In this document: piece by piece, positions 1-45,086 of the stretch | Position numbering within the stretch: position 1 is the stretch's first letter | How the letters are laid out: each line of letters starts with the position of its first letter | From: a virus | Strand: one strand, 5' to 3' | Virus record (IMG/VR): IMGVR_UViG_3300033151_000103 | Span: 1-45,086 of that record | Length of the DNA: 45,086 bases | Notes under the pieces: generated by a model | Told to the model about the DNA's origin: nothing | The model's input: the letters and a program-made list of their open reading frames with translations, nothing else | Database searches by the model: none | Position numbers and translations under genes: made by a program

Positions 1-114
1 ACTTGTTTGATTGGAAGACAAGGAAGGAAGTGGGTATCAAGCATGAACCCAAACCCAACCTAGTCATAGTGCCCATGAGTAAAAAGACACAGGAGAGAAT
101 GTATGATTGGAAAC
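1..114. repeat. Terminal direct repeat, left copy
   Basis: Identical to bases 44973-45086. It lies inside the helicase gene and joins the two gene halves in frame. This is best explained as the overlap of a circular or circularly permuted assembly, although a genuine short direct terminal repeat cannot be excluded. Confidence 0.97.
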
Positions 115-608
115 AGTATGGATTACTTGAACTCAATGACCAAACAGTTATGGGAGATTCAGACTCAAAGGTCAGAAGCGTCCACTACCAGCTTGAGGGA
201 GGAACAATTAAGCTATCTGACACGCTCACTATCGAAACTGGTGAGAGGGAAAAAATTGATTATGTTAAGCACACCTACAGGGAAGGATCCTATGCTATCA
301 TGGCGCACTTTATCGGAGAGCGAGCTTTACTCAGAAAGCACTTCCCCAATGTGGCAATCTATAGTGCAGACGGAGATGCAGAAGGTGTTGACCTTAGCCA
401 CGTGGAGAAATTACTCATTTATAGTATGTCATTTAAAACAAGTAAATACACTCAAAGATTGGCCCGACAAGCTAACCACGACAGAGCACACCCGATTGTT
501 GTGGACATCCTCGTGGCAGACAAACCAGGTGTTGGTAAAGCAGTCTACCAGTCAGTTGCAATTAAGAAAGAGAACTTCGTAAAGAATAGTTATGAGAGGG
601 CATTATGA
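1..608 (+). CDS. SF2 (SNF2-like) DNA helicase, C-terminal part; gene continues from window end
   Basis: This is the C-terminal half of a DEAH-box helicase whose start lies at 44387. The reading frame enters at base 1 in mid-codon, and the first 114 bases repeat the window's last 114 in the same frame. The merged protein is 397 residues. This part carries the second RecA-like domain. Near its end, GVDLSH followed by QRLARQxxxxR resembles motifs V and VI of superfamily II (ATP hydrolysis coupling). A role in replication or recombination is inferred from the ligase and nuclease genes that follow. The stop overlaps the next small gene by 4 bp (ATGA). The TTG at base 3 is not a real start; it only appears because the contig is cut there. 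Confidence 0.88.
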   Translation, partial: LFDWKTRKEVGIKHEPKPNLVIVPMSKKTQERMYDWKQYGLLELNDQTVMGDSDSKVRSVHYQLEGGTIKLSDTLTIETGEREKIDYVKHTYREGSYAIMAHFIGERALLRKHFPNVAIYSADGDAEGVDLSHVEKLLIYSMSFKTSKYTQRLARQANHDRAHPIVVDILVADKPGVGKAVYQSVAIKKENFVKNSYERAL

Positions 609-763
609 ACATTAGACATATAAAATGGTACACATGGTTCGTCCTTATGTGGTTGCCCACTAAGGTTAAGCGGGACTATGGTCCCAATGGTATCTATACC
701 TTGTATTACAAAACATGGAATGGGCACCTATACATTATAGATGAAAGGTTTAAGAAATGGTAG
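605..763 (+). CDS. Small hypothetical protein, 52 aa, aromatic N-terminus
   Basis: Starts at ATG 605, overlapping the helicase stop, and ends at TAG 761-763. The protein is rich in Trp and Tyr. Residues 8-18 (WYTWFVLMWLP) are hydrophobic and could touch a membrane, but the stretch is short for a true transmembrane helix. The rest is basic. I recognise no family. It is kept as a gene because it fills the space between two coupled genes exactly, with overlaps on both sides. It overlaps the next 41-aa gene by 7 bp. Confidence 0.6.
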   Translation: MNIRHIKWYTWFVLMWLPTKVKRDYGPNGIYTLYYKTWNGHLYIIDERFKKW

Positions 764-882
764 TAACAGTAAAGTCAAAAGGTGACAAGGTTGAACTCAC
801 TATAAATGGTGTGTCAACTGAGTATAGTACATTTAGAAAAGCAACTAAGGCATTAGATAAATATGCAAAAGGACAGTCATGA
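757..882 (+). CDS. Small hypothetical protein, 41 aa
   Basis: ATG 757 to TGA 880-882. The translation begins MVVTVKSKGDKVELTINGVS and continues with a short basic helix-like C-terminus. It looks like a two-strand beta hairpin followed by an amphipathic helix. It overlaps the preceding 52-aa gene and shares an ATGA overlap with the ligase start. No family recognised. Support is positional: tight packing, both overlaps, and a clean frame. Confidence 0.55.
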   Translation: MVVTVKSKGDKVELTINGVSTEYSTFRKATKALDKYAKGQS

Positions 883-1754
883 GTAAATGGCCACTACAGA
901 AGTTACGCAACTTTGAGGACACTCAGCGTGACAAGAACAAGATGAAGCACAACCGTACTTCAATGCTCAAGTATGATGGTAGACAGAATTCTATTTGGGT
1001 TAATGCAGATGGGTCAGTTCAGTACTTCACATCATCAGGTTTAGAGTATGACCTGCTTGATGACCAAATCTTTCCCGAACTTCCAGTGGGAGTTTACTTT
1101 GCAGAGATGATGGGTGAAGGTAAGACAGGTGTGCTAGGTGACAGACGTTTCAGTGGGATACAAACTAACATGGTGTCCAACTTCAAGAAAGGTCTGTTCA
1201 ATAAACACAAACCTGTGTGGCGTATCTTTGACTATGTAACTCACATGGATTTCCAGATGGGCAACTGTAAGATACCTTTCATTGAACGATTGGCATTTAT
1301 GATTGACCATGTTCCATATCAGTACCTTACTGAGCACATGGAATGTACTAACCATAGTCACACTGAACTGTTCATGAGCAGAGCTATTGAAGCAGGCTTT
1401 GAAGGCATAGTATCCATTGATGATAACCATATGTGGAATGGTGCAGGTTCAAGAAAGTACACTGCAATGAAGTGGAAGAAACTTAAGACAGCTGACCTAC
1501 TTGTGATTGAGGAACTACCTGGTGAAGGTAAGTACTCAGGCATGATAGGTTCTTTACTATTAGAAGATGGTGAAGGTAAAACTATGTGTTCAGTTGGGTC
1601 AGGCCTTAATGACGAGCAAAGAGCGTCACTAGGTTCATTCGTAGGTAAAATAGTTGAGGTACGTTACGAACAGGTTATGGATAGCAAACTTATTCAGCCT
1701 GTGTTCCTTTGTGTTAGAGATGATAAAACAATTCCGGAGGTCATCAAATGTTAG
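879..1754 (+). CDS. ATP-dependent DNA ligase
   Basis: A 291-residue nucleotidyltransferase-type ligase that would seal nicks in the replicated genome. The adenylation motif KYDG is at residues 31-34 (Lys31 the likely AMP-accepting lysine). A motif III-like RIFDYV, motif IV-like EGIV and motif V-like MKWKKLKT follow in the right order. The last ~75 residues look like the OB-fold domain. There is no N-terminal DNA-binding domain, so it is the compact form common in phages. Start ATG 879 follows an AAAGGA ribosome site and overlaps the upstream small gene (ATGA). The end overlaps the next gene by 7 bp. It belongs to a replication/repair run with the helicase upstream and a nuclease downstream. 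Confidence 0.88.
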   Translation: MSKWPLQKLRNFEDTQRDKNKMKHNRTSMLKYDGRQNSIWVNADGSVQYFTSSGLEYDLLDDQIFPELPVGVYFAEMMGEGKTGVLGDRRFSGIQTNMVSNFKKGLFNKHKPVWRIFDYVTHMDFQMGNCKIPFIERLAFMIDHVPYQYLTEHMECTNHSHTELFMSRAIEAGFEGIVSIDDNHMWNGAGSRKYTAMKWKKLKTADLLVIEELPGEGKYSGMIGSLLLEDGEGKTMCSVGSGLNDEQRASLGSFVGKIVEVRYEQVMDSKLIQPVFLCVRDDKTIPEVIKC

Positions 1755-2137
1755 AAGCTTACAAACAATTACAAAACAATACACCCGTCCCGTCTGTCCA
1801 AGACAACATCAAGCAGTTTTATGCTGCAACAACTTTGGCAGAGCGCCTAATGGCCATGGCAGTAATTCGCTTTGCTTATGAAGCAGAGCAGATGAAAGCA
1901 AACATTGACTCAGTGCCTATGTTAGAAACCACTAACAAACTTGTTGGAGAGTTCCACCGCATCTCAACTACTGTGGCATCCCAAGAGATGGGTACTATGG
2001 CAGAGCACCTTAACAAGGTTATGGAGAAGACATGGAACATCTACATGGAGTCAATGCTACCTAGTGATGCTATGCGTCCTGAACCACTAATGTCAATCCG
2101 TGCAATGCTGACTGACCTTGGTATCAAGGACCAGTAA
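1748..2137 (+). CDS. Hypothetical protein, 129 aa, mostly helical
   Basis: ATG 1748 overlaps the ligase end by 7 bp, with GGAGG-like bases (ccggaggtca) a suitable distance upstream. The sequence is predicted mainly alpha-helical: Ala-, Met- and Glu-rich, no cysteine, no membrane segment. Repeated amphipathic patterns (AERLMAMAVIRFAYEAEQM) suggest a small helical bundle. I do not recognise the family. Its place between ligase and a PD-(D/E)XK nuclease suggests an accessory DNA-metabolism role, but this is only context. Confidence 0.75.
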   Translation: MLEAYKQLQNNTPVPSVQDNIKQFYAATTLAERLMAMAVIRFAYEAEQMKANIDSVPMLETTNKLVGEFHRISTTVASQEMGTMAEHLNKVMEKTWNIYMESMLPSDAMRPEPLMSIRAMLTDLGIKDQ

Positions 2138-2292
2138 TGGTTTACATCATAGTTGAGAATGACTCAGTTCAGGACCAAGTTGATGAAGTTAACAAGAACG
2201 TCAAAGAGGGGTTTGACCCCTTTGGTTCCATGACAGTACTCGTTAGTCCCGAGGGTCTTAGATGCTACATACAACCTATGGTTAAACTCTAA
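2137..2292 (+). CDS. Small DUF1737-like protein, 51 aa
   Basis: ATG 2137 overlaps the preceding stop by one base (TAATG), and its stop overlaps the next ATG the same way. The protein has a VN..V.EGF.P.G.M pattern and ends in IQPMVK. This resembles the DUF1737 pattern (VN..I..GW.P.GG...Y.QAMVK), a small beta-hairpin-like domain of unknown function found in phages and bacteria. The match is judged by eye and is short. The tight coupling on both sides supports it being a real gene. Confidence 0.62.
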   Translation: MVYIIVENDSVQDQVDEVNKNVKEGFDPFGSMTVLVSPEGLRCYIQPMVKL

Positions 2293-2699
2293 TGCTTGAG
2301 TCAGGATATCAAAAGAAAATCATGGACAAGTGGGAGGAGGCAGGAGGTCATGTTGTTAATGGCATCTACTCTAAAAGTGGTGAAGCAGATTTACAAGGTG
2401 GATTTCCTATATCAATAGGTAATGAAGTTGCGGAGATTGGTGCACCAGTTACACCCATTATGCTCTTAGTACACTTAGTTGTGGAAGTCAAAACAGAAGA
2501 AGACTATCACAGAGTTATGGGATGTCTTGTTGAAGAAGATGGGTTATATAGGATCCTGCCAGGAGTTAAAGGCCTCAAGGACCATGAACCTATGCAAATC
2601 AAAAAGATAAATGAAGTACGAAAAAGAGGTGGGCTAGGTCTTATTGCTTGGGACTTTTCTCAAGTTCAGACCTATGTAATACTTCACTATCGTTACTAA
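2292..2699 (+). CDS. PD-(D/E)XK (VRR-NUC-like) nuclease
   Basis: 135 residues. The order GYQKK (N-terminal helix), GEADL, then VEVKTEED, then QIKKINEVRKRGGLGLIA matches the VRR-NUC/RecB-like nuclease layout. The catalytic core is Asp in GEADL and Glu-x-Lys in VEVKT, with a following Gln-helix. Such phage nucleases often act as resolvase-like or structure-specific endonucleases; the substrate here is not known. It is the last gene of the plus-strand replication block. Its 3' end overlaps the last minus-strand gene by 59 bp in convergent orientation. It uses ATG 2292 with a TAATG coupling to the previous gene. Confidence 0.78.
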   Translation: MLESGYQKKIMDKWEEAGGHVVNGIYSKSGEADLQGGFPISIGNEVAEIGAPVTPIMLLVHLVVEVKTEEDYHRVMGCLVEEDGLYRILPGVKGLKDHEPMQIKKINEVRKRGGLGLIAWDFSQVQTYVILHYRY

Positions 2700-2835
2700 A
2701 GTCAACTAATGATTCCCGCATATTCTGTATGTGGCGTCTCATTCTATCTCTCTGCTGAACTGTTAGTCCCCTGTCCAGCTCAACATCCAACATCACCAAC
2801 TTCATATCAAAGTAAGCAATGAAAGCTTTTATCAT
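2641..2835 (-). CDS. Small hypothetical protein, 64 aa, distal end of virion block
   Basis: Starts at ATG 2835, overlapping the stop of the 214-aa gene (ATGA). The sequence is helical and charged, with QQRDRMRRHIQNMRE in the middle and no membrane segment or cysteine. It is the last gene of the minus-strand structural run. Its last 59 bases are antisense to the end of the plus-strand nuclease gene. No family recognised. Coupling to the upstream stop is the main evidence, so the call is moderate. Confidence 0.55.
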   Translation of the reverse strand: MIKAFIAYFDMKLVMLDVELDRGLTVQQRDRMRRHIQNMRESLVDFSNDSEVLHRSELEKSPKQ

Positions 2836-3476
2836 AAAGTTTTCTTTTTCATATCAAAGATAAGGTCACAGTAAGGAATATCAAACTGTCCATCACCCAC
2901 ACCTTTGTGTGCTTGTAGAGTGAAGGTTAAAGGACCTCCTGAATGCTCATAAGGAAATAAGTACATCCAAGGAATAGTTTCTCCTGCTGACTTAGCTTGC
3001 TTTGTCCACACACCTGTCGTAATGTCTCCTGTCAACTGAAAGGAAACTACGTCATTTATATCTCCAAGTGAACTAGTGAAGGCAACTCCTATTGCATAAG
3101 TACCTGCAACTCTGTCAACTGCAAGAGTAGCAATGTCCTCAAAGGCTTCACCTATATCCACTACTCCTGTAACCTTAACATAGTCAAAGGTCATCAAAGG
3201 TGTAGCGTCAAACTTGGATCTAATGTATGCCATTAGTGTACTAAGTGTTAACTTACTATCTTCGTTCTCAAACAAACGGAATAGAGAGTTATCAGTTAGC
3301 CCACCAATAAGGATCTCAGGTAAGTCAGAGATTACTAGTTTAGCCCTATCTGTAATCTGCTTAATAGTAATCTTGTTGTTAGTTCCCTCTTGTTCAATAA
3401 CCAAGTTTGCTGTGTCAGTAACACTGGCATCATCCAGTGCAGGTAACTGACTAATCTTTACATCATTAATTGCCAT
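2832..3476 (-). CDS. Virion appendage/fibre-type structural protein, 214 aa
   Basis: The start ATG 3476 is chosen over a longer frame opening at 3545 because AAGGAGAATAAG precedes it. The N-terminus (KISQLPALDDASVTDTANLV, then EQEGTNNKITI) is typical of phage fibre or head-fibre proteins that open with a KISxLP..... motif and a short anchoring beta region. The C-terminal ~100 residues look like a beta-sandwich (YAIGVAFTSSLGD, SFQLTGDI, PLTFTLQAHKG). It may be a small fibre or decoration module. It lies directly downstream of the giant internal protein gene. Confidence 0.6.
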   Translation of the reverse strand: MAINDVKISQLPALDDASVTDTANLVIEQEGTNNKITIKQITDRAKLVISDLPEILIGGLTDNSLFRLFENEDSKLTLSTLMAYIRSKFDATPLMTFDYVKVTGVVDIGEAFEDIATLAVDRVAGTYAIGVAFTSSLGDINDVVSFQLTGDITTGVWTKQAKSAGETIPWMYLFPYEHSGGPLTFTLQAHKGVGDGQFDIPYCDLIFDMKKKTL

Positions 3477-3477
3477 C

Positions 3478-6354
3478 TTATTCTCCTTGTAATATATCAA
3501 GACCTGAGGCATCAGGAATTGGTTCAACTGTGGACGAACCACCACTTACGTTCTTCTTTATGTTCTCAAACAACTTCAACATACCCTTGCCTTGTAGCAA
3601 GTCCTTAGGCTCAAGACCTTCCATATAGGCGGGTTGATCTTTGAGGACCATGTTGAAGGAATCCTTTTGAGTCTCAGGGCCCATGTGATAGTCAGTGTAC
3701 CCGGAAGGTTTCATCTTACGAGTGAAGTTTCTTGCACGGTCAATAATCAATGGGTCAGTATGCTCATACACTGAGTATGGAAATGCTTCATCATTGTAAC
3801 GTAGGATATCTCCAATTTGACTTCCCGTTGATTGATGCTTGTAAGCACCTGAACTCTTTACAGCATCATTGATAGCTCCAATAGGTGCACCCACATTAGT
3901 TTGCCATCCTGCCAAACCTGAGATACCATCAATAGGTCCCCATGTTCCTGGCACTTTGCTAGGGTCAACTAATGAACGATAGTCATCAAAGTCAACATCC
4001 TTGAAGGCATCAGCAAAGCCTTTGAAGTCAAAGCGTTGTCCTGACTCTGTACTCTTCAATGGACTAGGGCCTACACGTTGCTCAATGTTATGTCTAATCA
4101 TACCTAGCAATGCTGGATCATCTGAACTAAGGAACTCTTTAGCCAACTTAAGGTTAGTAGGCTCTCCCTCAAACAACTTTTGTAACTTCTCAAGACGTTC
4201 AGGACCTTTGAGAGACATAATCTTTCCTAAGTCCTTAATCTTTGAATTCCCCTTAAACATATCAATAGAACGCTTCTCAATACCTTTAGCTTTCTTGTAA
4301 GGCACACTGAATTCTTCTGGTAAGTCATGCATAGTTTTCTGGGCTTTTGAATACCAATCGCCCAACTCACGCTTAACATTATCAGACATCTCCCCTAGCA
4401 TGTCACTACCACCATAACGTGCAGTGTTGACTTGCTTCATTACTTCTGCAAACTGTGTAGCAGTTAGGTTGTCCAAGTCCAGCACTCCTCCATCACTGTC
4501 CATACTATCCAGTTCAAGTTGATTAGCATTAACCTGAGCATTGTCTGCTGCCTTACCCTTGTTTAGAGTTCCAATTTTCTCAGTAACCTTATCCATGTTG
4601 TATTGCTTTCTATCAAAGGCGTTCTTCGCTGCCTCAATAGCTTTAGTAGAAGCATCTGGATTATTTCTTAACTCAATCCACTTATCCTCAAGAAGGTCCT
4701 TCTCTTGTGCAAGTAGTTTCTGCTGCTTCCCAAGGTCTTTATTAGTACCATAGTAAGCATTGATACGTTCCTGAGCATCTCTCATACCAGAGGTGACTTC
4801 ATCCATACGTTGTTTAGCAGCTGAACTATATTGAGTCTCTCTCTTAGTTACATTCTTGATTGCTCTGTTAAGGTGAGCAATTGATGAAGAGTCAACTAAT
4901 TGATTCTTTGACATATCAAATAGTGCAGCACTATCAACGTTGATGTTGTTACCTGCTTCCTCAAAAGCCTCACGATAAGGATCTCCTGCCTCTGTAAACT
5001 GCTGTTTTAGTGCTTGAATCTTCTGCATCATCAAATCACCTGCAGGATAGTCACCATCAAAACCTGCCTCAGTCATTTCCTTTGCACCAGGACCCATGTT
5101 CTCCAATGCCTTGTCGTATAGTCCTCCTGCCTTCTTGTTAATCTTATTCAGTTGATTAGTCATAACAGATATAGGCTCTTGGAATGTCTCCTCGTTGATG
5201 TTGTGTAGGACTTGTTTGTTTCTGTCCAACCACACATAAGGAATATCAAGTTCACCCTTAGTAACCATGTTCCATAAGTTGTAACCTCTATCAGCTTCAT
5301 TCTTGCTGATACCTTGTTTACTAGCGTATGGTATACCTTTGTTTTTAAAGTCAAGCCAGTTAACAAAGCGAGAACCTTTTGTGACTGGATCAAAGGCAGG
5401 CATCTTCTCTAGGATACCTCCTGCTAAGTTACCTGCACCTTCAAAGGCACCTCCTACTACTGGAATACGTCCAACAGTCTCTCCAACCTTTTTAACAATA
5501 GGTCCAAGGAACTCAGACCCACCTGCAGCAATACCCAAGCCTGCTTCCATTGTGTCACCATGCTCTTGATACTTTGCTGCTTCAAGTCCTGTGTTGGTGC
5601 CTATGTTATACAGAACTTGTCCTGCTCCCGTAGTCATCTTTGCACCTATGCCACCTAGGATCATTCCTGGAATCATTTCACCAGCAACACCTCCAAGGTT
5701 CCAAGGTATGTCAAGACCTGTTTCTTCCTCAAGGTCAGTGGTTGCATTAAATGACTTCCAAATCTTTTCATTTGATTTGTACTGGGCAACCTTTGCCTTA
5801 CGTTGTTCTTGAACCTCACCCTTAGTACTATCACTGTATGGACTAGTACGTTCATCATAAGGAGTGACCATGCCTTGCCAGAAGTCAGCAGAACCTTCGC
5901 CACCTAAGTAGTCAAGCACCTTACTTCCCACACCCTTCTCTCCCTCAGGCCCAAAGAACTCTGCCATGCCTTTTTCTGCTGCACCTGCACCATAAAGGAT
6001 CTGTAGCCACTCTTGAGCACCACCTTGCATAACTCTATCAGCAAGATTCATGCCTTCCATCTCTTGGAAAGAAGGTATGCCAAGTTGTTCTGCTTTCTTG
6101 TCTCTGTCAGGAGCATCACGCATAGTACTCATTAGACGACCTGCATACATCTCATAGTCACGCATAGGAAGGCCCATACTCTTGAGTTGCTCAATAGCAT
6201 CTTTAAGGCCAACCTTCTGACCTTGGGATACTTGTTCACCAATGTACTCCATAATCATGTCCAAGTCATCATCTACAGTACCAGTATTAAACTCTCTAGT
6301 ACCCTTGCCTTCAAACTGTTGAGCGTCTTCACTCCAACCTGAAAATAATGCCAT
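3478..6354 (-). CDS. Giant internal virion (DNA-ejection) protein, 958 aa
   Basis: A large protein after the portal, as expected for an ejectosome component of a podovirus (comparable in position and size to T7 gp15/gp16 or P22 ejection proteins; no detailed homology claimed). A Gly/Ala-rich, membrane-compatible stretch lies around residues 220-330 (GGVAGEMIPGMILGGIGAK; later AGGILEKMP). Residues ~550-700 are long charged helices, probably coiled coil. I saw no lysozyme or transglycosylase signature. ATG 6354 overlaps the portal stop (TAATG). The next gene follows two bases after the stop. The function is inferred from size, composition and neighbours. Confidence 0.68.
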   Translation of the reverse strand: MALFSGWSEDAQQFEGKGTREFNTGTVDDDLDMIMEYIGEQVSQGQKVGLKDAIEQLKSMGLPMRDYEMYAGRLMSTMRDAPDRDKKAEQLGIPSFQEMEGMNLADRVMQGGAQEWLQILYGAGAAEKGMAEFFGPEGEKGVGSKVLDYLGGEGSADFWQGMVTPYDERTSPYSDSTKGEVQEQRKAKVAQYKSNEKIWKSFNATTDLEEETGLDIPWNLGGVAGEMIPGMILGGIGAKMTTGAGQVLYNIGTNTGLEAAKYQEHGDTMEAGLGIAAGGSEFLGPIVKKVGETVGRIPVVGGAFEGAGNLAGGILEKMPAFDPVTKGSRFVNWLDFKNKGIPYASKQGISKNEADRGYNLWNMVTKGELDIPYVWLDRNKQVLHNINEETFQEPISVMTNQLNKINKKAGGLYDKALENMGPGAKEMTEAGFDGDYPAGDLMMQKIQALKQQFTEAGDPYREAFEEAGNNINVDSAALFDMSKNQLVDSSSIAHLNRAIKNVTKRETQYSSAAKQRMDEVTSGMRDAQERINAYYGTNKDLGKQQKLLAQEKDLLEDKWIELRNNPDASTKAIEAAKNAFDRKQYNMDKVTEKIGTLNKGKAADNAQVNANQLELDSMDSDGGVLDLDNLTATQFAEVMKQVNTARYGGSDMLGEMSDNVKRELGDWYSKAQKTMHDLPEEFSVPYKKAKGIEKRSIDMFKGNSKIKDLGKIMSLKGPERLEKLQKLFEGEPTNLKLAKEFLSSDDPALLGMIRHNIEQRVGPSPLKSTESGQRFDFKGFADAFKDVDFDDYRSLVDPSKVPGTWGPIDGISGLAGWQTNVGAPIGAINDAVKSSGAYKHQSTGSQIGDILRYNDEAFPYSVYEHTDPLIIDRARNFTRKMKPSGYTDYHMGPETQKDSFNMVLKDQPAYMEGLEPKDLLQGKGMLKLFENIKKNVSGGSSTVEPIPDASGLDILQGE

Positions 6355-8561
6355 TACTGCTCCCTCATCTCATTTGTGTTCTGAGGCAACTTCATTGTCT
6401 TAGAACCTGGTTGTCCTCCACCCTCTGGTTGTTGTGGAGCACCTGCAGACATCTCTCTGACGTATGCTTCAAACTGTGGATTGGCACCTAACTGCATTGC
6501 CATCTCATTAAACATCTGAGCAATCTCAGGACTGAACTTAGTCTTGGCAGTTTGAATAGACAGAGAAATCATCTTAGCATAATGCTGAGGTGATACTGTC
6601 TGTGCAAATTGTCCAATCTGTCCACTGAGCACTGTCTCCATCATTAGTTGTGCTTTCTCATCTTCATCATCATAAGACGAAGGACTAATTGTAATATCAT
6701 ACGCTTTGATGTCTATCTTACTATCGTCAGTTGAAACTGGGATGAGCAGGATGTTACCTTGCTTATCCTTCATTGGTTTGCCTGTGATAGGATCCATCAT
6801 TTCGTCATATACATAAGTTAAGTCATCAGGTAGTTGCATACCTTCAGGTTTGACTTGTAACTTTTGGTTCTTCATTGCCTGAGGTGAACTCTCAATCACT
6901 TGGCTGATGTCTTTAGGCTCCATAGTTGCCACTGTGTTAGCAGGTGGGGGTGCAGGCGTACTAGGCATGAACTCCATGTTCTCAGGTGACTTGCCTTGCA
7001 TAACTAAGGCTGTTTGCATCTGCTTATGTTGCTGTTGTTCAACCTGCATAATCTGCTGATGCTCTGCACCTGCTTGCTGTAACTGTTGGTCACGTTGCAT
7101 TGCTGACTGTACCTCAGGAGATAACTGACCTGTAATCATTGCTTCAAAAGCATACTGAATAGGCATACCTTGTGCAACAAGTGAAGCAAGTTCAGGTGGC
7201 AACTTAGGCAAGATAAGTGGAGTGTTAATCTCCATAAAGCGTGTGCCTGTAATCTCATCTGTAACACGCAACACTTGGTGTGCTGTATAGTACTGAGAAA
7301 TCAAACCTACTATCAGTTGTGCCTGACGTTTGTGGAACAACTCAAGTGGGCCTGTCAAGTAACGTAGAGTAGCAAGGCCTGTGTTCTTCTGTAGTTTGAC
7401 TTTACGTCCACTATCAGATGCCATTGCTTGACCTAGCATAGCGTCATTGATACCCAGCACGTCTTTGATACGTTTGAAGGCATTGTCAATGATAGTGTAC
7501 TGATTGAGTACGTCTTGTGACATATTAACTATCAGCACACCTTTGATATCATCAACCTCAATGATGCCATTAACTCTAGCAACTGCATCAGTGAATGTGT
7601 CAATGTCATCTACAGCATCTGTCTCAACAATAACCTTGTTACTATTCACAAGTAACTGCAACTGAACTAGTGCTTGGTTAACTGCTTTCTGAGCTTCAAT
7701 AACTTCACGGAAGATACCATAGTACTCTGCCTTGTTTGAGTTCTGAAGGTTGACAAGAGTGTAAGGATTCAATCCATCTCTGTAATCAATAATAGTACGT
7801 GACAACTCAATGTCCCCACACCAGAATACTGACTCAAGACCTTTGTTTGTCTTAGCAACTGTATGCACAACTAGGTACATATTGTCAACTGTATACTTGC
7901 CCACAAACTCAGTTTCATATCTGTATGTGTACTCTGCTTCATCAATAGACACATGGTTTGAGTACTCTTCTAACTTGTCAATGGTAGCTTGATTTTTCCC
8001 AAACTCTTCTTTAACAGCGTCCTCAGACATCCATCTGAAACGGTGATTGGCACGGGAGTCAGATCTGTCACGCTTACGACTAGCAGAGTCAAAGATTAAC
8101 TCCTCAGTGTTCAGTGCTTCAATCTCAATCTTGTACTCATTACGTCCAAACATATCAGTAACACCTGAAGGTTTGATTGAAGTGTAACTAGCAAACACAC
8201 CTGTAAGCATACCAAACATCTTGATATCATCATCAACTATGTCAAACTCAGTTGCCTCATAGACGTTCTTCAAAGCATCATTAAGCATAGTTGCTTTAGT
8301 GACATCTTGATAACCTTTAGGTTCTACAACTGCCTTGTTGACTACAGTAGCATAGTAACCTTGAAGAGTACGAGTCATCAACTTAATGATGTTGAATGTC
8401 TCCTTAGGTTGACCTCTATTCTCAAGAGCAATGAGTTGATCTGCTCCCCACTGTCTATTGTGGAACATATTGATTACAGTAGATGCCTCAATACGAGAAC
8501 CTTCACTTAATGCAAACCCAGACTCAAATGAGTCCTGAAGGGATTTTAAATCTGTTTTCAT
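6354..8561 (-). CDS. Portal protein
   Basis: 735 residues, the usual size for a podovirus portal, the dodecameric ring through which DNA enters and leaves the capsid. Hallmarks seen: an N-terminal region with YYATVVNKAVVEPKG, a middle beta-rich stretch, a segment IDNAFKRIKDVLGINDAMLGQ followed by SGRKVKLQKNTGLATLRYL typical of portal stem/crown regions, then a Gln/Met-rich helical tail (residues ~490-540) and a disordered Pro/Gly-rich C-terminus. It is coupled by TAATG overlaps to the ejection-protein genes on both sides. It is unusual in lying about 14 kb from the terminase genes and on the opposite strand. Confidence 0.8.
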   Translation of the reverse strand: MKTDLKSLQDSFESGFALSEGSRIEASTVINMFHNRQWGADQLIALENRGQPKETFNIIKLMTRTLQGYYATVVNKAVVEPKGYQDVTKATMLNDALKNVYEATEFDIVDDDIKMFGMLTGVFASYTSIKPSGVTDMFGRNEYKIEIEALNTEELIFDSASRKRDRSDSRANHRFRWMSEDAVKEEFGKNQATIDKLEEYSNHVSIDEAEYTYRYETEFVGKYTVDNMYLVVHTVAKTNKGLESVFWCGDIELSRTIIDYRDGLNPYTLVNLQNSNKAEYYGIFREVIEAQKAVNQALVQLQLLVNSNKVIVETDAVDDIDTFTDAVARVNGIIEVDDIKGVLIVNMSQDVLNQYTIIDNAFKRIKDVLGINDAMLGQAMASDSGRKVKLQKNTGLATLRYLTGPLELFHKRQAQLIVGLISQYYTAHQVLRVTDEITGTRFMEINTPLILPKLPPELASLVAQGMPIQYAFEAMITGQLSPEVQSAMQRDQQLQQAGAEHQQIMQVEQQQHKQMQTALVMQGKSPENMEFMPSTPAPPPANTVATMEPKDISQVIESSPQAMKNQKLQVKPEGMQLPDDLTYVYDEMMDPITGKPMKDKQGNILLIPVSTDDSKIDIKAYDITISPSSYDDEDEKAQLMMETVLSGQIGQFAQTVSPQHYAKMISLSIQTAKTKFSPEIAQMFNEMAMQLGANPQFEAYVREMSAGAPQQPEGGGQPGSKTMKLPQNTNEMREQ

Positions 8562-10222
8562 TATTTACCTTTTCGAGATACGAACTCTTTAATAATATAC
8601 TTTCTGTCAGACTTGCTTGTTGCAGGATCCTTAAGCATTGCTTGAAGGTCAGCAGTTGATACTGAGGCAACTTGTTCTGAGGAAGTAATTCTGTCAGCAT
8701 TAGGTGCAACTTTCTTACCTCCACCTCTCCATGTGCTTGGGTCCTTAAGTTTAAAGCCTTCCCACCATGAGCCAGCTTCTTCAGCCTTCTCCTCTACAAA
8801 TTTCTCCACTGGGTCAATGACTACTTCAGAGATAGCATTTGTACCTAGCTCAATACCTTGTCCAGCAATTTCTTTTGCTACTTTAGGTACTACAGTTGCA
8901 GGTGTTTCTTTGCCTGTAGAAGTTAACTTCTGACGACTACCTGGATTGTATGCTGTTGCTAGTTGTTTAGCTAAGCGTAACTTATCATAAGGTGCTTTCT
9001 TCTCTCTGATACCTTGAATCTTTTGTCTTGCATCTTGATAGTATGTATCTGCTGAACCTCTGAGTGCCTCAGCAACTGATGATGGGTTCATGTTCTGTAG
9101 GTCACCACCAAATAGTGTCTTCATAGTTCTTCCAAACTCTTCTTCACCAACTGATGCACCAGAGATCTCATTTAGGATCTTAGCTGCTGCAGCACCTGCC
9201 TGTGATTTGATACGGATACTATCAAGTACCTTTCTCTGCTCTGGAACGCTCATTGCCTGGAAGTCTTCTTTACTTGCTCTTGCCATGAAGTCATTAAGTA
9301 CTGTCTCAACTTCACCTTGAACAACTTTATCATCTCCAATGTTGGCAAAGATATTGCCCAAGCGTGACATAGTTCCTACTGTGGCAGAAGAGTCATTGAG
9401 TTCATTGTAACGAGCATCACTAAGGCCCTCACCTGCGTGCATCTGGTCACGAGAAGCCTGAGACATCATTCCCTCAACACCTTCACCTTCAAAGTCAGCT
9501 GCTGTTCCCCACTTACCTGAACCAAACTTCTTAAGTAAAGGTTGGTATGTGCCCCCTGTTGAGATACTCTCTACTGCATCTGACTTGTTACGGCCTGTAC
9601 TATGCATAAGTGTTTTCTGCTCATCTGCTAGTGCATCAGTAAGTTGATCTGGATCAAGAGAGTTAATCTTTGCTAGACGCTGTGCATCTGTATCCTTAGT
9701 GCCTTTAGAAGCAGTAAGGAGTTTAGCTTGCAGGAGTTTCTCTTCCATAATCTTGCTACGTTTGTAGTCTCCATAACCCGTACTATGTTCAAACTGTCCA
9801 GGTGTTGCATAACGAGGTAAGCCTGACTTCTCATCTGAGAGCATAAAACTCTTCTTAATTTGTGCTAGTGCTTTCTCATCATTAGTAGCATCAAGGTCAC
9901 TACCTGTATCACCTTTAAACTTATTAAAGATCAAGTTACGTCCTGGGCCTTTAAGCATATCTGCTGTAACATTAGTTGCACTAGCAGTGTGCTTTTCACC
10001 AATCTCTTCTTGAAAGTTATCAAAGTATCTGTTCAAAGCGCCATAGTCACCTGTGGTTTCTGCTGTGTACATACCTTGATTGAAGTCCTGTCTGTTCTCC
10101 ATGATACGTTGACGCTTGAAGTTGTGAGCAACCATGTCCATCTTCTTGTCACTCTGATTGCTCTGCTGAGCTAACATATCACCTTTAACCATTTGCCCAA
10201 AGGCATTACCTATACCAATCAT
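8561..10222 (-). CDS. Internal virion protein, 553 aa
   Basis: Lies between the small Ala/Gly-rich protein and the portal, the usual place for podovirus ejection proteins. It is strongly helical and charged, opens with MIGIGNAFGQMVKGDMLAQQ, and is rich in Gln, Lys, Asp and Ala. It has no cysteine-based or enzymatic motif that I can see. The C-terminal region (EFVSRKGK) is basic. A likely role is an ejected protein forming part of the trans-envelope channel. The start is ATG 10222, 3 bp after the upstream gene. Assignment is by context rather than recognised homology. Confidence 0.6.
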   Translation of the reverse strand: MIGIGNAFGQMVKGDMLAQQSNQSDKKMDMVAHNFKRQRIMENRQDFNQGMYTAETTGDYGALNRYFDNFQEEIGEKHTASATNVTADMLKGPGRNLIFNKFKGDTGSDLDATNDEKALAQIKKSFMLSDEKSGLPRYATPGQFEHSTGYGDYKRSKIMEEKLLQAKLLTASKGTKDTDAQRLAKINSLDPDQLTDALADEQKTLMHSTGRNKSDAVESISTGGTYQPLLKKFGSGKWGTAADFEGEGVEGMMSQASRDQMHAGEGLSDARYNELNDSSATVGTMSRLGNIFANIGDDKVVQGEVETVLNDFMARASKEDFQAMSVPEQRKVLDSIRIKSQAGAAAAKILNEISGASVGEEEFGRTMKTLFGGDLQNMNPSSVAEALRGSADTYYQDARQKIQGIREKKAPYDKLRLAKQLATAYNPGSRQKLTSTGKETPATVVPKVAKEIAGQGIELGTNAISEVVIDPVEKFVEEKAEEAGSWWEGFKLKDPSTWRGGGKKVAPNADRITSSEQVASVSTADLQAMLKDPATSKSDRKYIIKEFVSRKGK

Positions 10223-10225
10223 CAG

Positions 10226-10912
10226 TTAGTCCTTTCCATAAAAGTATGCTGCTGCCATAGTGCCTGAACCCACACCCTGTCTGCCTTCTTGTGCCATGTT
10301 AGATGCTTGAGTAGCCTGACCTGAGTATACATTAGCCATGTTACCATACGCATTGTTGTACATATTAGACACATTTGCTTGTTGGTTCACACCTTGGCCA
10401 TACATATTTGCTGCCTGATTCTTTTGGTTAGCTACATTGCCATACCAACCTGACTGCATATTAGCTACGTCATGTGATGAGTCCATAATGTTCTGATACT
10501 TTGTTGTGGCCATTTGATTGCCATAACCCATATCAAGTTGTGCTTTTGCACCTGCGTCCAGCATATTTTTGGATGCTAGGTCACTATATGCTTGGTCCTG
10601 AGCAGTTTGAAACTGTTGCTGAGCAGTTTGGTTTCCACGAGCAGCAAGTTCATCAGGGTTAAGATTCATATAGTAATCATTAAGAGTCTTCTCAATGGGT
10701 TGGATCATCTCTTCATAGCGAAGGAAACTATTTTCCCCTGCTGCGGCAAAGTCATTAGCAATGCTACTGAAGTCATCTATCTTTCCAATGCCTTTATTGA
10801 TGGCACCCACAGCGTCTTCTCGACCACTTTCTGCCTCTTTGTCTTTACGTCTACTGCCTATGCCAGAAATGGCTGCACTACCTAATGCTGCAGCGGCTAG
10901 AATTGCACTCAT
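10226..10912 (-). CDS. Internal virion protein, T7 gp14-like, 228 aa
   Basis: Opens with a short Ala/Gly-rich hydrophobic helix (AAAALGSAAISGIGS). It continues with long Gln/Asn/Ala/Met-rich repeats (NQTAQQQFQTAQDQA; QANVSNMYNNAYGNMANVY). This composition and size are typical of the small ejection protein that inserts in the outer membrane in T7-like phages (gp14 type). ATG 10912 has AAGGAG upstream, and a TTAAGG-type promoter lies directly before it, so it heads its own transcript (ejection proteins, portal and distal genes). The predicted leader is very short, about 15 nt. Confidence 0.68.
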   Translation of the reverse strand: MSAILAAAALGSAAISGIGSRRKDKEAESGREDAVGAINKGIGKIDDFSSIANDFAAAGENSFLRYEEMIQPIEKTLNDYYMNLNPDELAARGNQTAQQQFQTAQDQAYSDLASKNMLDAGAKAQLDMGYGNQMATTKYQNIMDSSHDVANMQSGWYGNVANQKNQAANMYGQGVNQQANVSNMYNNAYGNMANVYSGQATQASNMAQEGRQGVGSGTMAAAYFYGKD

Positions 10913-10932
10913 TGGAACTCCTTGTTATTTTC

Positions 10933-10964
10933 ATTATAACATAATAACCTTAAACAAACCTTAA
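10933..10964 (-). promoter_or_regulatory. TTAAGG-box promoter for the portal/ejection gene block
   Basis: On the minus strand: TTAAGG (10964-10959), TTAAGG (10953-10948), 9 bp, then TATAAT (10938-10933) preceded by TG one base upstream (extended -10). The boxes are 11 bp apart. Same architecture as the boxes at 21785, 28761, 31621 and 36237. It overlaps the end of the preceding 73-aa gene. Confidence 0.78.
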
Positions 10965-11182
10965 TTAGTTGCTTTGGTATTAGTTGCGTTGACTACTGTT
11001 GCTAAGGCATTGAAGGACTCTGCAAGGGCATTGTAGGCCGCTGTAGTTTCCTCTGGTGTAGCATCAGATGCAAGTTGATTTACTGAAGCAATAGGAGACG
11101 TAAGTCTGATTGATTGCCCATCTAATTGTACTAAGGTTCTTCTTAGTACATCTGGTTCTTCTAAGTTTAAAGGTATACTCAT
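10961..11182 (-). CDS. Small virion-associated hypothetical protein, 73 aa
   Basis: The ATG at 11182 (MSIPLNLEEP) is preferred to the upstream ATG at 11203 because GGAGAC precedes it and it overlaps the upstream stop as ATGA. The protein is rich in Ala, Asn and Thr with a helical C-terminus (NALAESFNALATVVNAT). It could be a small tail or head-completion protein. No family recognised. The following promoter's boxes lie over its stop codon. Confidence 0.6.
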   Translation of the reverse strand: MSIPLNLEEPDVLRRTLVQLDGQSIRLTSPIASVNQLASDATPEETTAAYNALAESFNALATVVNATNTKATN

Positions 11183-12900
11183 AATGTCTCCGTTGGTGTC
11201 CAAGTGTATAGTATAGAGTCAACAACTCCATGACCAACTATTTCAAACTGGATGCCATAACCTCTATTAGAGGCCACAGGAATCCCAACCCATTGACTAG
11301 TTCGTCTTATTGAAGTTAACTCCATTGACTGAAGTACCTTATCATCATCGTTCCATACAGTGACAACTATAGTACCTGCGAATGTAACCCTAACCTTCTC
11401 ATACTGCTTTAGAACTCCAATAGAGTTCTCAGTAAGTACAGGAGAACGGTACTCAATTTTTCTGAAGTCCTCACCTTCAAACATCTTAGACAGTGACTGA
11501 GAAGATGCAATGTCCACTACTATGTTATGGGTACCTCTCTCAGTAACTAGTTGGTAGGTCCTATCTTGTGCCATAACTATGTTATGAGGTTCTGATTGAG
11601 GCAAGGTAATCTCATAAGCATACCCTTCTGCAACTTCCATTGAACCCATTCCAGCATCTTGTAGTGTACTGAATACAGGTTTGGGACCCATACCAAAGTC
11701 AATGATTACTGCTCCATTTGCTACTGTGAAACCTTCCTCATTAATGTACACTCCTGGCATCAGAGTCTCTGAGGGCACTAGTCTATTAGAAGGTGTCATG
11801 CCTATACCAAAGGACATGATGTAGCGTCTATTGTGAACTATGGCACTTCTAGGATCTAGTGTGTCTACACGACCCAGTGTTTGCTCAGATATGTTTTTGA
11901 TGTATCCACCATTGGACATCATGAAACCTGTCTTGCTTAACCAAATTGCTTGTCCATCAATGACTGCCATACTAGCTGGAGACAAACAACCCTCTGAGGC
12001 ACTTAGAAGCACACGAGAGAATTGAATAGGTGAGTTGCCATACATGACCCATGTCTCTGACTCTAGAGATACTATTAATCCATTTGATGTGGATGCTAGC
12101 ATCACAATGTTCTTATGGTACTGAACATAGTCAAGAGCATACCATGAGTCAGGTTTACCTGCAGCAGTATAGTATAGAACTGTGCCTACTGTTCCAAAGA
12201 ATCTACCCTCATGCTCTGTTAGATTTAACAAACCAGTTGGAGGTGGGAACGCTCTTAGTGTGTCTAGGATGTTACCATCTACTTCACTAAAGGTTAGTTG
12301 ATCTAGATATGTAGCAGTGTTACCAAGAATAGTTTCCACTCTTGTGTATACTGTGTACACACCACCAATACGATAGAGGCGAATATCATAGACAGTTGAA
12401 GGCTCAAATCCAGTAAGAGTGATGCCTTTTAACTCAACAGGCACTGTGTTGGATGGAGGTGAGGGAGGTGACTCAGCAAGAGTCTTGGGATCAAAGTATG
12501 TATATACATATTGATAGTCTCCTGTTAGTCCTTCACCTGAGGTTGGTGTTGCTTCTACACCTTCCAGTCTAGTGGAGGGAGCAGTAATTCCCAGAGGTAA
12601 CTCTGTACCATCCTTAAGTGTCTTGCCTGTAGCACCTTCCTCAGACCAATACCATGTACCATTCCACTCAACATTACTTCTCCAACTACTATAGTAATTA
12701 AAGATATCTCTGAAGTAGAACATATAAGAATGCTGAGCAAACTCAATGAACTCTGACTCACGGAAAGGTTTCATATTCATTGCTCTTAGGTCAAGGTTCA
12801 CTGCTCTTCTCTGCTCAGTTGGCAGAGCTAAGTGGTTAGCTGGACGTAGATTTAATCCTCCAGAGAATACCTGGAGTTCTGAATTTCTTGATGCTGCCAT
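11179..12900 (-). CDS. Tail nozzle / hub beta-propeller protein, 573 aa
   Basis: The N-terminus (FSGGLNLRPANHLALPTEQ) matches podovirus tail proteins of the nozzle/stabilisation type that open with a GG[LI]N.....L pattern. Many short beta blades follow (GRFFGTVGTVLYYTAAGKPDSW; GLIVSLESETWVMYG; AIWLSKTGFMMSNGG), which suggests a beta-propeller as in T7 gp12 or P22 gp10. Its role would be to extend the portal-adaptor channel and carry fibres. It lies with fibre genes upstream and ejection genes downstream. ATG 12900 follows GTAATTATT; no strong ribosome site, with the previous gene ending 5 bp before. Confidence 0.7.
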   Translation of the reverse strand: MAASRNSELQVFSGGLNLRPANHLALPTEQRRAVNLDLRAMNMKPFRESEFIEFAQHSYMFYFRDIFNYYSSWRSNVEWNGTWYWSEEGATGKTLKDGTELPLGITAPSTRLEGVEATPTSGEGLTGDYQYVYTYFDPKTLAESPPSPPSNTVPVELKGITLTGFEPSTVYDIRLYRIGGVYTVYTRVETILGNTATYLDQLTFSEVDGNILDTLRAFPPPTGLLNLTEHEGRFFGTVGTVLYYTAAGKPDSWYALDYVQYHKNIVMLASTSNGLIVSLESETWVMYGNSPIQFSRVLLSASEGCLSPASMAVIDGQAIWLSKTGFMMSNGGYIKNISEQTLGRVDTLDPRSAIVHNRRYIMSFGIGMTPSNRLVPSETLMPGVYINEEGFTVANGAVIIDFGMGPKPVFSTLQDAGMGSMEVAEGYAYEITLPQSEPHNIVMAQDRTYQLVTERGTHNIVVDIASSQSLSKMFEGEDFRKIEYRSPVLTENSIGVLKQYEKVRVTFAGTIVVTVWNDDDKVLQSMELTSIRRTSQWVGIPVASNRGYGIQFEIVGHGVVDSILYTWTPTETL

Positions 12901-12905
12901 AATAA

Positions 12906-13154
12906 TTACCTTGCGTCAATGTGCCCAATAGGGTTCAATGGGTCAGTAGTATCAACCCAGATTAGTGCCCCACCCACGTGAGTTTGTGTGGCCTTGTCTA
13001 CTGTTGCAGCATGCCCAACTGTAACAGCTCCAGAAACTATTTCCTCAATCTCTACATGAGCAGATTCCACACCTGCCTCCAAGTGATTAAGGTTAGTCTC
13101 ATTAATGTATGGTTCCTGGTTGTTACGCCAGTCAGTTGGAATGTATGTACTCAT
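12906..13154 (-). CDS. Short fibre/tail adaptor protein, 82 aa
   Basis: It begins MSTYIPTDWRNNQEPYINETNLNHLEAGV. That is the common phage fibre N-terminal pattern (Y.P..W......I....LN.ME.GI) that anchors fibres to the tail. It ends in a small beta region GGALIWVDTTDPLNPIG. The start overlaps the upstream lipoprotein stop (ATGA), with GAGAAGGAG as ribosome site. At only 82 residues it is probably an anchor or chaperone-like stub rather than a full fibre. Confidence 0.62.
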   Translation of the reverse strand: MSTYIPTDWRNNQEPYINETNLNHLEAGVESAHVEIEEIVSGAVTVGHAATVDKATQTHVGGALIWVDTTDPLNPIGHIDAR

Positions 13155-13300
13155 TTTATCTCCTTCTCATTATAATGTCCAATGCTATCTACTCTATCTG
13201 TGACTGAATGCTCATCACCTACTATGAACATACGCACACTACAACCACCAAACTGCGTGGTGATTATAAACGCCAGCACTAATTTAGTTGCTGTTTTCAT
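13151..13300 (-). CDS. Small lipoprotein, 49 aa (possible o-spanin or envelope protein)
   Basis: Start ATG 13300 couples to the previous stop (TAATG) and the stop overlaps the next ATG (ATGA). The N-terminus MKTATKLVLAFIITTQFGGC has a basic start, a hydrophobic core and a Cys at 20 preceded by FGG, a slightly imperfect lipobox. The mature part is only ~30 residues, charged, with no proline-rich region. Size and lipid anchor fit an outer-membrane spanin (Rz1-like), but no partner Rz gene is visible beside it. A superinfection-exclusion lipoprotein is the alternative. Confidence 0.6.
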   Translation of the reverse strand: MKTATKLVLAFIITTQFGGCSVRMFIVGDEHSVTDRVDSIGHYNEKEIK

Positions 13301-14103
13301 TATGGAATCACTATCTCTTCAGAGTAAGTAAGTGTGAGTGGTTCAACAATCACCCAATCTTGCTCTGCAGTAAGTTTACGAGATACAGCACTCCAAGTTC
13401 CAGTAAGTGCAGTTTGATTAGCATACTCAATAGTGACATCTTGGTTAGAAGGACTATCTCTATATACATCAACAACAGCATTTAGTGCACCTCTACCTAG
13501 AACAGTTGCATCTAGTGTTGCAATGATAGCGGCAACATAAGTACAGGTGTAGGTTACTGATGGAACAGTTCCACTTTCAACAACAGCTGTCAACACAACT
13601 GGTACTGGGTCCACAACTACACCATCATCAATTAGAATAGAGTCACCTATAGCTAGCATACCTTCAAACTCACTTGTTCCAACGAACTCAGTTGCAATAG
13701 CAGAAACAAATGCTAATGTTCTATCAGCAGTAAACACTCTGTTTACATCAGCATTTTGAGAGGTTACAAGTTGGGGAAACTCTGCCATCACAGTTGGAGA
13801 TGAGAACACAGCAGTTGGAATGTCAGTGAGCATGTCTACATATGAAACAGTCCATGTACCATCCAAGTTGTCAACTACTACTGTGACTGGAGTTTGAAAG
13901 CCTTCAGAATGTGCAGGTGTGATTAGTAACAAACCACTACCAACAATCATGTTAGGATTACTAGTCAAGAAGTTAATGTTAGTGATAGTACCTGCGTTAA
14001 GATTAGGCAGTGAACCTTTAAGTGTAGTTCTGTGAGCCAACATCGTAGTTGACAACTCTAGTGTATTTTCAATATACGTGGAAGGTGTTTTTGTAGCAAT
14101 CAT
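13300..14103 (-). CDS. Tail/fibre-associated structural protein, 267 aa
   Basis: Beta-rich, Thr/Val/Ala-rich sequence with few charged residues, typical of virion proteins. The N-terminus reads MIATKTPSTYIENTLELS. The C-terminal part (VTIEYANQTALTGTWSAVSRKL) resembles a beta-sandwich. It lies between the collar fibre and the small lipoprotein. The start is ATG 14103 with AAAGGAAAT upstream. I do not recognise the family; a tail-fibre partner or head-decoration role is inferred from position. Confidence 0.6.
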   Translation of the reverse strand: MIATKTPSTYIENTLELSTTMLAHRTTLKGSLPNLNAGTITNINFLTSNPNMIVGSGLLLITPAHSEGFQTPVTVVVDNLDGTWTVSYVDMLTDIPTAVFSSPTVMAEFPQLVTSQNADVNRVFTADRTLAFVSAIATEFVGTSEFEGMLAIGDSILIDDGVVVDPVPVVLTAVVESGTVPSVTYTCTYVAAIIATLDATVLGRGALNAVVDVYRDSPSNQDVTIEYANQTALTGTWSAVSRKLTAEQDWVIVEPLTLTYSEEIVIP

Positions 14104-14114
14104 AAGATTTCCTT

Positions 14115-16127
14115 TTAATAAGTGAAGCCATCGTTAAATGCTTCGTTGGTGGAGAATGAAGTATTGTCATAAAGAGCAGACAATCCAAAGCCGTCAGATA
14201 CATAACCATTAGCTTGAAGGTCAGTATTATAATAATAGACATAACTTCCAAAGCCTATCATGAGTAGTGCCTTACCTGCTAGGTCAGTATTCTCATACAC
14301 TACTATGACACCAAACCCATCACTAACGCCTTCAGTTGCAAAGTCATTGTTCTCATGTTTAGCTGTGTTAGCCCAACCATCAAGTACCAGTGCATTACCA
14401 ATTAGGGCATTGTTCTCGTACTGCTTCTCATAGTTAAGGCTACCTGTCCAAATACACTTCATGACAGCAATATTCAATGGGCGGGTCTCTACTCCACCTT
14501 CAGTACTTGTCTCAACAGTTGAGATACTAATAGCATTACCATTACCACCACCCATGCCACTGGTGTAGCTAGGTCTTGAGTATGGATGAGAGTGACTTCT
14601 AAAGTCATCATTCTCGTATGCTCCAACTCCATTTGCTTGTGTTCTTGCTCTTTCAAATACACCTCTTCCGCCTGCTTCTGAAATTGGTACACGGAAGAAA
14701 CCTTCAGCAGGATATGGTTGACCACCTGAAGTTGCCCACAAGTCACCAACAGCTTCATACAGACGAGGAAACAACTCTTTTGAGAGTGCTTGGCCATTCA
14801 TCTCTACAGCACCTATTGGAGGAGTGTTACCATAGTGAGTAACTCCAGTTCCTGGTTGTCCAACTTTAGCCCACAAGGATAGAAGCATGGCCTCATTCTT
14901 AGTTGCGAATAGGCCTCTAGACCAGTTCTTACCTGCTACTGTATCCTCAGCATCTGAACCAACTTGCATAAGGATGTCTGCAAGAGACTTTAATGTAAGG
15001 CCTCCAACTGCATTACCCACTTCAACTGCACCTAATGGTTTTGCTTTAACTAGTGAGTTTGCATCTTTGTCTACAACACCCAGTTCATCAGCATCCATTT
15101 GAAGGCTGCCTGACATAGGCGTAGTTCCATCTAGAGGAACCTTGCTAACTATCAAAGCATCCTGAGCGGCATCAATCACGTCTTGTTCTGCCTTTAGATA
15201 CGAAGAACCAACTCTAGCTAAGTTGTCTCCTACAGCAGGACTCAGGCCTTCAACTAACACGTCTGATATAGTTGTCCAGGAGAATGCCCAGCCAATGCCA
15301 TGCCAAACTCCTGAGGACCAAATTAACCAATCTCCTACTGCATAAGAAGTACAGGCAGGATCAACTTGGTTAATAATATAGAACTGCCCATCTTCTGTAC
15401 CTGCAGCAGGCAAAGTACAGACAGCATCCATAGCCCACACATCTTGATAGGACAGACCTGCTGCAACTAGTTTAGCTTGTTCCATCCAGTGATAGGATGA
15501 ACGCTCATCAAGTAAAGGAGTTTCAATTATTACATCATTGATGGGATCCCAAGAGTATCTAATGACATCTGTATTAGCAGAAGTATTTGCCCAAGCATCA
15601 GCAGTGAGTGAAGCAGCAAGAGCGTCTCCTGAGAAGTCCTCTGCTGCATCTACATACCCAATGACTCTAGTTACTTGTGTGTCACCTTCAGTAGTTACTC
15701 TAATAACCTGCACATCACCTTCAGCAACTATGCGAGCAATTTGAGTGTCACCTTCTTCTACAACCTTTGCTTGATAATGAGCTCCTGAATACAGAGTAGT
15801 ATCCACCCACTTGATAGTATCAGACACACTATCGTAGTAATAGTCCTTGACGAACACATTCACAGGTTCATTGGCAAAGCTTGCAGCAGTCATTGCTTCT
15901 GCCTCACTCACCTTAGAACTAACATAGGAATCATTGGCAAACCTTGCTGACTCTTTAACTAGTAGTTTGTTCTCTAAGGTACTGTCCATCTTAGCAACTA
16001 ATTTAATGTTGTCCTTGATGACTGCATTAACACTAATGTTACCCTTAACAGATATAGTATATGCCATGCCCACCTGAGTGGTAACAGTAGTATAGACACT
16101 ATCCTTTAGGACTACTACTAAGTACAT
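14115..16127 (-). CDS. Tail fibre with tail-collar domain and C-terminal 21-residue repeats
   Basis: 670 residues. Around residues 140-175 an 11-residue repeat of the type EGDTQxxRVx occurs three times, as in coiled fibre shafts. Residues ~435-560 form a tail-collar module: PPIGAVEMNGQALSKELFP, FRVP, then HSHP and NIAVMKCIW. From ~570 to the end, five units of about 21 residues follow the pattern [YH]xN[NT]...GFGxxxx, a probable tip region. The start ATG 16127 has AGGA upstream and overlaps the previous gene by 10 bp. It is a receptor-contacting fibre by domain content. Confidence 0.8.
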   Translation of the reverse strand: MYLVVVLKDSVYTTVTTQVGMAYTISVKGNISVNAVIKDNIKLVAKMDSTLENKLLVKESARFANDSYVSSKVSEAEAMTAASFANEPVNVFVKDYYYDSVSDTIKWVDTTLYSGAHYQAKVVEEGDTQIARIVAEGDVQVIRVTTEGDTQVTRVIGYVDAAEDFSGDALAASLTADAWANTSANTDVIRYSWDPINDVIIETPLLDERSSYHWMEQAKLVAAGLSYQDVWAMDAVCTLPAAGTEDGQFYIINQVDPACTSYAVGDWLIWSSGVWHGIGWAFSWTTISDVLVEGLSPAVGDNLARVGSSYLKAEQDVIDAAQDALIVSKVPLDGTTPMSGSLQMDADELGVVDKDANSLVKAKPLGAVEVGNAVGGLTLKSLADILMQVGSDAEDTVAGKNWSRGLFATKNEAMLLSLWAKVGQPGTGVTHYGNTPPIGAVEMNGQALSKELFPRLYEAVGDLWATSGGQPYPAEGFFRVPISEAGGRGVFERARTQANGVGAYENDDFRSHSHPYSRPSYTSGMGGGNGNAISISTVETSTEGGVETRPLNIAVMKCIWTGSLNYEKQYENNALIGNALVLDGWANTAKHENNDFATEGVSDGFGVIVVYENTDLAGKALLMIGFGSYVYYYNTDLQANGYVSDGFGLSALYDNTSFSTNEAFNDGFTY

Positions 16128-16438
16128 ACTGAGTTCCTGTCAACTACTACGTTCCCCTGCTGAATTCTGATTGTATCAGCTGTGTCATTTGCTGTTATTG
16201 TATAGAAACCTTTTACAGGAAGGTCCACTAGAGCACTTGCCTCAATACGTGCTACCACTATGTTATCCAACTTAGAGAAGGTCATAGGAACGCAGGCAGT
16301 ACTAAAGTTCATTGCACCTGAAAAGGTCCAAGAAGATATGTCTACTGGGAGTGTTCTGTCTGAATTCTCCCAGAACTCTAACTGCATTTCCCAAGTTACA
16401 CTCTCTTCAATGTTGATGTCTAATTTAGCGGCTGCCAT
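16118..16438 (-). CDS. Small beta-sandwich virion protein, 106 aa
   Basis: Reads like the N-terminal domain of baseplate/fibre anchor proteins (a short hydrophilic start, VTWEMQLEFWENSDRTLPVD, then WTFSGAMNF). These are common as small stand-alone genes before fibre genes. It overlaps the adaptor gene upstream by 14 bp and the fibre gene downstream by 10 bp. GGAGACAGT precedes ATG 16438. It is probably a connector between tail and fibre; the exact family is uncertain. Confidence 0.6.
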   Translation of the reverse strand: MAAAKLDINIEESVTWEMQLEFWENSDRTLPVDISSWTFSGAMNFSTACVPMTFSKLDNIVVARIEASALVDLPVKGFYTITANDTADTIRIQQGNVVVDRNSVCT

Positions 16439-17138
16439 ACTGTCTCCTTACTGTGCGGGTAGGTGCTACACGTGCTTGGTAAGCAGTAGTACGAACTCGT
16501 TTACTAAATGAACTCTTGGATAGTTTTCTAGCATTGGCAATCTCTTTGTCATAGAATGACTTAGCAGTTGCTGCACGACTGGTTGAACCTTCATCTCCAT
16601 AGTCAAGGAATGCCATGCTAATGATGTACTGCTTTAAAGCAAAGTCCCACATACTATCAACAGTAAGTTCCTCAAGAATTACTTCAGTAGTCTCATTCCA
16701 ACCCAGGTCAACAGGAAGAGCAGAGTAACGCAACTTGATAACTGTCTCACTAGAGCCTTCAACTAATAGAGGGTAAGGTCTAATAGTGTTCTGTGATAAG
16801 CGATTGACAACTATGTGAGTGAAGCTTGAAGATGTCTTCTCTTCCCACTCATCATTGTCTCTGTCCAGCTCTTCCATTGATGTAATAGTCAAGGTCTTTC
16901 CACTAGCTCTAGCAGTTAAAACCTCCACACTATCCTGAGGCATTTGATACTCTTCTTGTCCCACTACTGTATTGATAGTGGTCTTTAAAGCTACAAGAGG
17001 TAACTCACGACACATATCCTGCTGGGCATCATCCAATAGTTGATACAGACGCTTGTCTGTCCATCTAAGGCCCAGTGTGTTTTCATCATTAAGTGTTGTC
17101 CTAGCATCAGCAACAATACTACTTTCTCTTTCAGCCAT
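16425..17138 (-). CDS. Head-tail adaptor (portal-nozzle connector)
   Basis: 237 residues beginning with helices: an acidic start, then LRWTDKRLYQLLDDAQQDMC, LPLVALKTTI, then EEYQMPQDSVEVLTA. This is the usual pattern of podovirus adaptor proteins (DUF6682/T7 gp11-like): helical bundle first, beta domain, then helices WDFALKQYIISMAFLDYGDE with a basic disordered C-terminus. It would sit between portal and nozzle. ATG 17138 follows AAAGGAGCATTAA. It is located well apart from the portal gene but in the same strand block. Confidence 0.72.
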   Translation of the reverse strand: MAERESSIVADARTTLNDENTLGLRWTDKRLYQLLDDAQQDMCRELPLVALKTTINTVVGQEEYQMPQDSVEVLTARASGKTLTITSMEELDRDNDEWEEKTSSSFTHIVVNRLSQNTIRPYPLLVEGSSETVIKLRYSALPVDLGWNETTEVILEELTVDSMWDFALKQYIISMAFLDYGDEGSTSRAATAKSFYDKEIANARKLSKSSFSKRVRTTAYQARVAPTRTVRRQYGSR

Positions 17139-17149
17139 TTAATGCTCCT

Positions 17150-18439
17150 TTACCAACTAAGTTTAACATAACCATCTCCACCTTTTCCAGAAGGACCTGT
17201 GTTTGTGCCTGTAGCATCCATGCCCCCACCTCCAGAGCCTTTTGATCCAGGCCCAGGCTCTAAGTTTCCAGAAGCTTTACTGTCTCCTCCAGAGGCAAAA
17301 GGACTTGCTTGGCCTCCCCAACTTCCTCCACCTATTCCATTGAAATAAGTATTGGCTTCACAAGGACTAGGAACTGCCTCTCCATGACCATGAAAGCCTC
17401 CATTAGCTCCTGGAGCTCCTCCTGGTGCAGAAGTGCTTCCAAGTAAACTAGCTCCTCCAGCATTACCAACTAAGGTTGTAACACCCACTCCTCCAGCACC
17501 CACTGTGATATTGAGGACGTCTTCAGGTACAACTGTGAGAGTTTCCTGCACAAGTTGTCCACTGTAACCACCTCCACCCTGAGTAAGTTCTCCAAAGGAA
17601 ATTGAGTTACCACTTCCTCCAGCTCCAACTATACAAGCATTTATACTAGTGATGCCAGCAGGCACTGTGAATGAGTGGTCTCCTGGGATAGCAAATATTG
17701 CTTCAGTGCCTGAGACTGTGGTGGACCACACCTGAGTACCACTAACAAATAGTTGCTGTATATTGTAGCCTAACATAACCATATTATGGCCATCAGTAAG
17801 AATTAACTCTCCATTTAGATAAAAGTCATTAGTATCTGGTAGTGGGTCATCCCATCTAATGTCTAGATACCCATCACCACCTTTACCAGAATAAATGTTT
17901 GCAGGAGCGTTGGAGTATCTAGCTCCACCCCCTCCGCCTACGCCAGCATCTGTTGGACATAGGTCAGCACCAGCTCCATAAGTAGCACAGCCTCCAGGTT
18001 CTTTTCCACTTGACTGGCCTCCCCAACCTCCAATCATTGTTCCCTCAAATATGGGATAAGCTCTTCCATTGGTTGATGTTCCTGCACACGTTGTTACAGC
18101 TTCTCCATCACCAGTGAATCCAGTGTTAACTCCTCCGATGGCAGTTCTTGTAGCAAAGGAACTATTAGTACCCACGTTTCCTGATACATATGAGGGAGCA
18201 GAACCTGGGTCAGTTACAGCTGCACCTCCCAATCCAATCACTACTGGCATGACAGCTAAGGGTGTTACTGGTACGCTAGGGTCACTGATTACTTCTCCAG
18301 CGTGACCTCCCAAAGGAGTTCCACCTCCATAAACTGAAACGTCTCCTGCAGAGCCTCCAGCAATAAGGCAGATACTAACGTTAGAGACACCTTCAGGTAC
18401 AGTGAAGTCACCTGAGGTTGTAAATATAGCTTGACCCAT
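17150..18439 (-). CDS. Glycine-rich adhesin (fibre tip) with two related domains
   Basis: 429 residues with very high Gly content in runs (GGWGGQSSG; GVGGGGGARY; GGIGGGSWGGQ; GSGGGGMDATG). Two halves share a start pattern, FTVPEGVSNVSICLIAGGSAG (~12-32) and FTVPAGITSINACIVGAGGSG (~253-273), and a similar end (GKGGDGYxxxxW). They are an internal duplication. A short linker with beta strands (residues ~205-245) separates them. Glycine-rich motifs of this kind form polyglycine-helix sandwiches in phage adhesins, so receptor binding is likely. ATG 18439 follows AAAGGATTACT. Confidence 0.72.
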   Translation of the reverse strand: MGQAIFTTSGDFTVPEGVSNVSICLIAGGSAGDVSVYGGGTPLGGHAGEVISDPSVPVTPLAVMPVVIGLGGAAVTDPGSAPSYVSGNVGTNSSFATRTAIGGVNTGFTGDGEAVTTCAGTSTNGRAYPIFEGTMIGGWGGQSSGKEPGGCATYGAGADLCPTDAGVGGGGGARYSNAPANIYSGKGGDGYLDIRWDDPLPDTNDFYLNGELILTDGHNMVMLGYNIQQLFVSGTQVWSTTVSGTEAIFAIPGDHSFTVPAGITSINACIVGAGGSGNSISFGELTQGGGGYSGQLVQETLTVVPEDVLNITVGAGGVGVTTLVGNAGGASLLGSTSAPGGAPGANGGFHGHGEAVPSPCEANTYFNGIGGGSWGGQASPFASGGDSKASGNLEPGPGSKGSGGGGMDATGTNTGPSGKGGDGYVKLSW

Positions 18440-18489
18440 AGTAATCCTTTATAGATATGATAAGACACACTAATGTGTGTCCTACATAC

Positions 18490-18906
18490 TTACGAAGTAT
18501 AACAACCCTTTTGGGTTTCTAGCTCTGAGTAGTCAACGACAAACTCTAGCCAACCTTCTGTTCCAACGTTGCCAGCAACGATCTCACAGACGATCTTTTC
18601 ACCTGTTGGGAAGTAAGCTTCCACAGGTAACAGTTGGTCGTTACCTTTTGAGATGTTGTCAACAAGAACAACACCTGACATAAACTCTGTTGGGTTAGCT
18701 TCTGTACCAATGTTAACTGTGATGTCTCCATCCCAACCAACAGCGATAGCATGAAAGCTTTCCAAGACAGCACCTACTGGAATTGCTCCAATAGTATGAA
18801 TACCTGCAGGTAAAAGATCTGAACCTGGCATAGTACGTTGAAGCCCACAAGCAGAACCATAACGGCATCTCTGCTCGTTATTTTCTAACTGTTTTGAGTA
18901 ATCCAT
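18490..18906 (-). CDS. Structural protein, paralogue 3 of a tandem set, 138 aa
   Basis: Start ATG 18906 (MDYSKQLENNEQRCRYG) is fixed by a strong TAAGGAGGC upstream. It resembles the next two genes: N-terminal LxxNEQRCRYG-type motif, a beta-rich middle, and the same C-terminal pattern (EFVVDYSELETQKGCYTS). Four cysteines make it differ from its sisters. Probable role: capsid decoration or minor head protein encoded after the major capsid gene. The identity of the family is not known to me. Confidence 0.65.
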   Translation of the reverse strand: MDYSKQLENNEQRCRYGSACGLQRTMPGSDLLPAGIHTIGAIPVGAVLESFHAIAVGWDGDITVNIGTEANPTEFMSGVVLVDNISKGNDQLLPVEAYFPTGEKIVCEIVAGNVGTEGWLEFVVDYSELETQKGCYTS

Positions 18907-18916
18907 TATAGCCTCC

Positions 18917-19366
18917 TTAAGCCGAGTAGACGCCAGCGCGAACTGGTGCCTCTGTGTATTCAACTACTAGGTAAACCTTACCAAGTGTTGAGTCGATTGC
19001 CGCTTGATTAGCAGTGATACCCATTGGCGTCTTACCTTCAGTACGGCCTGAGCCAGTTACAGGAAGAGCAATAGTTTCATCCACAGCAGTCAAGTCAAGA
19101 TCATCAAGGATGAGATCTCCCATTGCCTGGCTTGTTTCAAAGCCCCAATCAATAGTTGCACCTGCGGCAAATGCCTCAGCTACTACGGCATAGAAACGTA
19201 CAGTGTATGCACCACCTGGTACTTGAGCCGTACGCATGAAGTCACCCACTGCAAAGGCAACGCCATCAAAGGCACCTTCTGCTTTAAGTGTTTCAGACGT
19301 AATGGCTGCAATAGTAGCAAACTTAGAACGCTTTTCATCATTACGAAGTTGTCTTAAATAATCCAT
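18917..19366 (-). CDS. Structural protein, paralogue 2 of a tandem set, 149 aa
   Basis: Start ATG 19366 (MDYLRQLRNDEKRSKFA) is fixed by TTAAGGAGGACG upstream, not the longer frame from 19420. The C-terminus YLVVEYTEAPVRAGVYSA aligns by eye with VVDYSELETQKGCYTS and LLIDYVQMDAEPGKHS in the flanking genes. It is beta-rich and slightly acidic, with no cysteine. As one of three tandem copies after the capsid gene, it is likely a decoration or vertex protein. Confidence 0.65.
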   Translation of the reverse strand: MDYLRQLRNDEKRSKFATIAAITSETLKAEGAFDGVAFAVGDFMRTAQVPGGAYTVRFYAVVAEAFAAGATIDWGFETSQAMGDLILDDLDLTAVDETIALPVTGSGRTEGKTPMGITANQAAIDSTLGKVYLVVEYTEAPVRAGVYSA

Positions 19367-19376
19367 AGCGTCCTCC

Positions 19377-19844
19377 TTAAGAATGCTTACCAGGTTCAGC
19401 ATCCATCTGAACATAGTCAATTAGAAGAGCAAGCTCTCCAACAGTAGAACCGTCTGTATCAACAGTTGCTTTCCACTCACTCTTCGTAGCACGATAGAAT
19501 GGAGCTTGTTTACCTGCAATGTCATCTGGAGCAGTTAAAGTAGATTCCTCTACTTCACCTTGCACACTAATGTCAGAGCCTGTAAGCCAATCTTCAGTCA
19601 CACCGTTCTGCGTGTCTGTGACAGTAACAGAAGGCAAAGGACCATCAAAGGCAACCTTAGTAACTAAGGCAACCTTTGTGATTGATACATTTCCCTCAAT
19701 GAAACCAACAGTGTGAGTACCATCTTCTAGTACGTTCCCACCAGGTAGTTCCATCTGTAACTGCATAACAGCCGAGGTAGGGCATCTCTTAGAGAGTACC
19801 TTGTCCTCGTTGTTAGCAGTCAAATCAAAATTGATTTGTGGCAT
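19377..19844 (-). CDS. Structural protein, paralogue 1 of a tandem set, 155 aa
   Basis: First gene after the major capsid protein. It begins MPQINFDLTANNEDKVLSKRC, where NNEDKVLSKRC parallels the NDEKRSKFA and NNEQRCRYG segments of the two following genes. It ends LLIDYVQMDAEPGKHS. The body is an Ig-like or jelly-roll-type beta pattern. AAGGGGTGATGC precedes ATG 19844. A decoration or minor head role is inferred from position next to the capsid gene. Confidence 0.65.
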   Translation of the reverse strand: MPQINFDLTANNEDKVLSKRCPTSAVMQLQMELPGGNVLEDGTHTVGFIEGNVSITKVALVTKVAFDGPLPSVTVTDTQNGVTEDWLTGSDISVQGEVEESTLTAPDDIAGKQAPFYRATKSEWKATVDTDGSTVGELALLIDYVQMDAEPGKHS

Positions 19845-19854
19845 GCATCACCCC

Positions 19855-21018
19855 TTATGCGTTTACTTTGTTCCAGACGTCGACTGCAATAACTCCGTAG
19901 TCAATACCTGCAACCTTAGCATCAAGATAATCAACATCTTCTGCTACAAGTTTCGTCTTCTGAACACCTACCCAAGACACAACAGCTGACTCAGAGTCAA
20001 TGCCGAAATCTTGAGATGACTGCCAACGATACTCAGGTGACTTTCCGATACCTAGTTGCAATGCACCAGCACCTAATAGAAGTCCACGAGAAGCGATTGT
20101 TGTTCCAGCGCCGCTGTAACCTTCTTCACCATAGTACAAGCCTGCAGAGTCAACAAGACGAAGACCTGAGATCTCACACTTAGTTTTTGCCGGTGTACGA
20201 GCACTTGATTTACCAAAGAAGCGAGGTGTTTCAACTAGTAGCAATGTACCAATCTTTCCAAGCTGACCTTTGATAAGCATGTTGTCCGAACCACGTACAT
20301 CAGCTGAACTCATGTTAGCCTGTAAAGGACCATCTTGAATTAGTTGACGTTTCATAGTTGGGTCAATAGCAAACAACCAAACTGGATCACCTTCAGTACC
20401 TTGATATGGATCAAGAGGACGACGTTTGTCACCTACTGAGAAACCTTCACCTGTACGTACAATCTCTTCCATGTCCCAAAGGAAATCATAAGAAAGTTTG
20501 TCGTCTGCTTCAGTCATTGCACCAATAGTTGCTACACCTGAAGGACGGATGATGTGTGTGTTACCAATAGAGTTTAGACGACCTTGTGCCGCATCAAACA
20601 ACCACTGATCTTTGTTACGCTGCCATAGGTCAGAAAGTTTAACACGTGAATCTTGGTGCATTGAAAGTTCAAGGTCACCAATATTTACTGCATCATACTC
20701 ATCACCATTGTCAACTGCATAACGTACACGCTTAACAATAAGTTTGTCTGAGAATTTCTTCTTAGCTTCACCCTTACCATATGCTTGCTCTTTGTCTTCA
20801 AAACCTTCACCTGATAGGTTACCAGAGTAGTCAAAGATAACTGTGTGACCATTACCCGCACCAAAGTCGTTCACCTGATAAACAATAGCTTCTTTTGAAG
20901 ATCCTGTTAGTGGTGCCCACCATGATTTTGATTTGCCTTGTACCATACCTTCGAGCATCCAACCTTTACGGATGAGTTCTGAATTTAACTGTACAACGCC
21001 AGTAGCATTTCCTGCCAT
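19855..21018 (-). CDS. Major capsid protein
   Basis: 387 residues following a scaffold gene, as expected. It contains features of the N4-gp56/DUF4043-like HK97-fold group: LIRKGWMLEGMVQGKSKSWW near the N-terminus, KKKFSDKLIVKRVRYAVDNG, a helix region SRVKLSDLWQRNKDQWLFDA, WLFAIDPTMKRQLIQ, LLLGAGALQLGIGKSPEYRW and the C-terminal GIDYGVIAVDVWNKVNA. AAAGGAACAAATT precedes ATG 21018. It would form the icosahedral shell. The assignment is by eye but strongly supported by the gene order scaffold then capsid. Confidence 0.85.
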   Translation of the reverse strand: MAGNATGVVQLNSELIRKGWMLEGMVQGKSKSWWAPLTGSSKEAIVYQVNDFGAGNGHTVIFDYSGNLSGEGFEDKEQAYGKGEAKKKFSDKLIVKRVRYAVDNGDEYDAVNIGDLELSMHQDSRVKLSDLWQRNKDQWLFDAAQGRLNSIGNTHIIRPSGVATIGAMTEADDKLSYDFLWDMEEIVRTGEGFSVGDKRRPLDPYQGTEGDPVWLFAIDPTMKRQLIQDGPLQANMSSADVRGSDNMLIKGQLGKIGTLLLVETPRFFGKSSARTPAKTKCEISGLRLVDSAGLYYGEEGYSGAGTTIASRGLLLGAGALQLGIGKSPEYRWQSSQDFGIDSESAVVSWVGVQKTKLVAEDVDYLDAKVAGIDYGVIAVDVWNKVNA

Positions 21019-21034
21019 AATTTGTTCCTTTACT

Positions 21035-21751
21035 TTACAGAGTTACTTTAGAGTAATCTGTTTTGCCAGCACGTTCTGCAGCACCTTTACCTGGGGTTTG
21101 ACTTCCAGGTTGATGGCTGAGATTATGCTCCTCAGTGTTACCAGGTGTTACCACCTTTTTGCCTGTTGATAAGTACTCAGCAACTTTTACAAGGTACTCT
21201 TCATACGTGTCCTTACCAGCGTTTAGATCATTCATGAAACGAGGTGGCACATCATTTACTAACACATCATCAGTGAGTGACAATTCAGGATTAGCGGTTC
21301 TGAAATTAGCCAAGACTTCTGTTCTAGTGGTTGCAGTGAAAGACGTTCCAGCATCTGTACGAGCTTTGTCAGTAAGTTCCTTCAAAGTTTCTGTTTGCTT
21401 TTCATCAGCTTCGCTTTCTAAGCGGTTCAATGTCTGGCGATACTTCTCCGGGTCCTTAAATTTAAGGTCGTTTAATGCTGTTGCCTCTTCTTCAGTGAGT
21501 GTAACCTTAGAAGTGATTTGTTTTGTAAGAACACCATTAACAGCATCTGCTTCTGCTAATTTGTGTTCAGCTACACCCAATGCAGACTGTGCATCTCGTT
21601 GGCGCTTCTCTGAACGGATAACATGCTTTTGCCAATCTGGCATATCCTCCGGCAATTGAAGCTTGCCTTTATCGTCTAAGTTGTTTACGTGTTTACTAAC
21701 CAACTCAGCGATGTCATCTGAATTGGAGGCATTTTTTGTCTGGTCTCCCAT
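21035..21751 (-). CDS. Capsid scaffolding protein
   Basis: 238 residues, highly charged and helical, with coiled-coil character in the middle (SEKRQRDAQSALGVAEHKLAEA; LNRLESEADEKQTETLKELT) and an unstructured Ser/Gly/Pro C-terminus with a basic tail ending KTDYSKVTL. This is the standard make-up of a scaffold that organises and then leaves the procapsid. ATG 21751 (MGDQTK) is chosen over a longer frame from 21835 because AAGGAGTCCATT precedes it and the extra sequence would run into promoter DNA. It heads a transcript from the TTAAGG promoter just upstream. Confidence 0.8.
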   Translation of the reverse strand: MGDQTKNASNSDDIAELVSKHVNNLDDKGKLQLPEDMPDWQKHVIRSEKRQRDAQSALGVAEHKLAEADAVNGVLTKQITSKVTLTEEEATALNDLKFKDPEKYRQTLNRLESEADEKQTETLKELTDKARTDAGTSFTATTRTEVLANFRTANPELSLTDDVLVNDVPPRFMNDLNAGKDTYEEYLVKVAEYLSTGKKVVTPGNTEEHNLSHQPGSQTPGKGAAERAGKTDYSKVTL

Positions 21752-21784
21752 AATGGACTCCTTAATTTGTTTTGGATCATATTC

Positions 21785-21816
21785 ATTATAACATTTTAAC
21801 CTTAAAGGAACCTTAA
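21785..21816 (-). promoter_or_regulatory. TTAAGG-box promoter for scaffold/capsid genes
   Basis: Minus strand: TTAAGG (21816-21811), TTAAGG (21805-21800), 9 bp, TATAAT (21790-21785) with TG one base upstream. 11-bp box period. It overlaps the stop codon region of the upstream lipoprotein gene, and transcription would start about 27 nt before the scaffold ATG. Confidence 0.8.
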
Positions 21817-21998
21817 TCTCTACGTGGGATCTCAATGAACTGCATATCCTTTTTTAGCTCTGCTTCAATAGTACAGTCCTGACATACATAACCCTCTGCT
21901 GTACTGATTGTACAACTGGGGCAACTAATGGTTGCTTTGTTTGCACACCCTGTGAACATAACCGCCGTGAGGGCAGCTGCTAGTAATATCTTCTTCAT
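21813..21998 (-). CDS. Cysteine-rich small lipoprotein, 61 aa
   Basis: N-terminus MKKILLAAALTAVMFTGC is a textbook lipoprotein signal with the lipidated Cys at 18. The mature part has two CxxC motifs (SCPSC and VCQDC) about 10 residues apart, which could bind zinc or form disulfides, followed by a charged tail. It is coupled to the receptor-binding protein stop (TAATG). Placement directly after the receptor-binding gene suggests receptor masking or superinfection exclusion; a spanin-like role is also possible. These roles are inference. Confidence 0.72.
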   Translation of the reverse strand: MKKILLAAALTAVMFTGCANKATISCPSCTISTAEGYVCQDCTIEAELKKDMQFIEIPRRD

Positions 21999-24673
21999 TA
22001 TACTTTCTCCAATTTAATGTTTGTAACTCTTAATGGAGTTGTGCCTGCTGTAGTGACACCTACACCAATAGACCGTGCAGCACCATCACCAACGAAGCTA
22101 TGTGCACCAGTCGTAATGTCTACACCACTATCTACATCATTGACCACAAAGCTGACTACAGCATCACCCTCTAACTGTTGAGCACTAATCTCATAGGTAG
22201 CACCTGCTTCAAGAGTGAAGTTCTGATACAGTAGCTCATTAAGTATAGTGCCAGGATTATCTGCTGAGTTATCACCTGCAGTCCATGAGGTAGCTTCTAG
22301 CCAACCAGTTAGCCCATTCTCAAACCCACCATTTACAAACAGTCCACCATTGAAGTGAGGAGTTGGAACCAAATCTTTATTCCTATTCCAAAACTCTTGC
22401 CACTCTACTTCAGTCAACTTACCAGCAGTTAGAATACCCTCACCGATGTAGCCAGTAAACGAATTTCCTACTGCATCATTACCAAATATAACCTGAGCTG
22501 TTGCACCATCAAACACAATAGGAACTGGGATAGGCAACACCGCACCATCAACTGCAACTCCTATTTCTGAAGTAATATGGTCATAGACGATACCCATAGC
22601 ATGAACTGGTAGTGCCTCGTCAAGTGTTATATCTTGAACAAATTTACCAATAGACACATTGATAACATTTCTAGGTGTACCTTCAATCTGAGAAATCCAC
22701 AAGTTGTTAGCTGTATTAGGATAACTTCTAGCTATATTTTGTGCAACACCCACACTAGCATAGTCAGGTAACGTAAATGCCATGAACATACTAAAGTCAG
22801 CCAACGTACCATCCAATGCAACACCAGTTTCTATTCTTTGCTCAGTACCATCGAACCGTACAAGTGTGTTCTCAACTACATTAGTGATACGACCACTTGG
22901 GTCTTTCATAACTCTAAGGTCATTGGTGCCATATCGTTGGTTGTTGAGTCGTTGTGAAGCTTGGAAGTTAGTTATTTGGACTGCCCCAAACACTTCTTTT
23001 AAAGTCAATGTATCCTTTCTAATCTTCATCGTAGTTGGTGTGACTGTAGCATACAAATGCAATATGACTCCATCTACAACAGACTTAAACATTCTATCAA
23101 ACTGCCCATTACCTGATTTGGCGTAGGAGCCATCGTTGAATGGTTCACGAACTCTAATACCTCCTTCAACATATTCCTCAACTAGGAAGTCGAGATATAA
23201 TACTTGCCCAACACTAAATGACTGACTTACATTACTCACCGCATTGCCTAGATTAGCCCCGCCTAATATGAAATGTGTTGCGTCCTCAGTTACGTTTGCT
23301 GATAGGTTCCAGTTGTCTGCCTCTACATCAATCAACTCAGCACCCAAAGGTACCAACCAATCTTGCAGATACTCACCCTTGCCCTCAGTCATAGGAAACC
23401 AGTTGTGTACATTAGCAATACTAAAGCTAATATTCACATCCTCAGTATTAGTAACCATCATATTCGTGAAAGCATTTGGATTAGCTTGCATGTAGTCACG
23501 GTCTGCTTGTGTAACTGGAACGTCAGTAGTGAAGTAGTTCTGTGATGGTACAGATAGGCTGTAGGTGGTTGCTAGTGGTAGGACTTTATTGATTGTCATG
23601 TTATCGACATGTATAGACCCACCAGTAGAAATTGCAACTATTGATACAAATATTTCATCGGTTGAATCAGATGTTGTTGTAAAAGTAATTGGTAACGTAC
23701 CTACCACAAATGCTGAATCAGCATAATATACATTATTGCCTAATGATTTGCCAACCCATAAGCCAATCTGTGCAGAATCAAGAAAAGGAATATCAAAATC
23801 AACTTCATAGGTAATACCTGCACCCTCATAAGGAACTACAAACGCTCCTGATATATCCAGGTCAGTTGGAGAATTAATCTTCATTACCCCATCTGCAACT
23901 ACAACATCAACATCATTGGTTCTTGACATATACACATCGTCCCAAACATCACAGTTGCCTCTACCATTAAGCAAATCTTCACTTGGAATAGTCTCCAACG
24001 AACCATCTGCATGAGTGAACGTAGCGTAAGAGTTGTCTGTGGTGATAGGTTGGATGGACAGTGCCTCTAGGTTGACGATATCACCAATCTGAGGAAGTGC
24101 TCCGTTGTTGTACGCACAATAGAATCTAAAATCAACATAGTCCTCAACTGCTGTGAACGTTAGCGTGTGAATACCAGTTGATTTAAATAGGCTATCTTCA
24201 ACATTGAGAAGCTCAACTCCGTCTGCCCATATTCTAAACCCTAATGAGTCAGGTCTAGTGAGGTCTAAGACATTAATACTGAACACTTTCGTCTCACCTG
24301 CCGACATAGACACTGGCTCTGACTGTAAGCTAGGCGATACGTCTATTACCGTACATTCAAGAACGTCAACATTTACAACAACGTCAAAACCTGCATTAGG
24401 TACTGTACCGTTAGGGAAGCTAACTATTTCCTCTGCACCCAACTGATGTATAATTGGCATAGGTGCAGGTGACGTTGGTGACAGTGCTACAATGTTAGAA
24501 GCATGAACAGCTCCATCATAGTTAGGAGTCACAGTATCTTGGTCAACAATGACGTTGCCAGTCTCACTCACCGCAAAACCATCAGTAGGGTCATAGCTGT
24601 ACCAAATGTATTCACCTGCTAAAATAGGTGGCACAACTGTGAAGCCTTTGCCAAGTAGTCCAAACTTTAACAT
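21998..24673 (-). CDS. Large lectin-like receptor-binding / tail spike protein, 891 aa
   Basis: A largely beta protein with several carbohydrate-binding-type modules. Residues ~600-780 look like a concanavalin A/LamG-like fold (FDGTEQRIETG; FSMFMAFTLPDYASV; GYIGEGILTAG; EWQEFWNR). The C-terminal ~120 residues (FVNGGFENGLTGWLEAT; YQNFTLEAGATYEISAQ) look like a CBM-type jelly roll. A related NVEDSLFKSTG-type jelly-roll stretch lies near residues 100-210. I see no obvious catalytic triad. It would bind surface glycans. It is the second gene of its transcript, 4 bp after the 74-aa gene. Confidence 0.72.
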   Translation of the reverse strand: MLKFGLLGKGFTVVPPILAGEYIWYSYDPTDGFAVSETGNVIVDQDTVTPNYDGAVHASNIVALSPTSPAPMPIIHQLGAEEIVSFPNGTVPNAGFDVVVNVDVLECTVIDVSPSLQSEPVSMSAGETKVFSINVLDLTRPDSLGFRIWADGVELLNVEDSLFKSTGIHTLTFTAVEDYVDFRFYCAYNNGALPQIGDIVNLEALSIQPITTDNSYATFTHADGSLETIPSEDLLNGRGNCDVWDDVYMSRTNDVDVVVADGVMKINSPTDLDISGAFVVPYEGAGITYEVDFDIPFLDSAQIGLWVGKSLGNNVYYADSAFVVGTLPITFTTTSDSTDEIFVSIVAISTGGSIHVDNMTINKVLPLATTYSLSVPSQNYFTTDVPVTQADRDYMQANPNAFTNMMVTNTEDVNISFSIANVHNWFPMTEGKGEYLQDWLVPLGAELIDVEADNWNLSANVTEDATHFILGGANLGNAVSNVSQSFSVGQVLYLDFLVEEYVEGGIRVREPFNDGSYAKSGNGQFDRMFKSVVDGVILHLYATVTPTTMKIRKDTLTLKEVFGAVQITNFQASQRLNNQRYGTNDLRVMKDPSGRITNVVENTLVRFDGTEQRIETGVALDGTLADFSMFMAFTLPDYASVGVAQNIARSYPNTANNLWISQIEGTPRNVINVSIGKFVQDITLDEALPVHAMGIVYDHITSEIGVAVDGAVLPIPVPIVFDGATAQVIFGNDAVGNSFTGYIGEGILTAGKLTEVEWQEFWNRNKDLVPTPHFNGGLFVNGGFENGLTGWLEATSWTAGDNSADNPGTILNELLYQNFTLEAGATYEISAQQLEGDAVVSFVVNDVDSGVDITTGAHSFVGDGAARSIGVGVTTAGTTPLRVTNIKLEKV

Positions 24674-24677
24674 GGAA

Positions 24678-24902
24678 TTACTCGTATGTTACTGTGCCTG
24701 TGACAACAGTAAATGAACCTTCAAAGCCTCTATCGTCTCCTGCAAGCATGTTGTATGTTTCTGGAGTGGGCCAGTTGAGAGTGATTGAAGCATCTGTCTC
24801 ACAATGAATTAAACACTGAGCTCTATAAGTACCCGCGCCTACGTTTACTTTACCTGGAAGCAATACTACTGCTTGCACCAATTCTTGTCTACTTTTAGTC
24901 AT
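24678..24902 (-). CDS. Small virion-associated protein, 74 aa
   Basis: The start is ATG 24902 (MTKSRQELVQAVVLLPG), with GAGGAATTACC upstream, not the longer frame from 24935, which runs through the promoter. The sequence is a small beta domain (QCLIHCETDASITLNWPTPE; SFTVVTGTVTYE). It is the first gene of the minus-strand block, next to the receptor-binding protein gene, so it may be a fibre-attachment or chaperone protein. No family recognised. Confidence 0.62.
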   Translation of the reverse strand: MTKSRQELVQAVVLLPGKVNVGAGTYRAQCLIHCETDASITLNWPTPETYNMLAGDDRGFEGSFTVVTGTVTYE

Positions 24903-24933
24903 GGTAATTCCTCGTGTATATATATTGTATTTC

Positions 24934-24954
24934 ATTATAACATTTTAACCTTAA
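24934..24954 (-). promoter_or_regulatory. TTAAGG-box promoter, leftward arm of divergent pair
   Basis: Minus strand: TTAAGG (24954-24949), 9 bp, TATAAT (24939-24934) with an extended TG. The distal box position holds TTAACC instead of TTAAGG. Faces the structural block, start about 25 nt before ATG 24902. Confidence 0.78.
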
Positions 24955-24965
24955 ATTAAGGTTAA
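24945..24965. promoter_or_regulatory. 21-bp perfect palindrome shared by the divergent promoters
   Basis: Arms TTAACCTTAA and TTAAGGTTAA around a central A. It supplies the proximal TTAAGG box to both the leftward (24934) and rightward (24976) -10 elements. One regulator bound here could control both packaging and structural operons. Confidence 0.75.
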
Positions 24966-24976
24966 ACTGATACAAT
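24956..24976 (+). promoter_or_regulatory. TTAAGG-box promoter, rightward arm, for the terminase genes
   Basis: TTAAGG (24956-24961), exactly 9 bp, TACAAT (24971-24976) with TG one base upstream. A TATAAT at 24976-24981 overlaps but breaks the 9-bp spacing seen elsewhere. Reads into the small terminase gene at 25003. Confidence 0.68.
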
Positions 24977-25002
24977 ATAATAATCAACTAGGAGGTCCCA
25001 TT

Positions 25003-25506
25003 ATGGCCCTGAAAAAAGAAACAAAAGAAGCGATTAAAGCCAAACTATTGCTAGGCGTCCCTCCCCAGGACGTTGCAGAAGAGTTTGGAGTTGCAGTACC
25101 TACTGTCTATGCGATCAATCAAAAGCTCCAAATAGAGCGGGAGAACAAAGCAGTTGAGGACGTATCTAAGGTACCTGCTGAGGTAGTCCACCACATCATT
25201 GACGAAGCAGAGAAGAACCATGCTCCTGCAGAGATAGTTGAGGACCTTAAGAAGGTTGCTGATGGTGCTGCAGGACTGCAGAAGCTATCTGGTGACTTTC
25301 AACGCACTATGGGATTAGTACTTAAGCGCTTTGATGAGAAACTAGCGGACAAAGACATAGCTCTTAAAGACATCAAACTAATTAGTGACACAGTAGCTCA
25401 TGCACATAGTGAAGTGTTCGCACCTGGTACCAACATCCACATTGGCGATAACAACAATGTATCCCAAACTCGCCTAACGGTTTTCAAATCTAAGAATGGT
25501 ATCTAA
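25003..25506 (+). CDS. Terminase small subunit (HTH DNA-binding)
   Basis: 167 residues. The first ~50 form a helix-turn-helix (TKEAIKAKLLLG, then PQDVAEEFGVAVPTVYAINQKL). The middle is a charged oligomerisation helix region, and the C-terminus is a short basic tail. This layout (N-terminal HTH, then oligomerisation) and position directly before the large terminase fit the DNA-recognition subunit of the packaging motor. ATG 25003 has AGGAGG upstream. It could alternatively be described as an HTH regulator, but the terminase neighbour makes the first call more likely. Confidence 0.75.
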   Translation: MALKKETKEAIKAKLLLGVPPQDVAEEFGVAVPTVYAINQKLQIERENKAVEDVSKVPAEVVHHIIDEAEKNHAPAEIVEDLKKVADGAAGLQKLSGDFQRTMGLVLKRFDEKLADKDIALKDIKLISDTVAHAHSEVFAPGTNIHIGDNNNVSQTRLTVFKSKNGI

Positions 25507-27157
25507 CATGAGCTGGTGGTTAGAGAACATTACAGAAGAGCAGTACATTGATGTCTATAGTGGCACTGCTGCCATGGGCATCATTCACTTGTTTCAAAAC
25601 GAGCCTACTTGCGACCTTGACTACTTTGAGAACTACTTCCCGTCCAAACTATTTAGATTGAACGCAGGTATCTATACCATCTCAACTAAGCAAGGTAAAC
25701 TAATTCAGTTTGAAATGAAGTACGCTCAGCACGTTACCTACGCAGCATCACTACGACATCCTAGGATCCTAGTGTTGAAATCCAGACAGCAAGGTATCTC
25801 CACCATGTGGCTTCTTAGCTACATTGATGATGCACTGACTATGGAGAATATGTTTATAGGTCTGATGTCTCAGGGTAAGGCAGAGTCAAAGACACTCTTT
25901 GAGCGTGTTACTACTGCACTAGAGGGCCTACCTGGCAAGGTGGTTGAGTTCCTTGATGTATTTGTAGTTAAGGACAACTCAGAAGCGATCTCATTCACTA
26001 ACAAGTCAATGATGTACATTCAAACCTCGTTCCGCTCCGGTACGCTTCAACGCCTTCACATCTCAGAGATGGGTAAGATCGCTGCCAAGTATCCCGAGAA
26101 AGCACGTGAGACTAAGGCAGGTAGTTTGCAAGCGATCGCTCCAGGCAACACTGTTGTAATTGAGTCAACTGCTGAGGGACGCAAGAATATGTTCTACCAG
26201 ATGTGGTATGACGCAGAAGGCTTCATAGGTCAGCGCACACCACTTGACTTCTTACCTGTCTTCCTGTCTTGGGTGCATGACCCTGACTGTGTTATCAACA
26301 TCCCACAAGAGATGACTCCCACGGGTGAGGAGTACTTCATCAAGTGTGAGCGTGGTGTGCAGAAGATGATCAAGGACCCTACCTTCACACTACGTGACGA
26401 CCAGAAGTGGTGGTGGCTCGCCAAGTACCGTGAGCTAGCAGAACCGGACGGTAGCAACTTAATATTCCAAGAGTACCCAGCCACACCAGAGGAAGCCTTT
26501 GCAGCCGTACGGGACGGTGCTTACTACGCCCGACTATACAAAGAACATATTGCAGACGGTGACCGTGAGCGCCCGGGTCTCTACGACCCAGCACTACCAG
26601 TGTTCGCAGCCTGTGACTTGGGTAGGAACGATATGTGGGTAACTATTTACTTCCAAGTATTCCACAACCTTAAAGGCGACCTTGAGTTCCGCATCATCGG
26701 AGAGTACCATAACTTTGGCGCTGACATCGCTCACTATGTTAACGAAGCTAGAAGCCGCCCATATAAAATCCACAAATGGTTCTTACCTCATGACGCCGCA
26801 GTAACTGACCTGTCCGCTGACAAATCCCGAGAAGACATCTTCAGGCTGAATGGCTGCAAAACCAAAGTACTAAAGAGGGCAACCTCACGAGAGAACGACA
26901 TTGAGGTAGTGCGCCGAGCCATCCCCAACATGTACATCGACCCGGTAGCGGCTTCCTACATAGTGGACGCTTTCTACAACTATAGCAAGAAGTGGTCCGA
27001 AACACTGGGCGCCTGGAGCAATGAGCACCTTCACGATGAGTGGTCCAACCCGGCAGACGCAATTCGATACATGGTCATGTCCAGACTAGGTAATGCAGCG
27101 TTGGGTGGTGAGAAGAAGCGTAAGCGCCGTAAGCGTGGAGGTAGTGTAGCTGTGTAG
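25496..27157 (+). CDS. Terminase large subunit (ATPase-nuclease)
   Basis: 553 residues. ATPase domain: a Walker A-like LKSRQQGIST at ~98-107, then a B-like hydrophobic strand LQRLHISEMGK. Nuclease domain: CDLGRNDMWV near residue 375, with further Asp in HDAAVTDLSAD and DEWSNPADAIRY. The last ~12 residues are strongly basic (KKRKRRKRGG). This is the packaging motor that cuts and translocates DNA. ATG 25496 overlaps the small subunit gene; ATG 25508 is an alternative start with an equally weak ribosome site. The second half is visibly richer in G+C (two 60-base samples near 26900 are ~52%) than the rest of the genome. Confidence 0.9.
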   Translation: MVSNMSWWLENITEEQYIDVYSGTAAMGIIHLFQNEPTCDLDYFENYFPSKLFRLNAGIYTISTKQGKLIQFEMKYAQHVTYAASLRHPRILVLKSRQQGISTMWLLSYIDDALTMENMFIGLMSQGKAESKTLFERVTTALEGLPGKVVEFLDVFVVKDNSEAISFTNKSMMYIQTSFRSGTLQRLHISEMGKIAAKYPEKARETKAGSLQAIAPGNTVVIESTAEGRKNMFYQMWYDAEGFIGQRTPLDFLPVFLSWVHDPDCVINIPQEMTPTGEEYFIKCERGVQKMIKDPTFTLRDDQKWWWLAKYRELAEPDGSNLIFQEYPATPEEAFAAVRDGAYYARLYKEHIADGDRERPGLYDPALPVFAACDLGRNDMWVTIYFQVFHNLKGDLEFRIIGEYHNFGADIAHYVNEARSRPYKIHKWFLPHDAAVTDLSADKSREDIFRLNGCKTKVLKRATSRENDIEVVRRAIPNMYIDPVAASYIVDAFYNYSKKWSETLGAWSNEHLHDEWSNPADAIRYMVMSRLGNAALGGEKKRKRRKRGGSVAV

Positions 27158-27235
27158 CTGTGTAGTAAGCCTTTTAATATTATATAATATGAAACTGGTT
27201 TGCCGGGAGGCTTCTGTAATAAGTGTTATAAGCTT

Positions 27236-27315
27236 GGCTAAGTTTTGCTGGTTAAGGCAGGCATGGCTAAGTTATGCTGGTTAAGGCAGGCATGGCTAAG
27301 TTATGCTGGTTAAGG
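27236..27315. repeat. 29-bp tandem repeat, 2.8 copies, each with a TTAAGG box
   Basis: Units begin at 27236, 27265 and 27294 (each GGCTAAGTT[T/A]TGCTGG then TTAAGG; third partial). One base differs between the first and second units. TTAAGG boxes fall at 27252, 27281, 27310 and, just beyond, 27321. The unit contains the same hexamer as the phage promoters. Confidence 0.9.
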
Positions 27316-27335
27316 TTCCTTTAAGGTTCTAAAAT
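27310..27335 (+). promoter_or_regulatory. TTAAGG box pair without the usual -10
   Basis: TTAAGG at 27310-27315 and 27321-27326, the exact 11-bp period of the promoters, but no TATAAT-like hexamer at the 9-bp spacing (AGCCAG lies there). TAAAAT sits only 3 bp downstream. May be a non-promoter binding site or a degenerate promoter. Confidence 0.5.
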
Positions 27336-27353
27336 AGCCAGCGCTTGCTTAGA

Positions 27354-27402
27354 CCCCCCATTCTAAATTTTTATGACCCCACCCCCCCTCTCCCACCCCC
27401 CC
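27354..27402 (-). other. G-quadruplex-prone tract on the minus strand
   Basis: Plus-strand C runs: 6 (27354-27359), 4 (27377-27380), 7 (27382-27388), 3 (27392-27394), 7 (27396-27402). The minus strand therefore has four G-runs separated by 1-3 bases between 27402 and 27377, a classic quadruplex pattern in an otherwise AT-rich region. Confidence 0.75.
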
Positions 27403-27512
27403 ATGAGCTCACTTTTTTTAAATCATAAACAATTTCAAATGTCAACCATTGCACCACCAACTTGATACCAGTGTGAGCTATTGTAACACACATCATACAC
27501 ACGGTCAAAGCT

Positions 27513-27583
27513 CAACGCTATGACATTACAATGTCACGGCCATATCATGACATGGACCACACCAAGCTCATGTCATAGCGTTG
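27513..27583. repeat. 14-bp perfect inverted repeat with nested palindromes
   Basis: CAACGCTATGACAT (27513-27526) and its exact reverse complement (27570-27583), separated by 43 bp. Nested within is TGACATT-AC-AATGTCA (27521-27536), and further TGTCA/TGACA motifs lie in the loop. A candidate origin or operator structure. Confidence 0.8.
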
Positions 27584-27629
27584 ATATGTGTCATTATGTA
27601 ACACATTGTATAAGTGACACATTGAATGG

Positions 27630-27657
27630 TTGACATATACCAAGCGCTTATGATATT
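27630..27657 (+). promoter_or_regulatory. Putative sigma70 promoter (weaker)
   Basis: TTGACA 27630-27635, 16-bp spacer, GATATT 27652-27657. The -35 sits in the same AATGGTTGACAT context as the two stronger promoters downstream. Confidence 0.45.
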
Positions 27658-27702
27658 TATATACATATACACATCAATAGTGAGGGTTGTGAAAGCTTTT
27701 AC

Positions 27703-27736
27703 AATTCATTGGCCCAATGGTTGACATTGTTACAAT
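27703..27736 (+). repeat. 34-bp direct repeat, copy 1, with dyad operator
   Basis: AATTCATTG, three variable bases, then a 22-bp block CAATGGTTGACATTG...ACAAT identical to copy 2 (27841-27874). CATTG-N3-CAATG forms a dyad just upstream of the -35. Confidence 0.85.
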
Positions 27737-27749
27737 AATGCATTATAAT
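27721..27749 (+). promoter_or_regulatory. Consensus sigma70 early promoter 1
   Basis: TTGACA (27721-27726), exactly 17 bp, TATAAT (27744-27749): perfect match to the bacterial consensus at both hexamers. Reads right towards the small early genes. Confidence 0.82.
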
Positions 27750-27840
27750 GTGTGTATCGTTTGTCAATATGTATTGATTAACGCGTTCATTCATTCGTGA
27801 CTTGTACCCGCATTATAATGTGTTATAACAACACATTTGA

Positions 27841-27874
27841 AATTCATTGTTTCAATGGTTGACATTGTTACAAT
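27841..27874 (+). repeat. 34-bp direct repeat, copy 2, with dyad operator
   Basis: Second copy of the 27703-27736 element, 138 bp downstream, with only the central three bases differing. Confidence 0.85.
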
Positions 27875-27887
27875 GTTATGTTACAAT
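27859..27887 (+). promoter_or_regulatory. Consensus-like sigma70 early promoter 2
   Basis: TTGACA (27859-27864), 17 bp, TACAAT (27882-27887), with TG one base upstream of the -10. The -35 lies in the second copy of the 34-bp repeat. Confidence 0.75.
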
Positions 27888-27917
27888 TATGTCACGAAAC
27901 AAACACTTGGTCCGCTT

Positions 27918-27938
27918 CACATTGTGCATAACAATGTG
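27918..27938. repeat. 8-bp perfect hairpin, 5-base loop
   Basis: CACATTGT-GCATA-ACAATGTG. Lies downstream of promoter 2, so it could fold in the early leader RNA or in single-stranded DNA. No T-run follows, so it is not an intrinsic terminator. Confidence 0.65.
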
Positions 27939-27975
27939 TCGCCACGATACGCAAAATTTAACAAAATGCGTGACA

Positions 27976-27995
27976 CTTAGCAGTGTACTGCTGAG
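27976..27995. repeat. 9-bp near-perfect hairpin followed by an A-rich run
   Basis: CTTAGCAGT-GT-ACTGCTGAG, one wobble pair, then GGAAAAAATTTATTAA. An extrudable hairpin next to an AT-rich stretch; compatible with an origin or RNA leader element. Confidence 0.55.
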
Positions 27996-28169
27996 GAAAA
28001 AATTTATTAACGTTCATTGAAATTATACTGTCCCTACGTGTTATGTGCTCACATACAATGAGAGCATAGCCCAGCACCCCTAAGCAAAATGAAAAGTTGG
28101 GGGCTGATTACTCACATATAAATAACTGTGTACTCCTCGGAGTGCAAATAATTTATATAAGGAAATACT

Positions 28170-28466
28170 ATGAGAGACTATCAAATAGTAAGTGCAGAAT
28201 ACTACAAGGCCGTCCGGGATTTTACGGATACATACACTGTTATATCAAAAAACTTTGACGAGGACAAAGCCTATGAACTGAACTGTACAGTCCGGGACAA
28301 CTTCCTTCGATTACTCAATGTCATTATGGACACGAACTTTTTCTTTGACGAGTGCTTCCATGAAACATTTGAGTCCGAATTTGAGTTGGGACTAACTAAG
28401 GACTTTCGTGGCGTTTGGAATGCAGTACGGGTTTATGAAATGATGAAAAATAGAGGTGCCAAATAA
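28170..28466 (+). CDS. Early hypothetical protein, 98 aa
   Basis: ATG 28170 with ATAAGGAAATACT upstream. It is an acidic, Phe- and Tyr-rich, probably helical protein (EYYKAVRDFTDTYTVIS; TNFFFDECFHETFESEFELG). No membrane segment. First gene after the consensus promoters, so it is probably made immediately on infection. Small acidic early proteins are frequently host-takeover or anti-defence factors, but nothing in the sequence proves this. Stop overlaps the next ATG (TAATG). Confidence 0.68.
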   Translation: MRDYQIVSAEYYKAVRDFTDTYTVISKNFDEDKAYELNCTVRDNFLRLLNVIMDTNFFFDECFHETFESEFELGLTKDFRGVWNAVRVYEMMKNRGAK

Positions 28467-28567
28467 TGACTTTTACAGACTTTGCCCTCGGCTTACTAAC
28501 GCTACTTATCATCATCGCTGTCTTTGCACCTCGGGTGTATCAATCATTACTATCATACACATTTTAG
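28466..28567 (+). CDS. 33-aa single-span membrane peptide
   Basis: ATG 28466, coupled to the previous stop. Residues ~7-21 (ALGLLTLLIIIAVFA) form one transmembrane helix with a short polar N-terminus and a C-terminal tail PRVYQSLLSYTF. Small hydrophobic early peptides like this can alter the host membrane. It is also a possible holin-like pore, but its early location argues against lysis. Confidence 0.55.
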   Translation: MTFTDFALGLLTLLIIIAVFAPRVYQSLLSYTF

Positions 28568-28576
28568 GAGGTCACT

Positions 28577-28744
28577 ATGATTAGCAAAACTACAATACAA
28601 AATACTGAAACAAGTATAGTACTCACACGACTATTGGGTACTAAGATGGTGAAGATATCTTTCGCTAAGGATGCTCGTGCAAATGATGTCATCCCATATT
28701 TCAATATGTCTGATGAGGAATTTGTGAAATATTGTGACCGATAA
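28577..28744 (+). CDS. Early hypothetical protein, 55 aa
   Basis: ATG 28577 with an excellent TAGGAGGTC ribosome site. The protein starts MISKTTIQNTETSIVLTRLL, includes a basic patch GTKMVKISFAKDAR and ends in an acidic helix NMSDEEFVKYCDR. No family recognised. It was missed in length-limited ORF calling but the ribosome site is strong. Confidence 0.65.
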   Translation: MISKTTIQNTETSIVLTRLLGTKMVKISFAKDARANDVIPYFNMSDEEFVKYCDR

Positions 28745-28760
28745 TATCTGGGACACATCT

Positions 28761-28792
28761 TTAAGGTGTGTCTAAGGATGTTATTGTATAAT
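28761..28792 (+). promoter_or_regulatory. TTAAGG-box promoter
   Basis: TTAAGG (28761-28766), CTAAGG (28772-28777), 9 bp, TATAAT (28787-28792). Same 11-bp period and 9-bp spacing as the others; here TG abuts the -10 instead of lying one base upstream. Drives the 185-aa gene. Confidence 0.74.
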
Positions 28793-28826
28793 TATACAGT
28801 AACACACAAAACAAAAGGAGACTTAA

Positions 28827-29384
28827 ATGTCTGAAATTCAAATCAAAAAAACAATGGTCGCTCCACTTGCCTTCCTTACGGGAAAACTTAACAAAGAACA
28901 AATTGCCGCTTTTACTGAGCAATTCTGTATCCCTGCTGCTGGAACAACTGGTGAGAGCAAACCACGTGAGATTGTTAAACTTCTTAACAAGACAGGTGAG
29001 ATGATTGGACGTAGATGTTCTATCACTAAGAAGTGGTTAGATGCTAGTGAGTTCTTCAAAGACGGTTCAATGTCAAAATCTGCTGACAAGGTGAAAGCGA
29101 AATACTACACTGAGTCAAAAGCAATGGAAAAGAAAGCACTTGCTGTTCTTGATGAGGCCCGTGAGTTGACTGATCCAAAAGCGAAACTTGCTAAGTTTGA
29201 AGAGTATGACAAAGCAATGGAAAATGCTAAAGCGACTCGCCTAAAAGACATCACTAAAGAAGTGAAGTTTGATGAAGGTACTAAAACCTTTGATACTATT
29301 GAAGCACTTGCTGCTAGTATGAAAGTTCAGGTCATCACTGAGAAGCCTAAGGCAGAAGAGCCTAAAGCGGAAACAGTCGCCTAA
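28827..29384 (+). CDS. Abundant-type phage hypothetical protein, 185 aa
   Basis: ATG 28827 with AAAGGAG upstream and its own promoter. Sequence: basic Lys-rich domain with LLNKTGEMIGRRCSITKKWLD (like a small zinc-free DNA-binding fold), then long charged helices (AMEKKALAVLDEARELTDPKAKLAKFEEYDKAM), and a Lys/Glu/Pro tail. Monocistronic with a strong ribosome site, so it is likely highly expressed. It may bind nucleic acid. No family recognised. Confidence 0.7.
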   Translation: MSEIQIKKTMVAPLAFLTGKLNKEQIAAFTEQFCIPAAGTTGESKPREIVKLLNKTGEMIGRRCSITKKWLDASEFFKDGSMSKSADKVKAKYYTESKAMEKKALAVLDEARELTDPKAKLAKFEEYDKAMENAKATRLKDITKEVKFDEGTKTFDTIEALAASMKVQVITEKPKAEEPKAETVA

Positions 29385-29702
29385 CTATCCTTGGGAATGT
29401 ACTTTGTGTGCATTTCCACCCATCCCAACCTATTATGTCATAATTATGTGTTCAATTGTATAATTATATGACCCCTATGTTCATACAGATATATATTATA
29501 GCAATGTTAAAACGCTTATCTCTATCAAGGTGACCCCCTATAATTATATAATAAGTGTAATTATATTTGTTATCTTGAAGAATAAAATTTGAAACTGTTC
29601 CCACAAGCAAAAATTATATAATTCAATCCAATGAATACATAATTATGACATAACAAAGTGTTCCCGCCTGACCATGGTCATGTGGGACAACAAGGACCCC
29701 CT
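29385..29702. other. AT-rich non-coding spacer with palindromes
   Basis: No gene seen. It holds the 17-bp inverted repeat described separately and a 12-bp palindrome TGACCATGGTCA (29669-29680) just before the metallopeptidase start. No TTAAGG promoter was found in it. Confidence 0.6.
29433..29653. repeat. 17-bp perfect inverted repeat bracketing an AT-rich spacer
   Basis: TTATGTCATAATTATGT (29433-29449) and its exact reverse complement (29637-29653), 187 bp apart, enclosing many ATAATTATAT-like tracts. Intergenic and very AT-rich: a candidate second origin, or operator DNA for the metallopeptidase operon. Confidence 0.75.
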
Positions 29703-30116
29703 ATGTTAAAACAACTAAACGTACCAATCATATCTCAGGCATTAAAACACCTACGCAACCATAAACAGTTCACCCACATCCCAGGCGTGAATATTATCAC
29801 AATGTCACTAGGCAAAAGAAGTATGGGTAGATACCGACAAGCTACCAGCACTATCTACATAGACCCATCACATCATAGTAACTCAGTGGAATACATTGAT
29901 ACGCTACTGCACGAGTTGGCACATCACGCTATTGCTTTCTTTGATGAGGATAATGATTGCAAGTCAAGATCCCACGGGAGTCAGTGGAAGGCGGTGGCAC
30001 GCTACTTAGGTGCTCATCATATGGCGACACACAACTTGGGCGAGCAGCAGAAGGCGATAGTGCCTGAGTATCTAGAGCAAGCACACAAGGAGTTTTTATA
30101 TGACGAAAGCATTTAA
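29703..30116 (+). CDS. SprT-like zinc metallopeptidase
   Basis: 137 residues from ATG 29703, chosen for AAGGAC upstream instead of the GTG at 29658. Motif HELAHH (HExxH) near residue 77 gives the zinc ligands and catalytic Glu, with a downstream HGSQWKAVARYLGA that supplies the third His as in SprT/Spartan-type proteases. Many phages carry stand-alone SprT domains; possible roles are removal of DNA-protein crosslinks or cleavage of host proteins. It heads a run of overlapping small genes. It is not an endolysin by this motif set. Confidence 0.75.
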   Translation: MLKQLNVPIISQALKHLRNHKQFTHIPGVNIITMSLGKRSMGRYRQATSTIYIDPSHHSNSVEYIDTLLHELAHHAIAFFDEDNDCKSRSHGSQWKAVARYLGAHHMATHNLGEQQKAIVPEYLEQAHKEFLYDESI

Positions 30117-30279
30117 CACAATAGTCAACACACTTGATAGTAGCATTAGTAATGCAATAGACAAGATGGAGGAGCAGTCACAACTACATGAGACGGATCT
30201 AACAGATGAGGAATTTGAGATACTCAAAGACTATATAGACACACTAGAAGGGATACGAGGTGAAATCAACCAAGATTAA
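30100..30279 (+). CDS. Hypothetical acidic protein, 59 aa
   Basis: ATG 30100 follows a strong AAGGAG. The translation (MTKAFNTIVNTLDSSISNAI...) is two acidic amphipathic helices ending GIRGEINQD. It overlaps the metallopeptidase end by 17 bp and the next GTG start by 20 bp. Too short for standard ORF lists, but the ribosome site and packing support it. No family recognised. Confidence 0.65.
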   Translation: MTKAFNTIVNTLDSSISNAIDKMEEQSQLHETDLTDEEFEILKDYIDTLEGIRGEINQD

Positions 30280-30517
30280 TAAGTTGTTGACTCAGATTAT
30301 ACGTGAGTTGGAGTTGACAACAGACGAGAGGGAAATAGAAAGAGTTAAGGATATGCTTGACTACCTTGAGGCAGTACAACTACTGTCAATGGGAGTTGAG
30401 TTGTCAGTATTAATGGAGGTGAAGTTACTTCAGGGGCTCCCAGTCCTTAAGGCACAGCTTCAGACATACATCACACTGCATAATGCAGTTGAGAAAGTAA
30501 AGGAACAATATGCATAG
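30260..30517 (+). CDS. Hypothetical helical protein, 85 aa
   Basis: GTG start at 30260 with GGGA 6 bp upstream. Helical, Leu-rich, charged (IIRELELTTDEREIERVKDML; VLMEVKLLQGLPVLKAQLQT), likely a coiled coil. It overlaps genes on both sides. No family recognised; probably a small accessory protein of the middle operon. Confidence 0.6.
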   Translation: MKSTKINKLLTQIIRELELTTDEREIERVKDMLDYLEAVQLLSMGVELSVLMEVKLLQGLPVLKAQLQTYITLHNAVEKVKEQYA

Positions 30518-31004
30518 ATTAATTAAAGTAGCACACCCGGAACAAGACGAGTTTATTTGGACAGAGATTTGTAATGAGTTAGATACACAGCCACTTGACT
30601 ACATCCTAGACGATGATAACAAGTTGATAATCTTTGAGGGCGAGTTTCCAATCCTGTTGGAGTTAAACCCTGACTTCACTACTGAACCACTCACCACGAA
30701 AGCACACAAGATGCAGGCAGGGTTAGAGGAGTTTAAGGCACTCAACTTAAAGGTGCCAGCACTGCTCACTATCAATGCGTACCTGAAAGAGATAGAAACC
30801 GACATCTCCAATTTGACGCCTGTCAAAGACATACTACATAAGTATAGTATCCCAGTGCAGGAGCAGTCATTCACTAGTGTTTGGTTCACGGCCACGGGAG
30901 TTAAGTACAGCGAGATTCCTAGGAAGACTAAGTTGGAAGCAAATCTTAGAAAGAAAGGGTATACCACGCAGGCAATCAAAGACATCATGGAGTGTGCAGA
31001 GTAA
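30510..31004 (+). CDS. Hypothetical protein, 164 aa
   Basis: ATG 30510 overlaps the previous stop. Mixed alpha/beta: N-terminal beta-rich part (KVAHPEQDEFIWTEICNELD; LIIFEGEFPILLELN) and a C-terminal helical basic region (KTKLEANLRKKGYTTQAIKDIM) that resembles a small helix-turn-helix. No recognised family. It is coupled by TAATG to the following 206-aa gene. Confidence 0.62.
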   Translation: MHRLIKVAHPEQDEFIWTEICNELDTQPLDYILDDDNKLIIFEGEFPILLELNPDFTTEPLTTKAHKMQAGLEEFKALNLKVPALLTINAYLKEIETDISNLTPVKDILHKYSIPVQEQSFTSVWFTATGVKYSEIPRKTKLEANLRKKGYTTQAIKDIMECAE

Positions 31005-31624
31005 TGAAAACGAAGGATATGTTAGAAGGACAGATTTATACTCGTCCGGAATGGGAAGGTCAGGACTTAGCAGTTCAGGTCATAGACGATGTGCTCTATT
31101 ATGTGTATTCAGATAAGGATGCAATGAGAGTAGGTAGACAAAGTGGCATACATAGTCACACAAATTTCCACATAGTGGGAGCAAAAAAGGTAAAGACAAT
31201 GAGAACAAATAAAGACGTAAACTTCATAGGTGGACAATACAAAGTAGTTAAGGTATGTTATCTTGATAGTCCACTAAGCGAGTACAACTTTAAGGTTGAT
31301 GTGGACACAGAGGTTGAGAAAGATAACCTGCTAGTTGTTGAGTCAACAAATGGGTATGGTTTGGTTACAGTAGTTGAGGTACTAGCGAACAACATTGACA
31401 ATGCAGAAGAAGTGAACAAAGCGACTGCATGGGTAGTGAGTAAGGTAGACATCACAAGACAAGAAGCACGTAAGGAAGCGACTCGTCAACGTGCATACAT
31501 TATTAAACAACTTGAGGAGCGAAAGAAAGCAGTTGAAAGCGTCAATATGTATGCTCTCCTAGCAGAAGCAGATCCTGAGGCAAAGAAGCTACTTGCAGAT
31601 TTGAAAAAGATTGACCTTCCTTAA
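31004..31624 (+). CDS. Phage hypothetical protein, beta-barrel plus helical tail, 206 aa
   Basis: ATG 31004 couples to the previous stop. The middle (YKVVKVCYLDSPLSEYNFKV... DNLLVVESTNGYGLVTVVEV) follows the pattern of phage proteins with a small OB/SH3-like domain, and the C-terminus is a long charged helix (EERKKAVESVNMYALLAEA, DPEAKKLLADLKKI) common in the same protein group. The role is unknown. The next TTAAGG promoter overlaps its stop codon. Confidence 0.65.
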   Translation: MKTKDMLEGQIYTRPEWEGQDLAVQVIDDVLYYVYSDKDAMRVGRQSGIHSHTNFHIVGAKKVKTMRTNKDVNFIGGQYKVVKVCYLDSPLSEYNFKVDVDTEVEKDNLLVVESTNGYGLVTVVEVLANNIDNAEEVNKATAWVVSKVDITRQEARKEATRQRAYIIKQLEERKKAVESVNMYALLAEADPEAKKLLADLKKIDLP

Positions 31625-31652
31625 GGTGCCTTTAAGGTTGTTATGTTATAAT
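31621..31652 (+). promoter_or_regulatory. TTAAGG-box promoter for replication genes
   Basis: TTAAGG (31621-31626), TTAAGG (31632-31637), 9 bp, TATAAT (31647-31652) with TG one base upstream. Overlaps the stop of the preceding gene and reads into the primase-helicase operon. Confidence 0.82.
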
Positions 31653-31679
31653 TACATTTAAAATAATAAAAGGAACAAA

Positions 31680-31883
31680 ATGAGAGAAGAATATATAAAG
31701 TGGTATGAGTCGCTAATAACTGAGAGAGATCCACGCTACTATCACAACCTGCTCAAGTACTCAGCATTAGTTATGGAGGATCTTGAGACACTGAAGCAAC
31801 ACGTAGTTGCCAAACGTATCAACCTCCCACCTGCAACACTTAGCACATTCAAACCTATCCTCACTGCTTATAACGAGGTGTAG
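31680..31883 (+). CDS. Small helical protein before primase, 67 aa
   Basis: ATG 31680 with AAAGGAAC upstream. Tyr- and Leu-rich helical sequence (EEYIKWYESLITERDPRYYH; YSALVMEDLETLKQHVVA). It ends 1 bp before the primase-helicase start, so the two are probably translationally coupled and may work together. No family recognised. Confidence 0.65.
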   Translation: MREEYIKWYESLITERDPRYYHNLLKYSALVMEDLETLKQHVVAKRINLPPATLSTFKPILTAYNEV

Positions 31884-31884
31884 T

Positions 31885-34272
31885 ATGAAAGGTGTAGTAG
31901 CGGCGTTTGCGGCACATAACATCAACCTTACACCTGCGGGCCTTTGGGAGTACAATGAGGCAGAGCAGAAGAAAGAAAGCATTGATGCTAAAAGAGTTGA
32001 CAACCTAAGTTGGGATAGATTTCCAGACGACAATATGGGTAGACACTTCATTCAGGCAGAAGACAATCTGTTAGTGTTGGACATTGATGGTACACATACT
32101 ATTATTGAAGATGATACTATTAGCATACCATCGCTTAATCTAACATTGCCATTGGGTCTTTATACTACGACAACACAAGCAAACAAGTATCATATATATT
32201 ATAAGATAGATAGCGAGACAAACAAACGGATTGCTAATCGACTTATCAAGTTGCATGGTACGCAGATAGACATCTTCACTTATGGTGTTGTGTTTGAGGG
32301 TCACGTCTTTTCGCCTTTCTATAAACTACATGAGGGCGTGATACCTGAGTGTCCTAAAGAGTTAATACATAGTATCCTTGAGTATCAGGAAGAGGAAGAC
32401 ATTTCCGCTACCCAAACTAATGGGGACCTTGTGTATTCATATAACACTCAGCGTTTGCGTTTGATTGAGGCCTTCCTTGAGGAGGAGTTAAAGACGACCA
32501 AGCAGTGGAATGCGTTCTTCAAGCATACATTCCCAAAAGAGTTTATGCCAAACAAAGCGAAGAAACTTGATATCAATAGATTTGATTTTAGTTATGACTT
32601 GTTCAATAAGATTGCAGTCAAATTAACAACTGCTGCTGAGTTGGGTTTCCATGAGCACGCCTTGCCTGTAATGAATAAGTTGTTGGCAATGTGGGGCAAG
32701 GATCCTGAGAGCAAAAAAACGAAAAAATTTCTTTGGCAACAGATACTACCTTCACTGCCTCAACACGAAGCACGCATACCATTTAGTTTAGTAGATGATG
32801 ATGTGGAGTTTGATGAGAAGTTGAAAGCACAGAAGGTTGACTATCCATTGTTCCGTGTTATTAGAACGGGTAAGATGATGTATATGGAGATTGACAAGAC
32901 AAGTGCTGCACCAGTGATACATGGCGATAGTTACTTCCTTGACAAGATAACTGCTCAGGCATTGCACCCAGAGTTTTCAATCCTTAATGAGGAAGGACGT
33001 GTGATTGGGTGGGATGATACAACAGTTCCTATCATATATTATATGAACAATCCATACAAACCTCAATACGAGTTGGATCCTGAGCATAACAGAGACATCA
33101 TCAACTTGTATACGCCTACAGAGTATTTGAAGCAGGCGGAAGCAAGAGAGTTAAAGACACCTAATATGTTTATGCAGGTGGTTCAGTCAACAATAGGTAA
33201 GGAGTTTATGGACCTATACTTGGCATACTCAGCACAGATTGTGTTTGGGCATGAGTCACCTACAATGGTGTTGTGGATTGCTGCTTTGTCTACTGAGAAA
33301 GGTGGAACAGGAAAGTCAGTGATGACTCTTGAACTGTTTTCACTCATGCTTAGAAGTGCAGCATCAGCAGTAGATCCTAAGACGTCTCAAAGTGGTTGGG
33401 GTGATGTTGTTGTGGGTGTTAAGGTCCTTTCATTTGAGGACAAACCTGAGGAGTCCCAGCGTGAGTGGGATGCTACATATTCTAGTATCAAACAGAGCAA
33501 CACTAATTCATATAGGAAACTAAATATGAAAGGTGGAGCGATGACTACTGAGCGTGTGTCGCTGAGCATAACGGGTTCAACAAACTACAGACCTAAACTG
33601 CCTGCAAGTGATAGACGCTTCTGGTGTATTGAACCCGCACACCTTCATGGGTTGGAGGATCCGTTGACTGAGGAGGAGCAGTTGACACTTAGTAGAGCAC
33701 TATCATCATACGAGTATATGCCCGAGTTGCAGGAGTATGTAAATCATTTGTATTACATATATACACAAGGTTTCAGCACAGAGGTTAGGACGGCATTGTT
33801 TATCAAGGCACCTGAAACACCTTACAGAAAGAAGTGGGTCATGGGAGGAGCAACTAATTCATTGAACATTATCAATACGTTAGGAAATCCTGATGACCTT
33901 CATGCTCTGATGAAGTACACTGACCTATCAAAAGAAACACTTGCTGACTTATATAGTTTGCTTATACATACATATGATAAGAAGACGAAGAAGGCAGCAG
34001 TGAGTTGGAAGTGGTTCAAAGAGATCCTACCTTATGTGTTAGCAGAGAAGTATAGAGAGGAAGACCATTCAAAGGCAGCGATTGCTAGTATGCTTCACAT
34101 TGACTTCACTGCTAATGTAGGTGACAAGTATTCTCATAAGTGGAGAAGCGAATTGCCTGAAGGGTTTGAACCTACCTGGGCACAATGGCCTGCACAAGGA
34201 TATGTTATGTATCTTAGTTGGGACGCAGTGCAAGAGTATCAAGAAATAATTAAACAACTGAAAGGGATATAA
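31885..34272 (+). CDS. Primase-polymerase / SF3-type helicase fusion
   Basis: 795 residues from ATG 31885 (AGGTG upstream; the longer frame has no site). The N-terminal ~200 residues look like an archaeo-eukaryotic primase: NLLVLDIDGTH (hDhD), NKYHIYYK (sxH-like) and QIDIF (hD) appear in order. A C-terminal ATPase has Walker A GGTGKS, B-like VKVLSFEDKP and sensor-like SITGSTNYRP followed by DRRFWCI, typical of D5/DUF5906-type SF3 helicases. It would prime and unwind at the fork. It is the central replication gene; the polymerase and helicase genes follow in the same direction. Confidence 0.85.
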   Translation: MKGVVAAFAAHNINLTPAGLWEYNEAEQKKESIDAKRVDNLSWDRFPDDNMGRHFIQAEDNLLVLDIDGTHTIIEDDTISIPSLNLTLPLGLYTTTTQANKYHIYYKIDSETNKRIANRLIKLHGTQIDIFTYGVVFEGHVFSPFYKLHEGVIPECPKELIHSILEYQEEEDISATQTNGDLVYSYNTQRLRLIEAFLEEELKTTKQWNAFFKHTFPKEFMPNKAKKLDINRFDFSYDLFNKIAVKLTTAAELGFHEHALPVMNKLLAMWGKDPESKKTKKFLWQQILPSLPQHEARIPFSLVDDDVEFDEKLKAQKVDYPLFRVIRTGKMMYMEIDKTSAAPVIHGDSYFLDKITAQALHPEFSILNEEGRVIGWDDTTVPIIYYMNNPYKPQYELDPEHNRDIINLYTPTEYLKQAEARELKTPNMFMQVVQSTIGKEFMDLYLAYSAQIVFGHESPTMVLWIAALSTEKGGTGKSVMTLELFSLMLRSAASAVDPKTSQSGWGDVVVGVKVLSFEDKPEESQREWDATYSSIKQSNTNSYRKLNMKGGAMTTERVSLSITGSTNYRPKLPASDRRFWCIEPAHLHGLEDPLTEEEQLTLSRALSSYEYMPELQEYVNHLYYIYTQGFSTEVRTALFIKAPETPYRKKWVMGGATNSLNIINTLGNPDDLHALMKYTDLSKETLADLYSLLIHTYDKKTKKAAVSWKWFKEILPYVLAEKYREEDHSKAAIASMLHIDFTANVGDKYSHKWRSELPEGFEPTWAQWPAQGYVMYLSWDAVQEYQEIIKQLKGI

Positions 34273-34625
34273 TGCCATACAATGCAAAGAACTTTACCAT
34301 GCCAATACCCAGAGTGGGTCAACGCTTTGGTAAGACAACAGTTACAGACATCCATGAGAAGTCATACACACTAAGGTGTGACTGTGGAAAGCCTATGAAT
34401 AGAAAGTTCACAGCAGCTTCCCGTCCTGAGATGTGTAGTGCCTGTGCAAAGTTACGCTTCACAGAAGGTCATCAACCTGAAAGTAAAGCAGTTGCCAATG
34501 GAGGCCTGCAGTACAGAGAGTACAGTGTCATTGAGGAATTGATGATGAAAGAGTTCCGTAAAAAGAAACTAACCAAAACTGAGCAATACTTATTGACTCA
34601 GCACAGAAAGAAGGCCATAGCATGA
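34272..34625 (+). CDS. Zinc-ribbon-like protein, 117 aa
   Basis: ATG 34272 overlaps the primase stop (TAATG). Four cysteines as CDC (residues ~36-38) and CSAC (~55-58) suggest a zinc-binding knuckle in a small beta ribbon, followed by a basic helical C-terminus (KEFRKKKLTKTEQYLL). Many phages carry such proteins next to replication enzymes, probably as DNA- or RNA-binding accessory factors. Function not known. Ends 4 bp inside the next gene start. Confidence 0.65.
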   Translation: MPYNAKNFTMPIPRVGQRFGKTTVTDIHEKSYTLRCDCGKPMNRKFTAASRPEMCSACAKLRFTEGHQPESKAVANGGLQYREYSVIEELMMKEFRKKKLTKTEQYLLTQHRKKAIA

Positions 34626-34948
34626 AAGAGAGACTAAAAGCATTACGTAGTGAACACCAAGCACTACAAGACAAAGTTGAGACATACATTAAAGAGTATG
34701 CAGGTTTAACTCCTGAAGACATGGTTGGATTCCATCCCCTGTATGGTTGGGTTGAGTTTAACATTGTGGGACTAGGTTCAGGTACAATATACAGACGGGA
34801 CCTTATTACTGAGTTCCAAATGAATGCTAAGTGTGCTCAGCAGTTTGATACAGTTGAAGAGTTCCAAGCAGCATTGGATGCTAAGAAAGAGCGTGAGAAG
34901 ATACCCACTAAGATATTCCTTGCAGTACGCTACATAACGGACCTGTAA
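34622..34948 (+). CDS. Hypothetical protein, 108 aa
   Basis: ATG 34622 overlaps the previous stop (ATGA). N-terminal ~25 residues are a charged coiled-coil helix (ERLKALRSEHQALQDKVETY), then a beta-rich segment (FHPLYGWVEFNIVGLGSGT) and a lysine-rich helix. No family recognised. Its TAATG overlap with the following helicase suggests a partner role. Confidence 0.62.
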   Translation: MKERLKALRSEHQALQDKVETYIKEYAGLTPEDMVGFHPLYGWVEFNIVGLGSGTIYRRDLITEFQMNAKCAQQFDTVEEFQAALDAKKEREKIPTKIFLAVRYITDL

Positions 34949-36240
34949 TGGAAGCAGTTAGTAACTATAAGCAGAAGATTCAGTTTGTAACTGGGTTTGC
35001 TGGTTCAGGTAAGTCAACTAAGTTGGCAGAGAGTGCTGTTGGTAAGGAGGACGTATTAGTTCTCACTCCAACACACAAGGCAGCAGAAGTGTTAATGGCT
35101 AAGGGCATTGTGAATGTGTTTACTATTCATAGTGTGCTTAAGTTGGTTCCAACTATCAATGAGAACTTCAGACGTGGACAGCGTATGCAGAAGTTGAAGA
35201 AGATTGGTGGAGTTGACCTTGCAGACATTGGCAAGATAGCAATAGATGAGTTCAGTATGATACCAGTTGACATTATGGATATGCTGTTGGAGTTGTTACC
35301 TGAGCATTGTTTAGTATTAGTGTTTGGTGACCCATTCCAGTTACCTCCTATTGATGGTGAGGCAGTAGATCCTTTGACATACACTGACAACATTCTTGAA
35401 CTAACCACTCAGCATAGAGCAGAAGCACCTGAAGTAGTTGAAACCTTTATGCGATTTATGCACTACATTAAGGGTGATGGAGAGATGAACTTGAAGATGA
35501 ATCCTGCCATTAAGGAAGGTAACCTTGATGACTTCAATCCTGGCACAGATAGGATCCTAGCATACACCAATGATAAGGTGTTGGAGTTGAATGCTATGGC
35601 AGCTAAAGTGCTTGGCAAACCTGAAGCCATCGCTGTGAATGAAGACATCACTATGAATGGCATCCCATGTATGAGAAACATTGATGGTTTAGACATAGAA
35701 GGCCTCATATATCCTACCTGCATTAGTAAAGGCAAACTAATGCAAGGCAATAAACTGTCCAAAGCGATGCTAAAAACGCAAGAAGACATCATAAAGTTCA
35801 GAACTAACCTTAGTATGTATGATAACTATGCAGTGAAGACATCAGAAGGCACCTATGTTTTGTTCTATGACCTCAAACACTATGCTAATGCTAAGTTGTT
35901 GAAGGCAGAAGTAGAGAAGTATCAGCACTTAGTTGTTGAAACTCATGGCCTCAAGGAGGAGGATAGTGTGAAAGAGTTTTGCTACAACAACAAAGGTAAG
36001 CAATATGTGAAGGAGCGAGGCACAGCATGGAAGAATTACCTTGCTCATCAGAACCTTGTGTTTGATATCCGCCGACCTTTTGCAACAACCATTCACAAAG
36101 CACAGGGGCAAGAGTTTGATACTGTGTATATTGCACAGACAGACATCAAGAGAAGCATCAGACAAGGATACTACTTACAGTACGCTAAACTCATGTACGT
36201 TGCATTATCTCGGGCCCGTAAAAGAGTTGTACTCGTTTAA
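34948..36240 (+). CDS. RecD/Dda-like SF1 helicase
   Basis: 430 residues. Walker A is GFAGSGKSTK (~residue 17-26); motif II IDEFSM; then GDPFQLPPI, TTQHRA, and the C-terminal IHKAQGQEFDTVYI and LMYVALSRARKRVVLV (motifs V and VI). This is the 5'-3' SF1B organisation of RecD2/T4 Dda helicases, used in recombination, fork restart or origin melting. ATG 34948 overlaps the previous stop. The following TTAAGG promoter overlaps its last codons. Confidence 0.88.
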   Translation: MEAVSNYKQKIQFVTGFAGSGKSTKLAESAVGKEDVLVLTPTHKAAEVLMAKGIVNVFTIHSVLKLVPTINENFRRGQRMQKLKKIGGVDLADIGKIAIDEFSMIPVDIMDMLLELLPEHCLVLVFGDPFQLPPIDGEAVDPLTYTDNILELTTQHRAEAPEVVETFMRFMHYIKGDGEMNLKMNPAIKEGNLDDFNPGTDRILAYTNDKVLELNAMAAKVLGKPEAIAVNEDITMNGIPCMRNIDGLDIEGLIYPTCISKGKLMQGNKLSKAMLKTQEDIIKFRTNLSMYDNYAVKTSEGTYVLFYDLKHYANAKLLKAEVEKYQHLVVETHGLKEEDSVKEFCYNNKGKQYVKERGTAWKNYLAHQNLVFDIRRPFATTIHKAQGQEFDTVYIAQTDIKRSIRQGYYLQYAKLMYVALSRARKRVVLV

Positions 36241-36268
36241 GGTGCCTTTAAGGTTGTTATGCTATAAT
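36237..36268 (+). promoter_or_regulatory. TTAAGG-box promoter for ssDNA-binding protein gene
   Basis: TTAAGG (36237-36242), TTAAGG (36248-36253), 9 bp, TATAAT (36263-36268) with TG one base upstream. The first box includes the preceding gene's stop codon. The 5' leader to ATG 36345 is about 70 nt. Confidence 0.82.
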
Positions 36269-36344
36269 TACATCATAACAAACACATAACACCGTCCCTG
36301 GCAATGGCCATACCAACTTAAAACTTATAAAACAAGGAAAACTT

Positions 36345-36992
36345 ATGGCAAAAGCTATTAAACTTACGTTCAAAACACCCCTCGCTCCTCTCCGCTACCT
36401 AACAACTGCTGGTCAAGGCAAGATGAAGTACGACCCAACTAACAAACTGGACAAGAATGATCCTGCGAGTTACGAGTATACTGCAACAGCTATCCTTACC
36501 AAGGCACAGAAAGATGTTATTGAACCAATCTTGAAAAACTTTTGGAACGAAAACAAACCTGCAGGTATCACTAAGCAGAAGTACACTCTCCTGAAAGAAG
36601 AGATGGAAACTACGAATGAGAAAGATGAAGATGGTGATGCTATCAAGAAGGCAACAGGGTTCTGGTTGTTACAAGCCAAAACAAATGCTGTATGGCCTTC
36701 AGGTGATAAGAACACTATCAAAATCATGCGTGGTAATGGTTCACCTCTTAACTTAGGTGAGAAGCGTATTGGTGATGAGAGTGTTGGTGTACTACACGGA
36801 GAGATTGCTATCAATGCTTTCGGTGGAAATGAAGGACTTCTGTTCTACCTAAATGGTGTGCAGTTAAGAAAGTTCGTTGAATACACTGGTGGTACGATTG
36901 AAACTGAGGATCTTGAAGGTGAAGATGAAGGCATGGACGATTTAGACATGCCTGCTGAGCCTATTGAAACTCCAAACACTCCTGACGTATAG
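36345..36992 (+). CDS. Single-stranded DNA-binding protein (DUF2815/gp2.5-like)
   Basis: 215 residues. The core (FKTPLAPLRYLTTAG, YEYTATAILTKAQKDVI, later GTVE-like strands and FWLLQAKTNAVW) matches the DUF2815-type phage ssDNA-binding OB fold. The last ~35 residues are very acidic (EDLEGEDEGMDDLDMPAEP), the usual protein-interaction tail of phage SSBs. Own promoter and AAGGAAAACTT before ATG fit the high amounts needed. It would coat ssDNA and recruit polymerase and helicase. Confidence 0.76.
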   Translation: MAKAIKLTFKTPLAPLRYLTTAGQGKMKYDPTNKLDKNDPASYEYTATAILTKAQKDVIEPILKNFWNENKPAGITKQKYTLLKEEMETTNEKDEDGDAIKKATGFWLLQAKTNAVWPSGDKNTIKIMRGNGSPLNLGEKRIGDESVGVLHGEIAINAFGGNEGLLFYLNGVQLRKFVEYTGGTIETEDLEGEDEGMDDLDMPAEPIETPNTPDV

Positions 36993-36994
36993 TC

Positions 36995-37201
36995 ATGAAC
37001 GTAGAGGACCTCACTAAGCTTGAGGTTCCACGTAACAAAACACACGTGGAAGCCTTAGAGACTAGAGTAGATGAACTGGAAACACTTGTGAAAGAACTCA
37101 AAAGGGTACCAGATGCCATTGAGGAAGCTGTACCAAAAGCAGAGTTAGTCAAGTGGCAGAGGATGTATTGGGACCTAGTCAATAAGGACGTCCCGTTTTA
37201 A
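36995..37201 (+). CDS. Small coiled-coil protein, 68 aa
   Basis: ATG 36995 lies 2 bp after the SSB stop, with no strong ribosome site, so it may depend on coupling. Residues ~15-45 (HVEALETRVDELETLVKELKRV) are a clear heptad-like coiled coil, followed by a short Trp-containing end. It may be a clamp or adaptor for the polymerase downstream, but this is only position-based. Confidence 0.6.
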   Translation: MNVEDLTKLEVPRNKTHVEALETRVDELETLVKELKRVPDAIEEAVPKAELVKWQRMYWDLVNKDVPF

Positions 37202-37330
37202 ATATGCCTTCGGGCACCAAAATTCGTGGATGCTTCTCCAACTAAACGAAGCTGTGAATTTAGTGAATTGTTAGTACCCTATTAGCCTAGGGTATTATAC
37301 TGAGCATTATGCCAGTGAAAGGAAAACTTA
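37202..37330 (+). ncRNA. Structured leader before the DNA polymerase gene (putative)
   Basis: Three helices: TGCC-TTCG-GGCA (37206-37217, UUCG tetraloop); a two-part stem of AATTC (37222-37226) with GAATT (37257-37261) and GCTTC (37233-37237) with GAAGC (37249-37253); and TACCCTA-TTAGCC-TAGGGTA (37275-37294). No gene is present. It could control polymerase expression as an attenuator or regulatory RNA; no known riboswitch fold was matched. Confidence 0.45.
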
Positions 37331-39202
37331 TTGAAAATATACAAGTTTAGTACATTAGATGAACTGACTGAGATTGATAAGTCCCAACCCATCTTTGTTG
37401 ATACAGAGACAGGTGGAGAGGCTTATGAGTTTGTTGTCACTATTCAAGTGTACCAAGAACACTGGGACCAAGTGAAAGTATTTGTGATGAAGGATCTACC
37501 TTCTTTTGCAGTTGAGTTTATTTGGGCCTCAATTAAGGACAGCGAAATGGTGGGTCACAACTATGGATATGACCTTATGCAGTTTTGGCGTCATGCTAAT
37601 GGCACCTATGAAACACCTGCAAATTGGTTTGACACTTTCTATGCTTCTCGTTTAGCATTTCCAAAGTGGCAAGTGTACTCCCTTGATGAATGTCTTACTA
37701 AGGTATTGGGTTATGACCCATATGATAGAGAAGGTTTAGTCAAGAAGGATATGCAGAAATCATTCTCTCCCAACACAGAGATAACTGAGGACCAAGGTAT
37801 GTATGCAAGTATTGATGTGTACCTGCTGCCTAAGTTGTATCACGCTGTCAAAGCATTCAGAAACGACTTCAACTTTAAACTTGATAGTCGCATTGCTGAG
37901 TATGCCACACTAATGCCTGAGATGGGTATGCCAGTGGATCCTGAACGCCTCCTGAAGTTAGAGAAGGACGACAATGCAGAAGTCATTCGCTTGACTAGTG
38001 TGTTGCCTGAAGGCCTTAATGTGAATAGTTACATACAGGTTAGAAAGGCATTGGGTCTCAAGAACACTTCTGATGAAGTTACCTTGCGTATCATTGCTAG
38101 TCGACCTGCACAGATGGAAGGTATCAAAGGCACACTGGCAAAGACAACTAAGAGAGCAGAGCAACGTAATGTTGTTTTAGAACCTCACTATGTTCCTGCT
38201 GAATGGAAGCGTACTATGGCAGATGACATTCTCCTCAAGCGTAAAGCATTGAAGAGATTACAGTTTGTAGTTAGAGCAAAGAAGTACATGAATGAGGACC
38301 ACAGGATTACATCCCGTTTCTCACCTCATGCTATTACAGGGCGGGTGCAGGGTTCAGAAGAGAACCTATCACAGTATCCACGTACCATGAAACAGATGTG
38401 GGGCATCAATCCCAAGGTTCATGGTGACAGAGTGTTGGTGTATGCTGACTACTCACAACTTGAGTTAAGGAGCATTTGTGCTATCCTACCTGAAAGAAAT
38501 ATGGAAGAAGCATACAGAAATGGGATTGACTTGCACACTTATGCTTCTCGCAATCTTACTCTTGACGAGTCTAAGCTTCCTGATGGTGTTACTCCTAGGT
38601 TCGTTGCCAAGCAACTCAACTTTCTTGCCTTGTATGGCGGAGGAGTTGCAAACTTTCAGAAGACAGTTTGTAAACTGAGTGAGATTTGGCTTGAAACTGA
38701 TGTGTGTCAGAAGGCCTTCCGTGATTGGAAGACTGGTTTCTCAGACATCAAGGACTGGCATGAAGACAATGCTAAGTCACCTGACAATATGGACCAAACC
38801 ATTAGTGGTAGAAAGTACAAAGCAAAGTCATACACTGACCTAAACAACATTCGTAATCAAGGTTCAGGTGCTGAGGTTGCAAAACTTGCATGGCACTACC
38901 TGTACAAATATGATATGCTTGGTGAGGATAGTTGGATGGTGAACATGATACATGATGCTTTCATCATTGACTGTCCAAACATTCCAGAAGTGTATGAGCG
39001 TGTTGCTAGGAACCTGGGACTTGCTATGCAGAAAGCATGGTTTGCTATTATGAAGCAAGCACCTATCAAAGACCTTCCAATGCCAGTTGATGTTCTAGTA
39101 GGATTGAACTGGGAAGACATTGAGTATGGTAACAATATCATCTATGAAACAACTATAGAAGGTATGTATATGTATGACAAGGAGTTAGCAGATGTCAGTT
39201 AA
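37331..39202 (+). CDS. Family A DNA polymerase with 3'-5' exonuclease
   Basis: 623 residues. It must start at TTG 37331: an in-frame stop lies at 37316 and the exonuclease motif I (FVDTETGG) begins only ~20 codons in. Exo II HNYGYD and Exo III YASID are intact, so it should proofread. Polymerase motifs: A DYSQLELR, B KQLNFLALYGG (Phe at the position of E. coli F762), C MIHDAFIIDC. Motif C has HDA where most family members have HDE. It is the replicative enzyme of the phage. A structured leader precedes it, and its end overlaps the nucleotide hydrolase gene by 11 bp. Confidence 0.92.
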   Translation: MKIYKFSTLDELTEIDKSQPIFVDTETGGEAYEFVVTIQVYQEHWDQVKVFVMKDLPSFAVEFIWASIKDSEMVGHNYGYDLMQFWRHANGTYETPANWFDTFYASRLAFPKWQVYSLDECLTKVLGYDPYDREGLVKKDMQKSFSPNTEITEDQGMYASIDVYLLPKLYHAVKAFRNDFNFKLDSRIAEYATLMPEMGMPVDPERLLKLEKDDNAEVIRLTSVLPEGLNVNSYIQVRKALGLKNTSDEVTLRIIASRPAQMEGIKGTLAKTTKRAEQRNVVLEPHYVPAEWKRTMADDILLKRKALKRLQFVVRAKKYMNEDHRITSRFSPHAITGRVQGSEENLSQYPRTMKQMWGINPKVHGDRVLVYADYSQLELRSICAILPERNMEEAYRNGIDLHTYASRNLTLDESKLPDGVTPRFVAKQLNFLALYGGGVANFQKTVCKLSEIWLETDVCQKAFRDWKTGFSDIKDWHEDNAKSPDNMDQTISGRKYKAKSYTDLNNIRNQGSGAEVAKLAWHYLYKYDMLGEDSWMVNMIHDAFIIDCPNIPEVYERVARNLGLAMQKAWFAIMKQAPIKDLPMPVDVLVGLNWEDIEYGNNIIYETTIEGMYMYDKELADVS

Positions 39203-39491
39203 ACAAGATTTAGGTAAACTACGTTGGGACATAGTTCCTTTCGCTGCACTTGATAGTGTGGTTAGAGTGTTGACTATTGGTGAGGTGAAATATCCTTCAA
39301 CAGAGGAAGGTTTGAATTGGTTAGTTAAATCAACTAAGGAAGACCTTCCACGATATGAAGCAGCAATGCTAAGACATATGTCTGAACATATGCAAGGTAG
39401 AAAGGTGGATCCTGAAACAGGAGAACCTCACCTATCGCACATCATTGCTAATTGCTTATTTTTAATAGAACTGGAGAAGAAATGGCAGTAG
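39192..39491 (+). CDS. dATP/dGTP diphosphohydrolase N-domain-like protein (DUF5664)
   Basis: 99 residues. Pattern LRWDIVPFAALDSVVRVLTIGEVKYPS...NWL, then RYEAAMLRHMSEHMQGRKVDPETGEPHLSHIIANCLFLIELE fits the phage DUF5664 family annotated as dATP/dGTP diphosphohydrolase N-terminal domain (MazG-like all-alpha fold). It would act on deoxynucleotides; here it could shape the pool before the deazaguanine pathway consumes GTP. ATG 39192 lies inside the polymerase end; it overlaps the exonuclease start by 10 bp. Confidence 0.68.
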   Translation: MSVKQDLGKLRWDIVPFAALDSVVRVLTIGEVKYPSTEEGLNWLVKSTKEDLPRYEAAMLRHMSEHMQGRKVDPETGEPHLSHIIANCLFLIELEKKWQ

Positions 39492-40363
39492 AAGATTTAG
39501 GTCCCGAAGAGGGAATGGAAGGCATAGCAGCAGCAACTAAGGTTGCCTTGATAGATGCAGACACAATCATCTATGCTGCTTGTAGTGGTAATGAGTATGC
39601 TGAGGATATGCTTGGCGAAGAAATGTACACTCCTGAAGAGTGGAACTCAATGCTTGCTGACCCACAGTATGATGCCACTGAGCATTGTGTGTGGAGAGTT
39701 GACATGAACAAAGTGATTGAGTCAGCTAAGGAACGCATTAGTGAGATTCAAACAGCAACCTTTACTAAGTCAGTAGAGTTGTACTTCTCACATGGGCCAA
39801 ACTTTCGTCACCTAGTGGACACAATGTATAAAGCAAACAGAGGTAGCACACGCTATCCACCTGGATTGCTTGAGGGTAAACTCATCCTTGCAGAAGAGTA
39901 TGCAGGTGAGATTTGTGATGGTGTGGAAGCAGATGATGCTGTTGTATATCTCAAACGTGTACACCCAGAGAAGTACGTGTTAGTTGCAGTTGATAAGGAT
40001 GTACTCAATGCAGTTCCGGGCAAACATTACAACTACTATCGTAGTGTTAAGTATAGTATTGCTCCTAAGTGGGTTATCATTACTAAAGAGCACGCTGAGA
40101 AGTGGTTCTACGTACAGGTCCTCATGGGAGACAGTACCGACAACATCAGAGGATGTCCAGGTATTGGTCCCAAGAAAGCAGAGAAAGCACTAATCGGGAA
40201 GGAAACTCCTTACGAGAGATGGTCAGCAGTTGTTGAACTATTCAAGTCAAAAAACCTAACTGAAAAAGATGCTATTAAAGATGCCCGCCTCATTAATATG
40301 CACCAAGTAACATTAGTAGACGGGAAATACAAATGGGAGCCTTGGACTCCACCATTACCTTAA
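39482..40363 (+). CDS. 5'-3' exonuclease (FEN/T5 D15-like)
   Basis: 293 residues from ATG 39482 (GGAGAAGAA upstream; the earlier in-frame start has none). N-terminal VALIDADTIIYAA carries the first metal-binding Asp; GVEADDAVVYL and VAVDKDVLN give further acidic residues; GDSTDNIRGCPGIGPKKAEK is the helix-3-turn-helix motif of flap endonucleases. It would remove primers or degrade DNA ends. It is the last gene before the deazaguanine block; a strong AAGGAGGTAGC leads into queF. Confidence 0.88.
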   Translation: MAVEDLGPEEGMEGIAAATKVALIDADTIIYAACSGNEYAEDMLGEEMYTPEEWNSMLADPQYDATEHCVWRVDMNKVIESAKERISEIQTATFTKSVELYFSHGPNFRHLVDTMYKANRGSTRYPPGLLEGKLILAEEYAGEICDGVEADDAVVYLKRVHPEKYVLVAVDKDVLNAVPGKHYNYYRSVKYSIAPKWVIITKEHAEKWFYVQVLMGDSTDNIRGCPGIGPKKAEKALIGKETPYERWSAVVELFKSKNLTEKDAIKDARLINMHQVTLVDGKYKWEPWTPPLP

Positions 40364-40372
40364 GGAGGTAGC

Positions 40373-40804
40373 ATGAGTGAATTTAAAGATGAGCGTTCTC
40401 ACAATAGTGAAGATGCAACGAGATATGGTAAAGACATTATTAACAACTTCAATGTAGATGAGGACTTAGTGTTCTGGGAAATGAAACCTGAGTACACAAA
40501 GAATGGTTACTTAGTGACTATGATACACCCTGAGATCTCAGCGTTGTGTCCTGTGTCAGGTTACCCTGATAGTGGTAAGGTTACTGTGCAGTTCATTCCT
40601 AATGAGAACACAGTAGAGTTGAAGGCCTTCAAGTTATGGATTAACAGTTATCGTAATACTGCCATTAGTCATGAAGGTCTTGCAAATGAGATTTACAACA
40701 TCCTTAACAAAGGACTGCAAGCAAAAGAGTTGTATGTCAAACTAGAGATGATGCCAAGAGGCAATGTCACAACTATCGTGGAGGTAGGTCATGTTAGCAA
40801 TTAA
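40373..40804 (+). CDS. queF: QueF: NADPH-dependent preQ0 reductase
   Basis: 143 residues, the unimodular (type I) size. ALCPVSGYPD carries catalytic Cys59 and the conserved Asp66; ELKAFKLW (82-89) fits the E(S/L)K(S/A)hK(L/Y)(Y/F/W) NADPH-binding motif; SHEG (His100, Glu101) follows, then LEMMPRG. All key residues are present. It reduces 7-cyano-7-deazaguanine (preQ0) to preQ1. Start ATG 40373 follows the best ribosome site in the block (AAGGAGGTAGC). Its presence makes preQ1, not preQ0, the predicted end product. Confidence 0.9.
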   Translation: MSEFKDERSHNSEDATRYGKDIINNFNVDEDLVFWEMKPEYTKNGYLVTMIHPEISALCPVSGYPDSGKVTVQFIPNENTVELKAFKLWINSYRNTAISHEGLANEIYNILNKGLQAKELYVKLEMMPRGNVTTIVEVGHVSN

Positions 40805-41303
40805 GAAGTTTAAGTTTGAACTAGCACACCGCTTGGTGTCAAGTTACAGTACTAAGTGTCAGTCAATGCATGGGCACTCATACATTGCAGAAGTAATGTT
40901 GGAAGGTGAGCACCTGAACAGTGATGGTATGCTCATTGACTTTGGTGAGGTGAAAGACAGAATCAATCATCTGTTTGATGCTTGGGACCATTCATTTATG
41001 TTTTTCAAAGAGGACATCCTTGCTGACCATTACAAGTCAATGCTTCGTGTGGTTCCTATGCGTATGATTGAGGTTGACTACAACCCAACAGCAGAGAACA
41101 TGGCATACCACATTTACAAAGCGTGTGTTACAGAAGGTCTGCCTGTTAAGGAAGTTCGTGTTCAAGAGACACTAACGGGTTGGGCAATTGCTAGTCGTCC
41201 TAAACCATTCGTAGGTGAGGATGTTACATACTATAATGTTCCTGAGATAGAAGCACAGTCAGGTGGAAAGGTCAGACACTATGAAACAGTACAACGTAGT
41301 TGA
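40791..41303 (+). CDS. queD: QueD: 6-carboxytetrahydropterin synthase
   Basis: 170 residues with the zinc site FELAH (His13), CxxxHGH (Cys23, His27, His29), the WDH (Asp66, His67) pair, NPTAENMA (98-105) and VQETLTGWA (Glu126), all in the expected order for QueD. It converts dihydroneopterin triphosphate, the FolE product, into 6-carboxytetrahydropterin. GGAGG lies 7 bp before ATG 40791, inside queF. It overlaps queE by 23 bp. Confidence 0.9.
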   Translation: MLAIKKFKFELAHRLVSSYSTKCQSMHGHSYIAEVMLEGEHLNSDGMLIDFGEVKDRINHLFDAWDHSFMFFKEDILADHYKSMLRVVPMRMIEVDYNPTAENMAYHIYKACVTEGLPVKEVRVQETLTGWAIASRPKPFVGEDVTYYNVPEIEAQSGGKVRHYETVQRS

Positions 41304-41889
41304 GCTCTTCAAGAGCATTCAGAGTGAAGGAATTAACGCTGGGAGAGCAGCGTCTTTTGTGCGATTTTATGGGTGTAACCTTGCCTGCAAGTTTGGAGAG
41401 AACTTCAAGTGTGATGAACCACTCCATACTGAACTTGGTGCAGTGGAACATAAAACCCTTGATGACATACTTGCCTATTGTAAAGGTATCCGTCTAGTTG
41501 TTATCACAGGAGGGGAGCCTAGTATCAATGATATTAATCCTCTCATTGAGGCCTTGCAGGATCAGGGTCATGAAGTTGCAGTTGAAACTAATGGGTATAA
41601 GTTGATCCATATCAACAAAGCGAACTGTATCACATACTCACCTAAGGTACAGTGGTCAGAAGACAAGTATGTAATGGGCTATGGTTTCCATGAACTCAAA
41701 CTGTTAGCATCAGAAGAGTTCCCACCTAATGAACAACAATGGAGAAGCATACATAATAAGTTTATTCAACCCATTGGAACTGAAGATGGTTGGGACCTTG
41801 ACAATGTTAGATGGTGTGCTGATTGGGTGATTGCTCATCCTGATTGGAAACTATCCTTGCAGACACACAAAATTTATGGAGGTCAGTAA
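41281..41889 (+). CDS. queE: QueE: radical-SAM 7-carboxy-7-deazaguanine synthase (long cluster loop)
   Basis: 202 residues. VELFKSIQSEG, GCNLAC, TGGEPS (76-81) and ETNG (102-105) are QueE hallmarks. The iron-sulfur site is C32-x3-C36-x7-C44 rather than the common Cx3Cx2C. This resembles the extended-loop QueE variants known from some bacteria. ATG 41281 is preferred over GTG 41263. It makes 7-carboxy-7-deazaguanine from the QueD product. The end overlaps the dpdA start (TAATG). Confidence 0.88.
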   Translation: MKQYNVVELFKSIQSEGINAGRAASFVRFYGCNLACKFGENFKCDEPLHTELGAVEHKTLDDILAYCKGIRLVVITGGEPSINDINPLIEALQDQGHEVAVETNGYKLIHINKANCITYSPKVQWSEDKYVMGYGFHELKLLASEEFPPNEQQWRSIHNKFIQPIGTEDGWDLDNVRWCADWVIAHPDWKLSLQTHKIYGGQ

Positions 41890-42575
41890 TGAGACTGATA
41901 CACATTTGCCCTACTAGCATGATTGCTGAAGTAGACAAAAACTTAAACAGAGGTTTGAACATGGTGTTAACTCACCTTGTTCTTAGTGACCCAGAGTACA
42001 GACAAGAGATGAAGAACCTTACAGGTACTAAGTACTTGGACAATTCATTCTTTGAACTTGGATATTGTATGCAACCTGAGGAGATGATTAAGGCAGCAGA
42101 ACTTGTAGATGCTACCCACCTCATCTGTCCTGATGGTACATACGAAGGTATGAAAGAGTTTAAAGAAGCAGGCTACAAAGTTATGTGTATTCCCAACTCT
42201 GTTGAGCAGTTCAAGGACATGATGTATAATCATGCTATTGACTTGGTAGCAGTTAGTGAGGAACACATTGACTATCGTCATGCTCCTGGAGCACGCTATG
42301 AGTTCTTCCGTGATAACATTGAACCAATGATGCCACCTAAGAAGATTCACTTGCTTGGTGGAACAGACAGCATATGGGAACTTGGAATGCTAATGCCTTT
42401 CGACAACTATATTGAGTCATGGGATAGTAGTGCAGTTGTATGGCAAGGTCATTTAGGTCATGAACTACGCTACATGGCACGAAAAGATTGTACATCAGTT
42501 GACTTCTCAGCAGACATACACTGGAACCACATGATGGAAAAGAACCTTAACTTTGTAGAGGAGATTACAAAATGA
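41889..42575 (+). CDS. dpdA: DpdA-type DNA guanine transglycosylase
   Basis: 228 residues. This is shorter than tRNA-guanine transglycosylases (~370) and lacks their zinc-binding cysteine cluster, as in compact phage DpdA forms. Sequence hallmarks by eye: LDNSFFELG (50-58), LICPDGTYEG, HLLGGTDS (154-161) and ESWDSSAVVW (176-185, possible nucleophile Asp179). It is enclosed by queE and queC, with GGAGG before ATG 41889. It would swap guanine in DNA for preQ1. The DpdA subfamily is not resolved, and assignment rests partly on context. Confidence 0.82.
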   Translation: MRLIHICPTSMIAEVDKNLNRGLNMVLTHLVLSDPEYRQEMKNLTGTKYLDNSFFELGYCMQPEEMIKAAELVDATHLICPDGTYEGMKEFKEAGYKVMCIPNSVEQFKDMMYNHAIDLVAVSEEHIDYRHAPGARYEFFRDNIEPMMPPKKIHLLGGTDSIWELGMLMPFDNYIESWDSSAVVWQGHLGHELRYMARKDCTSVDFSADIHWNHMMEKNLNFVEEITK

Positions 42576-43255
42576 AAAACTTACTCGTATTAAGTGGTGG
42601 ATTAGACTCCACTGCAGCACTACATATACACAAGGATACTATTCATATGGCAATTAGTTTTGACTATGGAAGTAAACACAATGGGCGTGAGATTGCTCAT
42701 GCTATTGATAGTTGCGACTCACTGGGCATCCCACACCAAATCATTAAGTTGAAGCAAGTGATGAAGCATATGAAGTCATCATTGCTATCTGGTGAGGTAC
42801 CTGAAGGTCACTATGCAGATGACAATATGAAGTCAACTGTAGTACCTTTCCGTAATGCAATAATGCTTAGTATTGCTACAGGCATTGCTGACTCAAACAA
42901 CTTGGATGGCGTAATCATTGCTACTCACAAAGGTGACTTTGCTCAGTATCCTGATTGTACTGTTGCATTTAATGCAGGCATCAAGGTTGCTATGTATGCT
43001 GGAACTCACAATGGTATCCAACTAATGGCTCCTTTTGCTGCCCTTGACAAGAGAGAGATTGCTACCTTGGGCGTAGATGCAGGCATGATACCTAGTAACA
43101 CATATAGTTGTTACAAAGGTGGAGAAAATCACTGTGGAAAATGTGGTACTTGTGTTGAGCGTATTTGGGCACTTAGATTCCTAGACGACAAAACACAGTA
43201 TGAGAATACAACTTTTGCTATTATAGAGTTGAAAAAATCAGGGGAATGGAAATGA
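42572..43255 (+). CDS. queC: QueC: preQ0 synthase
   Basis: 227 residues. SGGLDS (8-13) is the ATP-pyrophosphatase loop; VVPFRNAIMLSIA is conserved; the zinc site is Cys180, Cys188, Cys191, Cys194 (CYKGGENHCGKCGTC). It turns 7-carboxy-7-deazaguanine into preQ0. Between YPDC and AF the usual R/E substrate residues are replaced (YPDCTVAF). There is no fused glutamine amidotransferase domain, so no G+-type product is expected. The start overlaps dpdA (ATGA), with GAGGAG upstream, and the stop overlaps the Tad2-like gene (ATGA). Confidence 0.9.
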   Translation: MKNLLVLSGGLDSTAALHIHKDTIHMAISFDYGSKHNGREIAHAIDSCDSLGIPHQIIKLKQVMKHMKSSLLSGEVPEGHYADDNMKSTVVPFRNAIMLSIATGIADSNNLDGVIIATHKGDFAQYPDCTVAFNAGIKVAMYAGTHNGIQLMAPFAALDKREIATLGVDAGMIPSNTYSCYKGGENHCGKCGTCVERIWALRFLDDKTQYENTTFAIIELKKSGEWK

Positions 43256-43491
43256 TAAGTAACACAACATTTGGTGCTGCACTTGAGCACCTAAAGGCAG
43301 ATAGTGAGTGTAGAATTAGTCGTGAAGGTTGGAATGGGAAAGGTATGTGGTTAAAACTGCAGGTGCCAGATAAGCATAGCAAAATGTCTCTTCCATATAT
43401 TTATATGAAGACTGCAGATGGAAACCTAGTTCCTTGGCTTGCATCTCAGACAGACATCCTAGCTGAAGATTGGAGTATCATATGCAAGTAA
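43252..43491 (+). CDS. tad2: DUF2829 / Tad2-like anti-defence protein
   Basis: 79 residues from ATG 43252 (GGGGA at 6 bp; ATG 43246 is too close to the site). FGAALEHLKAD, GWNGKGMW, then YIYMKTADGNLVPW, LASQTDILAEDW match the DUF2829 family, whose characterised members (Thoeris anti-defence 2) sequester cyclic ADP-ribose-type and other cyclic nucleotide signals. Its location inside a deazaguanine operon ties two anti-defence functions together. It overlaps queC (ATGA) and folE (10 bp). Ligand choice cannot be told from sequence. Confidence 0.82.
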   Translation: MISNTTFGAALEHLKADSECRISREGWNGKGMWLKLQVPDKHSKMSLPYIYMKTADGNLVPWLASQTDILAEDWSIICK

Positions 43492-44051
43492 GTAGAGAAG
43501 AAGCAGTAGCGGCAATGGAGAAAGTAATCTCCTTTATCCAACCAGAGAAGGATTCCCACACTGAGGGATCTGCAGAACGCTACATCAAGGCATGGGCAGA
43601 AGATTGGGGAGAGGGTTATGACTATGAGATGAAGTTCACTACCTTTGATGATGATGGTACTGACCAGATGGTAGTTGAGTTAGACATTCCTGTATGGAGT
43701 CATTGTGCTCATCACCTGGCAACTATCAAAGGTGTATGTCACATTGCTTACTTAGCAGGCGACCGTATTGTAGGTCTGAGTAAACTCAACCGCATAGTTG
43801 AGAAGTACTCCAGACGACTACAAGTGCAGGAGCGTTTGACTACGCAGATTGCGGAGGAGTTACAGGAACTCTTAGAACCTAGAGGAGTGGGTGTGCAAAT
43901 AGTTGCAGAGCATCAGTGTGTATCTAGTCGTGGTGTTAAGCATCATGGAGCAAGAACAGTCACTACTAAGTTGACAGGTTTGTTCCTCAAAGAGCCTAGT
44001 GTTAAAGAAGAGTTCCTAGCAACTATTGGGACACACTCAGGAGGAATGTGA
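43482..44051 (+). CDS. folE: FolE: GTP cyclohydrolase I
   Basis: 189 residues from ATG 43482 (GGAG 6 bp upstream; the TTG at 43470 is not needed). Zinc ligands Cys75 and His78 in SHCAHHLA, and Cys146 in EHQC. GLSKLNRIVEKYSRRLQVQERLT and the RGVKHHGARTVTT region are as in the family. It makes dihydroneopterin triphosphate from GTP and is the first step of the pathway, although the gene is placed last. Stop overlaps the next ATG (TGATG). Confidence 0.92.
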   Translation: MQVSREEAVAAMEKVISFIQPEKDSHTEGSAERYIKAWAEDWGEGYDYEMKFTTFDDDGTDQMVVELDIPVWSHCAHHLATIKGVCHIAYLAGDRIVGLSKLNRIVEKYSRRLQVQERLTTQIAEELQELLEPRGVGVQIVAEHQCVSSRGVKHHGARTVTTKLTGLFLKEPSVKEEFLATIGTHSGGM

Positions 44052-44284
44052 TGGAACTCATGTCCCTGCAGAATGCAGTTAATCAACTTCTTGAGTTCAA
44101 TACTCAGAAGGTTGTTGGGAAGAGTTTGGGTGTTACCAAGCATCAAATCTACCTTTATAGTTGTGGGAAAACAAAGACCTGCAATTACAAAGTAGAGGAC
44201 TCTCTATACACCAACCATGATATAGTCCTTGATGTCTATCCTGACGTTGAGACCTATTTAAGCGCCAAATCAATGAGAGCATAA
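44051..44284 (+). CDS. Small HTH (putative transcription regulator), 77 aa
   Basis: ATG 44051 follows GGAGG at 6 bp and overlaps the folE stop. A helix-turn-helix-like segment, KVVGKSLGVTKHQIYLYSCG (~residues 20-39), resembles small phage Cro/HTH proteins. The C-terminus is short and acidic. It could bind DNA and regulate this operon or other promoters, including the TTAAGG class; this is speculative. No family assigned. Confidence 0.6.
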   Translation: MELMSLQNAVNQLLEFNTQKVVGKSLGVTKHQIYLYSCGKTKTCNYKVEDSLYTNHDIVLDVYPDVETYLSAKSMRA

Positions 44285-44386
44285 CGTATATGCAACATTA
44301 TAATGGTGTTATAACGTGCAAACAGATATACAAACGAGTCAGTACATTCACTGACCTTTCTGTTGCATTATAATAAAGGATAGCAT
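44285..44386 (+). promoter_or_regulatory. Short spacer with TATAAT/palindromes before the helicase
   Basis: Contains ACATTATAATGGTGTTATAACG (two back-to-back -10-like motifs near 44296-44315) and TATAAT at 44369-44374 with TTCACT 16 bp upstream. The second would start transcription almost at the helicase ATG, so it is doubtful. No TTAAGG box. Confidence 0.35.
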
Positions 44387-45086
44387 ATGTGGGAATGGAT
44401 GCCACACCAAATCGTTGGTGCAGGTTGGGCTCTTGACACTATCAGAAAGTATGGTTTAGCATACCTTGGATGGGAAGAGAGAACACGAAAGACAGGTACT
44501 GCTTTACTGATGTGTGAGAACAGTAAGGTGACTAAGGTACTAATTGTAACTAAGAAGAAAGCAATCCCAGGTTGGGAAGAGCACTTTGAGAACCTTCCAT
44601 TGACTAAGGATTACACTCTTATCAACTATGAGAGTATCCACAAGGTCAATATGAATGACTATGAAATGATTATACTAGATGAAGCACACCATGCCATTAG
44701 TGGAACAGGGCGACCTAGCACAACATGGAAGAAGGTATACAAAGTTACTCGTGGCAAACCCATCCTATACATGAGTGCAACACCTTATGCAGAACACCTA
44801 GGTTTGATATATCATCAGTTCAAGTTAAGTCATTGGACGCCCTTTAACACAGAGAAGAACTTTTACGATTGGTTCAGACGTTATGGGAAAACAAACCTCA
44901 CTAGAACACCTTATGGGCTAGTAGAACAATATAACAAGTATGATGATGAAGCAGTCCTTAAACAGATTGCTCACTTGTTTGATTGGAAGACAAGGAAGGA
45001 AGTGGGTATCAAGCATGAACCCAAACCCAACCTAGTCATAGTGCCCATGAGTAAAAAGACACAGGAGAGAATGTATGATTGGAAAC
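44387..45086 (+). CDS. SF2 (SNF2-like) DNA helicase, N-terminal part
   Basis: ATG 44387 with AAAGGA upstream; no stop before the window ends, and the frame continues into 1..608, giving 397 residues in all. Q motif PHQ (6-8), Walker A position WEERTRKTGTA (29-39), DEAH (98-101) and SAT (130-132) are present. The P-loop reads ERTRKT, without the usual GxGKT glycine before KT. The last 114 bases equal bases 1-114. It would act in DNA replication or repair together with the ligase and nuclease that follow. Confidence 0.88.
   Translation, partial: MWEWMPHQIVGAGWALDTIRKYGLAYLGWEERTRKTGTALLMCENSKVTKVLIVTKKKAIPGWEEHFENLPLTKDYTLINYESIHKVNMNDYEMIILDEAHHAISGTGRPSTTWKKVYKVTRGKPILYMSATPYAEHLGLIYHQFKLSHWTPFNTEKNFYDWFRRYGKTNLTRTPYGLVEQYNKYDDEAVLKQIAHLFDWKTRKEVGIKHEPKPNLVIVPMSKKTQERMYDWK
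44973..45086. repeat. Terminal direct repeat, right copy
   Basis: Same 114 bases as 1-114; see the left copy. Its frame within the helicase gene is continuous with the window start. Confidence 0.97.

Follow-up and report, generated by a model that had tools for sequence, protein, structure and literature searches.

A compact phage operon pairing QueF with a minimal DpdA3-like transglycosylase is predicted to yield dPreQ1 in DNA

Introduction

Swapping a DNA base is a strategy already known in a few viruses. DpdA, dPreQ1 and gene clusters of this kind have been described before, and few dPreQ1 genomes are known. Streptococcus phage Dp-1 encodes FolE, QueD, QueE, QueC, a unimodular QueF and a DpdA, and the dPreQ1 measured in its DNA was about 1.7% of G. 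The archaeal virus HVTV-1 has the full preQ0 pathway, QueF and a transglycosylase of another type, which we take to be DpdA4, and its measured dPreQ1 was about 30% of G. The DNA of both viruses carries dPreQ1, with dPreQ0 under the detection limit and little or no dG+ (PMC6884629). HVTV-1 DNA, mainly modified with dPreQ1, was resistant to all restriction enzymes tested, and its modification was suggested to be the best-protecting of those studied (PMC6884629). In Campylobacter Firehammervirus, dG is fully substituted by a 7-deazaguanine derivative (PMC10273834), and the base in the CP220/CP21 type is dADG (PMC6884629).

Here we describe an operon in a viral DNA stretch of 45,086 nt (IMG/VR record IMGVR_UViG_3300033151_000103, hereafter the window) that encodes the same set of enzymes as Dp-1. 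The operon is likely to work as a DNA hypermodification system that is complete in itself and gives dPreQ1. The gene combination is new and unusually compact. Dp-1 differs in having a DpdA1-type enzyme (311 aa), another gene order and the transporter QueT; its QueF is the closest named phage QueF (36% identical), while that of HVTV-1 is 28% identical. Flavobacterium phage vB_FspM_immuto (immuto) has a DpdA of the same family as the window, with folE, queD, queE and QueF nearby, but differs in its formyltransferase gene, its longer, bimodular-type QueF, its size (160 kb) and the remote similarity of its DpdA; queC, present in the window, was not detected in the stretch of immuto that was read. 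The transglycosylase-like protein of CP220/CP21 also belongs to this family, but the base of those phages is dADG rather than the predicted dPreQ1, no QueF was found adjacent, and they are another type of phage.

Results

Gene content of the operon

The operon is an overlapping run on the + strand (40373-44051) in which adjacent genes share 1-23 nt (Table 1). The initial annotation had described such a run around a DpdA-type transglycosylase, and the overlaps, relatives, fold and motifs bore this out. All of the genes it listed were found, but it had overlooked the Tad2-like gene, and the likely starts of queE (41281) and folE (43482) are corrections to it. The Tad2-like gene is an insertion between queC and folE, lies outside the base pathway, and was absent at the equivalent site in the IMG/VR relatives L105, L104, L013-L016 and L108.

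Table 1. Coordinates of the operon genes and their neighbours in the window
Feature	Position	Strand	Predicted product	Evidence
dGTP_diPhyd_N-domain protein	39192..39491	+	99 aa, upstream neighbour	PF18909, 3.8e-22
queF	40373..40804	+	143 aa, unimodular NADPH-dependent preQ0 nitrile reductase (to preQ1)	PF14489, 3.4e-19; TIGR03139
queD	40791..41303	+	170 aa, 6-carboxytetrahydropterin synthase	PF01242, 1.3e-27; PHROG QueD, 2.2e-26
queE	41281..41889	+	202 aa (ATG 41281), radical SAM 7-carboxy-7-deazaguanine synthase	TIGR04508, 1.5e-30; phrog_2076, 1.1e-27
dpdA (DpdA3-like)	41889..42575	+	228 aa, predicted DNA guanine transglycosylase, minimal TIM barrel	fold, relatives, motifs
queC	42572..43255	+	227 aa, 7-cyano-7-deazaguanine (preQ0) synthase	PF06508, 3.6e-50; TIGR00364, above cut-off
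Tad2-like (Thoeris anti-defence 2)	43246..43491	+	81 aa	PF11195, 1.2e-24, 87 bits (cut-off 25)
folE	43482..44051	+	189 aa, GTP cyclohydrolase I, pathway step 1	PF01227, 2.7e-52; phrog_2197, 1e-60
small downstream ORF	44051..44284	+	77 aa, HTH DNA-binding-like	homologues at equivalent place in relatives

HMM scans showed that FolE, QueD, QueE and QueC are all encoded by the phage, in agreement with the earlier proposal that the precursor is made independently of the host. The same annotation had stated that these four enzymes and QueF are present with their key residues. Their presence was supported by HMM matches, but the residues of QueE were not as claimed: the cluster motif is CX3CX7C and not the canonical CX3CX2C (or CX14CX2C). 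The CX3CX7C spacing was also found in QueE of immuto, phiST, L013, L015, L016, L104 and L108. The TIGR04508 match of QueE was under that model's cut-off, and the protein is best called QueE-like, an assignment suggested by HMM match and pathway context that lies outside the strict motif definition. QueC has the SGGLDS loop and a four-cysteine Zn site; it has no fused amidotransferase domain, and assignment as Gat-QueC was rejected. FolE keeps the Zn/active-site motifs C..HH and EHQC..RG, and QueD was 61-74% identical in full-length syntenic relatives.

The genome is probably complete (114-bp terminal repeat). No tRNAs were found in it, and promoter-like sites were not more frequent than expected by chance. 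The cluster sits within a long series of replication genes with short gaps between them, and the view of it as a self-standing moron under a promoter of its own was rejected. A search of genome contigs gave only two MAG matches and therefore no clue to the host.

QueF and the predicted base

QueF scored 90 bits against TIGR03139 (QueF-II; cut-off 86.9). It retains C59, D66, H100-E101 and the NADPH motif E82-LKAFKLW, the motif being defined as E(S/L)K(S/A)xK(L/Y)(Y/F/W), and this ELKAFKLW plus C/D/HE pattern matches QueF of B. subtilis, Dp-1 and HVTV-1. The earlier view that QueF moves the predicted base from dPreQ0 to dPreQ1 was thus supported by a nitrile-reductase signature like that of QueF in phages with measured dPreQ1. 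The homologue might instead act as a QueF-L amidotransferase and lead to archaeosine (dG+) in DNA, since the two types are hard to distinguish by sequence (Hutinet et al., PMC6884629) and the match to QueF-L 5jyx was significant (2.1e-6). However, the match to bacterial QueF 4f8b was far better (3.6e-12), 5jyx has AIEEFKKM in place of the NADPH motif that is intact in the window, E(L)K(A)xK(L)(W), and Dp-1 and HVTV-1, with the same QueF type, have dPreQ1 and little or no dG+. Archaeosine is highly improbable on this evidence.

The absence of a formyltransferase reported in the initial annotation was upheld in this probably complete genome: PF00551 had no match, and the candidate tailoring proteins of immuto, phiSM and HVTV-1, taken as all proteins of those clusters other than pathway enzymes, had no homologue. 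For the methyltransferase DpdM, the search covered the candidate neighbours from phiSM, none of which had a homologue in the genome. Cui et al. 2023 reportedly describe methyl- and formyl-dPreQ1, and in the window dPreQ1 could likewise be an intermediate that an unrecognised phage or host enzyme decorates further; immuto, the other DpdA3-like phage identified with a real QueF, has its formyltransferase gene two genes past dpdA. Several early-region proteins of the window have a weakly assigned function or none, and one of them could tailor the base. Against this, no uncharacterised gene of tailoring size was found inside the cluster, and together with the negative searches this makes further decoration unlikely; unmodified dPreQ1 is the predicted product.

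The 228-aa transglycosylase

None of the models in Pfam, PHROG, NCBIfam and PADLOC matched the 228-aa protein, and the Pfam TGT domain PF01702 matched neither this protein nor any other in the genome. DpdA2 was likewise found solely through gene context and HHpred (PMC6884629), so PF01702 is not required of a phage DpdA. A tblastn search with the protein alone (1e-5) gave no phage match, nor did a single-sequence search of viral contigs; relatives emerged from a less stringent search and from a scan that used an alignment, and one scan of IMG/VR, over up to 600 candidate stretches, gave at least 315. Since the family is hidden from single-sequence Pfam, PHROGs and NCBIfam scans yet widespread in IMG/VR, many modified-DNA phages are probably un-annotated.

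AlphaFold on the single sequence gave a useless model (pLDDT 39.6), which was remedied by an alignment of 54 relatives (AF2 pLDDT 90.6). The structure search suggested in the initial annotation had a positive outcome: the top three Foldseek matches in the PDB were all tRNA-guanine transglycosylase (E 5e-6 to 4e-5). VIA-align superposed 205-213 residues on TGT (Z 12.3-12.7), but unrelated TIM barrels reached Z values as high, so that the fold alone is no proof of TGT identity. The best viral structure matches included phage DpdA relatives, and nt-1 protein R9TGF0 and phage proteins annotated as queuine TGT were among the viral matches. In hhalign, the family aligned with DpdA1, and D51, H154 and D179 fell on the matching motifs of DpdA1; this similarity is visible by profiles only. 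Against a lone E. coli TGT sequence hhalign was unsuccessful, and the link to TGT is therefore drawn from the fold, the motifs and the DpdA1 profile. The family profile gave chance-level matches against PDB sequences. D51 (within LDNSFFE), D82, H154 and D179 (within SWDSSA) were invariant in the 54-sequence alignment, and the motif order is that of E. coli TGT (D89, D264).

The family takes in Campylobacter phage CP220/CP21, Cellulophaga phiST and Flavobacterium immuto (annotated DpdA). In a quick tree, a branch with 100% SH-aLRT separated the window protein from seven DpdA1 sequences, and it grouped with CP220, immuto and phiST, apart from the 9g/CAjan/Dp-1 type. This group is presumably DpdA3, a name and definition that we take from Cui et al. 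2023. The phages that carry its Campylobacter members have all dG replaced, and membership of this group rather than DpdA1 makes dense or complete replacement possible, so that motif-limited modification is not to be assumed. The transglycosylases of the window clade were the smallest of those compared, and the clade pairs them with QueF.

Complete replacement would also be explained if a DpdA3-type enzyme exchanged the base on dGMP, a kinase then made the triphosphate and the polymerase incorporated it. The transglycosylase is a bare barrel; in 11 of 53 family loci (family loci alone were counted) the 1.5 kb downstream of it holds a dNMP/thymidylate-kinase homologue, and such a homologue adjoins or is near it in D479, CP220, BSP7, Youna2 and immuto; and MazG or dGTP_diPhyd_N neighbours occur in phiST, L104, L108 and the window clade. 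However, the window yielded no such kinase, and these kinases are widespread in phages generally. Cui et al. 2023 reportedly concluded that insertion is post-replicative, and to our knowledge nucleic acid is the substrate of every TGT/DpdA enzyme characterised. We give exchange on the mononucleotide only a very slight probability and prefer action on DNA.

Conservation in related genomes

The relatives L105, L104, L013-L016 and L108 have the same cluster order and neighbours, with DpdA 44-70% identical; some IMG/VR relatives have additional small genes between queF and queD. The order QueD-QueE-DpdA-QueC-FolE is kept at 38-79% protein identity, and the L013/L016 pair gave dN/dS of 0.06-0.18, indicating purifying selection; the cluster is therefore not a chance arrangement. 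For 25 transglycosylase-family loci the upstream sequence was 4 kb or longer; of these, 23 had queE upstream, 22 queD and 18 folE.

Host TGT also uses preQ1 and some phages have the pathway without DpdA (PMC6884629), which would fit genes that merely raise queuosine in host tRNA. In the window, however, the run includes a dedicated DpdA-family gene whose place in it is conserved, and the genome has no PF01702 TGT; this role is extremely improbable beside DNA modification.

The gene queF, first in the run, was 70-79% identical in L015/L016, L104 and L105, with all catalytic residues kept. It was missing from L013 and L108, which retain the rest of the cluster; this DpdA type therefore probably accepts preQ0. 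Mainly dPreQ0 would result in the window if DpdA used preQ0 ahead of QueF, or if QueF were poorly active. The conservation of queF and the values below detection for dPreQ0 in Dp-1 and HVTV-1 argue against it, and dPreQ0 as the main base is very unlikely. One relative, at 89% identity, cleanly lacks queF, and the final base thus appears to be switchable by one gene. In such natural queF-plus and queF-minus relatives, dPreQ1 and dPreQ0 could be compared cleanly.

Proposed mechanism

FolE, QueD, QueE and QueC would convert GTP to free preQ0, which QueF would reduce to preQ1 with NADPH. The DpdA3-like enzyme would then act after replication, forming a covalent intermediate as it removes guanine from the phage DNA and puts preQ1 in its place, to give dPreQ1. 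By analogy with E. coli TGT, D179 (D264) is the predicted nucleophile and D51 (D89) the predicted general acid/base. The product would most likely block host restriction enzymes. The prediction is thus of dPreQ1 made host-independently, possibly at very many guanines. A stronger version, which we consider possible but less likely than not, is that the bare-barrel enzyme converts all or nearly all deoxyguanosine (about 18,900 duplex positions) to positively charged dPreQ1, gain or loss of queF toggling relatives between dPreQ1 and dPreQ0.

Two neighbours of the operon recur in relatives. The 77-aa downstream ORF matched no family model in HMM scans, and homologues 28-37% identical occupy the same position in L013, L015, L016, L104 and L105. 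The dGTP_diPhyd_N gene is at the same position in L013, L015, L016 and L104, and its product may shape the dGTP pool.

The transglycosylase of the cluster

No family in Pfam (even at E 10), PHROGs, NCBIfam, or PADLOC matched the 228-aa protein encoded between queE and queC. Permissive tblastn with this protein gave relatives of 25-28% identity in Vibrio D479 (1e-7), Aeromonas Ahp1, and Rhizobium RHph_I1_18 and, as weak matches, in Weizmannia, Bacillus, and Campylobacter phages. Most of these relatives adjoined folE and other que genes; no que gene was annotated in the stretch examined around the relative in Campylobacter phage CP21. A search from the Bacillus member led to proteins of Campylobacter CP220, Cellulophaga phiST, and Flavobacterium immuto, including the annotated DpdA of immuto, and an alignment-based scan of IMG/VR gave at least 315 relatives.

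The protein was also modeled with AlphaFold (54-sequence alignment, pLDDT 90.6), and the model matched TGT/DpdA folds, as the initial annotation had expected of a DpdA-type enzyme. The best three Foldseek matches in the PDB were all TGT, and VIA-align gave Z 12.3-12.7 against TGT over 205-213 residues, with other TIM barrels tying in Z over fewer residues. The viral structure matches included phiST, phage proteins named queuine tRNA-ribosyltransferase, and the nt-1 protein R9TGF0 (464 aa), which we take to be nt-1 DpdA2. In hhalign against seven DpdA1 proteins (probability 92%, E 9.5e-8 for the single pair), residues D51, H154, and D179 fell on DpdA1 motifs; these three and D82 were invariant across the 54 sequences. 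The motif order was that of E. coli TGT, D89 (DSGGFQ) then D264 (FDC).

A quick maximum-likelihood tree separated DpdA1, at 100% SH-aLRT, from a family of 80 members to which the window protein, CP220, immuto, and phiST belong; this is presumably the DpdA3 group of Cui et al. (2023). Among the loci surveyed, a true QueF stood beside the DpdA3-like type only in the window clade and immuto. In DNA of Firehammervirus, the genus of CP220 and CP21, dG is reportedly replaced completely by 7-deazaguanine derivatives (PMC10273834), and we infer that the CP220 and CP21 relatives are responsible.

Genes of the cluster in the window
Gene	Position	Strand	Evidence
queF	40373-40804	+	Pfam, PHROGs, NCBIfam
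queD	40791-41303	+	Pfam, PHROGs, NCBIfam
queE	41281-41889	+	HMMs
transglycosylase (228 aa)	41889-42575	+	relatives, fold, motifs
queC	42572-43255	+	Pfam, PHROGs, NCBIfam
Tad2-like gene	43246-43491	+	Pfam (PF11195); overlaps queC and folE
folE	43482-44051	+	Pfam, PHROGs, NCBIfam

Pathway enzymes and presence or absence of queF

The initial annotation held that folE, queD, queE, queC, and queF were all present with their key residues. HMMs confirmed the presence of all five and the QueF residues were kept, but the cysteine spacing of QueE was non-canonical.

The dPreQ1 prediction hinges on QueF, which is hard to tell apart from QueF-L by sequence (PMC6884629). In an alignment, the window protein was compared with QueF-L (structure 5jyx) and with the QueF proteins of B. 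subtilis, Dp-1, and HVTV-1, the last two being viruses in whose DNA dPreQ1 was found by LC-MS (PMC6884629). Catalytic Cys59, Asp66, and His100-Glu101 were retained in window QueF, and its NADPH-binding motif was ELKAFKLW, versus AIEEFKKM in 5jyx.

The cluster cysteines of window QueE were spaced CX3CX7C (C-NLA-C-KFGENFK-C), whereas the canonical motif is CX3CX2C (PMC8124187). The CX3CX7C form also occurred in L013, L015, L016, L104, and L108 (IMG/VR relatives of the window), in loci L007 and L008, and in phages immuto and phiST; L014, L043, and L105 had CX3CX2C. Because the spacing recurs, it is a phage variant rather than the mark of a broken gene.

The order queD-queE-dpdA-queC-folE and its neighbors were common to L013, L015, L016, L104, L105, and L108, and to L014 over the part of its cluster that was covered. 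DNA identity between L016 and L013 was 89% along the 3' flank and 84% along the 5' flank, yet queF (450 nt; L016 3873-4322) was cleanly missing from L013 at 1778, the remaining genes showing dN/dS of 0.06-0.18. The L108 cluster also lacked queF (4003-4835). Since queF is cleanly absent between otherwise syntenic, 84-89% identical relatives, a dPreQ1/dPreQ0 switch is implied; on the simplest reading, queF would be a removable last step deciding between preQ1 and preQ0 insertion, which adds to the initial account.

Predicted base and proposed pathway

Gene content, motifs, and fold were shown; by analogy with TGT, DpdA, and QueF biochemistry, the enzymes would be active, act on DNA, insert preQ1 there, and protect the DNA. 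FolE would convert GTP to dihydroneopterin triphosphate, QueD would convert this to carboxytetrahydropterin, QueE (SAM) would form CDG, QueC (ATP and ammonia) preQ0, and QueF (NADPH) preQ1, which DpdA would exchange for guanine in DNA. A search of the window genome gave neither a formyltransferase (PF00551) nor homologues of the candidate tailoring genes of immuto, phiSM, and HVTV-1, in line with the earlier prediction, so plain dPreQ1 is the expected base; an unrecognised enzyme could tailor it further. Replacement in the window phage may be partial, as in Dp-1 (1.7%) and HVTV-1 (30%), or complete, as reported for Firehammervirus. HVTV-1 DNA, mainly dPreQ1, resisted all enzymes tested (PMC6884629).

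Virus DNA with dPreQ1, preQ0 clusters, phage QueF, and the DpdA family are already known. The combination of a DpdA3-like enzyme with QueC and QueF, with no tailoring gene seen, is new, as are the podovirus-type genome, the very short transglycosylase, the CX3CX7C QueE, the queF presence/absence polymorphism, and the Tad2-like gene embedded in the operon.

Genome context and neighboring genes

The two ends of the IMG/VR virus record (45,086 bp, 42% GC) carry an identical 114-bp repeat (1-114 and 44973-45086), so the genome, 44,972 bp long, is probably complete. Its terminase matched the closest phages, podovirus-type and 41-43 kb (e.g., Pseudoalteromonas PH1, Vibrio VPMS1, and Edwardsiella KF-1), at 41-44%, and its DNA polymerase the same phages at about 32-37%; these three were not among the matches in the transglycosylase searches. 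Genes for DNA polymerase A, a dGTP_diPhyd_N-domain protein, and a 5'-3' exonuclease lay directly upstream of the cluster (+ strand), within which successive genes from queF through folE overlapped by 1-23 nt. The Tad2-like (anti-Thoeris sponge) gene had no counterpart at the equivalent position in any of the relatives checked, and so appears to be an anti-defence gene inserted into a DNA-modification operon. A small HTH-like ORF (44051-44284), kept in relatives, directly followed folE, and a SprT-like protein was encoded in the early region (29703-30116; PF10263, 3e-8).

In most distant IMG/VR DpdA relatives (L017-L092), folE, queD, and queE were present but queC was not nearby (0 of 14 loci having 4 kb of sequence to each side), which suggests that large numbers of phages may insert 7-carboxy-7-deazaguanine or a derivative. 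A dNMP/thymidylate-kinase homologue adjoined or lay near the DpdA3-like gene in L001, L005, L006, L007, L009, and 11 of 53 IMG/VR loci, and MazG or PF18909 genes did so in others; these neighbors hint at steps at the nucleotide-pool level. A phosphoribosyltransferase-like gene lay within the clusters of L104 (5635-5997), L108 (3985-4350), and L007 (6771-7166), with weak Pfam matches in L104 and L108, and could salvage the guanine released by the transglycosylase.
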